In this document: positions 1 to 64,000 of the stretch, in pieces
How positions within the stretch are numbered: position 1 is the first letter of the stretch
How the letters are laid out: the number at the start of each line of letters is the position of its first letter
Origin: Acidobacteriota bacterium
Lineage (GTDB): Bacteria > Acidobacteriota > Vicinamibacteria > Vicinamibacterales > JAKQTR01
Assembly (NCBI GenBank): GCA_026393755.1
Contig: JAPKZO010000040.1
Location: 165,311-229,310 of the forward strand
Length of the DNA: 64,000 nucleotides
Direction of reading: 5' to 3'
Notes under the pieces: generated by a model
Database searches by the model: none
Told to the model about the DNA's origin: nothing
The model's input: the letters and a program-made list of their open reading frames with translations, nothing else
Made by a program: the position numbers and the translations under genes

Positions 1-3000
1 ATCGACCAGCGACCGCAATCCGTCCGGATACCGCAACTCCATCGATTCGCCGCTGGCCGTCACATCCAGTACGGAGGGCCACAGTCCGTTCAGCAGGATA
101 CGGCCGGCGAACTTCACGTTTCCGCCGCCCACCTTCGCGACGACCTCGTCAAACCGGATGCTGTTGCCGGCGAACGTGATCGGGCCGTTGAGATTCTCGA
201 TGGCATGCGGCAGGAACATATTTCGAAGCCGCCCGTTGTCGAGAATCGCGCTGCCGCCGATCTGGGGGTGATCGATGTCTCCCGTCACATCGGCGGTGAG
301 TTCGGCGCGTCCCGATCCTCTGATGTTCCCGGAGAACATCTGCAGGATGCCAAGATTGGCGTCGCCTCTGGCGTGGATCCCGATCTGGCGTCGTGCGAAG
401 TCCACGGTCCCGGACACGCCAAGCCGGGTCTCGTCGCCGGTCAGGTTGAACTGGTGGACCTGGACCGTGCTCTGACCGACGCCGATGTCGATGACGCCGT
501 CGTTCCGGAGCGAGTAGTCGAAGAGGCTCAGATCGACCTTGTCGACGACCGCGCGCGCGACAATCCCGTCGAGGTTCCCGAGCGTGCCGCTGATGCGAAC
601 GGTGCCGCTCACAATCGCCCTGGCAAACGGCGACAGGTTCGCCGCAAAGAGCCGCGCGTACGGATCCAGGGACGTGTCGGTGACCCTCAGCGTGATGTCG
701 CCCGGATAACTGAAGGATCGGCGGTTCACCGTGCCGGCCATTGAGGCCCCGAGCCGCGTCGAGCCCGCCTGCAACTCGAAGTTGACATTGTCGCCGCGCA
801 TGCCGATCTTGCCGGTCACGAGGTCGGCGAGCCCCTCGTCGCCGACGTACAGGTCGCGAATGTGGCCGGTGACGTCGTACTCCATGTTGAGGAACACGCC
901 GCTTCCGCCGGCCTTGAAGTCGATCAGGCCGGTCGGCGGCGCCAACGGAAAGCGCAACGCGTCGACGGTGTCGACCGGAATCTGGCGCCCCTCCGCGCTG
1001 AACGAATACGAGCCGGCCCAGGTGATGTGGGCGGCGCCGGTGATGAGCCCGGTCCCCTTCCGGAGCTCGAGGCCGTCGAACCGGGCGCCAGCACCTTCGA
1101 AGCGAATGGCGGAGGTGGCACTGTCGAATCTCTCGCCGTACGTCTCGGCCGACGAGACATCGGCGCGGCCGAAGCCGAAGGGCTCCAAGTACGCGCCGTA
1201 GAGGTGGAATTCGCCCGAGAGCCCTCCGTTCATCGGATACTCATCGAGTTCGAAGAAATGCCGCACGTCAATCAACGGCCACTTGTGGGTCGTGAACCGC
1301 GCGTTGATCTGCTCGCCTCCGTCCGGACGCGGGAACCCGAGCGAGAACCGCCCCTCGATGCGCATCTCGGCAATGCCCTTGCGAATCACCGCGTCGGCGA
1401 TGTCGGCATAAGAGTTCTCGTAGATCACGTGGCTCTGCGCGGTGCCCCACTCGACGTCCCAGGCGCGCATCCGGCGCCCGGCCATCATGCCCTCGATCCG
1501 CGGCTTCCAGATGGCATTCAGCAGAACACCGTCAAACGTCCCCACCCCGCCGACTTCGATCGGCCTGGTCTTCGAGCCGAACGCCGTCAGGATGCCGGAC
1601 AGCAGGGAATCACTCTCCTGCCAGTCCGAACTGGTCACGTGGAAGGGAAGGATCGAACGCAGCCCGTAGGCGGTTCGACCCCTGAACTCGACGTAGCTCG
1701 CGCGGGTCGCCAGATGGCTTGGCGCCAGATCGACCCATTCGGGCCCGAACGTGTAGTGGACTTCGCCGCCGAACGGCACGTGCCCGAGCGGGGGAAACGG
1801 ATCGCCGTACACGTGGGCGAACGAGGGCTCAGGCAGCACCGCGGGAAGGGCCCGGCCCCGGAGCGTCACGCGCGGCGGCGCCTCAACGGTCACGTCGCCG
1901 AATCCGGAGTGCCCGGAGTACTTCCCGATCGCCCACTCCATCAGATTTCGTCCCGTCGCGCGGCCCGCGAACCGAATCCCGTCAAACTCCATCGCGTCGG
2001 AGAACTCCTCGAGATCGACGCCCTCATAGATCGTATCGAGTCGCGCCGTGCCGGGCGTCTTCTGCCCAAGCGGATCCATCACGTACGTCAGGGCCATGGA
2101 CCCGCCGTAGAAGCGCGAATGGAACTGGGACACATCCAGACGCCATGGCGTCCATACCAGCGCCCCGGTGACATCGAGAAAGTGGTACCGGTTGAGGGCG
2201 CTGTCGGCGCTCGAAAAGGTCCCGGCCACCTCGTGTCCACCCTTGAACAGGCGGAACGTTCCCTTGAACTGCATCACACCCGACAAGGTGAATTGATCGT
2301 GCGCCCAGAAGATCTCGCGCACGTGGGGCATCGGGATGGTCGACCGCAGAATCGCGAAGCGCATCTCGGGCCAGCGGGCCACGTTGACAACGCCCGTGCA
2401 CAGCGTCTCCGCGCCGTACGTGTTCAATTCAACCCGATCGAACAGAATCTTGCCGCCGTCGATCCTGAACCACGTATTCATCGCCGCCGACATGGGCTCG
2501 TACTGGCCGATGGTGATGACGCTCCCCGACGATCGCGACGTCCCGCGATACCCCGCGAGATTCATCACCGTGATGTCGAGGTTGCGGGCCACGGTGCTCC
2601 AGTTCCGGTGATCGTCGTAGGTGAACTGGCCCCGATATGCATGCACGTAACTGGCAGACACGCGGATCGGGCTGGGGCTCCCGCGGGGCGTGGTCGACCT
2701 GAGCCGCGGCAGGTTGTTGCGATCACCAGGCCACGTTTCGACCGCCGCCCGCCAGTCCGAGATCTCCGCGCTCTCGATGATCAACTGGCGGCGCAGCAGC
2801 GACCACAACGGCATCGACACGACGATCTCCCGCGCTTCGAAAAACGGCGCGTCTGTCCGCGAGAGGCCTTCGATAACGATGTCGTGCCCGACGAACCGAC
2901 CGCCGAAGAGGCGAATCGACAGCGTTCCGATGTGCACCGGGCGCTGCAACGTGGTGGTGGCGGCCGATTCGATCCACTGGCGCATCCCCGGCCCGAGCTC

Positions 3001-3105
3001 GACGCTGAAGCTGGTGACGATGCCGGCGGCGACGAGGGCGAGCGCGAGCACGGCGGCTCGTCTGGAGTGTCGCCATACGCCGCGTGCGAGGTCTCGCAGT
3101 CTCAT
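1..3105 (-). CDS. TamB/AsmA-like translocation and assembly protein, 3' end beyond the window
   Basis: The minus frame from an ATG at 3105 stays open for 1035 codons to base 1, so the C-terminus lies outside the window. The N-terminus is short and basic, followed by one hydrophobic segment (about residues 17-36), as expected for an inner-membrane anchor. The rest is a long repetitive beta-rich region with many GTV/GxV strand patterns. Near the window edge it carries the 'RYPDGLRSLVD' type of motif seen in TamB-like proteins of Acidobacteria. TamB proteins span the periplasm and help lipid transport or outer-membrane protein assembly. The start lies 13 bp after the biotin-carrier gene stop, so it is probably the last gene of the carboxylase operon. 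Family assignment is fairly sure; the cargo is unknown. Much larger open frames on the plus strand here are antisense shadows. Confidence 0.8.
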   Translation of the reverse strand, partial: MRLRDLARGVWRHSRRAAVLALALVAAGIVTSFSVELGPGMRQWIESAATTTLQRPVHIGTLSIRLFGGRFVGHDIVIEGLSRTDAPFFEAREIVVSMPLWSLLRRQLIIESAEISDWRAAVETWPGDRNNLPRLRSTTPRGSPSPIRVSASYVHAYRGQFTYDDHRNWSTVARNLDITVMNLAGYRGTSRSSGSVITIGQYEPMSAAMNTWFRIDGGKILFDRVELNTYGAETLCTGVVNVARWPEMRFAILRSTIPMPHVREIFWAHDQFTLSGVMQFKGTFRLFKGGHEVAGTFSSADSALNRYHFLDVTGALVWTPWRLDVSQFHSRFYGGSMALTYVMDPLGQKTPGTARLDTIYEGVDLEEFSDAMEFDGIRFAGRATGRNLMEWAIGKYSGHSGFGDVTVEAPPRVTLRGRALPAVLPEPSFAHVYGDPFPPLGHVPFGGEVHYTFGPEWVDLAPSHLATRASYVEFRGRTAYGLRSILPFHVTSSDWQESDSLLSGILTAFGSKTRPIEVGGVGTFDGVLLNAIWKPRIEGMMAGRRMRAWDVEWGTAQSHVIYENSYADIADAVIRKGIAEMRIEGRFSLGFPRPDGGEQINARFTTHKWPLIDVRHFFELDEYPMNGGLSGEFHLYGAYLEPFGFGRADVSSAETYGERFDSATSAIRFEGAGARFDGLELRKGTGLITGAAHITWAGSYSFSAEGRQIPVDTVDALRFPLAPPTGLIDFKAGGSGVFLNMEYDVTGHIRDLYVGDEGLADLVTGKIGMRGDNVNFELQAGSTRLGASMAGTVNRRSFSYPGDITLRVTDTSLDPYARLFAANLSPFARAIVSGTVRISGTLGNLDGIVARAVVDKVDLSLFDYSLRNDGVIDIGVGQSTVQVHQFNLTGDETRLGVSGTVDFARRQIGIHARGDANLGILQMFSGNIRGSGRAELTADVTGDIDHPQIGGSAILDNGRLRNMFLPHAIENLNGPITFAGNSIRFDEVVAKVGGGNVKFAGRILLNGLWPSVLDVTASGESMELRYPDGLRSLVD

Positions 3106-3118
3106 GTCCACGCAGGAC

Positions 3119-3634
3119 CTACTCGACGACAACGAGCAGGCGGCCAGCCTCGACCGAGGTTCCCTCGGTGACCGCCACATTGATGACGCGGCCATCCTTT
3201 GGCGAACGCAGTTCGTTCTCCATCTTCATGGCCTCGACCACGACCAATCCCTGCCGCGCCTTGACCTGATCGCCCGGCTTCACCAGCACCCTGATGACTT
3301 TGCCTGGCATCGGGGCAACGACTTGCTGGGTCCCGACGGCCTGGGCCGCCTGCGCGCCGCGCCCACCGAATCGGCCCGCTCCCGTGAGCCGCCGCGTGAT
3401 GGCAATCCCGCTCGCCAGATGCACGGCGAGATCGCCATCTGGTCCGGATGCCGCCACACCGACCTCCCGGCTGGCGTGCCCGCGTTCGGGGAAGATCAGC
3501 GAATAGGTGGCTCTGTCGACCACTGCCACGTCCGCCAGCCACGTTTCTCCGTCGCTGGTCACGTGATACGTCCCGTCCTTTATCTCCACCAGGACGGTGC
3601 GGGTTCGGCCGCCGATGTCGATCTGCAGTGTCAT
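3119..3634 (-). CDS. Biotin carboxyl carrier protein of an acyl-CoA carboxylase
   Basis: This 171-residue protein is the biotin carrier. Its C-terminal 75 residues form a biotinyl domain with the attachment motif EAMKMEN; the biotinylated lysine is Lys137. A conserved APMPGKV strand precedes it. The N-terminal half resembles the BT-type linker domain that docks carrier to carboxyltransferase in propionyl- and methylcrotonyl-CoA carboxylases. I chose the ATG at 3634. The open frame continues upstream to 3901, but that part overlaps the biotin carboxylase gene and has no family similarity. It sits 23 bp after the biotin carboxylase stop and 13 bp before tamB, so the genes are surely co-transcribed. 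Here carrier and carboxylase are separate genes rather than the fused alpha subunit common in PCC and MCC. Confidence 0.88.
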   Translation of the reverse strand: MTLQIDIGGRTRTVLVEIKDGTYHVTSDGETWLADVAVVDRATYSLIFPERGHASREVGVAASGPDGDLAVHLASGIAITRRLTGAGRFGGRGAQAAQAVGTQQVVAPMPGKVIRVLVKPGDQVKARQGLVVVEAMKMENELRSPKDGRVINVAVTEGTSVEAGRLLVVVE

Positions 3635-3657
3635 CGCGTGCTCCGGCACGAATGCGG

Positions 3658-5193
<1,536 letters not shown>

Positions 5194-5210
5194 GCCGTAG
5201 GTATTCTATG

Positions 5211-5236
5211 GCGAAATCACTCCGGGAGTGATTTCG

Positions 5237-5237
<1 letters not shown>
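5211..5237 (-). terminator. Perfect intercistronic hairpin between the carboxyltransferase and accC genes
   Basis: The arms GCGAAATCACTCC (5211-5223) and GGAGTGATTTCGC (5225-5237) are exact reverse complements around one base. The hairpin starts immediately after the TAG stop of the carboxyltransferase gene. No T-run follows, so it looks more like an mRNA-stabilising or attenuating structure that sets the subunit ratio than a full Rho-independent terminator. Confidence 0.6.
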
Positions 5238-6781
<1,544 letters not shown>

Positions 6782-6801
6782 GCTGTCGCTCCTTCTGCCG
6801 A

Positions 6802-7584
6802 CTAGTCTCGGTTTCTGATCGGATTGGTCAGCTCGCCGACGCCCTCGACTTTGATCGTGACGGTGTCTCCGTCCACGAGCGGCCCGATGCCGGACGGCGT
6901 GCCCGTGGAGATCACGTCACCGGGCAGCAGCGTCATGATCGCGCTGATGTACTCGATCAGTTCGGCTGCCGAAAACACCAGCTGATTCGTACGCGAACTC
7001 TGGCGCCTGACGCCGTTGACCCAGCCTTCGACAGCCAGATCGGCCGGATCGAGCCCCACTGCGATCGACGGCCCCAGCGCAGCAAACGTGTCGAACCCCT
7101 TGACGTGCGAATACTGGTAGCCGCGGTTCTGCATGTCGCGCGCGGTCACGTCGTTCGAACACGTGAGACCGAAGATGTACGCCCCGGCGTCGGCGGCGCT
7201 GACGCGCGTGGCCCGCCGCCCGATCACGATGCCCATCTCCGCCTCGTGATCGACGCGCCCGACACCGGGCGGCAACTGGATTGGGTCGCCCGGTCCAATC
7301 ACCGCGGTCGACGGCTTGAGAAACAGCATCGGCTCTTTGGGCAGCGGCTTGCCCTGCTCGGCGGCGTGGTCCCTGTAGTTCAGGCCGATCGCGACGATCT
7401 TGCTCGGGGCGATCGGGGCAATCAGCCGCACCGCCGGCGAAAACGCACCGGACTCGCCCTCGGCAACCCGATCCCCAAGGGTATAGCGGCCGAACAGATC
7501 ACCGACGACCAGTCTCAGTGTGCCGTCCCGCTCAATGGCGTGCCGGCGCTCGCCGTTCCACAGAATCCCGTAAATTCGATCCAT
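6802..7584 (-). CDS. Fumarylacetoacetate hydrolase family protein
   Basis: This 260-residue protein belongs to the FAH superfamily of metal-dependent hydrolases, isomerases and decarboxylases acting on beta-diketo acids. The catalytic fold is visible from about residue 60: [15 protein letters not shown], then the [11 protein letters not shown] metal-binding Glu pair, then [12 protein letters not shown], and finally the TGTPSGIG loop. The N-terminal 55 residues form the small domain usual in HpaG/YcgM-like members. Candidate reactions are acylpyruvate hydrolysis or 2-hydroxyhepta-2,4-dienedioate isomerisation; the sequence alone does not separate them. It lies 20 bp upstream of the carboxyltransferase gene in the same operon, which suggests catabolism of aromatic or amino acids feeding acyl-CoAs. 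The family call is secure and the substrate unknown. Confidence 0.85.
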
Positions 7585-7607
7585 CGGTCAGATCCTCGCT
7601 GTTGAGC

Positions 7608-9068
7608 CTATCTCGCGGTTTCTTCGGTCTTGTTCGACATCGCGCTCTGATTGGGCGGTGACGCCCTGTCGATCGCCACGACGGCGTAGACGTAGCGGAC
7701 ACCGGCCGTGACGCTGGTATCGCGATACGTGGTCTCGGTGATAGGCGCCTTGAACAGGGCGGTGAACGGCCCGTCCGGCGTCGCACTGCGCAGGACCAGG
7801 TACCCTGCCAGATCCGGGGCATCCACGCCGGTCCAGATCAGGCTGATCGCGCCCGTGCTGGCGACGGCGGCCAACGCAGTCGGGGCGGGCGGCGGAACGC
7901 GGTCGGCCGGCGTCACACACGCGATCGGGGACGGGGCGCTTTCGGCGATCGCGGGAGTGGCCAGAGGCGCGACTCCGGCCGGCGGCGCAGTCAGCGCGGT
8001 CCCGGTCGTCACTTGCGTGGTCGCGCCAACGGTGTTGACCGTGCGCACCTGGTAACAGCGCTCGACGCCGAACTCGATCTTGTCGTCGACAAAACTCGGG
8101 ACGCTCAGAGGCTTGAGGTTGAGCGGCAGCGGCAACTCGGCAGGACGACTCCCACCGGTCTCGGCCGACGAGGACGACCGGCTCACCGCGTAGATGTTGT
8201 ACAACGGCAGCACGGGCAGCAGCATGCCGCGAGGCGCAGCGGGCAACAGGGGCGCCGCGCCCGGCCGCTCGATGGCGGCGGCGGCGCCCACGGGTGGATC
8301 CCAGGAAATCTCAAGGACCTTCCCATTCACTGCGAGCCGGGGCCGTCCGGGCGGCGGCGGCAGCGCGTCGAACGCAACCGCGAATCGGGGAGAGGGATTG
8401 CCGCGCTCGCCGCTGCGATTGACCGCGTACGCCAGATAGAAACGCCGCAGTCTGGCCTCGAGCACCGGTCCGCCAACCGGCAATTCCAGCCGTGAACCCT
8501 GTGACGGGTCACTGGTCGTCACCGTCGACGTCTTGATCAGTCTCCTGGGGATCGGCGTCGGCGCCATCGTTTCCGGCGTCAGCACCTCCGTGATTGTGAT
8601 GACGGCCCCCTGGTCGACGCCCGGCTCGGGCGGTTTCTCTTTCGCCGGCTTCTTCGTGGCAGCGGGTTTTTCCGTTACGTCGCGATCGGCCTCAGGATCG
8701 GGCGGCCTCCGCACGAGCACCTCGGACACCAGCGTCAGGTCGCGGACCTCGAGCCCCTCGATCTCCTTGAGCGCGGTGTACGCGTACACCTCGACGCGGC
8801 TGATGTCGGCCGGCTTCGTGTTGTCGGTATTGCCGGAGGGAACGGTCAAGCGGAGATACACGGTGTCGCCAGATCGGCGCGCCGTAAAATCCGAGAGCGG
8901 AGCCGGCGTCTTGACGATCGGGGCCAGCGGCGGCCCCTTCTTGCCGCACGCCGCGGGCACCAACCCGACCAGCAGCAGGATGAGCGCAGCCTCGGCCCGG
9001 AGCCAGCCGGCCGCCGTCACCATGGGGCGGGACGCGAGGACATCTGGCAGCATCAACGTCGGCTTCAC
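7608..9068 (-). CDS. Putative lipoprotein with fibronectin type III-like domains
   Basis: This 486-residue exported protein starts at the ATG overlapping the hslU stop by 4 bases, so its translation is probably coupled to hslU. A hydrophobic signal (about 22-40) ends in [10 protein letters not shown]. The CGKKGPP piece resembles the N-terminus of small LptM/YifL-type lipoproteins, although proline at the lipobox -3 position is atypical. A Pro/Lys-rich linker follows (about 120-150). Two to three beta-sandwich segments follow; the last (about 395-480) has clear Fn3 features such as [19 protein letters not shown] and the YVYAVVAID strand. It probably sits in the periplasm anchored to a membrane. 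Function is unknown. An alternative start at Met16 would give a more typical signal length. Confidence 0.7.
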
Positions 9069-10438
9069 AGGATGTACCGGCTCAGATCCTCGTTCTTCAC
9101 GATGTCCCCAAGCATGTGGTCCACATAATCGGCATCAATCGTAATCGATTTCTCCACGCGATCGGGCCCCTCGAACGAAATGACGTCGAGCAGCTTTTCC
9201 ATCACAGTGTGCAGCCGGCGGGCCCCGATATTCTCGGTCCGCTCGTTGACCATGGCCGCCAGGGCCGCGATGCGCTCGATCGCGCCATCGGTAAAGGCCA
9301 GTGTCAGCCCTTCGGTGGCCATCAACGCCACGTACTGGGTGATGAGCGCATGGCGCGGCTCACGCAGGATCCGGACGAACTCATCCCGGCCGAGGGGTTC
9401 GAGTTCCACGCGAATCGGGAACCGACCCTGCAGCTCCGGAATCAGGTCGGATGGTTTCGACACATGGAACGCGCCAGCCGCAATGAACAGGATGTGATCG
9501 GTCCGCACGATGCCGTGCTTGGTGTTGACGGTGGTGCCCTCGACAATCGGGAGGATGTCGCGCTGCACGCCCTCGCGGCTGACATCCGGACCGTGGCCGC
9601 CCTCGCGCCCGGCGATCTTGTCGATCTCGTCGACGAAAATGATGCCGCCCTGCTCGACCCGTTCGATGGCCGTGCGCGCCACGGTCTCCATGTCCACCAG
9701 TTTCTGCTGCTCTTCCTGGATCAGGTGGACCCGGGCATCCGGCACCTTCATGCTGCTGCTTCCCTTGCGTCCCTGGAACAGACCGGGCAGCATGTCCTTG
9801 AGATTGAGGCCGATCTCCTCCATTGACGATCCGCCCACCACCTGCATCATCGGCAGGCTCTGCTCGCGCAACTCCAGTTCGACGGTACGCTCGTCGAGCT
9901 TGCCCTCCCGCAGTTGCGCCCGCAGCCATTCGCGCGTCTGGCCCGCGTGTTCGTGTCTCGCCGCCTCGTCGTCTGCGGACGCCGGGGGCCGAGGCGGCAG
10001 CAGCAGATCCAGCAGTCGTTCCTCGGCACGCTCTTCGGCCATCGCCTGCACGTCGCGGTAGCGCTCGTCGCGCACCATGCCGACCGCGATCTCGACCAGG
10101 TCGCGAATCATCGACTCGACGTCGCGGCCGACGTAGCCCACTTCGGTGAACCGCGAGGCCTCGACCTTGAGAAACGGTGACTGCGCCAGCCGCGCGAGGC
10201 GCCGCGCGATTTCGGTCTTGCCCACGCCGGTCGGGCCGATCATGAGGATGTTCTTCGGCATCACCTCATCAGCCAGATCCTTCGGCAGATGCTGTCGTCT
10301 GAGCCTGTTTCGAAGGGCAATCGCGACGGCGCGTTTGGCCTGGTGCTGCCCGACGACGAACTTGTCGAGTTCGGCGACGATCTGGCGGGGGGTCATAGCC
10401 GACCCGAAGGGCGTGAGCGACGACGGATGGATGGGCAT
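9065..10438 (-). CDS. hslU: ATP-dependent protease ATPase subunit HslU
   Basis: HslU is the AAA+ unfoldase ring that feeds substrates to the HslV peptidase. The protein has Walker [10 protein letters not shown] (68-76), the GYVGRDVES pore loop, a long I-domain insertion, the Walker B stretch [10 protein letters not shown], and the sensor and C-terminal region ending in EDLSRYIL, the conserved tail that inserts into HslV. At 457 residues it has normal length. The first ATG at 10438 gives a 14-residue leader before [13 protein letters not shown]; the ATG at 10396 may be the true start, and neither has a convincing ribosome-binding site. It follows hslV by 4 bp (or 46 bp with the later start). 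Identity is certain. Confidence 0.96.
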
Positions 10439-10442
10439 GGGG

Positions 10443-11006
10443 CTAGGCGCTCGGCTCAGGCTGCTGCGAAGTGATGGCCAACTCTTCGATCGTGAACCGG
10501 GTATTCGTGTAGATGCAGATCTCGGCGGTCAGCCCCATCGCGATCTCCGCGATCGTCCGGGCGTCAAACGCCGTGTTGCGCGCGAGGGCCCGTGCTGCCG
10601 CCACCGCATACATCCCGCCCGCGCCGATACCCACAATGCCGTCGTCCGGTTCGATCAAATCGCCGGTGCCCGAGAGCAGGAACGTCGATTTCTGGTCCGC
10701 GACCGCCAGCATCGCCTCGAGGCGCCGGAGCGCCCGATCGGTCCGCCAGTCCTTCGCCAGCTCAACGGCCGACCGTTCGAGGTTGCCGCGATACTGATCG
10801 AGCTTGGCTTCGAAACGCGAGAACAACGCGAACGAATCGGCGGCCGAACCGGCAAATCCCGCCAGTACCCGGTCGTTGTAGAGGCGGCGGATCTTCCGCG
10901 CGCCATGCTTGACGACGGTCGCTCCAAGCGTCACCTGGCCGTCGCTCGCCATCACCACGCGGTCCAAGTGACGGACCGTCAGAATCGTCGTCGCGTGAAT
11001 CATCAT
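10443..11006 (-). CDS. hslV: ATP-dependent protease subunit HslV with a short N-terminal propeptide
   Basis: This is the threonine peptidase subunit of the HslUV complex, 187 residues. The core matches the family: [45 protein letters not shown], and EICIYTN near the end. In E. coli the catalytic Thr follows Met1 directly. Here MMIHA precedes the Thr-Thr pair, so Thr6 should be the nucleophile after processing. B. subtilis CodW has a similar FHATTI beginning. Two adjacent ATG codons (11006 and 11003) could start it. The gene leads a minus-strand run that continues through hslU, the lipoprotein and probably the carboxylase genes. Identity is certain; the mode of maturation is inferred. Confidence 0.95.
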
Positions 11007-11318
11007 GGGGTCAGATCCAGGACATTACCTTCTCTGGCATTTTGGATCGACCGCAGGCCAAAACGCCATGGCTGTATGCGTAAATCGGAGGATGTTGTGC
11101 TGTCGATCCGACCCGACCAGTTGTCGTGACCTCGTTGACTGTCAGGAATACCGGACAACCGACGCGTCAACCTGCCACCGGAACTGGACAAGCAGACGGC
11201 GAAGGCGTAGATTTTGGAGGGATCCAGTCGAGCCTGCCTGGCAATGGACTTGCTTAAGCTGTTGCAGGCGACGGTGGATCGTGTCCCTCCGCGGTCCGTT
11301 TCGGCAAAGGAGCGCATC
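11007..11318. other. 312-bp divergent intergenic region upstream of hslV and the PEGA-like gene
   Basis: No convincing gene is present. Short open frames on both strands lack family similarity. The stretch contains an 11-bp inverted repeat with one mismatch (TGGCATTTTGG at 11035-11045, CCAAAACGCCA at 11058-11068) close to the hslV start. It must hold the promoters of both flanking genes, but I see no confident -35/-10 pair. The plus-strand gene has a good ribosome-binding site, AAAGGAG at 11306-11312. Confidence 0.5.
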
Positions 11319-12308
11319 ATGACTCGGTTCAACTCCGGCGTCATCATCCTGGCGGGTACGGCTCTGCTACTTACCGTCCCATCGGGCTGGGCGTTCGCTC
11401 AGGCTAGACCCACCGAACAGGCTAGACCCACCGAACAGGCCAGACCCACCGAACAGAGCAGCCCCAGGGAATCTGGACCGGTCGCCCGAGGCGCCGAGCG
11501 CGGCCCGTCGACGCCGGGCCCATCCAGCGCGGGCGCCGGGGCAGCCGTCCCAAATAGCGGAGGGATGCCATCATCGTCCGGCGGGTCGGTTGGGAGCAGC
11601 GGCAGTCCCGCCTCGTATGGCGGGTCGGCGAACTATCGCGACTCCCGGCGTCGCGACAGCGCGGGTGACCCCCGCTCGGCTAATGCTCCGACCACCGAGG
11701 CCTCGCCGTGGTATTCCCGGCCGCGCGGGAACAGTCCGGTCACGGGCACGGCGACGGTAAGGACGACGCCGGCTGGTGGCACCGGCACCCAGTTGCCTGG
11801 CGGATCCTATAGCAATCCCTGGTATGGGCCGTACTACGGTTCGTACCCGGGCTATTACGGATCGGGTGGCTACTACGGAAACTACGGTTGGGGAATGTTC
11901 GGCCTCGGCACGTCGTACTTCTTCGACCCGTTCTGGATGAGCTACGGAGGATACCCTGGCTATGGCTATGGCAGTGGCTACGGCTATGGCAGTGGCTATG
12001 GCAGTGGCTACGGCGACGTGTACGGTGGCGGGTATGGCTGGAGTACGCCCAGCGGATTCGCGCCTTCGACGCGCATGATGGGCAGTATCAGGCTCAAGGT
12101 CAAGCCGAACCAGGCCGCCGTGTACGTCGACGGCTACTACTCCGGACGAGTGGATGATTTTGATGGCGTCTTCCAGAAGTTGCGGCTCGAGCCCGGGCCC
12201 CACAAGATCGAGATTTCGGCGCAAGGGTTCCAGTCGATTTCGTTCGACGTGAACATCCGCGTCGGAGAGAACATCAACTACCAGGGCGTGCTCGAGACCA
12301 TCAGATAG
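11319..12308 (+). CDS. Secreted YG-rich, low-complexity protein with a C-terminal PEGA-like domain
   Basis: I place the start at the ATG at 11319, preceded by AAAGGAG six bases upstream; the open frame extends further up without support. The 329-residue product has a signal peptide (about 1-27, ending AFAQA). Three perfect ARPTEQ hexapeptides follow, then a Ser/Gly/Pro-rich region, then a Tyr/Gly-rich segment (about 165-240) with repeated GYGSGYG units. The last 80 residues resemble a PEGA domain: IRLKVKPNQAAVYVDGYYSG, then a GPHKIEISAQGF strand. PEGA domains are surface or periplasmic beta modules. The YG-rich part is likely flexible or self-associating. Function is unknown; a cell-surface or extracellular role is likely. 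Confidence 0.8.
   Translation: MTRFNSGVIILAGTALLLTVPSGWAFAQARPTEQARPTEQARPTEQSSPRESGPVARGAERGPSTPGPSSAGAGAAVPNSGGMPSSSGGSVGSSGSPASYGGSANYRDSRRRDSAGDPRSANAPTTEASPWYSRPRGNSPVTGTATVRTTPAGGTGTQLPGGSYSNPWYGPYYGSYPGYYGSGGYYGNYGWGMFGLGTSYFFDPFWMSYGGYPGYGYGSGYGYGSGYGSGYGDVYGGGYGWSTPSGFAPSTRMMGSIRLKVKPNQAAVYVDGYYSGRVDDFDGVFQKLRLEPGPHKIEISAQGFQSISFDVNIRVGENINYQGVLETIR
11402..11455 (+). repeat. Three tandem 18-bp units inside the PEGA-like gene
   Basis: The unit GGCTAGACCCACCGAACA occurs three times head to tail, the third copy with one substitution. It encodes the ARPTEQ repeats just after the signal peptide. An in-frame 18-bp unit can gain or lose copies by slippage without breaking the gene. Confidence 0.9.
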
Positions 12309-12318
12309 CAGACACTTC

Positions 12319-12705
12319 GTGCTCCGACTGGTCGCCGCGCTTTCGGCCGTTTATGACCTCCTCGTCGGGGCCGCCCTGCTCGCGGGGCGGCCTCTTCTTG
12401 TACAGCTGTTCGGCGTGCCGGCTCCGGTTCCGCCGATTCATGCGGATCTGAATGGGCTCTTTACGCTGGCCATCGGGATCGGGTACCTGCTGCCCTATCG
12501 CGACCCGGAGCGGTATCGCGCGTATCTGTGGCTGATGGGACCCGGCCTGAAGGGTGCCGGGGCGACGCTCTTCGTGCTGGACTATCTGTGGCGCGGATCG
12601 CCGGCGTCGTTCCTGCTATTCGCGGTGGGTGATGGCTCGCTCGCTCTACTGACGCTCTGGGCGCTGGTCCGATCTCACTCTTTCCGTCTGCCCCAGAACA
12701 GGTAG
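12319..12705 (+). CDS. Small four-helix membrane protein of unknown function
   Basis: This 128-residue protein starts at a GTG 10 bp after the PEGA-like gene stop, so the two probably share a transcript. Four hydrophobic segments are visible (about 3-23, 45-60, 72-87 and 95-115) with short polar loops, including YRDPERYRAYLW between the second and third. The pattern resembles small DoxX-like or uncharacterised inner-membrane proteins, but I recognise no family motif. Its last 31 bp overlap the 3' end of the convergent APC permease gene. It could equally be an unannotated membrane partner of the secreted protein upstream; I see nothing that decides this. Confidence 0.65.
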   Translation: MLRLVAALSAVYDLLVGAALLAGRPLLVQLFGVPAPVPPIHADLNGLFTLAIGIGYLLPYRDPERYRAYLWLMGPGLKGAGATLFVLDYLWRGSPASFLLFAVGDGSLALLTLWALVRSHSFRLPQNR

Positions 12706-14051
12706 TAGACAGGAATCCCAGCCAGGATAATCAGGGCGCCCCACAAGGAAGGGCCGGGCCGTCCCATAATCGCCGCCACCATGATGGCCAGCGAGGCAAG
12801 CACGAAGATGGCCGGTGCAACCGGGTAGCCCCACGCTTTGAACGGCCGCGGCTCGTTCGGGTAACGCCGGCGCAGCACGAACACCACGCTCACCGCAACG
12901 GCCGAGAACAGCAGCACGGCAAATCCGGTGTACTCCGCCAACTGGTCCTTGGTGTTGGTAAGAATCAGCAGCGAACTCCACAGCGTCTGGGCGACGATCG
13001 CGACCCACGGCGTGTGGAACCGCGGGTGGATTTTTGCCGCCGCGGGAAAGAACGCCCCGTCGCGCGCCATGGCGAAATATACGCGCGGCCCGGCAATTGT
13101 CATCGCGCTCAAGCTGCCCAACAACACGACGACGGCGAGTCCACCCAGCACCTGCGCCGCCAGCGGGCCGAGCAGCCGGTCGGCCGCCACCATGGCGATC
13201 TCTCCCTGCAAACCGCCGATCTCGCCAATCGGCACGGCGTAGATGTAAAGGAAGTTCAACCCGAGATACAGCAGTACGACGGCCACCGTTCCCAGGGCGA
13301 GCGCCTTCGGCACATTGCGCCCAGGGTCTCGAATTTCCTCGGCGACGTACGACGCGGCATTCCATCCGCTGTAGGAGAACATCACAATGATGAACGCCAG
13401 CGACCAGTTGAAGGACGCACCCGCGGGCGCGGCCGCCTGCAGGTTGGCGAAACTGCCGCGGCCCACGCCGATCCCGATCGCGACAAACAGCGCCAGCGCC
13501 CCCACCTTCACGACGGCCAGCGTGTTCTGCACCAGTCGTCCGGGCCCGAGGCCGCGAATGTGAATCAGCGCGAGCCCGAAGATGATGGCCAGCGCCACGG
13601 CCGTGCGCGGCGACAGCACGATCGGCATGCCAGGAACCGGAATGATGAAGACTGGCGTCGCATCACTCGCGACAGGCAGGAATCTGCCGAGGTAGTCGGC
13701 GGCCCCCAGCGCGCCGGCGGCGATGGCGCCCGCAAAGCCCGCGACAAACGACGTCCAGCCCGTCAGAAACGCTGCCAGGCGGCCGTACCCTTCGCGCAGA
13801 TAGACATATTCGCCGCCTGATCGGGGCCGCAGCGTGCCCAGTTCGGCGTAGGCCATCGCACCGGCAAACGCCAGCAGCCCGCCGCCGAGCCAGACGGCCA
13901 GAAACAGGAGAGGATGCGGCACCAGTTGTGCGATGATCCCGGGTGTAATGAAGATGCCGACGCCGATCACGTTCGAGATGACGATGGCGGCGGCATCGAA
14001 GGGACCGAGTCGGCGATCAAGCGTTTGTGGGTTGGTCGATGTCTGAGACAC
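12675..14051 (-). CDS. APC-superfamily amino acid permease
   Basis: The protein has twelve predicted membrane segments and the APC signature at its N-terminus: an LDRRLGPFDAAAIVISNVIGVGIF segment containing the substrate-binding GVGIF motif, followed by GAMAYAELGTLRPRSGGEY and FSYSGWNAASYVAEEIRDP. It resembles the LAT/YkbA-like serine-threonine or general amino-acid transporters; the substrate cannot be read from sequence. I chose the GTG at 14051 (458 residues). The frame is open to 14141, but the extra 30 residues are not family-like, would overlap the divergent methyltransferase gene, and would lie upstream of a perfect TATAAT. It is convergent with the small membrane-protein gene. The family is certain, the start moderately so. 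Confidence 0.85.
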   Translation of the reverse strand: MSQTSTNPQTLDRRLGPFDAAAIVISNVIGVGIFITPGIIAQLVPHPLLFLAVWLGGGLLAFAGAMAYAELGTLRPRSGGEYVYLREGYGRLAAFLTGWTSFVAGFAGAIAAGALGAADYLGRFLPVASDATPVFIIPVPGMPIVLSPRTAVALAIIFGLALIHIRGLGPGRLVQNTLAVVKVGALALFVAIGIGVGRGSFANLQAAAPAGASFNWSLAFIIVMFSYSGWNAASYVAEEIRDPGRNVPKALALGTVAVVLLYLGLNFLYIYAVPIGEIGGLQGEIAMVAADRLLGPLAAQVLGGLAVVVLLGSLSAMTIAGPRVYFAMARDGAFFPAAAKIHPRFHTPWVAIVAQTLWSSLLILTNTKDQLAEYTGFAVLLFSAVAVSVVFVLRRRYPNEPRPFKAWGYPVAPAIFVLASLAIMVAAIMGRPGPSLWGALIILAGIPVYYLFWGRRKE

Positions 14052-14057
14052 GCCCGC

Positions 14058-14066
14058 ATTATATAT
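14058..14066. promoter_or_regulatory. Shared AT box between divergent permease and methyltransferase genes
   Basis: On the minus strand the bases 14063-14058 read TATAAT, six bases before the GTG at 14051, so a transcript would start at or near the start codon. On the plus strand the same bases read ATTATATAT and overlap the methyltransferase ATG at 14065. No good -35 hexamer is visible on either side. Confidence 0.5.
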
Positions 14067-14796
14067 GGTGGCACGCCTTGTCCCGGCGCTCTGCTTGATG
14101 GTGTCGCTGATGGCTGCACCGACTCCGCCAGCCGACAGCACGCAACGCCCTGGCGTTCAGGACGACTTCACCCGCGAGCGACTGGCCATGGTGGCCGAGC
14201 AGATCGCCGGCCGCGGCGTCGACGACCCGCGAGTGCTCGCGGCGATGCGCGAGGTGCCGCGGCACCTGTTTGTCGCGGAGCGAGATCGCGCCAACGCGTA
14301 CATCGACGCGCCGCTCGGCATCGACCACGGCCAGACGATCTCCCAGCCGTACATCGTTGCCTTGATGACGAAACTGGCCCGCCCGCGCCAGACCGACCGG
14401 GCACTCGAAATCGGGACCGGATCAGGCTACCAGGCCGCCGTGCTGTCCATGCTGGTCGATCGGGTGTTCAGCCTCGAGATCGTCGCGGCGCTGGCCGACA
14501 CGGCGCGGGATCGGCTGGCCGCACTGGGATATCGGAATGTCACCGTCCGTCAGGGCGACGGCTACCTCGGATGGCCGGGCGAGGCCCCCTTCGACATCAT
14601 CCTCGTGACCGCGGCGCCGGACGATGTCCCGCCCGCACTGGTGTCACAACTGCGCCCGGGCGGGCGACTGGTGATTCCGGTCGGACGCGCGGGAGCGGTT
14701 CAGGATCTCGTGGTGATTGAGAAGGACGCGGCGGGTGCGATCACGCGCCGCAGCGTGATTCCCGTGCGCTTTGTACCGTTGGTGAAGAAGAGGTAG
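14065..14796 (+). CDS. pcm: Exported protein-L-isoaspartate O-methyltransferase
   Basis: This enzyme uses S-adenosylmethionine to methylate isoaspartyl residues so that damaged proteins can be repaired. The 243-residue protein has the SAM motif LEIGTGSGYQAAVL (114-127), the family motif DAPLGIDHGQTISQPYIVA (81-99), and GGRLVIPVG near the end. Unlike the cytosolic E. coli enzyme it begins with a hydrophobic segment (about 5-18) followed by a small-residue cleavage region, so it is probably exported to the periplasm. If translation begins a codon later at GTG 14068 the signal is unaffected. It is divergent from the APC permease and abuts the convergent lipoprotein gene. Function is well supported; the location is inferred from the signal. 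Confidence 0.9.
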   Translation: MVARLVPALCLMVSLMAAPTPPADSTQRPGVQDDFTRERLAMVAEQIAGRGVDDPRVLAAMREVPRHLFVAERDRANAYIDAPLGIDHGQTISQPYIVALMTKLARPRQTDRALEIGTGSGYQAAVLSMLVDRVFSLEIVAALADTARDRLAALGYRNVTVRQGDGYLGWPGEAPFDIILVTAAPDDVPPALVSQLRPGGRLVIPVGRAGAVQDLVVIEKDAAGAITRRSVIPVRFVPLVKKR

Positions 14797-15291
14797 TCAG
14801 TGCGTCAGCAGTTGTCGCTTGACCTGCTGTTCGGTGAGCTTGATGAACTGACCCGCGCCGTACTTCGCGAAGATCTGAACGGTCGCGTCCTTGAAATCCT
14901 TGTGCATCAGCATCTGCGCGCGCGGCTGCAGGCCGGAAAAGCCCCAGTTGCCCCGCACCGTCAGGGGCTTGCTCGTCGCGTTCGGACCAAGTGCGTCCTG
15001 TCCATGCAGCACGATCAGCGCCGATCCGAGTTCCTCTGATTCGCCTTTGAAGCGGAAGACCGAGAACACCTGCAGCGAACCGATTGCCGACGCGCTCGTG
15101 TTGGACACCGTGAACGACGCGCTCGGGACGAGCTTGTTCATTCCGTTGGTGACGCCGACATCGAACCAGCCTGTCGTGAGGTTGCCGACCTTGATCACGC
15201 TGGCCACATCGATGGCGGCCGGGGCGCACCCGGCAAGCAGGGCCATGGGCACCAGGATCAACGCCAAGGCTGGTCGTCTTCTCAATCGCAT
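14797..15291 (-). CDS. Small lipoprotein of unknown function
   Basis: This 164-residue protein has a classical type II signal: three arginines, a hydrophobic stretch and the lipobox LLAGC, giving a mature N-terminal Cys at residue 22. The mature part is beta-rich. It contains a segment (about 55-100) typical of FxLYD-like or late-embryogenesis-like folds, where a secreted domain compares 'VSNTSASAIGSLQVF' type strands. No catalytic motif is recognisable. Its stop codon directly abuts that of the convergent methyltransferase gene. The spacer to the next upstream minus gene (15365) holds an imperfect inverted repeat with arms near 15297 and 15357 and a TAAAAT element that could be its own promoter. 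Location at a membrane is likely; the role is unknown. Confidence 0.75.
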   Translation of the reverse strand: MRLRRRPALALILVPMALLAGCAPAAIDVASVIKVGNLTTGWFDVGVTNGMNKLVPSASFTVSNTSASAIGSLQVFSVFRFKGESEELGSALIVLHGQDALGPNATSKPLTVRGNWGFSGLQPRAQMLMHKDFKDATVQIFAKYGAGQFIKLTEQQVKRQLLTH

Positions 15292-15364
15292 AGGATCCCT
15301 TTCGTCCGTCCGGCTCGCGCTCTTTCATTTTAGGCACCAGGCGGACGCGAAAGGTTCCACTATA

Positions 15365-16240
15365 TCAATACTCGCGAACCTCGACCCGCTTGCGGGCTTC
15401 GTCGCGAGTGATCCGGCCGGCGTGCAGCGCGGCCAGGTCGGCACCCTTCATGCGAATGAAGATGGTCACCGCATCGCCCTGGTCGTCGGCCCCGATCCCT
15501 CGTGCGTTGTTGTCGCGCGCGGCCACGGTCAGCGATTCCTCCGCACCGACCGGGAGGGCCTGGCTGTAGTCCAGCATCACCTCGATGAGCGCGTCCTTGA
15601 CGGCGGTCGTATAGGCCTCGCCCGGGTCCGCCATCATCTCGGTGGCCGGATCCGCGACGGTCGACGAGACCGCGACGCCGCCCGTCGTCTGCGACCTCGC
15701 CACTGCCGCGCCTGCCCCCGCCTGCACGGTGGGATCGTCCGGCTTCGAGTACGGGGAGACCTGTATCTCGAGACGCCGGATGGCCTGTTCGAGCTCCTTG
15801 CGTTGCGTCGGGTCGGACACGCCCTTGATAAAGTTCCTGATCGCCTGAACGGCCGTGCTGGCGCCGCCCGAGTCGCGGTCGAGCATCCGCCAGGTCCAGA
15901 CCACACTCTGCCGCATAGCGGGGACGTCCACGACGAAGAACACGCCGTAGCCATCCAGACGGAACCCGCGTGCCCGCGCGGTGCCGCCGATCAGCAGCAT
16001 CTCGGGCGCGACCGACCGCCACTGCCGGGTCATCACCGCCGCCCCGCGCTGCACGGCCGTCTCGAGCACGCTTTCCATCACCGCGATCTGGTACCGCACC
16101 TTCTCCTGCGGATCGGCCTTTGCGATCGCCGCCGGAGCCAGCGGCGCGCGGATCGGTGCCTGCTGTGCCAGCACCGGGACGGCCGCGAGCACGCCCCACG
16201 CGATCGCCATCAATCCACCGCACCATTGTCGAGCACTCAC
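15365..16240 (-). CDS. Secreted protein of unknown function next to the ECF sigma pair
   Basis: This 291-residue protein has a signal peptide ending VLAQQ (about residue 27). The mature part has two conserved-looking blocks, around 50-125 (VRYQIAVMESVLETAVQRG and the FRLDGYGVFFVVDVP strand) and around 205-285 (ALIEVMLDYSQALPVGAEESLTV). An Ala/Gly-rich, probably disordered linker separates them. No known catalytic motif is visible. It lies 41 bp downstream of the anti-sigma factor gene on the same strand, so it is probably the third gene of a sigma/anti-sigma/target operon. A periplasmic partner or sensor of the anti-sigma factor is plausible but not shown. Confidence 0.7.
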   Translation of the reverse strand: MSARQWCGGLMAIAWGVLAAVPVLAQQAPIRAPLAPAAIAKADPQEKVRYQIAVMESVLETAVQRGAAVMTRQWRSVAPEMLLIGGTARARGFRLDGYGVFFVVDVPAMRQSVVWTWRMLDRDSGGASTAVQAIRNFIKGVSDPTQRKELEQAIRRLEIQVSPYSKPDDPTVQAGAGAAVARSQTTGGVAVSSTVADPATEMMADPGEAYTTAVKDALIEVMLDYSQALPVGAEESLTVAARDNNARGIGADDQGDAVTIFIRMKGADLAALHAGRITRDEARKRVEVREY

Positions 16241-16281
16241 GTCGGTCCTCCCTGGAGCCCTGTCGCCTGCCGGGCTCTGTC

Positions 16282-17088
16282 TTACTGCTGCTTCTGCGAG
16301 ACCCGCACCAGGTAGTTGAGCAGTTCGCGCTGTTGCGCGACGGCGGCGCCGGTTCGGCCCTCGAGCGCGCCCATCCCGTCAACCACCCGCGTCATATCCG
16401 TGCGGCGCTGCATGTCGAAATCGCGCATCACCTGCGAAATCCGCACCGCCATTTCGCGCTGCTGCCGCGTTTCGCTCGCGTCGATCAACTGCTGCACGCG
16501 CGCCATGAACTCCTGATTGCCCATCGGCCGTCTGCCGGCCGCGTTGGCGGCCTGCCGCACACCCGGGTCGGTTCCGCCGGCATCGGCCGGCCGCAGGTCG
16601 CTCCGCAATTTCTGCTCGAGAGCGACCAGTTCCGCTCGCCACGGCGCGTCGGCCGCCGTCGATGCCTGCTGCGCGCCAGACTGGGCGGCACCCGCGGCCT
16701 GCGCGGACGCCTGCCTGCTCCAGCCGGCTCGCACGGTCCAGCCCTGCTGGTCGTAGCGAACCTCCAGCCCCGAGATCCCGACGGCCACACCCACGATCAG
16801 CGAGGCGGCCGCCAACTGGGCCCACGCGGGCAGCTGGGGCATCGCCAGCCACGCGAAACGCCTGGGCCTGGATTCCGGCCCACGCACGATGCGGAAGTCG
16901 AGCATCGTCTCTGGCGGAGTCCACTCTGCCAGGCCGCCGCGCACGGCCCTCATCGCGGCCACTTCCGTGGCGCAGGCCTCGCACTGGGCGACGTGAGCGG
17001 CAAACGCCTGCCGTTCGAGGGAATCGCCATCTTCGTAAAGGTACGACATCAGCACGTCGACATCGCCGCAGAACTGTCGGTCACTCAT
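16282..17088 (-). CDS. Membrane anti-sigma factor with zinc-binding HX3CX2C motif
   Basis: The start ATG at 17088 overlaps the sigma factor stop (ATGA), which settles the start although the frame is open to 17532. The 268-residue protein has an N-terminal ZAS-type domain with Cys7, His32, Cys36 and Cys39 (HVAQCEAC). One transmembrane helix follows (about 90-112). The C-terminal periplasmic part is Ala/Gln-rich and then helical (about 150-265), with heptad-like spacing that suggests a coiled coil. Such proteins hold their ECF sigma factor at the membrane until a stress signal arrives. The partner is almost certainly the sigma factor encoded immediately upstream. The stimulus is unknown. Confidence 0.88.
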   Translation of the reverse strand: MSDRQFCGDVDVLMSYLYEDGDSLERQAFAAHVAQCEACATEVAAMRAVRGGLAEWTPPETMLDFRIVRGPESRPRRFAWLAMPQLPAWAQLAAASLIVGVAVGISGLEVRYDQQGWTVRAGWSRQASAQAAGAAQSGAQQASTAADAPWRAELVALEQKLRSDLRPADAGGTDPGVRQAANAAGRRPMGNQEFMARVQQLIDASETRQQREMAVRISQVMRDFDMQRRTDMTRVVDGMGALEGRTGAAVAQQRELLNYLVRVSQKQQ

Positions 17089-17738
17089 GATCGTCCACCC
17101 ATCCCTGCCACCACGCCGTTTCGCTCGAGTTCCCGCCGCAGCACGATCAACCCCTGGTACAAACGCGTCTTGACCGTGCTCAACGGACATCCCTGCAGTT
17201 CGGCGATTTCCTGAAATGTCAGGTCGTGATACTCCTTCAGCAGAATCGTCGAGCGCTGCTCTTCCGGCAGCATCTGCATCGCCCTGGCTACGTGCCGGCC
17301 GACATCCTTGCGCCCGATCACATCTTCGATGGACTCGGACGGCGCGGCGTGGGCTGCCGCCAGATCGGAGACGTCCACGCCTTCCGGCACCTGCACGAAT
17401 GGAGCGCGCCGCTGGCGGCGCATCCAGTCGCGGCAGAGATTCAGCGTGATCCGATAGAGCCACGACGAGAATTTCGCCTGGCCTTTGAAGCCGGGCAGCG
17501 CACGGAACGCCCGGAGGAACGCCTCCTGGCACACGTCCCGCGCATCTTCCTCGCGGCCGATCTGGCGGTACGCCAGGGCGTAGATCGGCCGCTCCCAGCG
17601 AACAATCAGCTGGTTGAAGCTCTCCGAGTCGCCCGCGACGCTGCGCGCGACCAGTTCCTCGTCAGTTACCGTCATGTCTGGCGATCGCGTCTTCGGTTCC
17701 CTGAACCTGCCTCCGGCCGGGCCATCGTTCCCGTTCAC
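17085..17738 (-). CDS. ECF-family RNA polymerase sigma factor
   Basis: This 217-residue protein has sigma region 2 (about 40-105, with YRQIGREEDARDVCQEAFLRAF, then FSSWLYRITLNLCRDW) and region 4 (about 150-205, with a helix-turn-helix in LTFQEIAELQGCPLSTVKTRLYQG). Region 3 is missing, as in RpoE/SigW-type ECF factors. The listed start is a GTG; the ATG at 17675 (Met22) is an equally good candidate because the first 21 residues are not conserved in the family. It is translationally coupled to the zinc-type anti-sigma gene. A TATAAT at 17806-17801 on the minus strand may be its promoter. Confidence 0.92.
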   Translation of the reverse strand: MNGNDGPAGGRFREPKTRSPDMTVTDEELVARSVAGDSESFNQLIVRWERPIYALAYRQIGREEDARDVCQEAFLRAFRALPGFKGQAKFSSWLYRITLNLCRDWMRRQRRAPFVQVPEGVDVSDLAAAHAAPSESIEDVIGRKDVGRHVARAMQMLPEEQRSTILLKEYHDLTFQEIAELQGCPLSTVKTRLYQGLIVLRRELERNGVVAGMGGRS

Positions 17739-17800
17739 CCAGTTAGACGCAGGACCGCGGCCAGTGGTCTGGCGGCAGGGGTGTCCGTGTCTGTGGTTGA

Positions 17801-17806
17801 ATTATA
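17801..17806 (-). promoter_or_regulatory. Candidate -10 box for the ECF sigma operon
   Basis: The minus strand reads TATAAT in an otherwise GC-rich spacer, about 63 bases before the GTG at 17738. No recognisable TTGACA is present at the right distance, so this is a single-element call. Confidence 0.4.
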
Positions 17807-17837
17807 GGCCTCGGCGGTTCCTCCCGAGGAATATGGC

Positions 17838-17861
17838 GGTGACACTTGCGGTGAAACTTGC
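17838..17861 (+). repeat. Tandem 12-bp direct repeat upstream of the HTH-receiver gene
   Basis: GGTGACACTTGC (17838-17849) is followed directly by GGTGAAACTTGC (17850-17861), 11 of 12 bases identical. It lies 21 bp before the GTG start of the regulator gene. It could be an operator for that regulator or its paralogue. Confidence 0.6.
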
Positions 17862-17882
17862 ACCGGCTCCGTCCGTCAAACG

Positions 17883-18506
17883 GTGATAGAGTACGCGCCG
17901 ACGACGCCCATGGATGACGTTTTCCTCACCACCGAAGAAGTTCTCGAGTACCTTCAGGTCAACCTGAGGACGGTCTACCGTCTGATCAAGGCCGGAAAGA
18001 TCCCGGCTGTGCGAGTCGGGCGCCAGTGGAGGTTCCGGAAAACGGACATCGATCGCTGGCTCACCACTCAGGCCACGGCGTTTCCTGTCACTGATCCGTC
18101 GGCAGCGGGCGCCTCGGCCACGGAAGCCGGGCCTCTATCGACGCGACGCCGGCGCGTGCTGGTGGTGGACGACGAAGCCACGATCCGCGAGCTCTTGACC
18201 CGGACGCTGCTGCTGGCGGAATACGATGTCGAGGAAGCGCCAGATGGCCGCGCTGCGCTCGCCCTGATGCGGACCACCGCGTTCGATCTGCTCATCACGG
18301 ATCTCAAGATGCCCGGCGTGGACGGCCTGGCGCTGATTCGCGACGCGCACCGGCTCGCGCCGACGATGCCGGCCATCGTCATCACGGGGCATTCCACCGA
18401 GGCCAGCGCGATTGATGCCGCCAATGTCGGGGTGGCCGGCTATCCCACGAAGCCGTTCCGGATCGCCAGGGTCCTCGCCACCGTCGCCAAGGCGCTCGGC
18501 GAGTAG
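17883..18506 (+). CDS. Excisionase-type HTH protein fused to a response-regulator receiver domain
   Basis: The 207-residue protein begins (about 13-64) with a MerR/excisionase-type helix-turn-helix of the helix_turn_helix_17 kind: FLTTEEVLEYLQVNLRTVYRLI, then the RVGRQWRFRKTDIDRWL wing. After a 25-residue linker comes a receiver domain (about 90-205) with the acid pair Asp96/Asp97, the phosphoacceptor Asp140 in LLITDLKMPG, the switch Thr168 and the conserved Lys190. So DNA binding is likely controlled by phosphorelay. The order is reversed relative to usual response regulators, which carry the receiver first. No kinase gene is adjacent. The listed start is GTG; the ATG at 17910 is also possible. 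Its HTH is a close paralogue of the protein at 18797. Confidence 0.85.
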   Translation: MIEYAPTTPMDDVFLTTEEVLEYLQVNLRTVYRLIKAGKIPAVRVGRQWRFRKTDIDRWLTTQATAFPVTDPSAAGASATEAGPLSTRRRRVLVVDDEATIRELLTRTLLLAEYDVEEAPDGRAALALMRTTAFDLLITDLKMPGVDGLALIRDAHRLAPTMPAIVITGHSTEASAIDAANVGVAGYPTKPFRIARVLATVAKALGE

Positions 18507-18591
18507 GCTACCGGCCAGCCGAGCTCGCTTCCCAATTCTGCGCGACTCCTACCAGAACTGTCGCAGAGCGTCGCTCGAACCCTCGGCGGCG

Positions 18592-18633
18592 TGTCGCTAA
18601 ATCAGACAGTCCGGGTGTCAACTTTTCGAACAC
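18592..18633. promoter_or_regulatory. Two dyad sequences, candidate enhancer sites for a sigma-54 activator
   Basis: The first dyad is TGTC-N9-GACA (18592-18608). The second is GTGT-N11-ACAC (18615-18633) with TTCGAA near its centre. Both lie roughly 90-130 bp upstream of the predicted transcription start, the usual distance for NtrC-type activator binding. Which protein binds is unknown. Confidence 0.45.
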
Positions 18634-18693
18634 AGTGTCCCGATTTGCAGAAATCCTTCGACAAACAACCGATCGGTGTGCCGGCCCCAATGA

Positions 18694-18709
18694 TGGCATC
18701 GCACTTGCT
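18694..18709 (+). promoter_or_regulatory. Sigma-54 (-24/-12) promoter
   Basis: The sequence TGGCATCGCACTTGCT matches the consensus TGGCAC-N5-TTGCW with the exact GG-to-GC spacing and one substitution. The predicted start is near 18721, about 75 bp before the first gene. Transcription would need RpoN and an AAA+ activator; an NtrC-type activator with GAFTGA is encoded at 40457. Confidence 0.75.
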
Positions 18710-18796
18710 CTGTGTGGTGTCGTGAATGACCCACTAATACCCTTCATGACATGTAGACGACGTTCGTGTCAGCTGGGCGCGGGTCGCTAGAGAGCC

Positions 18797-19120
18797 ATGA
18801 ACATGTCGAACCTCAGTCGGCCTCATCCAACGGTTCAGACGTTTCTGAAGCCATCAGACGTGCTGGCCCGGCTTCGGGTGAACGCTCGAACGCTGTATCG
18901 GCTGATGAGCGAAGGGACGCTCCCGGCGGTCAGGATTGGCCGTCAGTGGCGGATTCGCCAAAGCGATCTTGACCTCTGGCTTCGCCGGCAGACGCATGAT
19001 GTCGGCGCCACCACCTCAACGGGACTAGCCACGCGCACGCAAGGCCAAGCTCCCGCAACCCATGTCACCGCGTGCCAGCCGCTCGATCACGAGGGCTCGA
19101 TCGAAGGAGACCGAAAATGA
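18797..19120 (+). CDS. Excisionase-family HTH DNA-binding protein
   Basis: This 107-residue protein has one helix_turn_helix_17/excisionase-type domain (about 16-66): FLKPSDVLARLRVNARTLYRLM followed by the RIGRQWRIRQSDLDLWL wing. The last 40 residues are polar and probably disordered. It is closely similar over the HTH to the receiver-fused protein at 17883. Its stop codon overlaps the ATG of the first secreted beta-protein gene (ATGA), so it is the leader gene of that operon and is translated with it. It lies downstream of the sigma-54 promoter, which suggests autoregulation or a fine-tuning repressor. Despite the family name there is no phage or integrase context. An ATG two codons later is an alternative start. 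Confidence 0.85.
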   Translation: MNMSNLSRPHPTVQTFLKPSDVLARLRVNARTLYRLMSEGTLPAVRIGRQWRIRQSDLDLWLRRQTHDVGATTSTGLATRTQGQAPATHVTACQPLDHEGSIEGDRK

Positions 19121-19617
19121 AGATGAAGTTGTTCGTCCTCGGCATCACGATTGGCGCGATCGGGCTGGTGCAGCCCCTTGGGGCCGTCGACACCACTCAC
19201 AACGTCGCGATTGCCGCGACGGTGACGGTCACGGCCAAGCTGAGCGTCAGCGCGGCCACGCTGACGTTCCCCAACTCCGATCCCGACACGGTGCCGAGTA
19301 TCGCGGCGACCGAAGGTGCGGTGAACATCACAGCAAGCGCGAAGACGAGTACGGGCTCAGCCGTGACGCTGACGCTGCTGGCTGATGGCGACCTCACCAA
19401 CGGCACGGACTCGATCGCGATTTCCAACATGACGTGGACCGCCGGCGGCGCCGATTTCGCGGCCGGCACCATGAGCAGGACTACAGCCCAGTCCGTGGCG
19501 TCGTGGACCAGTTCCGGAAGGCGCACCGGCACGCAGAGCTTCGCGCTGGCCAACAGCTGGTCGTACCCGACCGGCAGCTACTCGGCCACGGCCACCTACA
19601 CCCTCACTGCGCCGTAG
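19117..19617 (+). CDS. Small secreted beta-protein, subunit paralogue 1 (pilin-like)
   Basis: The start at 19117 follows AAGGAG by seven bases and overlaps the regulator stop. The 166-residue product has a signal peptide (about 1-23, ending LGAVD). An alternating hydrophobic strand follows (NVAIAATVTVTA), then the block shared by its paralogues: LTFPNSDPD, ITASAKTSTGSAVTLTLLA, DLTNGTDSIAISNMTWT, GTM..TTAQSVASW, GTQSFALANSWSYPTG and a final YTLTAP. No cysteines are present in the mature part, unlike most classical pilins. The length, N-terminal strand and last-strand pattern resemble chaperone-usher subunits (spore coat U or DUF4402 types), but I do not recognise a named family. It is first in the subunit series and followed by a hairpin, which suits the most abundant subunit. 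Confidence 0.85.
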   Translation: MKMKLFVLGITIGAIGLVQPLGAVDTTHNVAIAATVTVTAKLSVSAATLTFPNSDPDTVPSIAATEGAVNITASAKTSTGSAVTLTLLADGDLTNGTDSIAISNMTWTAGGADFAAGTMSRTTAQSVASWTSSGRRTGTQSFALANSWSYPTGSYSATATYTLTAP

Positions 19618-19652
19618 GACCTCGGATCGGGATATCCTACGCAGGACCACAT

Positions 19653-19680
19653 CCGGCGGACGGTCGCTCCCGTCCGCCGG
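19653..19680 (+). terminator. Perfect 10-bp hairpin after the first subunit gene
   Basis: CCGGCGGACG (19653-19662) and CGTCCGCCGG (19671-19680) are exact complements around an 8-base loop. There is no T-run. Between subunit genes 1 and 2 it could partially terminate or protect upstream mRNA, raising the amount of subunit 1. Confidence 0.6.
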
Positions 19681-19689
19681 CTGCAGACC

Positions 19690-20190
19690 ATGAACATCCG
19701 ATTGACGTCATTCGCAGCCGCTCTCCTGGCTGCCTCGCTCGCTCAACCGCTGACGGCGGCCACCTCGGCCGGCAACGTCAACGTGTCGGTCACCGTGTCG
19801 GCACGGGCGAAGCTGGAGCTGACCCGGTCCACGGTGACCTTCGCCAACGCCGATCCCGATGTCGCGCTCACGATTCCGGCCAGCGAGGGCACAATTTCGA
19901 TCACCGCGAAGGCCAAGACCGCGGCGGGCGCGGCGGTCACGCTGACGGTCATCGCGGCCAGCGACCTGACGAGCGGCGGCGATTCAATTGCGGTCACCAA
20001 TGTGACCTGGACGGTCAGCGGGGCGGGGTTCACCCCGGGCACGTTGAACAAGACGACGGCCCAGACGGTGGCGTCGTGGACAGGCTCCGGCAACCGGGCC
20101 GGGACCCAGTCGTACGCGCTGACCAACAGCTGGTCGTATCCGACCGGCACGTTCTCGACAACAGCCACATATACGTTGACGGCCCCGTAG
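19690..20190 (+). CDS. Small secreted beta-protein, subunit paralogue 2
   Basis: This 166-residue product is a clear paralogue of the preceding one: signal peptide to about residue 23 (LTAAT), N-terminal strand NVNVSVTVSARAKLEL, then FANADPD, ITAKAKTAAGAAVTLTVIA, DLTSGGDSIAVTNVTWT, TTAQTVASWTGSG, GTQSYALTNSWSYPTG, and YTLTAP at the end. Roughly half of aligned positions are identical to paralogue 1. No cysteine is present. It begins 72 bp after the first subunit stop, across the hairpin. It is expected to be exported and to rely on the chaperone encoded downstream. The biological structure formed is unknown. Confidence 0.85.
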   Translation: MNIRLTSFAAALLAASLAQPLTAATSAGNVNVSVTVSARAKLELTRSTVTFANADPDVALTIPASEGTISITAKAKTAAGAAVTLTVIAASDLTSGGDSIAVTNVTWTVSGAGFTPGTLNKTTAQTVASWTGSGNRAGTQSYALTNSWSYPTGTFSTTATYTLTAP

Positions 20191-20208
20191 TCGCCGCGGT
20201 ATCGCCCT

Positions 20209-20685
20209 ATGCACCGTTTCAAGATGCGTCGACTTATCGGGGCGTGCCTGGCGGCCGGCGTGGCGCTGGTGATGGCGCCCGGCGTCAATGCCCAGACACT
20301 GACGTTGGGTGTCGACCAGGGATCGATTTCATTCGCGGACGCTGATCCGGATGCGACCCCCAGCATCCAAGCCGCCGCTGTTACCGTCACCTACAGGGTG
20401 CAAGGCAACTCGGGGGGAAACTGGAGGATCACGATCATGTCATCGACCGATCTGACCAGCGGCATAGCGAGTATCCCGATCAGTCAAGTGACGTGGACGG
20501 CCACGCCGGCACCTCCCTTTCAAGCGGGCACGATGAGTACTGCGGTCGAGCAGACGATGGCTTCGGGTACCGGGAATGCCAACCCGACAAAGACCGGAAC
20601 CGTGATCTTCCGTCTCGCGAACTCGTGGAGCTACAACGTCGGCAACTATTCAGCCACGTTCACGTTCACCCTGTCGGCGCCATAA
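20209..20685 (+). CDS. Small secreted beta-protein, subunit paralogue 3 lacking the N-terminal strand
   Basis: This 158-residue product has a signal peptide ending VNAQ (about 29). The mature protein starts almost directly with TLTLGVDQGSISFADADPD, so it lacks the 10-15 residue alternating hydrophobic N-terminal strand of the others. The rest follows the family pattern: STDLTSGIASIPISQVTWT, AGTMSTAVEQTMASGTG, FRLANSWSYNVG and a final TFTLSAP. In donor-strand-exchange fibres a subunit without such an extension can accept but not donate a strand, which would place it at one end. That is inference. An ATG at 20224 is an alternative start; neither has a good ribosome-binding site. It follows subunit 2 by 18 bp. 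Confidence 0.8.
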   Translation: MHRFKMRRLIGACLAAGVALVMAPGVNAQTLTLGVDQGSISFADADPDATPSIQAAAVTVTYRVQGNSGGNWRITIMSSTDLTSGIASIPISQVTWTATPAPPFQAGTMSTAVEQTMASGTGNANPTKTGTVIFRLANSWSYNVGNYSATFTFTLSAP

Positions 20686-20698
20686 GGACGAGAACTGC

Positions 20699-21202
20699 AT
20701 GCGTCGGTTGTTCGGAGTCATCGTCGTGTTCGTGTTCGTGCTGGCGCCGGCGGCTCCCCTGCTGCGGGCCGCCAGTCGAACCGATACGATGTCGGTCAGC
20801 GCCACCGTCGCGGCGCGAGCCAAGCTGACGCTGTCCTACGCGTCGATGGCGTTTCCGGACGCGGATCCCGACGCTGTGCCGCTCGTGCCAGCCGGTGGTG
20901 GCGCCTTGATTATCACCGCGAAGGCCAGGACGACACCAGGCAGCACGGTGACGCTCGTGGTTCTCGCGAGCGACGATCTGCGTTCTGGCCTCGATACCAT
21001 CCCGGCGGGCAATCTGACGTGGACGGCGACGGGCGGCGGTTTTTCCGGCGGCACCATGAACAAGACGACGGCCCAGACCGTGGGATCGTGGGCCAACTCG
21101 GGGTTCTGGAGCGGCACGCAGAGCTACGCCCTGGTGAATTCGTGGAACTTCTCAACCGGGACGTACACGACAACGTTGAATTACACGCTGACCGCTCCCT
21201 GA
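20699..21202 (+). CDS. Small secreted beta-protein, subunit paralogue 4
   Basis: This 167-residue product has a strongly hydrophobic signal (about 3-24). Its mature N-terminal strand is TMSVSATVAARAKLTL. The family landmarks follow: FPDADPD, ITAKARTTPGSTVTLVVLA, DDLRSGLDTIPAGNLTWT, GTMNKTTAQTVGSW, GTQSYALVNSWNFSTG and a terminal NYTLTAP. It begins 13 bp after paralogue 3, with AAGGACGAG as a moderate ribosome-binding site. The stop codon shares a base with a possible ATG of the chaperone frame (TGATG at 21200-21204), though I favour a later chaperone start. It is the last of the four tandem subunit genes. Confidence 0.85.
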   Translation: MRRLFGVIVVFVFVLAPAAPLLRAASRTDTMSVSATVAARAKLTLSYASMAFPDADPDAVPLVPAGGGALIITAKARTTPGSTVTLVVLASDDLRSGLDTIPAGNLTWTATGGGFSGGTMNKTTAQTVGSWANSGFWSGTQSYALVNSWNFSTGTYTTTLNYTLTAP

Positions 21203-21252
21203 TGCGGCAGACGTCCAGCCGGGAGATCATGCATGACACGAAGGGCCATTTG

Positions 21253-22128
21253 ATGAACAGGGCACATGTGCAGATGGACCTCCTGAAGGGACTCAGGCAG
21301 GCCCGTCGCCGGGCCGTTCATGCAGCCGCAGCGATGCTGTTGCTGATCGCGCCGCCGGCCGCGTTCGCGCAGGAGTCGCTCTCGATTGAAGTCACTCCCC
21401 TGCGCGTCGAGCTCAAGATGGGTGTCGGCGCCACGCATACCCAGGTGGTCACGCTGCGCAACGACGCGAAGAAGGCCGCAAGGATCAGGGCGCGCGTTGA
21501 CGACTGGTATCTCTCGAGAGACGGGACGCCGCAGTTCAAGCCGGCCGATCCGTCCGACCCGTTTTCGGCGGCCTCGTGGGTTCGCGTCAACCCGCCTGAG
21601 CAGCTTGCGGCGGCCGGCGCGACGGCCCTCGTTCGCTTCAGCACGACCGTCCCCGCCGGCACGAAAGAGGGCGGCTACCGGTGCGCGGTGATGTTCGAGT
21701 TCGCTCCGCCGGACGCCGATCCGGTAGCCCGCTCCCGAGACGTGATGTTCCGGGGCCGCGTGGCGACGCTGCTCTACGTAACGGTTGGCACCCCGGTGCC
21801 GAGCGTCGACCTGACCGACTTGCAGATTCGCACGCCCAAAGATGGCGCGCCGGCGGTCGTCGCGACGCTCACCAACACGAGCCGCACGCACGTGCGAACC
21901 AAGGGCACGCTGGCGTTCTACGATGCGGCCGGCAGGCTCGTCCGCCAGGTGGCGATCCCGAATGTCCCGGTGCTGCCCGCGAGCGAACGCGAGGTGAGCA
22001 TCCCGAGTTCGGGAGAGGGCCAGACGCCGCTGCCTCCCGGCAAGTACCGCGTCGAGGTGAAGATTGACGTGGGTCAACCGGCGCTGATCGTCGGTGAGAC
22101 CACGATGGAGATCGCCGCGAAGCTATGA
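21253..22128 (+). CDS. PapD-like periplasmic chaperone for the secreted subunits
   Basis: I chose the ATG at 21253, which follows AAGGG by seven bases; ATGs at 21202 and 21229 are in frame. The 291-residue protein has a signal peptide ending AFAQE (about 40). The first Ig-like domain begins SLSIEVTPLRVELKMGVGATHTQ with VVTLRNDAKKAARIRARVDDWYLS, the pattern of fimbrial chaperone N-domains in which the first strands bind subunits. An FSTTVPAGTKEGGYRCAVMFE strand follows. A second beta-sandwich (about 185-290) contains PSVDLTDLQIRTP and ends with a KYRVEVKIDVG strand. It sits between the four subunit genes and the outer-membrane protein gene and overlaps the latter by 4 bp. A role as subunit chaperone is strongly suggested by context. 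Confidence 0.78.
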   Translation: MNRAHVQMDLLKGLRQARRRAVHAAAAMLLLIAPPAAFAQESLSIEVTPLRVELKMGVGATHTQVVTLRNDAKKAARIRARVDDWYLSRDGTPQFKPADPSDPFSAASWVRVNPPEQLAAAGATALVRFSTTVPAGTKEGGYRCAVMFEFAPPDADPVARSRDVMFRGRVATLLYVTVGTPVPSVDLTDLQIRTPKDGAPAVVATLTNTSRTHVRTKGTLAFYDAAGRLVRQVAIPNVPVLPASEREVSIPSSGEGQTPLPPGKYRVEVKIDVGQPALIVGETTMEIAAKL

Positions 22129-24371
22129 GGCCGGCCGTGTGGATCGGCGCCCTGCTTGTTGCGGCGACGGCGTTGCCGGTTCGCGCGCAGCAACCATCGG
22201 TTCAGATTGCGGCAGCCGTCCAGGCGACTACCGGCGACGAGCTGCGCCTCGGCGGCCAGCACCGGCTCGAGCCTGATCTCGGCATCCGGCTGTTCGATCC
22301 TGGCTTTCGTTTTGGCAATCTGTACGCCGATCTGAATGTGACGCGACGAGACGACCGCGTCGTCATCGGACGAGGGATGGTGCGTTTCGAGGGCTGGCGC
22401 GCCGCCGGCCTGACCTGGTCGGTTGACGGCGGCGACACGTGGAGCGCCCCCGCCGTCCAGGATTTCGGGTTCTCAAATCTCTTCGCCCCCCCGGTCACAG
22501 TGCAGGGCCTGTCGGTTCGGGGATCCAGCGCTCGCACCACCGTGCTGTTCACCGCGGGACGCGTCACCGCACAGCGGAACATCTTCGGCACCGACGTGGA
22601 AGCCATCGGGCAGCAGCTGTATCAGGCGTCAGCGTCCCACCGGGCCAGCGAACGCCTGGATGTGTACGCGCACGCTGTGCACGTCCGAAGCGGCCCGATG
22701 CGACTGTACACGGCATTCACGGATCGGAGCACCGATCTGGGCGGCGGCGTCCGGTACCGGCCGAACGCGTCGCTTCAGCTGGTCGCCGATGGGGGCATCA
22801 CGGCGTTCCGGCGACGCGGCGTGACACTGACCGAGTACGCGCCGACGGCATTGGCGGGCGCCATCTGGGCGCTTCCGCGCGGGTGGCTTCAGATCAATGC
22901 TCAGCGCTACTCGCTTGGCCACTACGCGGTCTCGAGCTTCCCATACAACGATCGGTCGGGAGTGTTTGTCGCGGGCGAGGCCGATGTCTCCATGTCGGCG
23001 AAGCTGTTTGGCGGCGCCGAATACGCGAGAAGCAATCTCAACCCGGACGCATCGTCAGGGGCGGCGGTCAGCGTGCCCTCGGGCACGTTCTCGCGCGCGT
23101 ACGGCGGCGTCCGGTTCAGTCTTGCCGGATCGTCGATGCTCACGGTTCGAATTGAAGGCGGGGGCCGCGAGATTCGGCCGTCACGATTCAGCGCAGGATT
23201 CGAAAGCGACACGGGCGTCATCACAACCGAATGGCACGGTCGCTTCCAGGCCGCCAGCCTGTTTGCGCGCTACGAACGCCGATCCAATGTCGATCCGAAC
23301 GACTCCGGCGTCAGCTCTACACAACACGAAGCCTCCGGCCAGCTGTACGTCAATCTTCGCAGCAGCAGGCAGCTGTTCGTGCTCGGCTCATGGTCGCGCC
23401 GGGCGGACGGATCCGGCGACGGCGAGACGCTCTGGCACGTCGGCGGAGGGGGTCAACTGCCGGTCGGCCCACTCTATCTGCGCCTGGAGGGCACGGTCGG
23501 GCGAACACACGACTGGAGTCTCCAGACCGTGTCGAACCGCCAGTCCCTGGCAGTCGGCCTCGGCGGGCCGGTGGCGGACCAGACGTATCTGTCGATTGAC
23601 TGTTATGTCGACCACTCGCCGTACGCCTTGGGCAACGGCGTCAACCCGTGGATGACACGGACGATGATCCGCCTGACGCGGTCGCTTCCGTTCGGGGGCG
23701 CGCGCTCGTCCCAGTCGGCGGGACGCTTGTCGCACGGCGGTCCCCAGGGCGTCATCAGCGGGATCGTGTTCGCCGACTGGAACGGCAACAACACCATGGA
23801 CGCCGATGAACCTCCGGTCAGCGGCGTGACGGTCTCGCTCGGCGCGATGGCGGCGATCGAGACGGGCCGTGACGGACGATTCGCGTTCGCCGGCGTGCCG
23901 GTTGGCGAACAGTCCGTCTCGCTCGACATGGCGAGCGTGCCGGCCGACTATGACGCCCCAGCCGACGAGCGGCAGACCGTGGTCGTCGCGCGCAACCGGG
24001 ACGTCACGGTTCGCTTCGCGCTGTTCCCGCTCGGCGCGGTCGACGGTGTGGTCTTCCAGGATGTCGACAATGACGGTACGTTGTCGGGTGCGGACACCCC
24101 GATCGAACGGGCGGTGCTCGTGCTCGATGACGGGGCTCGCACCGAGCTGGTGCGGGACGGGCGATTCCGGTTCGAGAGCGTGCGGATGGGGTCGCACACG
24201 ATTAGCCTGCTGGTCGCATCGCTGCCCGATGGGGCCCAGTTGGCGGGCGCCCCGGCGGTCACCGTCGAATTGAGCAGGGACCACGTGCCGGAACGGCTGG
24301 TGTTTCTCGTGAAACTCGACAAGCGGCCTGAGGTGAGAAAAGTGTTCCCGCCAAAGAAGAAAGGGATCTAG
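22125..24371 (+). CDS. Outer-membrane beta-barrel with two C-terminal SdrD-like domains, candidate translocation pore
   Basis: This 748-residue protein starts in an ATGA overlap with the chaperone. It has a signal peptide (about 1-22, ending VRAQQ). A long region (about 30-535) of alternating amphipathic strands follows, rich in RxxxGxxY patterns typical of outer-membrane barrels. Two similar beta-sandwich domains then occur (about 541-635 and 637-735), each opening with a calcium-loop-like motif (GIVFADWNGNNTMDADEPP and GVVFQDVDNDGTLSGAD), as in SdrD/Cna-B type repeats. The tail is basic. Overall size resembles fimbrial ushers, which also carry C-terminal beta-sandwiches, but I see no classical usher N-domain or plug. 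It is the likely export or anchoring component of the locus. Confidence 0.75.
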   Translation: MRPAVWIGALLVAATALPVRAQQPSVQIAAAVQATTGDELRLGGQHRLEPDLGIRLFDPGFRFGNLYADLNVTRRDDRVVIGRGMVRFEGWRAAGLTWSVDGGDTWSAPAVQDFGFSNLFAPPVTVQGLSVRGSSARTTVLFTAGRVTAQRNIFGTDVEAIGQQLYQASASHRASERLDVYAHAVHVRSGPMRLYTAFTDRSTDLGGGVRYRPNASLQLVADGGITAFRRRGVTLTEYAPTALAGAIWALPRGWLQINAQRYSLGHYAVSSFPYNDRSGVFVAGEADVSMSAKLFGGAEYARSNLNPDASSGAAVSVPSGTFSRAYGGVRFSLAGSSMLTVRIEGGGREIRPSRFSAGFESDTGVITTEWHGRFQAASLFARYERRSNVDPNDSGVSSTQHEASGQLYVNLRSSRQLFVLGSWSRRADGSGDGETLWHVGGGGQLPVGPLYLRLEGTVGRTHDWSLQTVSNRQSLAVGLGGPVADQTYLSIDCYVDHSPYALGNGVNPWMTRTMIRLTRSLPFGGARSSQSAGRLSHGGPQGVISGIVFADWNGNNTMDADEPPVSGVTVSLGAMAAIETGRDGRFAFAGVPVGEQSVSLDMASVPADYDAPADERQTVVVARNRDVTVRFALFPLGAVDGVVFQDVDNDGTLSGADTPIERAVLVLDDGARTELVRDGRFRFESVRMGSHTISLLVASLPDGAQLAGAPAVTVELSRDHVPERLVFLVKLDKRPEVRKVFPPKKKGI

Positions 24372-24877
24372 GGCAGACTGATCACGAAACGCAGCGGCAC
24401 GGCCATGCCGGTGGCCGCCGCCGAACCGCGAAGCGTGAAGATCAGTTGACCGGTGCGGACGCCACTTCCCACCCAGCGGCCGGCAACCTCGGGTACGTCA
24501 GGCCGCAGCACTCCGTCGCGCGCGCCGAATCCAACCCCCTCGAACTCGATCACCGACTCGCCGGTCGCAGGCCCGGGCAGAGCCGTCAGATCCGCCTGCG
24601 CTTCAACGGTCAGCACGACTTCGCCATCGCTCCGCGTTCGCGCGGCGGCGCGGTAGTCAATCGTCCCGATCACGACCGCGTCGGCGCCCGAACCCGTCTG
24701 CGGCCCGATGCGCAGCACCGAACTGGACACTCGAAGCGAAGTCGAGGCCGACACGTCGCTCTTGAACCGGACGAGCGTCGTCGCGCCCTCGGACGCGTGG
24801 ATCGGGCACGTCAGCGCCCCGCCCGCCAGCGCCGCCGCTGTCACCACCGTACGGAGAAGAGCAGAACAGGCACTCAT
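24368..24877 (-). CDS. Small secreted beta-protein, divergent subunit paralogue 5
   Basis: This 169-residue protein is read towards the operon; its stop overlaps the barrel gene stop by 4 bp. It has a signal peptide (about 1-28) with a start preceded by GGAG five bases upstream. The mature part keeps the subunit layout: an N-terminal strand region, VLTVEAQADLTALPG matching the VTLTVIAASDLTSG block, then IEFEGVGFGARDGVL, GRWVGSGVRTGQLIFTLRGS, and a terminal strand ending VISLP. It lacks the TWT and NSWSY motifs, so it is a distant member. Separate transcription suggests an anchor, cap or adaptor role, or independent control. Relationship to paralogues 1-4 is inferred from pattern, not alignment. 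Confidence 0.7.
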   Translation of the reverse strand: MSACSALLRTVVTAAALAGGALTCPIHASEGATTLVRFKSDVSASTSLRVSSSVLRIGPQTGSGADAVVIGTIDYRAAARTRSDGEVVLTVEAQADLTALPGPATGESVIEFEGVGFGARDGVLRPDVPEVAGRWVGSGVRTGQLIFTLRGSAAATGMAVPLRFVISLP

Positions 24878-25134
24878 CGTTCTCCATGATGTTACGGCCG
24901 GGCGTGCTGGCCGGCAATGCCATTGGCGACACGGGCGCGGATGACTTTAGATGACACAGTGTGCCCCCCGTGCAGTCCATCTCGTTTGATAGGGCCCTTT
25001 GGCGGAGGGAGAAACAAGAAAAAGAAGCAGTCAGTACCGACTACCACTCTCTGCGGTCAGCACGTCGAGGCAAAGCGCTCCGGTATAGTAGAGTGTTATC
25101 CTGATCGAGCGGCGACAGTTGGCGCCTCCAATTC
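24878..25134. other. 257-bp divergent intergenic region
   Basis: No gene is seen. A TATAGT at 25084-25089 is a possible -10 for the ABC-F gene. The stretch 25029-25050 carries a degenerate copy of the AGTCAGTA/CGACTACC heptad-type repeat found after the ABC-F gene. Confidence 0.35.
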
Positions 25135-27201
25135 ATGATTCAGCTCTCATCCCTGACAAAAGCGTTTGGCGACCGCGTTCTGCTGCAGGACGTCACGTGG
25201 CAGGTGTCCGACGGCGAACGCGTCGGCCTGTGCGGCCCGAACGGTGCCGGCAAGACGACGGTGCTCCGGATGCTGGCCGGCCTCGATGAGCCTGATGCGG
25301 GCGGCATCGTCAAGCCGTCAGGCACGCGTGTCGGGTACCTTCCGCAGGACGGCCTGACGCACGAAGGCCTCACGCTCTACGCGGAAGCCGCCTTGGCATT
25401 CAAGGGGCTGCTCGACGCGAAGTCCGAGATGCAGACACTCGAGGATCGGCTGGCGGACCCGGCCGTGCCGGTCTCCGAGCACGACGAGATTCTGCATCGC
25501 TACAGTCATCTCCAGGATCTGTTTCGCCTCCACGACGGCTACGCGATCGATCTGAAGATCGACACCGTGCTCCGGGGCCTCGGGTTCCGGCCGGCCGACT
25601 ACGACCGCTCCACGCGCGCCTTCTCGGGCGGATGGCAGATGCGTATTGCACTCGCCAAGCTGTTGCTCGAGCGACCCGAACTGCTGCTGCTCGATGAACC
25701 GACCAATCATCTCGACCTCGACGCGCGCAACTGGCTCGAGGGGTACCTGAACGATTATCCTTACGCGGTCATCCTCGTCTCGCACGATCGGTACTTTCTC
25801 GACGCCGTCGTCGATCGGATCGCCGACATCAATCTGCGCACGCTGACCGACTACCCCGGCAACTACTCCCACTACCTTGCCGAACGCGACGCCCGGATGG
25901 AACGACTGCGCGACGCCAAGCGCCGGCAGGATGACGAGGTGGCGCGAATCAAGATGTTCATCGATCGGTTCCGGTACCAGGCGACCAAGGCCGCCCAGGT
26001 GCAGAGCCGCATCAAGCTGCTCGAGAAGGTCACGCCGGTCGAGGTGCCGCCGGAGCGGAAGCGCGTGCGTTTTCATTTTCCGACGTGCGAGAAGAGCGGG
26101 CGGATGGTATTCGATCTGAAGGAGGTCGCCAAGGCCTACGGGACGACCTCGGTCTTCACCGGCGCAAACCTGCACATCGAGCGCGGCGATCGCATCGCGC
26201 TTCTCGGACCCAACGGCGCCGGAAAATCGACGCTGATGCGCATGCTTTCAGGTGTCGAGCCCCCCGACGCGGGCGAACGGACGCTGGGTCATCAGGTGGT
26301 GATGCAGTACTTCGCGCAGGACGAGGCGACACGGCTCGATCCGGATCTGACGGTCTACGAGACGCTGTCGTCAGGATCCCCGTTGCATATGGTGCCGATG
26401 ATTCGCGACATTCTTGGCGGCTTCCTGTTCTCGGGCGACGATGTGTACAAGCGGGTGGGCGTGCTGTCGGGCGGCGAACGGACGAGGCTGGCCGTGGCGC
26501 GCATGCTGCTGCTGCCGTCCAACACGTTGTTGCTCGACGAGCCCACCAACCACCTCGATCTCGATTCGAAGGACGTGCTGCTCGATGCCCTGATGGATTA
26601 CGGCGGCACGCTCATCGTTGTCTCGCACGATCGATACTTCATCGACGGGCTGGCGACCAAAGTCGTGGAGATTGGCGACGGCCGGGCCCTGCTCTACCCT
26701 GGCACCTACGAGGAATTCCATTGGAGCCGGACGCATGCAGGACAGCCGCCGGCACTTCCGGATCCGCTCGACATCGGACGCAGGCCCGCCTCGAAGGCCC
26801 CGGCGCCATCGCGCGCGTTGCCTGCGACGACTCCCGCGGTCCGCGGCGAGAAGAGGCCCGCGCCATCGAAACATCCGGCACCCGCGGCCGCCCCCGATCG
26901 GGCGGCCGAGTACGAGGCGAGGAAGAGAGCGGATGCCGAGGCACGAAAGCGGGCACGGGCGCGCAAGGCGCTGCGCGATCGGATCGCCGAACTCGAGAGC
27001 CGCATCAGTAATCGCGAGAGCCGGATCAAGGACATCGAGGCCTTGATGGCTGCACCCGGCTTCTACGACAACCGTGATACGTCCAAACCGATCATCGACG
27101 AGCACCAGAAACTGATGTGGGACGTCGGCAACCTGATGAGCCAGTGGGAAGCTCTGCAGAGCCACGCGTCGGAAGACGGTGGGAGTGAAGGTAGTCAGTA
27201 G
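25135..27201 (+). CDS. ABC-F family ATPase
   Basis: This 688-residue protein has two ABC domains and no membrane segment, the ABC-F layout. Domain 1 has Walker A GPNGAGKT (34-41), signature FSGGWQMR and Walker B LLLLDEPTNHLDLD. Domain 2 has Walker A around 359-366, signature LSGGERTR and a second LLLDEPTNHLDLD. The interdomain linker (about 245-310, ERDARMERLRDAKRRQ onward) is the P-site tRNA interaction motif region. A Pro/Ala-rich linker and a C-terminal coiled coil (about 605-680) follow, as in Uup/YdiF-like members. ABC-F proteins act on the ribosome in translation elongation or antibiotic protection; this one looks like a housekeeping Uup/YdiF type. Its last codons (GSQ and stop) lie within a heptad repeat. 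Confidence 0.92.
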   Translation: MIQLSSLTKAFGDRVLLQDVTWQVSDGERVGLCGPNGAGKTTVLRMLAGLDEPDAGGIVKPSGTRVGYLPQDGLTHEGLTLYAEAALAFKGLLDAKSEMQTLEDRLADPAVPVSEHDEILHRYSHLQDLFRLHDGYAIDLKIDTVLRGLGFRPADYDRSTRAFSGGWQMRIALAKLLLERPELLLLDEPTNHLDLDARNWLEGYLNDYPYAVILVSHDRYFLDAVVDRIADINLRTLTDYPGNYSHYLAERDARMERLRDAKRRQDDEVARIKMFIDRFRYQATKAAQVQSRIKLLEKVTPVEVPPERKRVRFHFPTCEKSGRMVFDLKEVAKAYGTTSVFTGANLHIERGDRIALLGPNGAGKSTLMRMLSGVEPPDAGERTLGHQVVMQYFAQDEATRLDPDLTVYETLSSGSPLHMVPMIRDILGGFLFSGDDVYKRVGVLSGGERTRLAVARMLLLPSNTLLLDEPTNHLDLDSKDVLLDALMDYGGTLIVVSHDRYFIDGLATKVVEIGDGRALLYPGTYEEFHWSRTHAGQPPALPDPLDIGRRPASKAPAPSRALPATTPAVRGEKRPAPSKHPAPAAAPDRAAEYEARKRADAEARKRARARKALRDRIAELESRISNRESRIKDIEALMAAPGFYDNRDTSKPIIDEHQKLMWDVGNLMSQWEALQSHASEDGGSEGSQ

Positions 27202-27279
27202 TCAGTAGATAGGGAGACTCTCCTTGCTCATCGCTTCTTGCTCGTTGCGTTTCCTACCGACCACTGACTACTGGCTACC
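27190..27279. repeat. Heptanucleotide repeat block with inverted ends between two convergent genes
   Basis: GTAGTCA occurs twice, then GTAGATA (27191-27211). It is followed by TCCTTGC, TCATCGC, TTCTTGC and TCGTTGC (27221-27248), then GACCACT, GACTACT and GGCTACC (27259-27279). The outer 19 bases (27190-27208 and 27261-27279) are inverted copies with two mismatches. Both flanking genes end inside it, giving both proteins the C-terminus EGSQ. Confidence 0.75.
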
Positions 27280-28476
27280 CTCTGCGCCTGGCCGCTCACT
27301 GGCACCCGCGAGTTGTCGTCGCAGCCAGCGGCGCCGTTCGTCGCTGACGAACGCCGACTCGATGCCATTCTTCGTCAATTGAAGCCGCCACGCACCGTCC
27401 AGTCCCGGTGCGGAAGCCACCATGTCACACGTCTCCGCCACCGTGAAGGGACCGAACATCAGCGGGTCGTCGGTGCCGACAGAGACGAGCAGCTGTTCGT
27501 CGAGAAACAGCGGGAGCGGATGCTGCGCAAGCGGCACGAAGCCCAGGCGATCGTTTGACACCGGGCAGCACTCGATCGCGATGCCGCGCTCGCGCACGAG
27601 CTGTCGTGCATCGCGCGAGGCCGCCAGCGATGTGCCGTGACCGATCCGTCTGGCGCCGAGCGCCTCGATGGCCTCGACAATCAACGCGGGAGGCGCTCCG
27701 ACGTACGCGGGCGGTCTCCCCTGTTCGCCAGCGTGCACGGTGAGGGGCACGCCGGCCTCGCGCGCGGGCCCGAGCGCCTCCTGAAAGCGGCGCGGAGGAA
27801 ACGGTGTTTCCGGAAAGCCGGCGATGTCGAGGCCGACCGGGCGATCCGACTGATGCAGCCTGGCTGCAAGATCGGCAATAGCGGGAGCCTGCCGGCCAGC
27901 CGGACCGAGGCCGGCTGCGCCAAGTCCCTTCTGACGGCTGAAGGACAGCAGGAATGTCCCGCTCGCCCCGCGTTCGCGCCAGGCGCGCTCGACGCCGTGA
28001 ACGAGCGCGGCACCGATGTCCTCGATTGAAGCGTTGACGAACTCCTGGTAACTGAAGGGCGATCCTCGCAGCTCGGTGTGCAGGCTGCCGCGATCGGCGC
28101 CATCCACGATTTGATCGAACGCGGCCTCTTCCAGATCCTCGAGCGTGCGGAGCACCGACAGCGGCAGGCCGAACGAATCAACGAACCGCCCAAAGCCGTC
28201 GGGGCCGCCGAAGCCTGCCGCGATCCCGCGGTAGTAGCGCCGGATGGATTCGGGATCCTGGGGATCGACACCGGGGACGATTTCGCCCGATCGGACACGA
28301 ACCTCCGAGAGACCATGCCGCGCGGCCAGCCGCGCGATGGTCTCGGGTGTCAGCCCCGCCTCGAAGTGACGGTGCAGGTCAACGGTCGGAATGCTATCCG
28401 TCTCGCGCCGCGTGTCCGCGCCGCCCGAGCCAGCGGCGTTAGTCCTTCGATTCATGAACTCGTCAATCGAGGCCAT
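27268..28476 (-). CDS. Adenosine deaminase family protein
   Basis: This 402-residue metal-dependent deaminase-fold protein has the family landmarks in order: VDLHRHFEAG (metal-binding HxH), LHTELRGSP, the VHAGE motif, RIGHG, ECCPVSN and the metal-binding VSVGTDDP. The fold is the TIM-barrel amidohydrolase type acting on adenosine or related purines (adenine, aminodeoxyfutalosine, 6-methyladenosine). The usual HxHxDG start is HRHFEAG here, so the substrate may not be plain adenosine. The start is either Met1 (GAGGA directly before it) or Met8. The C-terminus EGSQ lies in a repeat. It lies downstream of the transporter/P-loop genes on the same strand after an 82-bp gap. The family is sure, the substrate unknown. 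Confidence 0.85.
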   Translation of the reverse strand: MASIDEFMNRRTNAAGSGGADTRRETDSIPTVDLHRHFEAGLTPETIARLAARHGLSEVRVRSGEIVPGVDPQDPESIRRYYRGIAAGFGGPDGFGRFVDSFGLPLSVLRTLEDLEEAAFDQIVDGADRGSLHTELRGSPFSYQEFVNASIEDIGAALVHGVERAWRERGASGTFLLSFSRQKGLGAAGLGPAGRQAPAIADLAARLHQSDRPVGLDIAGFPETPFPPRRFQEALGPAREAGVPLTVHAGEQGRPPAYVGAPPALIVEAIEALGARRIGHGTSLAASRDARQLVRERGIAIECCPVSNDRLGFVPLAQHPLPLFLDEQLLVSVGTDDPLMFGPFTVAETCDMVASAPGLDGAWRLQLTKNGIESAFVSDERRRWLRRQLAGASERPGAEGSQ

Positions 28477-28558
28477 TCCTCACGACGCCGTGCTGAGCGA
28501 GTGTGGTTGCCCGGTCCCCTCGCAGGAACACACGACGGTCTTCGCGAGTCGAAGCACG

Positions 28559-29932
28559 TCAGTGCGCGGCATGCTTCCTGAGGGGTGTTTCGTTCCAGAG
28601 ACGCGTCATCAACAACGCCCCAATGACGGAGAACGGGATGATCATGTAGGTCCACATCCCCCAACCGTGCTTGTCGAGCGCCCAGCCAAGCGCAAACCCG
28701 GTCAACCCGGACGCGATGTACTGGACGCCGTCACAGATGCCGGCTACCGTTGCCGCGGCCTTGGTGCCTCCGAAATCCATCGCCGATGTCGCCGAAAGCA
28801 TCCCATGCACGCCGAAGATCCACATGCAGGTAAACGGAATCAACAGGGCGGCCATCAGCGGCGAGGTCGCCTGGCCAAGCGCGACCAGCGCCCCGATCTG
28901 TCCGATGTAGAAGATGAAGGCGACCGGCGGCCGCCGAGATTGGAACAGATTGTCGGAGAGGTAGCCGCACAGCAGGCCGCCAGCGATCCCGCCAACCGTG
29001 ATGCCCAGTGAGGCGATGGCGAAGACGTCCAACGGAATGCCAGTCGAGGTCAGCGAGAACGCGTCGATCATCACCTGCGGCCACGGCATCGTGACCGACA
29101 TCGTGCCAGGCGCAACCTTGTGCACTTCCTTGAGAAAGGGCACGAACCAGAGCATCACGCCCTGCCGCACGAAGCCGGTGCAGAACTCGGCGGCGATGAT
29201 CGTCAGGATGATGGGATTGGTGAACACGCGGCGAACCAGATAGCCGAAGTCGACGGGTTTGTTCTTGTCCGCGTCTCCCGAGGTGGCATCACCGGTCCCA
29301 AAATCCGGGTAGCCGGCCTCCGACGGCTTGTCTTTCACGAGGAAGGCGTCGACCATGAACATCACTGCCAGGAGGCCCGACGGGATCAGGAACACCCAGT
29401 ACCATTCCATATGCGACAGGATCCACCCGCCAAACGTAAACGCGAGGAGATACCCGGAGGAGATCATGATCCCAAAGATGCCGCCGAAGACCCCGCGTTC
29501 TTTGACGTGGAACCACGGCGCATTGACCTTGACGACCGAAAGAGCCCCGAACGACTGGAAGTACATGTTCACTGCGTAGAGCAGCGACATGCCGACAATG
29601 ATTTTGGTCTGCCAGCCGTTTAGAAACAGGAGGCCGATGATCAGGTTGAGCGCGCAGGCGCCGGCCGCGCCAATCAGGATCGACTTCTTCCCGCCGATCC
29701 GATCGGCCAGCGGCCCGTTGAACGCCACCGCCAGCGCGTACGTCCAGAAGCCGGCCGTCGCGATGATCCCGAAGTCCGCCTTCGACAGGTGGAACTTGTC
29801 CATCATCGTGGTCGACGAGACGTTGAGGTTGTACCGCCCCATGTAGTAGGTGGCGTACGTGATGCCGAGCGGGAACCAGTTGCTGAAGCGGCGGTGCCGG
29901 TACTCGGCGGAGTGGTTCATCGGGTTTCGCAT
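28559..29932 (-). CDS. OPA-family MFS transporter (sugar-phosphate or glycerol-phosphate type)
   Basis: This 457-residue protein has twelve membrane segments and motifs of the organophosphate:phosphate antiporters: NWFPLGITYATYYMGRYNLNV near the N-terminus, FGIIATAGFWTYAL, GPLADRIGGKKSIL, and NMYFQSFGALSVVKVNAPWF in the fourth segment. A cytoplasmic loop of about 40 residues lies in the middle. Members such as GlpT and UhpT exchange inorganic phosphate for glycerol-3-phosphate or hexose-6-phosphate. The gene starts 3 bp after the stop of the first P-loop gene, so the transporter and both P-loop proteins are made together. The exact substrate cannot be read from sequence. The family is secure. 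Confidence 0.88.
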   Translation of the reverse strand: MRNPMNHSAEYRHRRFSNWFPLGITYATYYMGRYNLNVSSTTMMDKFHLSKADFGIIATAGFWTYALAVAFNGPLADRIGGKKSILIGAAGACALNLIIGLLFLNGWQTKIIVGMSLLYAVNMYFQSFGALSVVKVNAPWFHVKERGVFGGIFGIMISSGYLLAFTFGGWILSHMEWYWVFLIPSGLLAVMFMVDAFLVKDKPSEAGYPDFGTGDATSGDADKNKPVDFGYLVRRVFTNPIILTIIAAEFCTGFVRQGVMLWFVPFLKEVHKVAPGTMSVTMPWPQVMIDAFSLTSTGIPLDVFAIASLGITVGGIAGGLLCGYLSDNLFQSRRPPVAFIFYIGQIGALVALGQATSPLMAALLIPFTCMWIFGVHGMLSATSAMDFGGTKAAATVAGICDGVQYIASGLTGFALGWALDKHGWGMWTYMIIPFSVIGALLMTRLWNETPLRKHAAH

Positions 29933-29935
29933 GCG

Positions 29936-30673
29936 TCACCTTGTGCGGAGAAGATCCCTGAGCCGCCCGAGCGCCAGCGCGTAGCGCTCGCCCAGCACGC
30001 CAGGATCGGACGATTCGGGCTCATTGGGCATGGAGACGAACGGCACGCGCACACCTGCGAGGTCGATCCGACCGTCGGGCCGGCCGCCCGTCAGTTCGTC
30101 CCAGTCGTTGTGGCGGAAGAACCCGAACATGTCGCGATCAGGCACCTTGTGGAACAGGATCGATTCTTCCTGCCCCTTCCGGTATCGCGCGGAGTTCCTG
30201 CGATACGACTCGTCGAACGACACGTTGATGTAGAGAATCGCCGCGCGACGGAGAATCGCCGGGAGGAAACGCTCCAGGCTCTCGCGGAATCCATCCGACT
30301 GGCCTCGGGCGAATTCAATGAGCAGCGTGCCGCGCTCGTAGAACGAGGGATTGGCCAGGTACTTCGCCGTAATCGTGTCGTTGAACCGGTTGACGAGCGA
30401 GCCGCGGAACTTCGGCTGCGTGATGTTGTAGCCTTCCGCCGTTCGCTCGGAGACCAGCCGGGCAACGCCTTGGCCGTCCCGCTCGTCGTCCTCGAGACAC
30501 GCGCTCCACAGCCAGGGGAAATCATCGATCTCTTCGAAGCGGCCGATGCCGAAGCGGGCGGCCCGATCCTCGTCGCCCACCTTCTTCATGAAGTCGATGA
30601 ACTCGCTCTTGCCTCCGGCCGGCCGGCCCAGGACGAAGAGATGTTCGAAGATCGCGGCGTGAGTAGCGCTCAT
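29936..30673 (-). CDS. P-loop NTPase-fold protein of unknown function, copy A
   Basis: This 245-residue cytosolic protein has a Walker A motif GRPAGGKS (16-23). Further blocks are shared with its neighbour: RFEEIDDFPWLW, a RFNDTITAKYL helix, LIEFARGQSDGF (a Walker B-like strand followed by acidic/arginine residues), AAILYINVSFDESYRRNSARYR (a lid-like arginine-rich helix) and VPFVSMPNEPES. The layout resembles small-molecule kinases, but I recognise no named family. The start overlaps the upstream copy by 4 bp (ATGA) and the stop lies 3 bp before the OPA transporter gene. The two copies share perhaps 40% identity, so they arose by tandem duplication and may form a heterodimer. A kinase acting on the imported phosphorylated compound is only a guess. 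Confidence 0.75.
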   Translation of the reverse strand: MSATHAAIFEHLFVLGRPAGGKSEFIDFMKKVGDEDRAARFGIGRFEEIDDFPWLWSACLEDDERDGQGVARLVSERTAEGYNITQPKFRGSLVNRFNDTITAKYLANPSFYERGTLLIEFARGQSDGFRESLERFLPAILRRAAILYINVSFDESYRRNSARYRKGQEESILFHKVPDRDMFGFFRHNDWDELTGGRPDGRIDLAGVRVPFVSMPNEPESSDPGVLGERYALALGRLRDLLRTR

Positions 30674-31407
30674 GTCCGGGCGCTCCGCAACTCCCAGAGA
30701 CGCGTGAGCGCCCCGGCGTAGCGCTCCTCGAGCACGACAGAGTCGGTCGATTCGGGCTCGTTGTTCATCGACACGAACGGCACGGCCAGGCCGTTGACGT
30801 CAATCAGGCCTGACGACTTGCGGCTGGTGAGCGACTCCCAATCGTTGATGTCGTAGAAGAAGTCGTAGGTCTCGCGGGGCACCATGTGCGCCAGAATCGA
30901 GTGCTTCAGCTTCTCCTGGTAGCGGGCGACATTGCGGCGCCACGATTCCTCGCGCGACACCTGGATGTACAAGATGGCAGCCGGCTCCAGAATCCGCCGG
31001 TCCAGCATCCCGAGCGCCTTGCCAAAGCCGTCGCGGCCGCCCCGTGAGAACTCGATGAGCACGGTCGCGTCGCGATCCGACTCCGCGTTGTCCAGATACT
31101 GTTTCGTGATGACGTCGTTGAACTTCTGTATGCACCAATCAAAGAGCCCGGCACCCTTCGGGGCCATGCCCGGATTGCCCGGCATGTACTCCTGCGTGTA
31201 GAGGCGGTCCTGACCGGCTTTTGCGCGCGCGTCGTCGTCCTGGAACTTCTCCCAGAGCCAGGGGAAGTCGTCCACTTCCTCCAAGCGGCCGATGTGCAGC
31301 CGGCGACGCCTCACGTCCTCCGGCGTGTGCTTCAGGAAGTCGATGAACTCCGACTTGCCGCACGCCGGACGCCCCAGGATCAGCAGATGTTTAAAGATGC
31401 CGCTCAT
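30670..31407 (-). CDS. P-loop NTPase-fold protein of unknown function, copy B
   Basis: This 245-residue protein has Walker A GRPACGKS (12-19) and the same ordered blocks as copy A: RLEEVDDFPWLW, KFNDVITKQYLDN, LIEFSRGGRDGF, AAILYIQVSREESWRRNVARYQ and VPFVSMNNEPES. All supposed nucleotide-handling residues are kept in both copies, so neither looks like a dead pseudo-enzyme. It differs from copy A mainly between residues 55 and 90, which carry an extra MPGNPGMAPKGAG loop. It is the first gene of a compact set (copy B, copy A, transporter). No signal peptide or membrane segment is present. Function is unknown. Confidence 0.75.
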   Translation of the reverse strand: MSGIFKHLLILGRPACGKSEFIDFLKHTPEDVRRRRLHIGRLEEVDDFPWLWEKFQDDDARAKAGQDRLYTQEYMPGNPGMAPKGAGLFDWCIQKFNDVITKQYLDNAESDRDATVLIEFSRGGRDGFGKALGMLDRRILEPAAILYIQVSREESWRRNVARYQEKLKHSILAHMVPRETYDFFYDINDWESLTSRKSSGLIDVNGLAVPFVSMNNEPESTDSVVLEERYAGALTRLWELRSART

Positions 31408-31417
31408 AGCGCTCAGT

Positions 31418-32557
31418 TCACAACCCGCGGCCGGTCACCAGGTAGACCGCGAAGCTCCCGAGCCAGTGTCCGCCCTCGTAGCGTTCGCCGGTGACGGCCT
31501 TGAGGCCCGCCGCGCGGTGGCTCAGCGCCGCCGCCTGCAGAGAGGCGCGCCGCGCGTCGGCTGGGGCGAGGCCAGAGACGATGCCATCGAGCATCCACGC
31601 CCGGCTGAGATTCAAGCCATCCAGATGCGCCAGCTTCGGATCGCCGGGATCGGTCACGACGGCTGGCTCGAGCCACGCCGTGGATCCGGTCACAGGAATC
31701 ATCGGCAGGAAGGCCTGGAGCCAGGCCCCGTATTGTGATCGCGGCAGCACGCGGCGCATCAGGTCGGCCTCGGCCAGGCACGGCGAGAGGAAGTCCTGGC
31801 CGGACGGCTCGTAGCTGAACGGGCAATTGCGGTCCTTGCCGTAGTAGTCCCCGATGCGCAAGGTGAGCAGATCGATCATCTGCAGGTCGTTCGCCGTGCG
31901 CGCCCAGTCGAGGATCAATCCGAAGGAGAACGCCGTCTGGTCGTGTTCGCCGATCCTGATCGGCCGGGACAGCTTCGGCAGCCACTCCCTGAGCCTGGCG
32001 GCAGCGGCGTGTTCGAGCGGCCTGATTGTGGCGGCCCACGCTTTCGCCTGCGGCGTGTCCCACTCACGCAACTCGGCCGCCAGCTGCAACAGCCACGCCA
32101 GGCCATAGGGACGCTCAAAACTGGTCCGCCCGGCGCCGTTGAGGTACTGCACTTCGCCTGCGATGTTCGCGGCGGTCAGGCTGGCGGCGAGAGCCTGGCG
32201 CGCCGGCTCGGCAAATGGCGCCGCGGGAAAGGTGCGAGCCAGCCGCGCGAGCAGCCAGTGGCCATGCACTGACGAATGCCAGTCGTAGCATCCGTAGAAG
32301 GCGGGCGTCAGCTGGTGGGGCGCCCGCACGTCGGCCTCGCTGTTCAGCACGTGCGCGATCTTGCTGGGATACTCCTGGTGCACGCACGCGAGGGCGAGGT
32401 TGGCGAAGCGCGCCGCGGAGGCCGCGGTGAAATCACCGCGGGCCGCCGTCCGCTCGACCGCCGATCGCTGGGCCGCCACGGGCACGTTCGCCGCGATCGG
32501 CGCAATCGCGAGCGCGCATCCCATTCCGAGGGTCACAACATACCGATTCGAGATCAT
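31418..32557 (-). CDS. DUF2891 family protein, exported
   Basis: This 379-residue protein has a signal peptide (about 1-30, ending VAAQR). The body matches DUF2891, recognisable by PAFYGCYDWHSSVHGHWLLARLAR (about 85-108) and the alternating helices of an alpha/alpha toroid. Further His/Trp/Asp-rich motifs include GEHDQTAFSFGLILDWAR, the cluster CPFSYEPSGQDFLSPCLAEADLM and GHWLGSFAVYLVTG at the end. The conserved Trp, His, Asp and Glu residues around a toroid suggest a sugar-active or metal-dependent enzyme, but no activity is established that I know of. It ends 10 bp before the P-loop genes' start region on the same strand, so it may share their transcript. Confidence 0.82.
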   Translation of the reverse strand: MISNRYVVTLGMGCALAIAPIAANVPVAAQRSAVERTAARGDFTAASAARFANLALACVHQEYPSKIAHVLNSEADVRAPHQLTPAFYGCYDWHSSVHGHWLLARLARTFPAAPFAEPARQALAASLTAANIAGEVQYLNGAGRTSFERPYGLAWLLQLAAELREWDTPQAKAWAATIRPLEHAAAARLREWLPKLSRPIRIGEHDQTAFSFGLILDWARTANDLQMIDLLTLRIGDYYGKDRNCPFSYEPSGQDFLSPCLAEADLMRRVLPRSQYGAWLQAFLPMIPVTGSTAWLEPAVVTDPGDPKLAHLDGLNLSRAWMLDGIVSGLAPADARRASLQAAALSHRAAGLKAVTGERYEGGHWLGSFAVYLVTGRGL

Positions 32558-32624
32558 GGCATTGGCCTCCCCTCATCCCGCTTGCCGCGCCGAAGCCGGC
32601 GTCTCGCGGGTCCGGCGAAGGCGG

Positions 32625-32645
32625 GAATCCCGAACCCCGAACAGG
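32625..32645. repeat. Short heptad array GAATCCC/GAACCCC/GAACAGG
   Basis: Three adjacent seven-base units (32625-32631, 32632-32638, 32639-32645) sit in the 91-bp spacer between mraY and the DUF2891 gene. They resemble the GACTCCC array at 55463. Confidence 0.45.
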
Positions 32646-32648
32646 TCC

Positions 32649-33755
32649 TCATCTCAGCTTGACGGTCGCAATGGAAATCAGCGCGAGGATCAGCGAGACG
32701 ATCCACAGCCGGATCACGACCTTCGTTTCGGCCAGCCCAGTATGCTGCATCTGATGGTGCAGCGGCGCCCGGTAGAACAGGCGCCGGCCCAGCCACTTGA
32801 TGCCGACCTTGTCCTGCACCTGCGAGGTGACCGCTTCGGCGATGAACAGGCCGCCGAGAATCAGAAAGAGGGCTTCCTGCTTGACGACCACCGACAGGGT
32901 CGCCAGGCAGCCGCCGATGGCGAGCGAGCCGGCGTCTCCCATGAAGATCTGCGCCGGATAAGCGTTGTACCAGAGGAACCCGATCCCGGCGCCGGCAAAT
33001 GCCGCACACACCACGATCAACTCGCCGGCTCCCGGCAGCAGCGGAAAGAACAGGTAGTGCGCCCAGATGGCATTCCCCATGATGTAGGCGAACACCCCGA
33101 GCGCCGACACCGCCAGCACGGACGGCACGATGGCCAGGCCGTCGAGTCCATCGGTGATGTTGACGGCGTTGCCGACCAGCACGACAAAGAAGAACGCGAT
33201 GGGCAGGTAGACCCACAACGAGTTGAAGAGCGCCGCCTTCACAAACGGCACGTAGAACGCTCCGGCCTCCCTCGCGGGCAGCGGCGACCAGGGGCTGGCG
33301 AGAAACGCCACGAACAGTCCGGCGAACGCACCCTGCAGCAGCAGTTTCCGTCCCTCGCTCATCCCGCGATTGCCCGATCGCGCCCGCCACTTCGCCACGT
33401 CGTCGCTCAGGCCGATCAGCGCGAACCACACCATGCCGGCCAGCACGCTCCACACATAGCGGTTCGTCGGATCGCACCAGGCCAGCGACGCGGCCAGCAC
33501 GCTGCCGACCATCACCGCCCCACCCATCACCGGTGTGCCGGCCTTGTCGAACGCCGACGGCACGCCCGTTTCGCGCACCTGATCGACGAGTCCCCGGCGG
33601 TGGAGGTACCAGATGAAGCGCGGCATGATGGCGAGCACCAGGACGAAGGCCGTCATGGAGGCGGCGATGGCGCGCACCGACAGGTAGTCGAGCAACCTCA
33701 GGATCGACCAGGCCCGGTAACCGCCTGCCAGCAGATGTCCGAGCAGGTGAATCAT
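32649..33755 (-). CDS. mraY: Phospho-N-acetylmuramoyl-pentapeptide transferase
   Basis: MraY makes lipid I by moving phospho-MurNAc-pentapeptide to undecaprenyl phosphate at the inner membrane. I chose the ATG at 33755, which overlaps the murG-like stop by 4 bases and has AAAGGAG upstream; the frame extends to 34049 only as a shadow. The 368-residue protein has about ten membrane segments and the family motifs GTPVMGGAVM, LIGLSDDVAKW (Asp pair), NAVNITDGLDGLA (catalytic Asp), FMGDAGSLAIGG and PLHHQMQHTGLAE (His cluster). The length is normal. It is downstream of the murG-like gene, so the two consecutive membrane steps of peptidoglycan precursor synthesis are co-expressed outside any visible dcw cluster. 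Identity is certain. Confidence 0.95.
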   Translation of the reverse strand: MIHLLGHLLAGGYRAWSILRLLDYLSVRAIAASMTAFVLVLAIMPRFIWYLHRRGLVDQVRETGVPSAFDKAGTPVMGGAVMVGSVLAASLAWCDPTNRYVWSVLAGMVWFALIGLSDDVAKWRARSGNRGMSEGRKLLLQGAFAGLFVAFLASPWSPLPAREAGAFYVPFVKAALFNSLWVYLPIAFFFVVLVGNAVNITDGLDGLAIVPSVLAVSALGVFAYIMGNAIWAHYLFFPLLPGAGELIVVCAAFAGAGIGFLWYNAYPAQIFMGDAGSLAIGGCLATLSVVVKQEALFLILGGLFIAEAVTSQVQDKVGIKWLGRRLFYRAPLHHQMQHTGLAETKVVIRLWIVSLILALISIATVKLR

Positions 33756-35794
33756 GTGCCGGAGCTCCTTTGTCGTGCGATGGCGTCGACCACGCCCGCG
33801 TAGGAACTGCGAATGGTGAACTCTGGCCTGAAATCCGTGGCCGTCAGCACAAACCCGCGAACCTGGCGTTCGAGTTCGGCGAGATCGCCGGCGCGTCCGC
33901 GTTCGACCAGCGACCGCAGTCCGCGCAAGCCGGCCGCCCGAACGACCCAGTACCGGAAGCGTTGCAGCTCCAGCAGCGCCGGCAGCGCATCGTCTTGCCC
34001 GCCCACAGTGCCGAGCGCGTCGGCAGCGGTGGCCGCAACTTCCAGCCACGAATCCCGCAACAGGTTGATGAGCGATGCCGTTAGCCGGCGCCGCGCCTCA
34101 TCGCCAAGAGCTCTGTCGAGTGCAGCCGCCGTTCGCGCGGCCTCGCTCCGGACTTCATAGTACGGATCGGTGAAGGCCGCCGCCAGGACGTCTTCGACGG
34201 CGGGCGTGACCACGCCGAGTCGCGCCAGGCATGTGAGCGCGTTGCGCCGGATGAAGCCGACCTGTTCGAAATCGCCGCCGACCAGCCGCTTGTACCACGC
34301 GGCCGGACGGCGGTCGCGGAGCAGGGCAACAACCAGCGGGAGTTTCTCGCGCGCCTGCAGCAGGCCGATGAGCTTGACCCCCAGGTTGCGGCTCTCCCAC
34401 GACGAACTGGCAAGCCGGGAGGCCGCGCGGCTCACGTAGTAGGCTCGGTCATCGGCTGATGGGATCTCGCGCTCGATTCGGTACTCGTGCCCGCGGGCGC
34501 CGAGCGCGCGCTCGAGTGTGGCGACCAGCGCCGCGTCTGACAGCAGGCTGACGCCGGGCTCGACCCGCCAGGCTCCCTGTGCCCCCCCGGATGTCGCGTC
34601 GATCGGCTCGCCGGCGACCACGCGCCGGATTAGATCGCGCGCGTCCTGCTGCACGAATCCCCGAACGCCTTCGGCCATCCGGCGCAGGCGCACGGGTTCG
34701 ATGACGTCGAGAATCGTGGAGGCGAGCAGACGGCCATCCAGTTCCTCGACCAGCGAGCCGTTGCGCTCGCAGGTCTCCTCGTACAGCACGACTGCCCCGC
34801 CGGTCCTGGCGAGCGCCCGCGCGTTCATCACCTGGTGATCGCCCGACAGGTTCGCCTTCGGCACCACGATCGCGGGAAGCCCGAGTGAGGCGATCTCGTT
34901 CAAGGTGCCCGCCCCCGCACGCACGACGACCAGATCGGACAGCGCATACACGCGCTCGATCTCGTGGAAGAAAGGTCGCGCCACGTAGAACGACTCGATC
35001 TGGCGGCGCTGTTCTTCGCTGTACCGCGCGCGCAGACGCTCGGCCGTCGCCTGGGCCGCGTCATAGCGGCTGCCGGATTTCCTCAGGCCGGTGCCGTGGA
35101 TGATGAAGAGCCTGTCGCGGTGCGGCAACAGGGACTCCAGCGCGTCGACGACGGCGTGATTGATGGTGCGTGCCCCTTGCGAGCCGCCGAAGGCGAACAC
35201 CACCGTCCGGCCGGCCGGGACGGCGAAGTCCAGCGACTGGCGGGCCGCGTCGCGTTCGATCCCCTGGAGGCGCCGCCTGAGCGGGTACCCGGCCACGATG
35301 CCATTGACCGGGAATGAGGCAAGCGTCTCGGGGAACGACACGAAGACACGATCGGCGAGGCGGCCGACCATCAGATTGAGCCGCCCCGGTGCGGCGTTCT
35401 GCTCGTGCACGTAGATCCCCGCCCGGCAGAGGCCCGCCCGCTTCAGCAGCGACGCGGCAATCATCACGGGCGCCGACGCAAACCCGCCCGTGCCGACAAT
35501 GACGTCGGGCCGGAAACGCCGGACCAGCACAAGCGCCTTGAAGGTGCCCAGCGCGAGGTCGGCCACAAAGCGCAGCCAATGCAGGGACGGGCGAGCGCCC
35601 GGATAGGCCGACGCGCGAACGTACCGAATCGGGATGCCTTCGCGTGGAACGACTTCGGACTCGGCGCGGCCGCGCACGCCGACGTAGAGGTAGGCCGTGC
35701 GCTCATCACCAAGCGCCCGTCCGATTGCCAGTGCCGGGTTCACGTGCCCGGCTGTGCCGCCCCCGGTCAGGAGGATGCGCGAAAAGGCCGTCAT
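33752..35794 (-). CDS. murG: MurG glycosyltransferase fused to a HEAT-like repeat domain
   Basis: I chose the ATG at 35794, giving a typical MurG N-terminus; 680 residues result. Residues 1 to about 370 are MurG, the GT28 enzyme converting lipid I to lipid II: GGGTAGHVNPALAIG (11-25), GTGGFASAPVMIAA, YVHEQNAAPGRLN, FAFGGSQGARTINH, VVRAGAGTLNEIASLGLPAIVVPK and DHQVMNARAL. From about 390 to the end the protein is all-helical with repeating units such as LACLGVVTPAVEDVLAAAFTD-like helices (Arg/Ala/Leu pairs), matching HEAT or PBS-lyase-type repeats. Normal MurG is about 360 residues, so about 300 residues are extra. The extension could bind partner proteins, for example to organise the cell-wall synthesis complex. 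The catalytic half is certain; the fusion is genuine in one uninterrupted frame. Confidence 0.9.
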   Translation of the reverse strand: MTAFSRILLTGGGTAGHVNPALAIGRALGDERTAYLYVGVRGRAESEVVPREGIPIRYVRASAYPGARPSLHWLRFVADLALGTFKALVLVRRFRPDVIVGTGGFASAPVMIAASLLKRAGLCRAGIYVHEQNAAPGRLNLMVGRLADRVFVSFPETLASFPVNGIVAGYPLRRRLQGIERDAARQSLDFAVPAGRTVVFAFGGSQGARTINHAVVDALESLLPHRDRLFIIHGTGLRKSGSRYDAAQATAERLRARYSEEQRRQIESFYVARPFFHEIERVYALSDLVVVRAGAGTLNEIASLGLPAIVVPKANLSGDHQVMNARALARTGGAVVLYEETCERNGSLVEELDGRLLASTILDVIEPVRLRRMAEGVRGFVQQDARDLIRRVVAGEPIDATSGGAQGAWRVEPGVSLLSDAALVATLERALGARGHEYRIEREIPSADDRAYYVSRAASRLASSSWESRNLGVKLIGLLQAREKLPLVVALLRDRRPAAWYKRLVGGDFEQVGFIRRNALTCLARLGVVTPAVEDVLAAAFTDPYYEVRSEAARTAAALDRALGDEARRRLTASLINLLRDSWLEVAATAADALGTVGGQDDALPALLELQRFRYWVVRAAGLRGLRSLVERGRAGDLAELERQVRGFVLTATDFRPEFTIRSSYAGVVDAIARQRSSGT

Positions 35795-35881
35795 CGCGTG
35801 CGGGTCAAGGGTATCACGCGGCGTCGTCCCGCGTGCTATTCTGCGCGTTACCGATCCGGTTGATGCTGGTGGAGGTGAGTC

Positions 35882-38800
35882 GTGCCGATGTCCCGCGTTC
35901 CGACGATTGCTGCGCTGCTGGTGATGCTGTCCTGGACCGTGATCGCGCAGGCGCCACAGGCCGCGCAAACGCCCGCCAAGGCGAAGCCCGCCGCGGCAAC
36001 AGTCCCGCCGGTCAAGACACAACCGGCCCCCGCCGGCACCATGGCCATGCCGCCAACAGGCGCACCCGTAGCGGGGTCACCACCGCCTTCGTTCTCTGAT
36101 CTGTTTCCCGGCCTCGAGTTCCGGAACATCGGACCGTTCCGTGGCGGCCGCTCCGTCGCAGTGACGGGCGTACGCGGGAAGCCGCTCATGTACTACTTCG
36201 GAGGCACGGGCAGCGGCGTCTGGAAGACGATAGACGGCGGCGCGACCTGGGCGAACGTGTCGGACAAGTTCTTCAAGACGGGTTCGGTCGGCGCGATCGC
36301 GGTGGCCGATTCCGATCCGAACGTGCTGTATGTCGGCATGGGCGAGACGGCGATTCGCGGCAGCACGAGCTCGCATGGCGATGGGGTCTACAAGTCGACC
36401 GATGCCGGCGCGACATGGACCAATGTGGGGCTCTCCGACACAAGACAGATCGCGCGCGTCAGGATCAATCCGCAGAATCCCGACATCGTGCTGGTCGCGG
36501 CCCAGGGCCACATCTGGGGTCCGAACCGCGCGCGAGGAATCTTCCGCACGCTCGATGGCGGAAAGACATGGACGCACGTGCTCTATGTCGACGACAAGAC
36601 CGGCGCGTCCGATCTGATGATGGACCCAACCAATCCGCGCATTCTCTACGCCGCGTTCTGGCAGGTCTACCGGAAGTCCTGGACGATGCAGAGCGGCGGT
36701 CCCGGGGGCGGACTCTATAAGTCGATCGACGGCGGCGACACATGGAAGAAGCTCACTGCGGGCCTTCCCGAAGGCATTGTCGGCAAGGTGACGGTCACGG
36801 TGTCGCAATCGCGGCCCTCGCGCGTCTGGGCGATGATCGAAGCCGACAAAGGCGGCCTCTATCGGAGCGACGACGGGGGCGACAAGTGGACGCTCGTCAA
36901 CGGTTCGCACCGGATTCGTCAGCGGGCGTGGTACTACTCGGGCGTCTTTGCCGATCCGGTCAACGAGGATGTCGTCTACGCGCCGAACATCCAGTTCCTC
37001 AAGTCGATTGACGGCGGGAAGTCGTTTTCGAGCATCCGCGTGCATCACGGCGACACTCATGACCTGTGGATCGATCCCGACAACCCGGCGCGGATGATCC
37101 TCGGCGACGATGGCGGCGCCGAGATTTCAGTGAACGGCGGCCAGTCGTGGTCCGCTGAGGACAACCAGCCGACGGCCCAGATCTACCGCGTCACGACCGA
37201 TTCGCGGTTTCCGTACTGGGTCTATGGCTCGCAGCAGGACAACACGAGCATCGCGATCCCGAGCGGCGGCCGCGATTCGAGCATCACCAGCGCCCACTGG
37301 CACGGCGTGGGCGGCGGGGAGTCGGGCTGGATTGCTCCCGATCCTCGCAATCCGGACATCGTCTTTGCCGGCGGCTACGGCGGGTCCATCACGCGTTACG
37401 ACCACAAGACCGGGGAGTCGCGCGAGATCGTCGCGTACCCGCAGGTGATCGACGGACGCGCTGCACGCGATTTGAAGTACCGCTTCCAGTGGACCGCACC
37501 CATTCTGCTGTCGCCGCACGACCCGGACACGCTCTATCACGCCGCGCAGGTCCTGCTCCGATCGCGCGACGGCGGCCAGTCGTGGGTTGAGATCAGCCCG
37601 GACCTGACGCGCAACGACAAAACGAAGCAGGACTACAGCGGCGGCCCGATCGCCCACGAATTCACCGGCGTCGAAACCTACGACACGATCTTCTGCGTCG
37701 TCGAGTCCCCTCACGAAGCGGGCACGATCTGGGCCGGCACCGACGACGGGCTCGTGCAGTTGACGCGCGACGGGGGCAAGACGTGGACCAATGTCACGCC
37801 CACGGGCATTCCCGAGTGGATCCGGATCAACACCATCGAGGTGTCGCCGCACGACAAGGCGACCGCCTATGTGTCGGCGATGATGAATCAGCACGACGAC
37901 TTGCGCCCGTATATCTACAAGACCAGCAACTACGGCCAGACGTGGACGAAGATCGTCACCGGCATTCCCGACACGACGTTCGCGCGAGTGGTGCGAGAGG
38001 ACAACGCGCGGCGGGGACTGCTGTACGCCGGCACGGAGACGGGCCTGTACATCTCCTTCGACGATGGAGCGAACTGGCAGCCGTTTCAGAGGAATCTGCC
38101 CGTGGTGCCGATTACCGACCTGGCCGTCAAGCACGAGGATCTTGTCGTGGCGACCGAGGGGCGGGCGTTCTGGATCCTCGACGACCTGACGCCGCTCCGC
38201 CAGTGGCAGCCCGACATCCGGCAGGCGCCCATTCGCCTGTTTGCGCCGCGGCCGACCTTCCGGCTTCCAGGCGACGTGGGCAAGAGCCTCAGCGCAGGCA
38301 AGAACAGGCCCAGCGGCGTGATCGTGAACTTCTGGTTGAAGGACAAACCGAAAGCCGAGGTTCCGGTGACGATCGAGTTCCTGGACGGCGCCACCGTTCT
38401 GCGGACCCTGTCGAGCGTCGCGACGCCGGGCGCGGACGAATTGAAGGAAGCCGGTGAAGAGGACGAGGACGAGGAGAAGCCGATCGAGCCGGTGGCGGGT
38501 GTCAATCGCTTCGTCTGGAACCTGCGGGAGGCCGTCGCCAGCCTCGTCGTGCCGCGGTATACGTACGGAGATTTTCCGCCGCAGGGCCTTCGCATCACGC
38601 CCGGACGGTACACGGTGCGGCTGCGTGTCGGACAGGAACAGGTGGAGGCGCCCTTCGAGGTGCGGCCGAACCCGGCCGTCAGCGTCCCCGCCGCCGATCT
38701 GGCGACTCAGGCCGATTTTCTCAGGATGGTCCGGGATGATCTCGCCTGGATCCACAACGCGATCAGGCGCATCAAGGACGTCCGGACGCAGACGACAGCT

Positions 38801-39169
38801 CTGATGAAACATGCCGAGGCGATCGGAAAGGGCCAGGCCCTGAAGGCCAGCGCGGACGGGCTGCTGGAGAAGCTGACAGTGCTGGCCGACGAACTCTACA
38901 ATCCGAACCTGAAGACGAGTCAGGATTCCCTGAACTACCTGCCGAAGCTCGATTTCCAGTTTGCGGGGCTGGCGGGTGTCGCCGATACCGCTGACGCCAG
39001 GCCCACCGCCGGCGTACTGGCGCGCTACCGGGATCTCAAGCCGCAGTTGTCTGATGTGGCGGCGCGGCTCCAGAAGCTGTTCGACACGGAGCTCGCGGAG
39101 TTCAACAAGGCGGTCAGTGCCGCCGGCGTTCCCGCCATCGTGCTCGTGCCCATCGACAAGAAGGATTGA
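35882..39169 (+). CDS. VPS10/sortilin-like secreted beta-propeller protein
   Basis: This 1095-residue protein starts at a GTG placed five bases after GGAGGT; an ATG two codons later is also possible. It has a signal peptide (about 1-23) and a Pro/Ala-rich linker. A long propeller region (about 75-760) follows with many BNR/Asp-box repeats, for example SGVWKTIDGGATWANV, GVYKSTDAGATWTNVG and GLYRSDDGGDKWTLV. The last 300 residues contain a beta-sandwich and helices, including the acidic stretch EAGEEDEDEEKP. Such proteins are abundant in Acidobacteria and Bacteroidetes and are annotated as glycosyl hydrolase or sortilin-like; no activity is certain. It is divergent from the murG gene across 87 bp. 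Periplasmic or extracellular location is inferred from the signal. Confidence 0.85.
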   Translation: MPMSRVPTIAALLVMLSWTVIAQAPQAAQTPAKAKPAAATVPPVKTQPAPAGTMAMPPTGAPVAGSPPPSFSDLFPGLEFRNIGPFRGGRSVAVTGVRGKPLMYYFGGTGSGVWKTIDGGATWANVSDKFFKTGSVGAIAVADSDPNVLYVGMGETAIRGSTSSHGDGVYKSTDAGATWTNVGLSDTRQIARVRINPQNPDIVLVAAQGHIWGPNRARGIFRTLDGGKTWTHVLYVDDKTGASDLMMDPTNPRILYAAFWQVYRKSWTMQSGGPGGGLYKSIDGGDTWKKLTAGLPEGIVGKVTVTVSQSRPSRVWAMIEADKGGLYRSDDGGDKWTLVNGSHRIRQRAWYYSGVFADPVNEDVVYAPNIQFLKSIDGGKSFSSIRVHHGDTHDLWIDPDNPARMILGDDGGAEISVNGGQSWSAEDNQPTAQIYRVTTDSRFPYWVYGSQQDNTSIAIPSGGRDSSITSAHWHGVGGGESGWIAPDPRNPDIVFAGGYGGSITRYDHKTGESREIVAYPQVIDGRAARDLKYRFQWTAPILLSPHDPDTLYHAAQVLLRSRDGGQSWVEISPDLTRNDKTKQDYSGGPIAHEFTGVETYDTIFCVVESPHEAGTIWAGTDDGLVQLTRDGGKTWTNVTPTGIPEWIRINTIEVSPHDKATAYVSAMMNQHDDLRPYIYKTSNYGQTWTKIVTGIPDTTFARVVREDNARRGLLYAGTETGLYISFDDGANWQPFQRNLPVVPITDLAVKHEDLVVATEGRAFWILDDLTPLRQWQPDIRQAPIRLFAPRPTFRLPGDVGKSLSAGKNRPSGVIVNFWLKDKPKAEVPVTIEFLDGATVLRTLSSVATPGADELKEAGEEDEDEEKPIEPVAGVNRFVWNLREAVASLVVPRYTYGDFPPQGLRITPGRYTVRLRVGQEQVEAPFEVRPNPAVSVPAADLATQADFLRMVRDDLAWIHNAIRRIKDVRTQTTALMKHAEAIGKGQALKASADGLLEKLTVLADELYNPNLKTSQDSLNYLPKLDFQFAGLAGVADTADARPTAGVLARYRDLKPQLSDVAARLQKLFDTELAEFNKAVSAAGVPAIVLVPIDKKD

Positions 39170-39355
39170 CGGGCATCTTCCTTGCTCATCCCTAGAGGAC
39201 ATGGTGGTCCGGCGCCGAGCCGGATCACCTCATTCGCCGTATTTCACGGCGAACACTCCGGGATGGACTGGGAAATGATGACAAAACTGAAAGCGGACTA
39301 CAATTCTGGTGTCGTAGAGCCTCCCTGGTCCCGGTCCAGGGGCGGGAAGACCGTC

Positions 39356-40441
39356 ATGATGAAGTCGATCGATAATCGCTTCTTTCGCGATCTGATCGCC
39401 AGCATGCGCAACGGCGTGATGGCGATCACGCGGGATGGCGCCATCACCGCCATCAACGAAGAAGCGTACCGGATTCTGGGCGTATCGGAGACCGCCGGCG
39501 ATCTCGGGCGCCACTTCACTGATCTGCTGCGCGATCATCCCGACCTGCTCCGCGTCTTTGCCGGCGTCTTCGACCTGAGCCATCTGCCCAACCGGGCCGA
39601 GCTTCGTCTGAAGCCCACGGGCACGGTTATCGGCTACACCGTGTCGCTCATCCGTGATGAGCGGGATCGGGTGTATGGCGCGGCCATGTTCTTCAAGGAT
39701 CTGACGCTGGTTGAACAGGCGGAGGAGCGTGAGCGGCTTCGCGATCGGCTCGCGGCGCTTGGCGAGATGGCCGCGATGATCGCGCACGAGGTGAAGAACC
39801 CGCTCGCCAGCATCGAGGTGATGGCCGGACTGCTCAGGCGGCAGCTGGCCGATCGTACGGATTTGCAGGGCATGCTGGGTGACATCATCAACGAGGCGAA
39901 GATGGCCAATGCCATCGTGCTCGAGGTGCTCGATTTCGTCCGGCCGATCAGGCTGGATGTGGATCACACGTCGATCGCCCGAGTGGTTCAGGACGCGGTC
40001 ACGCTGGCCGAGAACAAGCTCGCCTGCCGGGGCACGAGCCTCGAGGTCAGCGTCCCGCCGGCGCTGCCGCCGCTGGTCGGGGATCACCACCAGCTCTGCC
40101 AGGTCGTCACCAACCTGATCATCAATGCGCTCGAGGCGCTTGACGGCCGCGGGTGCATTCGTGTCGATGCACACGAACGGCCGGCGTACGACCAGACGCA
40201 CCCGCGCGAAGTGGTGGTCACGGTCGCCGACGACGGCCCGGGCATTCCGGCGGCCATTGCGGAGCGCATCTTCAACCCGTTCTTCACGACCAAGCACGAG
40301 GGCTCGGGCCTGGGCCTGGCCATCGTCCGGAAGATCGTCGACGCGCACGATGGGCGGATCGATGTGGCGAGCGCGCCCGGAGCCGGAACGACGTTCACGG
40401 TGACGCTACCGGTGGGCACGCCCGGACAACTGGCGTTCTAG
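39356..40441 (+). CDS. Soluble NtrB-type sensor histidine kinase with PAS domain
   Basis: I favour the ATG at 39356 (361 residues); the frame is open to 39182 but the extra part is not family-like. The product has no membrane segment. A PAS domain spans about 8-120 (FRDLIASMRNGVMAITRDGAITAINEEAYRILG). HisKA follows with the phosphoacceptor His144 in MIAHEVKNPLAS, then HATPase_c with the N box (NLIINALEAL), G1 (VADDGPGIP) and the GSGLGLAIVRKIV G2 box. This is the NtrB-like architecture for cytosolic sensing. The adjacent gene, 15 bp downstream, encodes its NtrC-like regulator. The signal sensed is unknown. The pair may control the sigma-54 promoter at 18694, but this is only a candidate link. 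Confidence 0.9.
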   Translation: MMKSIDNRFFRDLIASMRNGVMAITRDGAITAINEEAYRILGVSETAGDLGRHFTDLLRDHPDLLRVFAGVFDLSHLPNRAELRLKPTGTVIGYTVSLIRDERDRVYGAAMFFKDLTLVEQAEERERLRDRLAALGEMAAMIAHEVKNPLASIEVMAGLLRRQLADRTDLQGMLGDIINEAKMANAIVLEVLDFVRPIRLDVDHTSIARVVQDAVTLAENKLACRGTSLEVSVPPALPPLVGDHHQLCQVVTNLIINALEALDGRGCIRVDAHERPAYDQTHPREVVVTVADDGPGIPAAIAERIFNPFFTTKHEGSGLGLAIVRKIVDAHDGRIDVASAPGAGTTFTVTLPVGTPGQLAF

Positions 40442-40456
40442 GAAAGCGAGACAGTC

Positions 40457-41857
<1,401 letters not shown>

Positions 41858-41881
41858 CGGCACGCGGCGCGAGCCGTCGGG

Positions 41882-42553
41882 TCAGACGGGATCGGGTGGA
41901 AGGCGGTGGAAGCACCAGACGCGATACAGGATATTGGCCACCGGCTCGACGACCATCACCCACATCAGGATCTCGAACCGCCCGGCCAGCGCGCAGACGA
42001 CGATCAACCAGCTGATCAGGGCGCGCGTCTCCCCGGACATGCCGGTTCGCTCTGCTCTTCTGTACTGCTCGACCAGATAGTAGAGCGTCACCTGCAGGTT
42101 GAAGAGGGCGAGGCCGACCAGTCCCGCGATCGCCAGGCGCTGGTCACCCGTCGCGTGATAGTACGCGACGATGGTCGATCCATAGAGCAGCAGATCGCCG
42201 ATCCGATCGAGCATCAGATCGAGGGTCGCTCCAAACCGGCTGGGCATGCCCTTGGCCCTGGCCAGCATGCCATCGGCCGAATCCAGAAAATTCGCCGCGA
42301 GTTGAATGAACGCCCCTGCCACCACGTAGGCCCGCGCCGGCTGACAGAAGCAGGCCGCCGCGACGGCGCCCAGCGCAAATGACGCGTACGTCAGCTGGTT
42401 CGGGGTGACGCTGGTCGGATAAACCGCCCGCACGATCAACGCACCCACGGGCCGGTGCACGTAGCGATCGACGTTCAGATAGCGCAACAGCGGGAGCTGA
42501 TACCCCTGCTTGACGGCCCGGGAGTAGTCGAAGCGCTTGACGGGGCGGTGCAT
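41882..42553 (-). CDS. CDP-alcohol phosphatidyltransferase family protein
   Basis: This 223-residue membrane enzyme transfers a phosphatidyl group from CDP-diacylglycerol to an alcohol. The family signature D-x2-D-G-x2-A-R-x8-G-x3-D-x3-D is perfect at Asp91, Asp94, Gly95, Ala98, Arg99, Gly108, Asp112 and Asp116. About six hydrophobic segments surround it. The N-terminus (MHRPVKRFDYSRAVKQGY) is basic and precedes the first helix. Possible products are phosphatidylglycerol-phosphate, phosphatidylserine, phosphatidylinositol-like lipids or cardiolipin; length and sequence do not decide. It is convergent with the NtrC gene (24 bp apart) and upstream of nothing on its own strand. The terminator at 42581 separates it from the cupredoxin gene. 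Confidence 0.88.
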   Translation of the reverse strand: MHRPVKRFDYSRAVKQGYQLPLLRYLNVDRYVHRPVGALIVRAVYPTSVTPNQLTYASFALGAVAAACFCQPARAYVVAGAFIQLAANFLDSADGMLARAKGMPSRFGATLDLMLDRIGDLLLYGSTIVAYYHATGDQRLAIAGLVGLALFNLQVTLYYLVEQYRRAERTGMSGETRALISWLIVVCALAGRFEILMWVMVVEPVANILYRVWCFHRLPPDPV

Positions 42554-42580
42554 GGCAGAACCTGCTGGCGGCGGCAGAAC

Positions 42581-42612
42581 AAGGCGGCACCGGGAGTTCC
42601 CGGCGCCGCCTT
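42581..42612 (-). terminator. Strong hairpin terminator after the cupredoxin gene
   Basis: AAGGCGGC (42581-42588) pairs with GCCGCCTT (42605-42612), with an inner CCGGGA/TCCCGG stem and a 2-base loop, separated only by one A-C mismatch. Read on the minus strand it lies just after the cupredoxin stop and is followed by CTTGTTCT, a weak T-run. Confidence 0.75.
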
Positions 42613-42616
42613 CACG

Positions 42617-42997
42617 TCACTTCGAATCGACGACGGTGAATGCGCCCTTGCCCATGTTCATCCCGCAAATCACCGGCACATTCCCCGCCTTGTCCGGCGT
42701 GAACGCAATCAGCGTATCTCCGGCCTTCACCGTCTTCTTCACGTTCAACGACGCAATCACGACGGTCCGCATGCACCCTTTGACCGTGTCCAGGTCGACG
42801 TCCATCTCGACCGGCACGCCTTTGGCGAGCGTCGAGGGCGTCACGACATAGCCCTTGTCGTCGAACGACAGCTTCACCTTCTGGACCTTCTTCTGTGCCT
42901 GGCTGGGCTTGGCCGGAGCGCTCGGCGCCTGGGCCGATCCGACAACGGCCGCAAACGAGAGCGCCACCGCGAACGCGAATATGTTTCTGAGGGTCAT
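42617..42997 (-). CDS. Cupredoxin-like periplasmic copper-binding protein
   Basis: This 126-residue protein has a signal peptide (about 1-22, ending GSAQA) and an Ala/Pro/Lys-rich linker. The cupredoxin-like domain (about 40-125) carries GCMRTVVIASLNVKKTV followed by AFTPDKAGNVPVICGMNMGKG. Cys75, Cys111, Met113 and Met115 fit the copper-ligand arrangement of the Cupredoxin_1 family, in which such domains accompany copper resistance proteins. The histidine usual in classical blue copper sites is absent, so electron transfer is less likely than copper binding or delivery. It is divergent from the NCS1 permease. Exported location is inferred; the copper role rests on the ligand pattern. Confidence 0.8.
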   Translation of the reverse strand: MTLRNIFAFAVALSFAAVVGSAQAPSAPAKPSQAQKKVQKVKLSFDDKGYVVTPSTLAKGVPVEMDVDLDTVKGCMRTVVIASLNVKKTVKAGDTLIAFTPDKAGNVPVICGMNMGKGAFTVVDSK

Positions 42998-43088
42998 TCG
43001 ATCTCCTTCTCGGCTGAACGTTGTGCGAGCCTGGCATCGCGCGGGCGCGCAGCCCGTTCTGTCTCCCGATTCTCACTCGAAGCACCTC

Positions 43089-43179
43089 CGGACCGCAAGC
43101 CGCGCGATGGGGCCGGTGGCGACGGGCATCGGGATGTCGGACGGCCTTCAACGGATCACGGACCCTCCATTGCGGTCCG
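43089..43179 (+). promoter_or_regulatory. Candidate structured leader of the NCS1 permease mRNA
   Basis: CGGACCGCAA (43089-43098) and TTGCGGTCCG (43170-43179) are exact complements enclosing about 70 bases with a smaller GGCCG/CGGCC pairing inside. They end 64 bp before the permease start. The arrangement is riboswitch-like, but it matches no riboswitch consensus I recognise; in particular I found no TPP-type CTGAGA motif. Confidence 0.35.
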
Positions 43180-43243
43180 ACCGTTTCGACGCTACGCTGT
43201 GACGGGTCAGCATACGGACCAGGAACAAGGGGTCTCGGCCAAC

Positions 43244-44500
43244 ATGAACCCGGCGGATATCGCCCAGATTCCCCCGAGCGCCCGAACCCAGCGCGCCCTT
43301 GACGTGTTCTGGATCTTCGCCGGCGCCAATATCGTCGCGACGACGCTGCAAGTGGGTGCGGCGCTCGCCGGCGACTTCGAACCGGCATCGGCGTTGATCC
43401 TGATTGCGGTCGGCGCGGCGGGCGGCTCGATGCTCGTCGCGTCGCTGGCGGTTGTCGGCCCGCGGTTGGGCGTGCCGTCGGTCATCGCGGCGCGCGCGGC
43501 GCTGGGTGTTCGCGGCGCCGGGCTGGTTGCGGCCCTCCTCTACGTCACCAACTTCGCGTGGATCGCCGTCAACAACGTGATTGCCGCATCGGTTGGCGCA
43601 CGGCTGCTGGGCGGTCCGGCAGCCATGCCGCTGTGGATTGCGGGCCTGGGCCTCGTCTCGACCGCGGTGGTGGCGCTCGGTCCGCGCGCGGTGGGCCTCG
43701 CCGATCGGATTGCCGTGCCGCTGCTGCTGCTGGTTGGAGGCGCGATGACGTGGGCGGTCATCCAGGCGCCTTCGCAACTGCCGATGTCGATCGCCCCGGC
43801 CGTCCACGGCCCCTCCTGGTTTCGCGGCTTCGACATCGTCGTCGGCTACCAGGTGTCGTGGATCCTGATGTTCGCGGACTATTCCCGGTACACGACGTCG
43901 GAGCGAAAGAGCGCATGGGCCGTGTTGCTCGGGCTGCTGCTTACCAGTCTCTGGATGATGCCGCTGGGCCTGGCCGCGGCGCGCGTGGCGGGCACGGCCG
44001 ACCCGGGCGAGATGATGGCGGCCATCGGCCTCGGCTGGGTGGGGGCGGTGTTGATGGTGCTGGCCACGATCACCACGAACTTCGTGAACATCTACATGTC
44101 GGGGCTGGCCTGGAAGACCCTGGTACCGCGGATGAGCGCCCAGTGGTCGGTCTGGTCGATTGGCATCATCGGCACACTGCTCGCGCTGCTCTCGGGAAGC
44201 TGGCTGAATCGGTACGCCGAGTTCATGGTGGTGCTGGGGGGCGTCCTGGTGCCGGTCGGAGGCGTTCTGGTGGCGCACTTCCGGTTCGGACGCCCGGCGC
44301 CTCATGTGCCCGATCTGTACGATGCCCGTGGACCCTATCGTGGCGTGCTGCTGCCGGGTGTGGTGGCGTGGGCGCTCGGAAGCCTGGCCTACTATCTCGC
44401 CAGTCGGTGGGGCGGAACGCTGCCGTCGCTGATGACTTCGATTGTGGCGTACCGGATCCTGGCGAGACGGCGGGGGCAAGGCGTACCAAGGGCACGATAA
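43244..44500 (+). CDS. NCS1-family nucleobase/cation symporter
   Basis: I chose the ATG at 43244 (418 residues); the frame is open to 42455 but the upstream part is antisense to the cupredoxin and not family-like. The product has about twelve membrane segments. Features of NCS1 transporters (cytosine, purine, hydantoin or thiamine uptake) are visible: FWIFAGANIVATTLQVGA in the first segment, GSMLVASLAVVGPRLGVPSVIAARAALG, NNVIAASVGARLLGG and GFDIVVGYQVSWILMFADYSRYT. It resembles CodB-like or thiamine-type members; the substrate is not decided. The stop codon (TAA) lies inside the palindromic repeat at 44490. Family confident. Confidence 0.85.
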   Translation: MNPADIAQIPPSARTQRALDVFWIFAGANIVATTLQVGAALAGDFEPASALILIAVGAAGGSMLVASLAVVGPRLGVPSVIAARAALGVRGAGLVAALLYVTNFAWIAVNNVIAASVGARLLGGPAAMPLWIAGLGLVSTAVVALGPRAVGLADRIAVPLLLLVGGAMTWAVIQAPSQLPMSIAPAVHGPSWFRGFDIVVGYQVSWILMFADYSRYTTSERKSAWAVLLGLLLTSLWMMPLGLAAARVAGTADPGEMMAAIGLGWVGAVLMVLATITTNFVNIYMSGLAWKTLVPRMSAQWSVWSIGIIGTLLALLSGSWLNRYAEFMVVLGGVLVPVGGVLVAHFRFGRPAPHVPDLYDARGPYRGVLLPGVVAWALGSLAYYLASRWGGTLPSLMTSIVAYRILARRRGQGVPRAR

Positions 44501-44513
44501 ATCGCACCCCTAC
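44490..44513. repeat. Palindromic repeat with CCCCTAC tail
   Basis: GGGCACGAT (44490-44498) and ATCGCACCC (44501-44509) form an imperfect dyad, followed by CTAC. It covers the NCS1 stop codon and the 3' end of xerC. Related copies occur at 47282 and 52385. Confidence 0.55.
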
Positions 44514-45535
44514 TGCTGCCTCGCCCGCGGATGCGCGCGGCGATAGACGTCGATCAGTTGCGCGGCGCTCACGTGCGTGTAGCGCTGCGTGGTCGACAAC
44601 TGCGCGTGCCCCAGCAGTTCCTGAATGGCCCGCAGGTCCGCGCCCCGCTCCAGCAGGTGTGTCGCAAACGAATGCCGCAGCGCATGCGGACTGATGCCGC
44701 TGCGGATGCTGCACTGCGACACGTAGAGCCGCACCAGCCGGTGCACACTTCGGCCCGTCAGCCGTCCGCCGCGGGCGTTGAGGAACAGGGGACTGGCGGC
44801 GGCCGACTCCCGCGGCAGCCGCCGGAGGGGACTCCGTCGCGCGGGTGATTTCGGCGGCCCTGTCTTCTGCCGCAACGCCTGTTGCTCGAGCGCGGGGCGG
44901 TCCTTGAGATACGCCCGCAGCGCGTCGGCCGCGCTCTGGTTGAAGGGGACAATGCGCTCCTTGCTCCCCTTGCCGAGCACGCGCACGAGGCGGCCGCCGA
45001 GATTCACGCTCTCCAGGTCGAGACCCACCAGCTCGCTCAATCGCAGCCCGGACGCGTAGAACAGCTCGAGCATCGCCCGATCCCGTCTTCCAAGCGGCGA
45101 CTGCGTGTCCGGTGTTTCGAGGAGGGCCGTCATCTCGTCAATCTCGAGGTGCGCCGGCAGCTTGTTCTCGGACTTCGGCGTGGCGACCATCGAACCGGGA
45201 TCGCCCTCGATCAGCCCCTCGCGGCGAAGATAACGCGTGAACGTCCGGACCGCCGCCAGCTTGCGGCCCGCGCTCTTGCGGGACCTGTGGGTCCGATAGA
45301 GCTCGGCGAGAAACGACCGGATGGCGGCCACGTCGCAATCGGTGGGCCGCTGCTCACCGCCGGACCGGCCGTTGTGGATGGGCAGGAAGTCGAGAAATTG
45401 CGACAGGTCGCTCTCGTAGGCGCGCACCGTGTGCGGCGAGGCGCCCCGGTTCAGGCGAATGAAGTCGAGAAACGACCGGAGATGATCTTTCACTTGTTCC
45501 GATTCACACGCTTCTGGCTTCGTGACCGGAGCCAC
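44510..45535 (-). CDS. xerC: Tyrosine recombinase XerC/XerD
   Basis: This 341-residue enzyme resolves chromosome dimers at dif during division. The N-terminal SAM-like domain (about 12-120) includes LNRGASPHTVRAYESDL. All catalytic residues are present: Arg165 (ASGLRLSEL), Lys192 (GKGSKER), His284 and Arg287 (HALRHSFATHL), His310 (LLGHAQLSTTQRY) and nucleophile Tyr319. It is about 40 residues longer than E. coli XerC; the excess is a basic insertion at about 217-250 (rich in Arg, Lys, Pro), in the loop after strand 3 of the catalytic domain. The gene follows trmFO across a 229-bp repeat-filled spacer, as in Firmicutes where xerC follows trmFO. Housekeeping XerC is far more likely than a phage integrase. 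Confidence 0.92.
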   Translation of the reverse strand: MAPVTKPEACESEQVKDHLRSFLDFIRLNRGASPHTVRAYESDLSQFLDFLPIHNGRSGGEQRPTDCDVAAIRSFLAELYRTHRSRKSAGRKLAAVRTFTRYLRREGLIEGDPGSMVATPKSENKLPAHLEIDEMTALLETPDTQSPLGRRDRAMLELFYASGLRLSELVGLDLESVNLGGRLVRVLGKGSKERIVPFNQSAADALRAYLKDRPALEQQALRQKTGPPKSPARRSPLRRLPRESAAASPLFLNARGGRLTGRSVHRLVRLYVSQCSIRSGISPHALRHSFATHLLERGADLRAIQELLGHAQLSTTQRYTHVSAAQLIDVYRRAHPRARQQ

Positions 45536-45543
45536 TCAGCCAT

Positions 45544-45711
45544 CGGGACGGCGGTTCCTTCGCGTCCCCGCTCACGCGAGCCGGCAAAACGGACCTTCCG
45601 GGACTCGGTACCGACCTTACGGTCGCGCTATTCGCGCAGCCCGTTTCGGCCCTCACGGTTCGTTTTGCAGACTGCGCTGTCGGCTCGGTTCGAGGGGCCG
45701 CTTCGGAAGCC
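45544..45711. repeat. Inverted-duplicate segment, left copy (3' of trmFO)
   Basis: Block A (45544-45571, 28 bp) and block B (45687-45711, 25 bp) recur in reverse order and orientation at 47237-47264 and 47200-47224, with 2 and 1 mismatches. The two segments flank trmFO as an inverted pair; the right copy has lost about 100 bp of the middle. Confidence 0.7.
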
Positions 45712-45740
45712 GTTCGTCCGCTGGCAGCAGCGCTCCCCTC

Positions 45741-45789
45741 TTCTTACTTCTTACTTCTTACTTCCTACTTCTTGCTACTTGCTTCTTCC
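45741..45789. repeat. Heptanucleotide array at the trmFO 3' end
   Basis: Seven consecutive seven-base units: TTCTTAC three times, TTCCTAC, TTCTTGC, TACTTGC and TTCTTCC. The last 25 bases lie in the trmFO coding frame and encode its C-terminal ASSKK and stop. Confidence 0.8.
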
Positions 45790-47150
45790 CAATCCGCCAA
45801 ATCCGCCAACGCCCGTGTCGAGATCGCGAGCTTCCGTTCCACCTTGTTCCGGGGCGGTTTCTGCAGCGGCTCCATGATGCCGAATGTGATATTGCTCGGC
45901 TGGTATCCCGCCGATGTCGCGTGAGACACATAGTACGCCAGCGCCCCCATCGCGGTCGTCCGTAATGGTGCGGTCGGCTGCAGCCCCCGTGCGAGCGATG
46001 CGGCGCTGATTCCGGCGAGAAGCCCCGACGCCGCGGATTCGACATAACCCTCGACGCCGGAGATCTGGCCGGCAAACAGGAGATCCGGGCGCCGACGGGC
46101 CTGCCAGGTCTCGGCGAGCACCATCGGGCCGTTGATGTAGGTGTTGCGATGGACCATGCCGAGCCTCACGAATTCGGCCCTCTCCAGACCGGGAATCAAT
46201 CGCAGCACGCGCGCCTGATCGCTCCACTTGAGCTGCGTCTGAAACCCCACGAGGCTGTAATGATCGCCGGCGAGATTGTCCTGGCGCAGCTGGACGACGG
46301 CGTACGGAAGCCTTCCCGTGCGCGGGTCGGCGAGGCCCACCGGCTTCATCGGTCCAAAGCGCAACGTGTCGGGTCCCCGGTGCGCCAGCACTTCGATCGG
46401 CAGGCACCCTTCAAAGAACTGCGTGCGGTCGAAGTCATGCACGGTCGCCGATTCCGCGTGCGTCAGCGCGTCGTAGAACGCGCCGTACTCGGCGGCGGTC
46501 ATCGGGCAATTGAGGTAGTCGCCCTCGCCGCCAGCATCGGCGCCTTCAACGCCCACGGGAGCGCTGGCGTCATGGCCCGGGCCGAGGCTTCTCCCCCACC
46601 GTGACGCTCTGAAGACTCTGCTCATGTCGATGCTCTCGGCAGAGACGATTGGGCTGATCGCGTCATAGAAATAGAGGTAGCTCTGCCCGACGAACTCGCG
46701 GATGTCATGAGACAGGGCGTCGGAGGTCAGCGGACCGGTCGCGATGATTACCGGCCGGGCATCACCGTCGGATACCGGGATTCGGTCGACTTCCTCGCGC
46801 CGCACGGTGATGAGCGGATGCTGCTCGATCTCCCGGGTCATCTCGATCGCGAACCGGTCACGATCGACGGCCAGCGCCGCGCCGGCGGGCACGCGCACGG
46901 CGTCTGCCACCCGCATCACCAGCGAATCGAGCCGCCGCATCTCCTCCTTGAGGAGGCCGACGGCGTTGTCGAGCTTGTCGGCACGGAAAGAGTTGCTGCA
47001 GACCAGTTCGGCAAGGTTGCCGGTGCGGTGGATGTCGGTCGGCCGGGTCGGCCGCATCTCGTACAGCGTGACAGGCACGTTGCGCCGGGCGATCTGCCAC
47101 GCCGCCTCGCAGCCAGCCAGCCCGCCACCAATAATTCGAACGTGCGGCAT
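45765..47150 (-). CDS. trmFO: Folate-dependent tRNA uridine-54 C5-methyltransferase
   Basis: TrmFO makes ribothymidine at U54 of the T-loop using methylenetetrahydrofolate and FAD. The 461-residue protein has the FAD-binding GGGLAGCEAA (8-17), YEMRPTRPTDIHRTGNLAELV and catalytic-region Cys51 (VCSNSFR), a second conserved Cys in YLNCPM, GCLPIEVLAHRG, and the closing GQISGVEGYVESAASGLLAG and NITFGIMEPL. Relative to typical members there is a short Gly/Ala-rich insertion around residues 185-210. It lies between topA and xerC, the same order as in many Firmicutes. Its C-terminus is encoded by the heptad array at 45741. TrmFO rather than SAM-dependent TrmA fits a non-gammaproteobacterial host. Confidence 0.95.
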   Translation of the reverse strand: MPHVRIIGGGLAGCEAAWQIARRNVPVTLYEMRPTRPTDIHRTGNLAELVCSNSFRADKLDNAVGLLKEEMRRLDSLVMRVADAVRVPAGAALAVDRDRFAIEMTREIEQHPLITVRREEVDRIPVSDGDARPVIIATGPLTSDALSHDIREFVGQSYLYFYDAISPIVSAESIDMSRVFRASRWGRSLGPGHDASAPVGVEGADAGGEGDYLNCPMTAAEYGAFYDALTHAESATVHDFDRTQFFEGCLPIEVLAHRGPDTLRFGPMKPVGLADPRTGRLPYAVVQLRQDNLAGDHYSLVGFQTQLKWSDQARVLRLIPGLERAEFVRLGMVHRNTYINGPMVLAETWQARRRPDLLFAGQISGVEGYVESAASGLLAGISAASLARGLQPTAPLRTTAMGALAYYVSHATSAGYQPSNITFGIMEPLQKPPRNKVERKLAISTRALADLADWEEASSKK

Positions 47151-47199
47151 GTGAGTCCTGTTTGCGCCTCGCCGAGTAGTCCAGGACGGGCGGGATGGC

Positions 47200-47264
47200 G
47201 GCTTCCGTAGCGGCCCCTCGAACCAAGATCAAACAGGCGGGGACGCGGAGGAACCGCCCTCCCG
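47200..47264. repeat. Inverted-duplicate segment, right copy (5' of trmFO)
   Basis: Contains block B reversed (47200-47224) and block A reversed (47237-47264), matching 45544-45711 in the opposite orientation. It lies in the topA-trmFO spacer. Confidence 0.7.
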
Positions 47265-47281
47265 TCGGCCGTCTGCCGTCC

Positions 47282-47340
47282 GGGCGCGATCAATCGCGCC
47301 CCTACTTCTTACTTCTTGCTGCCTGTTGCTCGCTTCTTGC
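47282..47340. repeat. Palindrome plus heptanucleotide array at the topA 3' end
   Basis: GGGCGCGAT (47282-47290) and ATCGCGCCC (47293-47301) form a perfect 9-bp dyad, followed by CTAC and then TTCTTAC, TTCTTGC, TGCCTGT, TGCTCGC and TTCTTGC (47306-47340). The array overlaps the last codons of topA, which encode ...ATGSKK. Confidence 0.75.
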
Positions 47341-50035
47341 TCCGCACCGCTGGCCGAGCGCGAACGCTCTTGCCCTTGCGTCCGCTTGCCGGCCCTGCCG
47401 CCGCGCGGGCGTTCAGCAACTCGACGGCATCGGCGATCGAAAGCGCAGCCGGGTCTCCGCCCTTCGGCAACGAGGCATTCACGGTGCCATCGGTGACGTA
47501 CGGGCCGTAGCGGCCCTCCATCAGCTTGATCTCGACTCCGCCGTCAGGGCGATTCCCCAGCGACCGGATCACGGTCCTGGTCATCGTCTGACGCCGCGAG
47601 ACCTTCGGCGCCGCAAGCAGCGCCAGAGCCCGCTCCAGCGTGATCGTAAACACGTCATCGCCATCCTCGAGCGATCGAAACTGGTCGCCGTGTTTCACGT
47701 AAGGACCGAATCGCCCGCGGCTGGCCACAATGATCTCGCCATCGGCCGGATGCGCACCCAGGTCGCGCGGCAGGCTCAGCAACTGCAACGCTTCAGCCAG
47801 CGTAATCGTCGCGTGATTGCTGCCGGCAGGAACCGACGCCCGTCTCGGCATCTCGGGCTTCTGGCCCTTGACGCGCGGCGGCGTCTCGCCCAACTGGATG
47901 TAATGCCCGAAGCGCCCGTGCTGCACCGACACCGACAGTCCTGAGACCGGATCCGGGCCCAGGGTGCGCGGCCCCTCGGCCTTGACCTTGAGCAGCGCCA
48001 ACGCCTTCTCGATCGTCAGATCGGCTGGCGCGAGGGACTTGGGCAGCGTCGCCGTGTTGCCTGTACCGCCTTCACCCCGCTGAAGAAACGCACCGTACCG
48101 GCCGAGGCGCACACGCACGGTCTCTCCTGTCGCCTGGTCCAGCCCGACGTCGAGGGTCGGGTAGTCGATCTTCGACTCCTCACGCCTGACCATCGGCTCG
48201 AGCCCGGGGTGGCCACCTTCGCCATCCCGATAGAAGGCTTTGATAAACGACAACCAGTCGCGTTCGCCGTTGGAGATCTGGTCGAGATCTTCTTCCATCT
48301 CGGCCGTAAACCCCACATCCACGTAGTCGCCGAAGTGACGGCGCAGCAGGTGGATCACGGCGAATGCCGAGAAGCTCGGCACCAGGGCCTTGCCCTGGCG
48401 GAACATATAGGCCCGGCGGTCGAGCGTCGCGATGGTCGGCGCGAACGTCGACGGGCGGCCGATGCCGGCCTGCTCGAGCTCCTTGATGAGCGCCGCCTCC
48501 GTGTACCTGGCTGGCGGCTGCGTCTCGTGGCCCTTCGGATCAAGGCTGGCCAGACTGACCTGCGCCTGGCTGGCCGCGCCAGCCCGCCCGATGTGATCGC
48601 CCTCTTTCATCGTCGGCAGAATCGATTCCTGATCGGCCAGTTCGGCATCGGGGTCGTCGCTTCCTTCGACATACGCGCGCCGGAATCCGGCGAACTCGAT
48701 GGCCTTGCCGCTGGTGGTCAGCGCGCAGGGTTCGCCGCTGGGGCCGCGTCCGGTGATCTCCACCAGCGTCTTCAACACGCGCGCATCCGGCATCTGCGAG
48801 GCCATGGTGCGCTTCCAGACGAGCTCATAGACCCGCAGTTCGTCGGCATTGAGCACGCCCGCCAACTGCTGAGGGGCCAGGCGGAAATCGGTGGGCCGGA
48901 TCGCTTCGTGCGCTTCCTGGGCGTTCTTGACGCGGGTCTGGTACCGTCGCGGGCCGGTGTAGTACTCGTCGCCAAACATCTGGCGGATGACCCGAGCCGC
49001 CTCGTGGATCGCCTTGTCGCTGAGCGTGGTGGAATCGGTGCGGTGGTAAGTGATGAGGCCTTCGATGTCGCCACCGCCGATCTCGACGCCCTGGAACAGC
49101 CGCTGGGCGATCTGCATGGTGCGATCGGTCGAGAACCCGAGCTTGCGGCTTGCCTCCTGGGTCAACGTCGACGTCGTAAACGGCGGCGCGGGCCGTTCAG
49201 CACCCGGCTTGGCCTCGACCGACGTCACCTCCCACGGCAGATTCGTGGTGAGCGCATCGGCCAGTCGGCGCGCCGCGGCCTCGTCGAGGTGCCGCACGCG
49301 CTTGTTGGCGAGCAGGCCGGTGGCCGGATCGAAATCCTTCCCGGTCGCCACCCGCTCGTCGCCGACGCGAACCAGCGTTGCGACAAACGCCCGTCCACCC
49401 GATGTCAGCCGGGCCTCGAGATCCCAGAACGCGCTGGTACGAAACGCGCGCCGGGCCTCTTCGCGCTCCACGAGCAGCCGGACCGCCACGCTCTGCACGC
49501 GGCCCGCGCTCAAGCCGGTCTGCACCTTCTTCCACAACACGGGCGACAGGGTGTAGCCGTAGAGACGATCGAGAATCCGCCGGCTCTCCTGTGCCCTCAC
49601 GAGGTTCTCGTCCAGATCGTGCTTCGACGCGAGCGCTTCCCGAATGGCGTCCTCGGTAATCTCGTGGAACGCGATGCGACGAACCGGAACCTTGGGTTTG
49701 AGAATCTCCTTGAGATGCCAGCTGATGGACTCGCCCTCACGATCGGGGTCGGTGGCCAGGATCAGCTCCGACGCGCCTTTCAACGCGGCCTTGAGCACCG
49801 CCACCTGTTTCTTCTTGCTGGCGGGGACCACATAGTAAGGGGTGAAGTCGCCGTCCGTGTCGACTCCCATGCGGCCCCAGGACTTGCCGCGGATACTGGC
49901 CGGCACTTCCGATGCCCGCTCCGGCAGATCCCGCACGTGCCCGTAGCTCGCCTCGATGCGAAATTCGTTACCCAGGAACCGTGCCAGCGTCTTCGCTTTG
50001 GCCGGCGACTCAACGATCACCAGTGGCTTCCCCAT
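47309..50035 (-). CDS. topA: DNA topoisomerase I (type IA)
   Basis: TopA relaxes negative supercoils. I chose the ATG at 50035; the frame is open to 51391 but that part is antisense-like and overlaps dprA. The 908-residue enzyme has the TOPRIM domain (KPLVIVESPAKAKT with Glu9, and LILATDPDREGE), the SAGRVQSVAVRLL helix, and the active-site tyrosine Tyr330 in GLITYHRTDS. It also has KNAQEAHEAIRPT and RPSTFAPTI. The C-terminus has several TOPRIM C-terminal repeats (GRYGAFLQRG, GRFGHYIQLG, GRFGPYVKHG, GRYGPYVTDG) and no Cys4 zinc fingers, then a basic tail. This zinc-free form is common in Actinobacteria and Acidobacteria. It follows dprA by 29 bp. Confidence 0.96.
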   Translation of the reverse strand: MGKPLVIVESPAKAKTLARFLGNEFRIEASYGHVRDLPERASEVPASIRGKSWGRMGVDTDGDFTPYYVVPASKKKQVAVLKAALKGASELILATDPDREGESISWHLKEILKPKVPVRRIAFHEITEDAIREALASKHDLDENLVRAQESRRILDRLYGYTLSPVLWKKVQTGLSAGRVQSVAVRLLVEREEARRAFRTSAFWDLEARLTSGGRAFVATLVRVGDERVATGKDFDPATGLLANKRVRHLDEAAARRLADALTTNLPWEVTSVEAKPGAERPAPPFTTSTLTQEASRKLGFSTDRTMQIAQRLFQGVEIGGGDIEGLITYHRTDSTTLSDKAIHEAARVIRQMFGDEYYTGPRRYQTRVKNAQEAHEAIRPTDFRLAPQQLAGVLNADELRVYELVWKRTMASQMPDARVLKTLVEITGRGPSGEPCALTTSGKAIEFAGFRRAYVEGSDDPDAELADQESILPTMKEGDHIGRAGAASQAQVSLASLDPKGHETQPPARYTEAALIKELEQAGIGRPSTFAPTIATLDRRAYMFRQGKALVPSFSAFAVIHLLRRHFGDYVDVGFTAEMEEDLDQISNGERDWLSFIKAFYRDGEGGHPGLEPMVRREESKIDYPTLDVGLDQATGETVRVRLGRYGAFLQRGEGGTGNTATLPKSLAPADLTIEKALALLKVKAEGPRTLGPDPVSGLSVSVQHGRFGHYIQLGETPPRVKGQKPEMPRRASVPAGSNHATITLAEALQLLSLPRDLGAHPADGEIIVASRGRFGPYVKHGDQFRSLEDGDDVFTITLERALALLAAPKVSRRQTMTRTVIRSLGNRPDGGVEIKLMEGRYGPYVTDGTVNASLPKGGDPAALSIADAVELLNARAAAGPASGRKGKSVRARPAVRSKKRATGSKK

Positions 50036-50064
50036 TGAACTCCTGCAGATAGTCCAGATTTCCG

Positions 50065-51201
50065 TTACCTTAGCACGTTCGAGCCGGGCTTCACGAATCG
50101 GCCCCCGCCTGCCCGGCAGATCCAGCCGGCCAGTTCCAGTTCGGCAAGACGGCTGAGCGCCCTGGCAGGATCCAGGCCTGTTTCGGCGCAAAGCGTCTCG
50201 AGCAGGTAGGGTTCCCCAACGTCCATTACCCGGAGCAGCGGGTCGTTGGAGGGATGGGAAAGCCGCGCCTCCGGGTCGGCGGCGGTCAGGATTTCGAGCC
50301 GTAATTCCTCCAGAACGTCGCTGACGCCCTCCACCACCCTGGCGCCGTCCTTGATGAGCGCATGGGCGCCCCTGTTGCGGCCGCTCAGCACGCCGCCAGG
50401 CACGGCCATCACCGGGCGGTTCTGGTCGAGCGCGCACCTGGCAGTGATCAGGGATCCGCTGTCGGCGGCGGCTTCGACGACGACGACGCCGAGACTCAGG
50501 CCGCTGATGATCCGGTTGCGCCGGGGAAAGTGCCATGCCAGCGGCGGAGCACCCGGCGGCAGCTCGCTCACCAGAGCGCCGGACCTGCTGATGCGGTCGG
50601 CCAGCGCGGCATGTTCTGGCGGATAGACGACGTCGGCGCCGCATCCCAGTACGGCAATGGTGCGGCCACCCGCCTGGAGGGCACCGCGGTGAGCCGCCGA
50701 ATCGACACCGCGGGCCATCCCGCTGACCACCGCGAGACCGGCGCGCGCCAGCCCCTCGCCGAGTTGGAATCCGACGTCGAGCGAGAGGGGTGTGGCGGTT
50801 CGCGAGCCGACGATGGCCACGGCCAGATCCGTCGGCCTGAGATCTCCTCGAATCCAGAGCACCGCGGGCGGGTCGGGAATCAGCGCGAGACTGGCCGGAT
50901 AGCACTCGCCGCCTCGGACCAACGCCTGCAGCCCGTGTGCGGCGCCCTCTGCCAGCGCTATCTCGGCGCGATCCAGGAGCCGCTCGCGGACGCCTCCCAG
51001 TCGGCCGATGCCGGCGACGTCGAGCGCCTGATCGAGATCGCAGACGGCCGAGGCTCCTGCGGGCACCCGCGGGGTCTCCGTCCAGAGCAGTGACACCGCG
51101 ACGATCTCTCTGAGGCTCGCCATTCTCCGCGCTGATGCGAAGACCATGCCATCGCCGCGCGGCGCCGCCCGCCGCTCCTCCCGGGGCTGCTTGCGCCCCA
51201 C
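50065..51201 (-). CDS. dprA: DNA-processing protein DprA
   Basis: DprA binds incoming single-stranded DNA during transformation and loads RecA. The 378-residue product has a helical N-terminal domain, the Rossmann-like core with VAIVGSRTATPLSLDVG, VVSGMARGVDSAAHRGAL, ELPPGAPPLAWHFPRRNRIISGLS and VVVEAAADSGSLITA, and a C-terminal winged-helix DprA-WH (about 310-370). The first 26 residues are probably not translated; Met27 (ATG at 51123) gives the usual MASLREIVAVSLL start. It is the first gene of the dprA-topA-trmFO-xerC series. With a ComF homologue at 58495, natural competence is possible, but both proteins also occur in non-transformable bacteria. Confidence 0.93.
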   Translation of the reverse strand: MGRKQPREERRAAPRGDGMVFASARRMASLREIVAVSLLWTETPRVPAGASAVCDLDQALDVAGIGRLGGVRERLLDRAEIALAEGAAHGLQALVRGGECYPASLALIPDPPAVLWIRGDLRPTDLAVAIVGSRTATPLSLDVGFQLGEGLARAGLAVVSGMARGVDSAAHRGALQAGGRTIAVLGCGADVVYPPEHAALADRISRSGALVSELPPGAPPLAWHFPRRNRIISGLSLGVVVVEAAADSGSLITARCALDQNRPVMAVPGGVLSGRNRGAHALIKDGARVVEGVSDVLEELRLEILTAADPEARLSHPSNDPLLRVMDVGEPYLLETLCAETGLDPARALSRLAELELAGWICRAGGGRFVKPGSNVLR

Positions 51202-51266
51202 CAGATCGGGCGTTATAGTGGCAATAGACCCTCCTGCCTCTATCGCGCACGTGAGAATTGGCGCCC

Positions 51267-51638
51267 ATGGTGTCTATGAACCGATTGAAGAAATCGCTCA
51301 CGTTGGCCTTCGCGGCCGTGGCAGTTTCTGCAACGGTCGCATCGGCCGCCGACCGCAAGGAGGCCCGGTCCCAGGTCGAGTTCGGCATCAAGGTCGCCGA
51401 GCAGGGCTTGTGGAAAGAAGCCGTCTACCGATGGGAGCGCGCCGTCGCGCTCGATCCGGAGTATGCCGCGGCGTTCAACAACCTCGCGATCGCGTATGAG
51501 ACGGCCGGACTGTTCGACAAGGCCAAGAAGGCGTACGAACGCGCAATCGAACTCGATCCCAAGAACATGTACATCAGGCAGAACTTCGACTTGTTCAAGG
51601 AAATCAACGATCGTGCGAATCGCCAACTGTCTCGCTAG
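51267..51638 (+). CDS. Small exported TPR protein
   Basis: This 123-residue protein starts at the ATG at 51267 or 51276. A signal peptide ends VASAAD. Two tetratricopeptide repeats follow: FGIKVAEQGLWKEAVYRWERAVALDPEYAAAFNNLAIAYETAG split over two helices pairs, then LFDKAKKAYERAIELDPKNMYIRQNFDLF. TPR domains mediate protein-protein contacts. Its 3' end overlaps the downstream lipoprotein gene start by 26 bp, in a different frame, so the two are translated together. It probably acts in the periplasm as a scaffold for that lipoprotein or an envelope complex. Partners are not visible from sequence. Confidence 0.82.
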   Translation: MVSMNRLKKSLTLAFAAVAVSATVASAADRKEARSQVEFGIKVAEQGLWKEAVYRWERAVALDPEYAAAFNNLAIAYETAGLFDKAKKAYERAIELDPKNMYIRQNFDLFKEINDRANRQLSR

Positions 51639-52383
51639 TGCGGCGTTGATCATAGCGACGAGCGCCTGCACCACGACATTCGAGGTGCCGGTCGAGACGC
51701 CGATCAAGCCGAAGCTCGATGTCACCGCGTTCTCGCGCGTGCTGGTTGCCGGCTTCGTCGCCGGAGGCACCGAGGACGTGGATGCGAACCTGGAAACCGT
51801 GCGCCTGTTGCGCAACCAGCTCAAGAACAAGTCGAGTCTGAAGGTCATCGACGCCGAGGTGCTGCCCCTGAGGGACGTCGCGGCGAAGAGCCAGCCGGCC
51901 GGCCAACAGGATCCGGCGAGCCCGGCTCCTGTCATCGATCTGCCGGCAATCATCAAGGAAGACAAGGACCTGCAGGCTTTCGAGCCGCTGTTTGCGAACA
52001 CGGCGTACTGGAAGAAGGTCGGCGAAGAGTTCCAGTCGCCGCTGATCGTGACCGGCACCGTGATGTTCGCGCCGCAGGCGGCCACCGGGTACGTGCAGCG
52101 CGAAGAGGAGACCTACGACACGTTCGGACGCCGCCAGGTGATCCCGGTCCGCACCTACATGGAGCGGAAGGGCTTCATCCTGAAGCCGAAGTTCGTCTTC
52201 ATCGACGGGCGCACTGGTGCCGTGCTGTACACAGAGACGTTCCGCGAGGAGGTGCTCTACAGCGCCGAGCAGAGCAACCCGGCCCTGTCAACCTACTTCG
52301 AGCTGATGGACCGGCTCGTGCCGGCCTTCCTGTCGACGCTGAGCAGCCAGACCATCAAGGGGACCAGGACGCTGCTCAAGTAA
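51613..52383 (+). CDS. Lipoprotein of unknown function, coupled to the TPR protein
   Basis: I chose the GTG at 51613, since it gives a clean signal: VRIANCLASAALIIATSAC with the lipidated Cys at residue 19. The frame is open further upstream only as a shadow of the TPR gene. The 256-residue product has a mature domain with FSRVLVAGFVAGGTEDVDANLETVRLLRNQL and later the repeated-strand motifs SPLIVTGTVMFAPQ and KPKFVFIDGRTGAVLYTETFREEVLY. This pattern resembles CsgG-like or LpoB-like curli/penicillin-binding-protein activator folds, in which a strand-helix unit precedes 'VTGTV' strands. I would not name it. It is likely periplasmic, anchored to a membrane. Confidence 0.72.
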   Translation: MRIANCLASAALIIATSACTTTFEVPVETPIKPKLDVTAFSRVLVAGFVAGGTEDVDANLETVRLLRNQLKNKSSLKVIDAEVLPLRDVAAKSQPAGQQDPASPAPVIDLPAIIKEDKDLQAFEPLFANTAYWKKVGEEFQSPLIVTGTVMFAPQAATGYVQREEETYDTFGRRQVIPVRTYMERKGFILKPKFVFIDGRTGAVLYTETFREEVLYSAEQSNPALSTYFELMDRLVPAFLSTLSSQTIKGTRTLLK

Positions 52384-52384
52384 C

Positions 52385-52404
52385 GGGCACGGCATGCCGT
52401 GCCC
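52385..52404. repeat. Perfect 20-bp palindrome after the lipoprotein gene
   Basis: GGGCACGGCATGCCGTGCCC is fully self-complementary and followed by CTGC. A second hairpin (CTCCCGCC and GGCGGGAG, within 52430-52456) follows. The pair lies between convergent genes and could act as a bidirectional terminator. A related 16-base form occurs at 55936. Confidence 0.65.
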
Positions 52405-52465
52405 CTGCAGCGATCCCGGTTCTCGAATCTCCCGCCCCGCTGCGGGAGGCGGGAGTCGGTCGCGG

Positions 52466-55366
52466 TCAGGCCCGGTGCGAAAGCGCGTCGCGGATCTTCT
52501 CTGACAAGATCTGCATCGTGAACGGCTTCTGCACGAACTGAACTCCTTCGTCCAGAATGCCGCGATGCGCGATGACGTCGGCGGTATACCCTGACACAAA
52601 CAGGCACCGCGTCTCAGGCCTCAGTTCCTGGACCCGGGCGGCCAGTTCCCGGCCGTTCATCTCCGGCATGACGACATCCGTCATCAGCAGGTCAATCGTC
52701 CCTGGGTGCCGTTCGGCGAACTGGATCGCCTCGTTCGGCATGCCCGCGGGAAGCACGACGTACCCCATCCGTGCGAGCATGGTCTGGCCGAGTGTCAGGA
52801 GTGCCGGATCATCCTCCACGAACAGAATGGTCTCGCCCCGGCCGCGGCGCATGCCGGCGACGGCGACCGTGGCATCTGCCGATTGAACGCCGGAGAACCT
52901 CGGCAGGAACGTCGTGATGGTTGTTCCCTTGCCTGGCTCGCTCTTCACATCGATATAGCCATCGTTCTGCTTGACGATGCCGAACACCGTAGCCAGACCG
53001 AGGCCGGTTCCCCGGCCCATCTCTTTCGTCGTAAAGAAAGGCTCGAACAGGTGCGCGACCACCTCTTCGTCCATGCCCGCGCCATCGTCGCTGACTGCCA
53101 GAGTCACGTACATACCGGCCGCAAGGCCCGGGTGATGCGCAGCGTACGCAGCGTCGATCGTGGCATTGTCCGTCTCGATCGTCAGCTTGCCGATGCCGGA
53201 GATCGCATCGCGCGCGTTGACGCAGAGGTTGGCCAGGATCTGGTCGACCTGGACCGGATCGATGCGGACGGGCCAAACGTCTACCCCGGGGATCCAGATC
53301 AGATCGATGTCCTCCCCGATGAGGCGCCGGAGCATCTTCATCATCCCGGCGACCGTGTCGTTCACGTCAAGCACCTTCGGGGCGACCGGCTGCTTCCTCG
53401 CGAAGGCCAGCAGTTGCTTGGTCAGATCCGCTGATCGTTCCGCCGTCCTCCGAATCTCGTCGATGTCCGCGTGCAGAGGCTGGGTCGGATCCAGCTGTTC
53501 GAGGGCCAGTTCGGCATGGCCGAGAATCACGCCGAGCATGTTGTTGAAATCGTGGGCGACGCCGCCGGCCAGGCGTCCAACTGATTCCATTTTCTGGGCC
53601 TGCAGCAGCTGATCGTGCAGTTTGTCTCGTTCCGCCTCCGCGCGTTTTCTCTCCGTGATCTCGCGCACGGCCACCACGCGCACGTCCCGACCGCGGAAGA
53701 CGCCGGGGCGGCTGACCACTTCGAAGAAGCAGACCGCTCCGTCTGGCGAGATCGCCGAAATCTCACTGGGTTCCGATGGCTTCGTCCGGAGCCGCTCTTC
53801 GATGATGCTCCTTGATTCGAGTGTCAGCGGGAGCACGGCAGAGGCTTTCTGGCCGATCAGGTTTGATTTTGCGCCGAGCCAGAACATCCTGATGAGGGCG
53901 TCGTTGACGTCGATCACGACGTCCGCCTCGTGGAACATCAGGCCTTCGAATGCGGAGTCGGATAGCTGGCGGAACCGCTCCTCGCTCTCTCGCAGTGTCT
54001 GCTCTGCCTGCCGGCGTGTGGTGACATCGGTCTGGATACCATCCCACAGAATCCGCCCATCGGCCAGACGGCGCGGCGACGAGGCGAAGAGCATCCAGCG
54101 GATCTGGCCATCCTGCCGGCGGAATTGCACGACAGTGTTCAAGACGGCCATGTCTTTGGCCGATGCCTCTTCGGCGGCGGCCAGCGTGGCCCGGTCCTCG
54201 TCCACGATCAGGCCGTAGAGTGCCGACGGATCATCCAACACCTCTTGGGGCGACTTGCCCGTCAGCTGTTCGACGCCTCCGCTCACATACAGGAAGCGCA
54301 TCTTCCCGTCGTGTCCGCGCACAACCTGGTACACGATGCTGTCTGGTATGTGATCGCCGAGCGTGCGCAGTCGAGTCTGCTCCTCCCGAGCGTGGCGTTC
54401 GGCGGCTCGCGTTTCGGCGTAGCTGGCGGCCAGCAGGAATCCCGTGATGGCGGTAATTCCCAGATAGACCTGCAGCCACAACAGCCTCACGTACGCCGTC
54501 TCACCGCCCAGCGGTGACGGACCCGCCTCGATCGCGTGGCTGGCGACGGCCACCGCCGCGAGAATAGCCAAGGCCAGGGTGACGCCCCGCTGTCCGATGC
54601 GCAGCGCAGGCCATGCCAGCAGGACAGCCATCAGGTACGGAGACGGGGTCGAGGCGTGGACCAAAGGACCCGCATTGAATGTGAGCCATCCTGCCCCGGT
54701 CCAGATGGTCAAGAACGCCACGGACTCGACGACGCGCCGCCCGCTCAACTGCTCCAGTTGATCACGCCACTCGACCCATGTCACGATGACTGGCGTGACG
54801 AGCAGAATACCGAGACCGTTGGAAACCCACCACGTTTGATAGAAATCCCAGAACGACGCGGTTCTGGTGAGGGTCGCCGTGCCCGCGCCGAGCATCGAGC
54901 TGACCGCGTTCACCACCAACGCGCCAGCCACCAACGCCAGAATCTCCCTGACTCGCGCGAATCGGACGCGCGAGCCGCACCAGCGTTCGATCAGCCAGGC
55001 GCATCCCAGTGATTCCACGAGGCTCGCACCGAGGAAGCCTGCCGTCGAAAGAAGGGGTCGACCGGACGCCAGGACATCCGCGGCGGTGCCTCCGACGACC
55101 AGTGCCCCGGCAACCACGGGCCACAAATAGCGAGGACTCAAGAGGAACGCGGCCAGCGCGACACCGCTCGGCGGCCAGATGGCCATCAGGATCTGGTGCG
55201 AGGCCGGAAACAGGAACGCGAACTCGCGGGAGGCGAAGTACGCCAGTGCGACGATGGCGACGCGTACGGCGATCCTCGGCGTCGATCGAGCCGATGGCGT
55301 CGACAGATCGCTGACGCCATCGCTGGCCGTGAGCGGTTTCGGCGACCGGGGGAGAGCGTCTGTCAT
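52466..55366 (-). CDS. Hybrid sensor histidine kinase with MASE1 and two PAS domains
   Basis: This 966-residue membrane kinase starts with a MASE1-type integral membrane sensor (about 32-325; eight or more helices, with FPASHQILMAIWPPSGVALAAF and WWVSNGLGILLVTPVIVTW). Two PAS domains follow (about 335-460 and 465-590). HisKA has phosphoacceptor His605 in GVAHDFNNMLGVILGHAE, followed by HATPase_c (NLCVNARDAI, VSDDGAGM, GRGTGLGLATV). A C-terminal receiver domain (about 845-960) has phosphoacceptor Asp897 in LLMTDVVMPEM. The HisKA type (HDFNNxL) is the subgroup often found in hybrid kinases with orphan outputs. No cognate regulator gene is adjacent, so a separate phosphotransfer or orphan regulator, such as the HTH-receiver protein, is conceivable. 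The ligand is unknown. Confidence 0.92.
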   Translation of the reverse strand: MTDALPRSPKPLTASDGVSDLSTPSARSTPRIAVRVAIVALAYFASREFAFLFPASHQILMAIWPPSGVALAAFLLSPRYLWPVVAGALVVGGTAADVLASGRPLLSTAGFLGASLVESLGCAWLIERWCGSRVRFARVREILALVAGALVVNAVSSMLGAGTATLTRTASFWDFYQTWWVSNGLGILLVTPVIVTWVEWRDQLEQLSGRRVVESVAFLTIWTGAGWLTFNAGPLVHASTPSPYLMAVLLAWPALRIGQRGVTLALAILAAVAVASHAIEAGPSPLGGETAYVRLLWLQVYLGITAITGFLLAASYAETRAAERHAREEQTRLRTLGDHIPDSIVYQVVRGHDGKMRFLYVSGGVEQLTGKSPQEVLDDPSALYGLIVDEDRATLAAAEEASAKDMAVLNTVVQFRRQDGQIRWMLFASSPRRLADGRILWDGIQTDVTTRRQAEQTLRESEERFRQLSDSAFEGLMFHEADVVIDVNDALIRMFWLGAKSNLIGQKASAVLPLTLESRSIIEERLRTKPSEPSEISAISPDGAVCFFEVVSRPGVFRGRDVRVVAVREITERKRAEAERDKLHDQLLQAQKMESVGRLAGGVAHDFNNMLGVILGHAELALEQLDPTQPLHADIDEIRRTAERSADLTKQLLAFARKQPVAPKVLDVNDTVAGMMKMLRRLIGEDIDLIWIPGVDVWPVRIDPVQVDQILANLCVNARDAISGIGKLTIETDNATIDAAYAAHHPGLAAGMYVTLAVSDDGAGMDEEVVAHLFEPFFTTKEMGRGTGLGLATVFGIVKQNDGYIDVKSEPGKGTTITTFLPRFSGVQSADATVAVAGMRRGRGETILFVEDDPALLTLGQTMLARMGYVVLPAGMPNEAIQFAERHPGTIDLLMTDVVMPEMNGRELAARVQELRPETRCLFVSGYTADVIAHRGILDEGVQFVQKPFTMQILSEKIRDALSHRA

Positions 55367-55462
55367 GCGGCCGCTTTCTGGTCGAAGGGCGCGCGTTTCC
55401 GTCTATGGCAAGTGATCAGTTTACACCCGGCTGCGCGCTGATCCGCGCCCCCGGCGCCTTCT

Positions 55463-55490
55463 GACTCCCGACTCCCGAATCTCCAATCCC
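55463..55490. repeat. Heptanucleotide array GACTCCC/GAATCTC
   Basis: Four adjacent seven-base units: GACTCCC, GACTCCC, GAATCTC and CAATCCC, in the 241-bp spacer between the hybrid kinase and rplU. Confidence 0.55.
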
Positions 55491-55607
55491 GAGAAACAAG
55501 GCTCGACTGGCGTGTGACGGCTCGTTTCTGGTAGTATCAATGTTTGCGCCGCTGCCGCCGGAGCCTTCCGGAGGGTGCCAGGTGTCGATATCAGCGAGGG
55601 GTGACGC

Positions 55608-55922
55608 GTGTACGCGATAGTTCAGAACGGCGGACATCAGGTCAAGATGGAGCCCGGAACCGTTGTGACCATCGACAGGATGGCCAGCGCCAAGGGTGCC
55701 GAAGTGACCTTTGAGCAGGTGCTGTACGTCTCGAAGGACGGCGGCGAAATCATGGCTGGCGCGCCCTTCGTGGCCGGCGCCAAGGTCGTCGGCGTGGTCG
55801 AGGACGAGACCCGCGGACCGAAGATCCGGGTGTTCAAGAGCAAGCGCCGCAAGCAGGAGCGCCGGACCCACGGGTTCCGCGCCGACCAGACCCGCGTGCG
55901 CATCACCGGCATCCAGGTCTAG
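55608..55922 (+). CDS. rplU: 50S ribosomal protein L21
   Basis: This 104-residue protein starts at a GTG, preceded by GAGGGGTGA. It has the L21 strands MYAIVQNGGHQVKMEPG, the DRMASAKGAEVTFEQVL segment, VVEDETRGPKIRVFKSKRRKQERRTHGFRADQTRVRI and the conserved GI C-terminus. L21 binds domain III/IV region of 23S rRNA. It leads the rplU-rpmA-obgE block typical of bacteria. The spacer to rpmA has a short hairpin (55936-55951). Identity is certain. Confidence 0.97.
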   Translation: MYAIVQNGGHQVKMEPGTVVTIDRMASAKGAEVTFEQVLYVSKDGGEIMAGAPFVAGAKVVGVVEDETRGPKIRVFKSKRRKQERRTHGFRADQTRVRITGIQV

Positions 55923-55935
55923 GCGGGGGTCGGGC

Positions 55936-55951
55936 GCACGGCAGGCCGTGC
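55936..55951 (+). repeat. Short palindrome between rplU and rpmA
   Basis: GCACGGC and GCCGTGC form a 7-bp stem around AG. It resembles the core of the palindrome at 52385 and could influence the rplU/rpmA ratio. Confidence 0.45.
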
Positions 55952-56003
55952 ACCGCCGGTTCGCGAGACGTACAGAGTCGAAGCGCAGTCAGGACGATCA
56001 GCG

Positions 56004-56267
56004 ATGGCACACAAAAAAGGACAGGGCAGCTCCCGTAACGGCCGCGACAGCAATTCGCAGCGCCTCGGCGTCAAGCGATTCGGCGGCAACATCGTCACGG
56101 GCGGTTCAATTCTGGTTCGGCAGCGGGGCCGCAAGTTCAGGCCGGGCCTCAATGTCGGCCTGGGCAAAGACGACACGCTGTACGCCAAGATCGCCGGCGT
56201 CGTGACGTTCGAAGACCACGGCCGCGGCGGCCGTGCGATCAGCATTGTGCCGATCGTCGAAAAATAA
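56004..56267 (+). CDS. rpmA: 50S ribosomal protein L27
   Basis: This 87-residue protein begins [28 protein letters not shown], the canonical L27 N-terminus whose tail reaches the peptidyl transferase centre. It also has [30 protein letters not shown] and a final IVPIVEK. No cleavable N-terminal extension of the Staphylococcus type is present. It lies between rplU and obgE. A hairpin follows its stop. Confidence 0.97.
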
Positions 56268-56281
56268 TCTCTGCTCGACGG

Positions 56282-56304
56282 GCCACGGGTTCCACGCCCG
56301 TGGC
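56282..56304 (+). terminator. Hairpin with a short T-run between rpmA and obgE
   Basis: GCCACGGG (56282-56289) and CCCGTGGC (56297-56304) form an 8-bp stem with a 7-base loop, followed by TTTCGT. Partial termination after the ribosomal protein genes would lower expression of the GTPase and later genes. Confidence 0.6.
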
Positions 56305-56326
56305 TTTCGTGTGTACGTGAGGCCGC

Positions 56327-57349
56327 ATGTTTGTTGACGAAGTCGACTTCCGCGTCGCCGCCGGCAACGGGGGCCGCGGCTGCATGGCGTTCCGGCGGGA
56401 GAAGTACGTGCCGCTCGGAGGCCCAAGCGGAGGTGACGGGGGCGACGGGGGCTCGGTGTTTCTGGTGGCCAGCCCGCACATGAACACGCTGGTCACGTAC
56501 CGCTTCCATCCCGAATACCACGCCCAGCGCGGCCAGCACGGCATGGGCTCGAACTGTCATGGCAAGAATGGCAAGGATCTCGTGCTGGACGTGCCGGTCG
56601 GCACCACCGTGCTGGAAGTGCCGGAGGATGGTGGCGAGCCGGTCGAGGTCGCCGATCTGACGGTGGCTGGAGAGCGCTTCACGATTGCCGCGGGCGGTCA
56701 GGGCGGCCGAGGCAACGCGCGCTTCGTGAGTTCGACCAATCGGGCACCGAGACGGACCGATCCGGGAATGCCCGGAGAGATCAAACAGCTGCGCCTGAAG
56801 TTGAAGCTGCTGGCCGACGTGGGCCTGGTCGGATTCCCCAACGCTGGCAAGTCAACGCTGATCGCACGCATCTCTGCGGCCAAGCCCAAGATTGCCGACT
56901 ACCCGTTCACGACGTTGACGCCGCATCTGGGCGTGGTTGCCCTGAGCGACAACCGCAGCTTCGTCGTGGCCGACGTGCCTGGGCTCATCGAGGGCGCGCA
57001 CCGCGGACTGGGACTTGGCCATCAGTTCCTCCGCCATCTCGAGCGGACGCGTCTGCTGGTCCACATCATCGATGTTTCGGGCGCCACCGAGCGCGATCCG
57101 GTGGTAGACTTCGACACGATCCGGCGCGAGCTCGAGCTGTACCGTCCGGAACTGGCCGAAAAACCCCAGTTGGCGGTGGCCAACAAGATGGACGTGGTGG
57201 CCGATCCCGAGGCCGTCGATCGGCTGGAGGCGCATCTGGCGACGCGGCACATTCCGCTCTATCGGATCTCGGCCGTTACCGGTGAGGGGGTCGGCCGACT
57301 GGTGGAAGCCATGTGGCAGCACCTTTGTCCGCCTGCTCCTGACCAGTGA
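56327..57349 (+). CDS. obgE: GTPase Obg/CgtA
   Basis: Obg is an essential GTPase of 50S ribosome maturation and stress control. The 340-residue protein has the glycine-rich Obg fold (about 1-157; DEVDFRVAAGNGGRGCMAFRREKYVP, GGDGGDGGSVFLVA, HGKNGKDLVLDVPVGT). The G domain follows with G1 GFPNAGKST (about 168-176), switch II DVPGLIEGAHRG and NKMD (G4). It lacks the C-terminal OCT extension of many Firmicutes proteins, as in E. coli-like short forms. It precedes nadD with a 4-bp overlap, so the two are translationally coupled. Identity is certain. Confidence 0.96.
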   Translation: MFVDEVDFRVAAGNGGRGCMAFRREKYVPLGGPSGGDGGDGGSVFLVASPHMNTLVTYRFHPEYHAQRGQHGMGSNCHGKNGKDLVLDVPVGTTVLEVPEDGGEPVEVADLTVAGERFTIAAGGQGGRGNARFVSSTNRAPRRTDPGMPGEIKQLRLKLKLLADVGLVGFPNAGKSTLIARISAAKPKIADYPFTTLTPHLGVVALSDNRSFVVADVPGLIEGAHRGLGLGHQFLRHLERTRLLVHIIDVSGATERDPVVDFDTIRRELELYRPELAEKPQLAVANKMDVVADPEAVDRLEAHLATRHIPLYRISAVTGEGVGRLVEAMWQHLCPPAPDQ

Positions 57350-58053
57350 CGATCGCACGACGCACGGGCGTCCTCGGCGGCACGTTCGATCCGATCCATG
57401 TCGGCCATCTGGCGGTGGCCGGCGCCGCGCGACGCCTGCTTGGTCTCGACGACATCCTGATCATCCCGTCGCTCGTACCGCCGCACCGGGCTGCCGGACC
57501 ATCCGCTTCCCCGTTTCACCGGTTTGCGATGGTGGCGATGGTGTGCGCGGCGCACCCGTATCTGGTCGCCAGTGACATCGAACTGGTCCGGCCGGGACCG
57601 TCGTATACCGCCGATACGCTCCGCCGTCTCCACGCGGCCGGGCATGCCGCGTTGCAGATCTTCTTCCTGACGGGGGCTGACGCGTTTGCGGAAATTGCCA
57701 CGTGGCGCGAATACCCTGGCGTGCTCTCGCTCGCCCACTTCGTGGTCTCATCGAGGCCTGGCATCTCGGCGTCCGAGCTGCCGGCGCGGCTCCCCGGCCT
57801 GGCATCGCGCATGATGACGGTCCGAGATGACGGGGTACCGGTCGCCGACGAGCAGGCCCCCCGCGTGTATCTGCTCGACTGTCCCACGCCAGACGTGTCA
57901 TCGACTGACATCCGATCACGGGCGCGTGACCACCGTTCGATCTCGGGTCTCGTGCCTCCTGAAATCGACAGACACATTCGCCGCCACGGCCTGTACGGCG
58001 CTCCACCCGAGCCCGCACCAACCGGAGGTCGAGGCGGCGGGCAATTTGCATGA
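57346..58053 (+). CDS. nadD: Nicotinate-nucleotide adenylyltransferase
   Basis: NadD makes nicotinate adenine dinucleotide in NAD biosynthesis. The 235-residue protein starts at a GTG overlapping the obgE stop. It has the nucleotidyltransferase motif GGTFDPIHVGH (11-21), IPSLVPPHR (substrate-binding Pro/His loop), the ADTL region with FFLTGADAFAEIATWREY, and the C-terminal SSTDIRSR motif. The last 30 residues are a Gly/Pro-rich extension. It is followed by rsfS with a 4-bp overlap, the usual obgE-nadD-rsfS arrangement. Identity is certain. Confidence 0.95.
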   Translation: MTIARRTGVLGGTFDPIHVGHLAVAGAARRLLGLDDILIIPSLVPPHRAAGPSASPFHRFAMVAMVCAAHPYLVASDIELVRPGPSYTADTLRRLHAAGHAALQIFFLTGADAFAEIATWREYPGVLSLAHFVVSSRPGISASELPARLPGLASRMMTVRDDGVPVADEQAPRVYLLDCPTPDVSSTDIRSRARDHRSISGLVPPEIDRHIRRHGLYGAPPEPAPTGGRGGGQFA

Positions 58054-58439
58054 GTACAACCCAGACGCGACGCAAGCCGGCCGATCACGTGCTGCCAGAC
58101 GCTGTCCTCCTGGCGGCCAGGGCCGCCTACGCGAAGAAGGCCACCGACGTGGTGGTCCTGAACCTCGGGAAGGTGTCGGCATTCACGGACTACTTCCTGA
58201 TCTGCACGGGTCAGCATCCCCGGCAGGTGAAGGCGATTGCCGAGGCGATCGAAGTGGCGCTCGCTGCGGCCGGCACAAGACCCGCCGACGTCGAGGGTTA
58301 TGACCGATCCGACTGGATCCTGCTCGACTACTTCGATTTCGTCGTGCACGTCTTCACGGCCGACCAGCGCCGATTTTATGGCCTGGAGCGGCTCTGGGGC
58401 AGCGCCGACTTCACGCCCGTCCCAGACACAGCGGCCTGA
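58050..58439 (+). CDS. rsfS: Ribosomal silencing factor RsfS
   Basis: RsfS binds L14 and blocks joining of ribosomal subunits when nutrients are scarce. The 129-residue protein has the family landmarks: VVVLNLGKVSAFTDYFLICTGQHPRQVKAIA (where Ser/Thr and Asp lie on the L14-facing sheet), EGYDRSDWILLDYFDFVVHVF and RFYGLERLWG. The N-terminal 20 residues are an unconserved extension. It overlaps nadD by 4 bp. The comF frame begins inside or just after it. Identity is certain. Confidence 0.95.
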   Translation: MSTTQTRRKPADHVLPDAVLLAARAAYAKKATDVVVLNLGKVSAFTDYFLICTGQHPRQVKAIAEAIEVALAAAGTRPADVEGYDRSDWILLDYFDFVVHVFTADQRRFYGLERLWGSADFTPVPDTAA

Positions 58440-58494
58440 TGGGTGGACGCGCCTCGCGCGAGGACTTGCGCGAGGCGCCGAAGCCGCGGCGCTG

Positions 58495-59373
58495 GTGCTG
58501 CTCGCCCCGAATTGCGCCGGCTGCGGCGCCGTTCTTCAGCATCTCCGAGCCGGCGCGATATGCGAGCGCTGCTGGTCGGCGGTTCAGCCGTTTACTGCGC
58601 CGTTCTGCGATCGGTGCGGCGACCCCCTGCCTTGCCGCCGCCAGCGACTCGACCGGCTCGCGGCGGCCGCTTTCGGCGTGCTGGCCTCGAGAGACGATTT
58701 CGGCTGTCGGCCAGACAGAACTGTCCTGCCTGCCCGTCGCGCCTCGGCTCCTCTGCCGGGCCAAAGCCCTCCGCCGACGCGGCCCGCCGGTTCCGGCGCG
58801 CCGCCGGTCTGCGCTCACTGTGCGACTGGTCGAGGGACGGTCGGGCGCGCCCGAGCCATCGGCAACTACGAGGGCGCACTGCGCGACGTCATCCACGCAC
58901 TCAAGTACGGCCGGCGTCAATCGATCGCGACGCGGCTGGGCTCGCTGATGCGCCGTCATGGCGCCGACGTGCTGGCCGGCGCGGACATCGCTGTCCCGGT
59001 ACCGCTGCACTGGTCGAGGCGCCACTGGCGGGGTTTCAATCAGGCCGAGTTGCTCGCGGCGCAACTGGGTCTTCCCGTCGGTCGCGTGCTCCGACGGGTG
59101 CGACGCACCCGTCCGCAAGTCGATCTCCCGGCCAGGGTCCGCCACGCCAACGTGGAGGGCGCCTTCGCGCTCCGCTGGCGGGAGACCTGGCGCTGGCCCG
59201 CATGGCTGCGCCGCCGGGTCACGACGGGTCTGGCAGGACTGACCGTGGTCCTCGTCGATGACGTGAGCACCACAGGCGCAACGCTCGAGGCGTGCGCCGC
59301 CGTGGTGAAGCGGGCCGGCGCGAAGGAAGTGCGGGTGCTTACCGCGGCGCGAGTTGCGACCAGACCGCGCTAG
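58495..59373 (+). CDS. ComF family protein (phosphoribosyltransferase fold)
   Basis: ComF proteins have an N-terminal zinc-binding part and a C-terminal phosphoribosyltransferase-like domain; some are needed for transformation. The start is uncertain: the frame is open into rsfS, and the GTG at 58495 gives 292 residues beginning VLLAPNCAGCGAV. Zinc ligands appear as several CxxC pairs (NCAGCG, ICERCW, FCDRCG, and VCAHC near residue 105). An atypical Arg/Pro-rich insertion (about 50-100) separates the metal region from the fold. The core has GALRDVIHALKYGR, VPVPLHWSRRHWRGFNQAELLA, and the PRPP-binding loop VVLVDDVSTTGATLEAC. It ends in the repeat at 59371, whose first bases are its stop codon. 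Confidence 0.82.
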   Translation: MLLAPNCAGCGAVLQHLRAGAICERCWSAVQPFTAPFCDRCGDPLPCRRQRLDRLAAAAFGVLASRDDFGCRPDRTVLPARRASAPLPGQSPPPTRPAGSGAPPVCAHCATGRGTVGRARAIGNYEGALRDVIHALKYGRRQSIATRLGSLMRRHGADVLAGADIAVPVPLHWSRRHWRGFNQAELLAAQLGLPVGRVLRRVRRTRPQVDLPARVRHANVEGAFALRWRETWRWPAWLRRRVTTGLAGLTVVLVDDVSTTGATLEACAAVVKRAGAKEVRVLTAARVATRPR

Positions 59374-59534
59374 TGGCCTGTCCCAGCTGAATAGGTAGCG
59401 GATTCCGGAGCGCGGCGCCCGGATCGCAAGGCGCGAAACGCGAGAATACCGGGAGTATTTGAGCGTTGAGCAACGAAGCGAGGCGGGATGCCCCGCCCGG
59501 AAGGCACTACCGAATCAGCTGGGACAGGCCACTA
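59371..59534. repeat. 164-bp element with perfect 20-bp inverted ends between comF and tmk
   Basis: TAGTGGCCTGTCCCAGCTGA (59371-59390) and its exact reverse complement (59515-59534) bound the element; similarity continues inward in GGTAG and TTCCGG. The left end supplies the comF stop TAG and the right end supplies the last Tmk codons (SGLSQLIR and stop). The inner part contains CGAGAATACCGGGAGTATTT and GAGCGTTGAGCAACGAAG. It could be a MITE-like insertion or a long bidirectional terminator. Confidence 0.7.
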
Positions 59535-60094
59535 ACGACGTCGGCGGCAACCACGTCGACCGGGCGGGCGGCGTCGACCACGACCCATCCCGGCTGCGCC
59601 GCCTGACGCAGGTAGCTCGCTCGGACCCGCGAGAGCATGGGGAGATCCCGCTCGTAGTTATCTCGATCCCGGGCTTTGCGCGCGGCGGCGACGTCTGCGG
59701 CGATGTCGAGCAGAACGGTAATCGAGGGCTGCGGCAGGTACACCTGCGCGGCGGTGAGCCACGCCGGATCGAGGCCCTGCGCTTCGCCGTAGGCGACGCT
59801 CGAGGCGGCATACCGGTCGCTGACGACGACGCACCCGTCGGCAAGCCAGCGCTCGATCTGCGGCTTCCACTGATGGCGGTTGGCGATCTGCAGCAGTTGG
59901 ATCGTATCGGCGGCGTAGTCGCGGCCGCCGTGCAGCGCGGTGCGAATCTCCTGGCCGATCGGCGACGTGTAATCGGGAAACGCGATTGATTCGACCCGGC
60001 GTCCGGCGGCTTCCCAACGCTCCCGGAGCCGCCGAGCCTGCGTTTGCTTGCCGCTCTGGTCGAGCCCTTCGAACACGATCAGCAGTCCTGTCAT
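59507..60094 (-). CDS. tmk: Thymidylate kinase
   Basis: Tmk phosphorylates dTMP to dTDP. The 195-residue protein has the P-loop region FEGLDQSGKQTQ (8-19), the FPDYTSPIGQEI and LLQIANRHQWKPQIERWL segments, and the DRYAASSVAYGEAQGLDPAWL block (Asp-Arg-Tyr motif plus LID region). The P-loop is unusual: Lys16 is followed by Gln17 where Ser/Thr normally coordinates magnesium. The rest of the active site looks intact. The last eight residues and stop codon lie inside the inverted-repeat element at 59371-59534. It precedes lysA's end by 14 bp on the same strand. Confidence 0.9.
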   Translation of the reverse strand: MTGLLIVFEGLDQSGKQTQARRLRERWEAAGRRVESIAFPDYTSPIGQEIRTALHGGRDYAADTIQLLQIANRHQWKPQIERWLADGCVVVSDRYAASSVAYGEAQGLDPAWLTAAQVYLPQPSITVLLDIAADVAAARKARDRDNYERDLPMLSRVRASYLRQAAQPGWVVVDAARPVDVVAADVVSGLSQLIR

Positions 60095-60108
60095 CGGGTC
60101 CCCGGTCT

Positions 60109-61356
60109 CTATACTTCGCGCGCCATCAGATCATCATAGCTCTGGCGTCGGCTGATGATCTCCCACCGCCCCTGGTCGACGAGCACCTCGGCGGGGAAAC
60201 GGCGCCGGTTGTAGTTCGACGCCATGACAATCCCGTAGGCCCCGGCATCGAAGATCGCGATCAGATCCCCGACCTCGACCGGGCCGAATGATCGGTCGTG
60301 TCCCAGTGTGTCACTGGTCTCACAAAGCGGCCCGACCACTTCGTACACAAGCTCGTCGCCGGCCCGGGGCGTCACCGCCTCGATGCGATGGTAGGCCCCG
60401 TATAGCGCCGGGCGAATCAGTTCCGTCATCCCGGTGTCGAGCACCATGAAGCGGGGCGATCCCGGGTAGCTCTTGAGGTCCGCAACGCGACCCACCAGAA
60501 TGCCTGCCGATCCGACCAGGTACCGCCCCGGCTCGAGCAGCAGATCGAGTCCGGTGGCCTTCACGATCGGCGCGATGGCCTCGGCATACCGGACCGGATC
60601 GGGCGGAGACGCGCCGTCATAGGCGATGCCCAGGCCGCCGCCGAGATCCAGGTGGCGCAAGCGCACGCCCGCGTCCTTCGCCTGACGCGCAAGTTCGGCG
60701 AGTGCGTGCGCCGCGCGCACGATGGGGTCCAACTCCACCAGTTGCGACCCGAGGTGCACGTGCAGGCCGACCGGATCAAGTCCTGGCCGACGCGCCATAT
60801 CGCGCAGCAGCGTGAGGGCGTATTCGATCGGCACGCCGAACTTGTTGAAGCGCTGTCCGGTCGAAATCTTCGCGTGCGTGTTCGGATCGATGTCCGGATT
60901 GACGCGGAGCGCGACGCGCGCCTTGACGCCGCGGGCGCGCGCGAGGTCGTCGATCCGCCGGGCCTCTCCGTCCGATTCGATGTTGATCGCCTTAACGCCC
61001 AGCGCGACGGCGTGATCGAGTTCGTCGCGGGTCTTGCCGACGCCGGTGAAGACGATCTCGGCCGGCTCGAACCCGGCCCGCCTGGCCGCTTCGATCTCGC
61101 CGCCCGAATTGGCGTCCGCGTGGGCGCCCAATTGGCGGAGCAGCCGCAGGACGGCGCGGGTGGAGTTGGCTTTCAGCGCGTAATGCAGGGTGTGGCGCGA
61201 GCCCGCCAGCGCGGTGTCCAGCGCGGTAAACGCCCCGCGGATGCCCGCGGCGCTGTAGATGTAGAGCGGGGATCCCGCGTCGCCGACGATCTCCGCGATC
61301 GGCACCTCGTCACACCAGAGCGAGCCGTCCCGGCGGGTGAATGCACTCACAATCAA
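60109..61356 (-). CDS. lysA: Diaminopimelate decarboxylase
   Basis: LysA makes L-lysine from meso-diaminopimelate with pyridoxal phosphate. The 415-residue protein has the PLP lysine Lys62 in HYALKANST, the barrel motifs GLHVHLGSQL and HLDLGGGLGIAY, EPGRYLVGSAG, DTGMTELIRPALYGAYH, and CETSDTLG with the catalytic Cys (the second active-site element). The start is a TTG at 61356; a GTG at 61350 is the alternative. It is upstream of tmk on the minus strand and divergent from the sigma factor gene. Identity is certain; the start is not. Confidence 0.95.
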   Translation of the reverse strand: MIVSAFTRRDGSLWCDEVPIAEIVGDAGSPLYIYSAAGIRGAFTALDTALAGSRHTLHYALKANSTRAVLRLLRQLGAHADANSGGEIEAARRAGFEPAEIVFTGVGKTRDELDHAVALGVKAINIESDGEARRIDDLARARGVKARVALRVNPDIDPNTHAKISTGQRFNKFGVPIEYALTLLRDMARRPGLDPVGLHVHLGSQLVELDPIVRAAHALAELARQAKDAGVRLRHLDLGGGLGIAYDGASPPDPVRYAEAIAPIVKATGLDLLLEPGRYLVGSAGILVGRVADLKSYPGSPRFMVLDTGMTELIRPALYGAYHRIEAVTPRAGDELVYEVVGPLCETSDTLGHDRSFGPVEVGDLIAIFDAGAYGIVMASNYNRRRFPAEVLVDQGRWEIISRRQSYDDLMAREV

Positions 61357-61382
61357 GGCATCTTACCGGAGGCGGAGCCGGT

Positions 61383-61411
61383 TTGACACCCCCCAGACCG
61401 TGCGGTACTCT
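61383..61411 (+). promoter_or_regulatory. Candidate sigma-70-type promoter of the sigma/STAS operon
   Basis: A perfect TTGACA (61383-61388), a 17-base spacer and TACTCT (61406-61411) precede the sigma factor ATG at 61430. Transcription would start near 61418, leaving a short leader. Confidence 0.6.
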
Positions 61412-61429
61412 GTGACGCTACCTGATGCA

Positions 61430-62065
61430 ATGACTCCGTACGAACCGACAGCGGCATCGCTCGAATCCGACGCCCTCATTGAACGCTGCCTTCAAGGGGA
61501 CCAATCGGCCTGGGAGGCCGTTGTCCGCCAGTACTGGCGGCGCGTGTTCAATGTCGCCTACAAGTTCGTCGGCCGGCACGACGAGGCCGAGGACCTGACG
61601 CAGGATGTCTTCCTGAAGGTCTTTCGCTCGCTGGCCACGTTCGATCGGCGGGCGAATTTTCAGACCTGGCTCATCAGCGTCAGCCGGAACCTGTGCATCG
61701 ATCACTATCGCAGCGTGCGGAAGGAACGTGAGACCATCGACCGCGACGTCAGGAGCGACGATCTGGCGCCCGCGTCTCCCGACGTCAGCCCGCTGGCCGC
61801 GCTCGAGCGCCGTGACCTCGCCGAGCTGCTTCGCGAGGCGCTTCGGCACCTGCCCGACACGCTGCGCGCCGCCGTCGTGATGCGCGACATGCAGGAGCTG
61901 TCGTATCAGGAAATCGCCGACCGGCTCGCGCTGCCGGAAGGCACGGTCAAGTCCCGGATCAACAGAGGGCGCCACGAACTGGCGCGGCAGATTCGCCGCC
62001 TGCGCGATCGGGCACGACCGGTTCGGGCCGCCAGCAAGCCGGACCTGTCTGGAGCACGAGAATGA
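61430..62065 (+). CDS. ECF-family RNA polymerase sigma factor (second copy)
   Basis: I chose the ATG at 61430, 12 bases after the predicted transcription start; 211 residues. Sigma region 2 (about 20-90) contains RVFNVAYKFVGRHDEAEDLTQDVFLKVFRSL and FQTWLISVSRNLCIDHYR. Region 4 (about 130-190) contains LSYQEIADRLALPEGTVKSRINRGRHEL. The downstream 4-bp-overlapping gene encodes a STAS-domain protein rather than the usual zinc-type anti-sigma factor, so this factor may be governed by partner switching. No kinase-type anti-sigma gene is present in the window after it. Confidence 0.92.
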   Translation: MTPYEPTAASLESDALIERCLQGDQSAWEAVVRQYWRRVFNVAYKFVGRHDEAEDLTQDVFLKVFRSLATFDRRANFQTWLISVSRNLCIDHYRSVRKERETIDRDVRSDDLAPASPDVSPLAALERRDLAELLREALRHLPDTLRAAVVMRDMQELSYQEIADRLALPEGTVKSRINRGRHELARQIRRLRDRARPVRAASKPDLSGARE

Positions 62066-62403
62066 AGCACACCATCGATCACGTCCGCGACGTCACCGTC
62101 ATCCGCGTGGGTGAGAGCCGGCTGATGTACCCGCTGCTCTCCGACTTCTCGGCCATGGTGCTCTCGCTCATCACCGGGGGAACGAGAAAGCTGGTCGTCG
62201 ATCTGTCTCCGGTCGTCTACATCGACAGCGCCACGATTGGCTGCCTGATGGACTTGTACCGCCAGGCGGCCGCCGCCGGCGGGGCGATGAAACTGGCCTC
62301 GGTGCAGAAGCGCGTCGAGACCATGCTGACCATGACGGGCGCGCACAACTTCATCCAGCTCTTCGCCGACGAAGCCAGCGCGCTTTCCAGCTTCGAGGGG
62401 TAG
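62062..62403 (+). CDS. STAS-domain anti-sigma factor antagonist
   Basis: This 113-residue single-domain protein has the SpoIIAA-like STAS fold: RKLVVDLSPVVYIDSATIGCLMDLYRQAAAAGG, with the likely phosphorylation site Ser56 in YIDSATIG and the following KLASVQKRVETMLTM helix. In partner switching the unphosphorylated form binds an anti-sigma kinase to free a sigma factor. It overlaps the sigma gene by 4 bp and precedes a small helical protein by 2 bp. The kinase expected in such a module is not next to it. A role in controlling the adjacent sigma factor is likely but not shown. Confidence 0.88.
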   Translation: MKHTIDHVRDVTVIRVGESRLMYPLLSDFSAMVLSLITGGTRKLVVDLSPVVYIDSATIGCLMDLYRQAAAAGGAMKLASVQKRVETMLTMTGAHNFIQLFADEASALSSFEG

Positions 62404-62405
62404 CC

Positions 62406-62675
62406 ATGCGGACGATCAAGACCAGCACGGGTGCCGACATCGCCCTCGACGGCGACCTGTTGACGGTCATGGAGACGCTGTTCCATGAGGTCACAGCCCG
62501 TCGCGAACTCGAGCGATCGTTCGAGGATATGATGCGGGAGATCCAGGTGCTCATCGGCCAGATGACCGACGAGGAACGGCGCGCGTACCTGCAGGAGAGC
62601 CTGTTCCTGAATACCGTCACTTACGAGAACGAGCGCCTCGGCTCGTACATGCGCAAACTGGCGTCGAAGGACTAA
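62406..62675 (+). CDS. Small helical protein of unknown function in the sigma/STAS operon
   Basis: This 89-residue protein starts 2 bp after the STAS gene with GAGGGG upstream. The N-terminus (MRTIKTSTGADIALDG) is extended; the rest (about 17-85) is predicted as two long helices rich in Glu and Arg (ELERSFEDMMREIQVLIGQMTDEERRAYLQESLF). No metal-binding or HTH motif is present, and no transmembrane helix. Its fixed place in this three-gene operon suggests it is a dedicated regulator, perhaps an anti-sigma factor or adaptor. I recognise no family. Confidence 0.7.
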   Translation: MRTIKTSTGADIALDGDLLTVMETLFHEVTARRELERSFEDMMREIQVLIGQMTDEERRAYLQESLFLNTVTYENERLGSYMRKLASKD

Positions 62676-62699
62676 TTCTCTCTCACGCCCTGACGGATC

Positions 62700-63596
62700 T
62701 TACGCCCGGACGGGCACGCCGGCCGGGACGGCCAGCGACAGGGGTTCAGGCTGGAGTTCGACGATCTTCCACGCGTCCGGTTCGGACAGCAACTGCTTCG
62801 CAAACGCCGTGTGCAGCGCATGCCCGGCGCGGCTGGCCACCAGGTGGCCCAGAATCGGATAGCCCACCAGGGCCAGATCGCCGATCGCATCGAGGATCTT
62901 GTGGCGAACGAATTCATCCTCAAAGCGGAGCGTGTTGTTGAGGACGCCGGTCTCGCTGAGGACGATGGCATTTTCGAGCGAGCCGCCGAGCGCGAGTCCC
63001 TGCTGGCGCAACAGCTCGACCTCGTGCAGGAATCCGAACGTCCGGGCCGGCGCAATCTCGTCGACAAACGACGCCTCGGTCATCTGGAACGTCTGCGACT
63101 GGTGCCGCAGCAGCGGATGATCGAAGCTGATGCTGTAGCTGACCTTGAAGCTCTCGGCCGGGTAGAGCGACATCATCTTGTCGCCCCTCGACACCGTGAT
63201 CGGCCTGAGCACCTTGAGGTACCGGCGCGGCGTGCTGAGCGTCTTGGTACCGGCTTCCTGCAACAGGTACACGAACGGCGCCGCGCTGCCGTCCATCACG
63301 GGCACTTCGTTGTGATCCAGCTCCACCGTCACATTGTCAATGCCCAGGCTGACCAGCGCCGCCAGCAAGTGCTCGACCGTGTCGACCGTCGCCCCGTCGC
63401 GCGACAACCCCGTCGCATGGTTGGTCCCGCTCAAGTGCGCGACGGCGGCGGGAATGTCGATGCCCAGATCACTGCGGCGGAAACGAACTCCCGAGTCTGC
63501 CGGAGCAGGCTTCAGGCCCAGAGTCACCTTCTGTCCAGAGTGGAGGCCGATGCCGGCACAGGCCACCTGACGTCGGAGAGTTCGCTGAAATATCAT
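62700..63596 (-). CDS. lpxC: UDP-3-O-acyl-N-acetylglucosamine deacetylase
   Basis: LpxC removes the acetyl group in the first committed step of lipid A synthesis. I chose the ATG at 63596; the frame is open to 63641 without family similarity. The 298-residue zinc enzyme has GIGLHSGQKV near the start, TVEHLLAAL with zinc ligand His76, the substrate loop GDKMMSLYPAESF, and HKILDAIGDLALVG with the second His and Asp. Its presence shows an outer membrane with lipopolysaccharide. It is convergent with the sigma/STAS operon and has 350 bp of upstream sequence with hairpins. Confidence 0.95.
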   Translation of the reverse strand: MIFQRTLRRQVACAGIGLHSGQKVTLGLKPAPADSGVRFRRSDLGIDIPAAVAHLSGTNHATGLSRDGATVDTVEHLLAALVSLGIDNVTVELDHNEVPVMDGSAAPFVYLLQEAGTKTLSTPRRYLKVLRPITVSRGDKMMSLYPAESFKVSYSISFDHPLLRHQSQTFQMTEASFVDEIAPARTFGFLHEVELLRQQGLALGGSLENAIVLSETGVLNNTLRFEDEFVRHKILDAIGDLALVGYPILGHLVASRAGHALHTAFAKQLLSEPDAWKIVELQPEPLSLAVPAGVPVRA

Positions 63597-63947
63597 GAAT
63601 CGCTCGCTGGTCCAAGAGATGGACCCTACGAATCCAAGCAATCCGCATACCGCAACAGCCGAATCGCCTGAAATTGATGTAAGTAGGTATAATTAAAGAA
63701 GTTGAATCTTTGCGTACGCCTCGAATTTCTCTGGCGTGTTCCCCGGCTGTGGCTTCGATACCACAGCCGCGTCGGCGGCGACTGTTGTCACTCTACCACA
63801 TCGATAGAGTGGGATATTTCAACCTCCGCCGGGTTGCGCGGCCAGCTGCGCAAACAAGATGCAATAATGGAAGATAGATAGGAATTCCTGTACCCCGATT
63901 CCATCCACCGGTGAGTACAGACAGGTCGAGCGCGATTGGACAGCCAG
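63597..63947. other. 351-bp region upstream of lpxC with an AT-rich promoter-like stretch and two hairpins
   Basis: No gene is evident. TATAAT occurs on the plus strand at 63688-63693. Two consecutive hairpins follow (63744-63769 and 63789-63811). The remaining sequence shows nothing I can name. Confidence 0.45.
63744..63811 (+). promoter_or_regulatory. Two perfect hairpins in a possible mRNA leader
   Basis: CGGCTGTGG and CCACAGCCG (63744-63752, 63761-63769) enclose 8 bases. CACTCTA and TAGAGTG (63789-63795, 63805-63811) enclose 9 bases. Both lie downstream of the TATAAT at 63688 and upstream of a possible gene start at 63948. No strong T-run follows. Confidence 0.45.
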
Positions 63948-64000
63948 ATGTCGATTGTCTCCCAGCACTCTGACGGTCAGCCGATGGCCACGTCGCCCGT
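63948..64000 (+). CDS. Possible start of a gene cut by the window edge
   Basis: An ATG at 63948 opens a frame (MSIVSQHSDGQPMATSP) that runs to the window end without a stop. There is no ribosome-binding site and too little sequence to identify a family. It would be read after the two hairpins upstream. Confidence 0.25.
   Translation, partial: MSIVSQHSDGQPMATSP

Follow-up and report, generated by a model that had tools for sequence, protein, structure and literature searches.

The window, by which we mean the whole 64,000-nucleotide stretch of DNA that was analysed, carries a single operon-like block between positions 18797 and 24877 that comprises genes for a regulator, four small subunits and a chaperone-like protein, followed by one for an outer-membrane barrel and, in convergent orientation, one for a fifth subunit (Table 1). 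All of the genes named in the original prediction are present, including the four tandem signal-peptide proteins, the PapD-like protein, the 748-residue barrel and the fifth subunit in reverse orientation. The end of the regulator gene (19120) overlaps the start of the gene for subunit 1 (19117), and the start of the barrel gene overlaps the stop of the chaperone gene by four bases (ATGA). The regulator, initially described as an excisionase-type protein within the operon, does reside there and proves to be a stand-alone HTH_17 protein, with a counterpart at the same place in one related locus (L046, 5295-5504) and, as seen by alignment, in three others (G249, G199 and G207).

Table 1. Features of the locus, with positions in the window and the evidence that identifies each.
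Feature	Position	Strand	Evidence
HTH_17 and response-regulator gene, flank upstream of the block	17883-18506	+	PF12728 and PF00072
Present/absent block	18509-25130	none	blastn of flanks
Stand-alone HTH_17 regulator that opens the operon	18797-19120	+	PF12728, 2.5e-15
Subunit 1, with N-terminal donor-strand-like extension	19117-19617	+	Family alignment, extension test
Subunit 2, with extension (the subunit modelled)	19690-20190	+	AlphaFold2, CUP pilin matches
Subunit 3, type B, without N-terminal extension, candidate tip or initiator	20209-20685	+	Extension test
Subunit 4, with extension	20699-21202	+	Family alignment, extension test
PapD/WxLIP-like two-domain periplasmic chaperone	21253-22128	+	Family-profile matches
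Usher-like outer-membrane barrel, 748 residues, with two C-terminal SdrD/CarboxypepD_reg-like domains	22125-24371	+	PF17210 5e-9, AlphaFold2, Foldseek
Fifth subunit, same family, convergent	24368-24877	-	Profile match, 1.1e-7

The gene order, on which the prediction had been staked in advance, is kept within the order to which the window belongs, in other classes and, more divergently, in Deinococcus. The window belongs to Acidobacteriota and, judging by named relatives, probably to Vicinamibacterales. Within its order, six genomes also have subunits, chaperone and barrel together, and in most of these the response regulator, the convergent subunit and an ABC-F ATPase gene adjoin the locus as well. 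Other classes of Acidobacteriota carry the same gene set with two to four subunits, and a divergent version resides on two Deinococcus plasmids. A subunit profile built at the level of the order matches the subunits of G178 with E-values of 1e-20 to 1e-26 and one subunit of G060 at 5e-18.

The subunits align with subunit 2 at 36-55% identity, which is far beyond chance and marks them as true paralogues. The ordered motifs said to be shared by all four tandem proteins match exactly in only two of them, subunits 1 and 2; subunit 3 bears the variants DLTSGIASI, NSWSYNVG and TLSAP and is missing TTAQ..SW, and subunit 4 bears DLRSGLDTI and NSWNFSTG. The reported lack of cysteines likewise holds for the mature proteins, but subunit 3 has one cysteine within its signal peptide. 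The divergent fifth subunit was correctly assigned to the family, as a profile of the others matches it with an E-value of 1e-7 and its orthologues with values of 1e-12 to 1e-16; composition-shuffled copies of it give no match to the family profile. Scanned singly against Pfam and NCBIfam, the subunits and the chaperone have no match above the cut-off, and a search of 20 subunits for the pilin families in Pfam (SCPU, DUF4402 and others) returned no match at E-values up to 1, which agrees with the earlier view that these proteins stand outside the named pilin families. We also considered whether the subunits might be WxL proteins. This was rejected, since the WxL domain (PF13731) matches no member of the subunit alignment and is absent from all 149 genomes searched within the phylum, the window's included, with a Lactococcus control scoring positive. 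Comparison of the subunit profile with PDB sequences gave weak antibody-like matches alone, which we read as generic sandwich noise.

When modelled with AlphaFold2 (18 rows, pLDDT 76.9, pTM 0.64), subunit 2 forms a beta sandwich that extends from residue 40 to a C-terminal strand at residues 155-164, with the N-terminal extension left disordered (residues 19-37, pLDDT below 50). The predicted subunit fold was the second property to which the prediction had been tied beforehand. In VIA-align searches, the top match to the model is 'TLP-1a' (9ikj; Z 8.0), and the leading rows are mostly pilins of the chaperone-usher pathway (CUP), with Z values of 6-7.2 over residues 37-166 (FimG 7.2, PapA 6.6, FimA 6.5 and CsuA/B 6.5, with CfaE also among them). 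Because Foldseek yields nothing below 0.001 (best E 0.017), and because VIA Z values below 8 might reflect a common sandwich, this resemblance of the modelled fold to CUP pilins is suggestive only.

The amino acid sequence of the N-terminal extension appears to offer a stronger test of the subunits than does the fold. A segment of about 13 residues with alternating hydrophobics lies between the signal peptide and the first core strand in 12 of 12 type-A subunits. Its summed alternation score is 35, compared with a shuffle mean of 15.8, and none of 5000 shuffles reaches this value, although the type-A sequences are related and the result is therefore not a probability. The type-B subunit begins directly at the core, and the extension is missing in all six representatives (one per locus in six loci, the window's among them). 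To our knowledge, a pilus subunit that has no donor strand can only be located at the tip. Subunit 3, the type-B protein of the window, may thus be the first subunit of a fibre or its tip.

The profile of the chaperone family reaches CsuC at 0.0034 and, at 2.0e-11, the chaperone of an archaic CUP locus whose subunits are of the SCPU family and whose usher is a PF00577 protein. At the level of the family profile, the window locus encodes the two-domain PapD-like periplasmic chaperone that is characteristic of the chaperone-usher pathway. Among solved structures in the PDB, the family's best relative is EfmWxLIP1, a Gram-positive WxL-interacting protein that is matched over both domains at 2.8e-8 (2.2e-6 with a second chaperone alignment). 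No PDB relative was found with a profile of the window clade alone. Among 13 family members, Pfam recognizes PF06030 in six and PapD_N (PF00345) in five; the window chaperone by itself reaches no Pfam cut-off, that of PF06030 included.

In the archaic chaperone CsuC, Arg89, which is invariant among archaic chaperones, binds the C-terminal carboxylate of the subunit, and strand G1 (Val110, Phe112, Met114 and Tyr116) complements the subunit (PMC4654587). When aligned by way of the archaic chaperone, the CsuC segment SYR89L falls on GGY-R143 of the window protein. This column reads YR in 7 of 7 order-level members, counting the window, whereas most members from beyond the order have His or Trp in place of the arginine. 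R143 corresponds in this alignment to the archaic anchor Arg89, which fits better than the equivalence to PapD Arg8/Lys112 that was also considered, and VMFRGRV is the putative G1 equivalent according to our reading of the alignment.

The relationship to EfmWxLIP1 raises an alternative in which the locus specifies a non-fibrous surface complex comparable to those of WxL clusters; the chaperone-like protein would be a lasting structural partner of the subunits, which the barrel would only anchor or display. The hairpin of EfmWxLIP1 is predicted to provide the strand that completes the WxL sandwich, and the report on that protein mentions neither PapD nor Gram-negative bacteria, such that its link to pilus chaperones seems to be unremarked there (PMC10599100). 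The WxL/WxLIP clusters (DUF916-DUF3324, EfmWxLIP1) and the locus share small partner proteins and a two-domain Ig-like partner of detectable sequence relation, and in both the partner is predicted to contribute a strand that completes the sandwich of the small protein. The presence of wall-linked domains, SPOR on several barrels and AMIN on one chaperone, also favours this alternative. However, the same family profile extends to archaic CUP chaperones, the window chaperone has no C-terminal membrane helix in its sequence, and the subunits have no WxL domain by profile, the phylum-wide search for PF13731 having been negative. Moreover, the occurrence of extensions on type-A but not type-B subunits fits chain growth, and we consider such a complex to be unlikely. 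A further difference is that WxL systems display their proteins on peptidoglycan, whereas an outer-membrane barrel is found here.

In the AlphaFold2 model of the barrel (6 rows, pLDDT 74.5, pTM 0.54), about 26 strands are predicted between residues 25 and 522, and these are followed by two beta domains at approximately 540-732. The N-domain and plug of ushers are thought to be essential for docking and gating. The strands of the model start at residue 25, with no N-domain, no plug and no inserted domain, and neither the barrel nor the whole genome of the window has a match to the usher family PF00577. The missing usher N-domain that had been remarked on is thus accompanied by two further absences. 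Of the two SdrD-like C-terminal domains proposed earlier, the first corresponds to an SdrD_B match (PF17210) at residues 546-610 that is above the Pfam cut-off, and the second is seen as a beta domain in the model. The SdrD/CarboxypepD_reg tail is kept in 14 of 14 loci scanned.

Structural comparisons of the barrel point in two directions. With Foldseek, the first 12 PDB hits are all FimD/PapC ushers (8e-17 to 1e-9; next family 3e-8), which likewise consist of a barrel followed by two beta domains, and this ranking spans the barrel plus the C-terminal domains; however, the barrel-usher TM-scores are low (0.25-0.35). With VIA, the porin MtrB is first and is the best geometric match (Z 18.7 over 430 residues, rmsd 4.3), and PapC/FimD score about 13. 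The latter result, together with the missing PF00577 match, would be explained if an unrelated large MtrB-like porin had been recruited to the locus and the subunits were secreted by another route. Against this stand the leading position of the ushers in Foldseek, the overlap between the barrel and chaperone genes, the constancy of the C-terminal tail and the existence of plug-bearing outer-membrane proteins in relatives of the same locus type. MtrB itself is found in an electron conduit, without C-terminal SdrD-like domains and with neither chaperone nor subunits. Recruitment of a porin is accordingly judged improbable.

Profile comparisons suggest instead that the barrel shares descent with ushers. 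Profiles of the plugless barrels (window clade, G178/G186/G111 and G121) reach a plug-bearing outer-membrane protein of G221 at 2.4e-6, and that protein reaches true ushers at 1.4e-9 over the plug and early barrel, although E-values obtained with the usher set are rough because two of its members (L064 and L066) are short or off-frame. With TonB receptors of the same genome or with reversed profiles as controls, E-values are no better than 0.03. Because the link between plugless barrels and G221 weakens to E 0.0018 under another column rule, common descent is likely rather than shown. Plug-like stretches are present in the outer-membrane proteins of several related loci (G221, G067 and the G001/G017/G031 group), and a Cu_amine_oxidN1-like N-domain is weak in G221 and G067, clear in G157 and encoded by a separate gene in G226. 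Both plug and N-domain are missing from the window clade, in which three members have a SPOR domain in addition. A decayed, non-functional pilus locus whose usher has lost both parts would account for these absences and for the loss, in the window's genome, of the sensor kinase beside the block, but this very remote prospect was set aside because the intact relatives are conserved: seven order-level loci have long intact barrels that are 38-54% identical to that of the window with many invariant columns, and short barrels with no obvious plug are found in other classes too, as for a conserved rather than a decaying state.

The original proposal of a chaperone-assembled surface-fibre system with an unconventional outer-membrane component is supported by gene order and, more tentatively, by the predicted subunit fold. 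We favour, with a probability of about 0.62, a donor-strand system resembling chaperone-usher pathways, in which a thin surface fibre or coat is built through an unconventional pore; chaperone-subunit contact, secretion and fibre formation are inferred. The subunits, whose Sec signal peptides are seen in the sequence, would enter the periplasm as incomplete Ig-like sandwiches, each ending in the C-terminal strand ...YTLTAP. By homology, the first domain of the chaperone would lend a strand (V.F.G.V before RVATLLY) and use R143 to hold the subunit, which might then pass through the 748-residue barrel, where the N-terminal extension of the next subunit would replace the chaperone strand. The extension-less subunit 3 would start or tip the fibre. 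The barrel could be a stripped-down usher in which docking of the chaperone and gating of the pore probably fall to the two C-terminal beta domains.

On most points tested (chaperone family, anchor arginine, subunit extensions and gene order), the locus works like a chaperone-usher pathway. It most resembles the archaic branch (Csu/SCPU), which also combines small secreted subunits that bear N-terminal extensions, a PapD-like chaperone with an Arg89 equivalent, and a large pore in the outer membrane that carries two beta domains at its C-terminus. Unlike that branch, its subunits fall outside SCPU and the other Pfam pilin families, its pore has SdrD/CarboxypepD_reg-type C-domains, and a single-domain subunit with no extension is found in place of a two-domain tip adhesin. 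We do not file the system as a member of the pathway because the N-domain, the plug and the PF00577 signature were sought and are absent.

A broader and distinctly tentative interpretation is that such loci define a distinct class of donor-strand surface polymer in diderms, in which a plugless pore is gated by its C-terminal domains and the chaperone family unites WxL/WxLIP systems and chaperone-usher pili in one ancient superfamily of strand-donating surface-assembly proteins. If N-domain and plug are indeed absent from a conserved system, this would reveal what an usher can do without, and gating would therefore be open to study in a naturally minimal pore. Two seemingly unconnected fields would be tied together by a family with matches to Gram-positive WxL-interacting proteins as well as Gram-negative pilus chaperones. 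In addition, an abundant but poorly known soil phylum would gain a candidate surface appendage whose components are hypothetical proteins by standard annotation.

Of 386 genomes of the phylum, 56 have a match to a broad chaperone profile, a figure that covers more than the present system because the profile also catches chaperones of genuine CUP loci; a PF00577 usher is present in 8 of 149 genomes. The gene set recurs in relatives, yet in a genome of the same genus (G143) the whole 6.6 kb block is missing from between conserved flanks, and it is therefore a conserved but patchy unit. By blastn, the flanks of G143 are 82-87% identical to the window up to position 18508 and from position 25131, and its response-regulator and ABC-F genes are about 430 bp apart, compared with 6.6 kb in the window. 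The flanking HTH_17 and response-regulator gene, which is conserved beside the block in relatives, is present at this empty site.

Structural alignment of the AlphaFold2 model of subunit 2 against the PDB (VIA) returned as its top match the cryo-EM entry 9ikj/9ikk, designated 'TLP-1a/b', with a Z score of 8.0.

Related loci differ in their domain content (see table). The separate secreted protein of L051 is a candidate for a detached usher N-domain. Barrels from three comparison genomes, G199, G210 and G207 (loci L048, L049 and L050), carry a peptidoglycan-binding SPOR domain at the C-terminus, whereas the window barrel has none. The genome that hosts the genuine archaic pilus locus, an acidobacteriotal member of the same order as the window, also encodes an SdrD-tailed variant (L052).

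Features of related loci.
Feature	Locus and coordinates	Composition or position
Genuine archaic pilus locus	L055 3993-9074	SCPU subunits, PapD_N chaperone and PF00577 usher
Cu_amine_oxidN1 domain as its own secreted protein	L051 2280-2837	gene between chaperone and barrel
Chaperone fused to an AMIN domain	L023 7754-9211	genome G060

Sequence comparison revealed that approximately 80 bp located 3ʹ of the response-regulator gene (window about 18588-18666) are shared with the empty site of the same-genus genome G143, and GTGTC/GACAC repeats occur within this segment. These nucleotides possibly form an operator or promoter that was already in place before the block was gained or lost.

A sensor histidine kinase gene found at this site in G143 (L094 7447-9561) and in a second comparison genome, G250, is absent at window 17754-17877. 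Because this neighbouring gene is missing, and because the best match to the kinase in the window's own genome reaches only 32% identity, the response regulator (17883-18506) appears to be orphaned.
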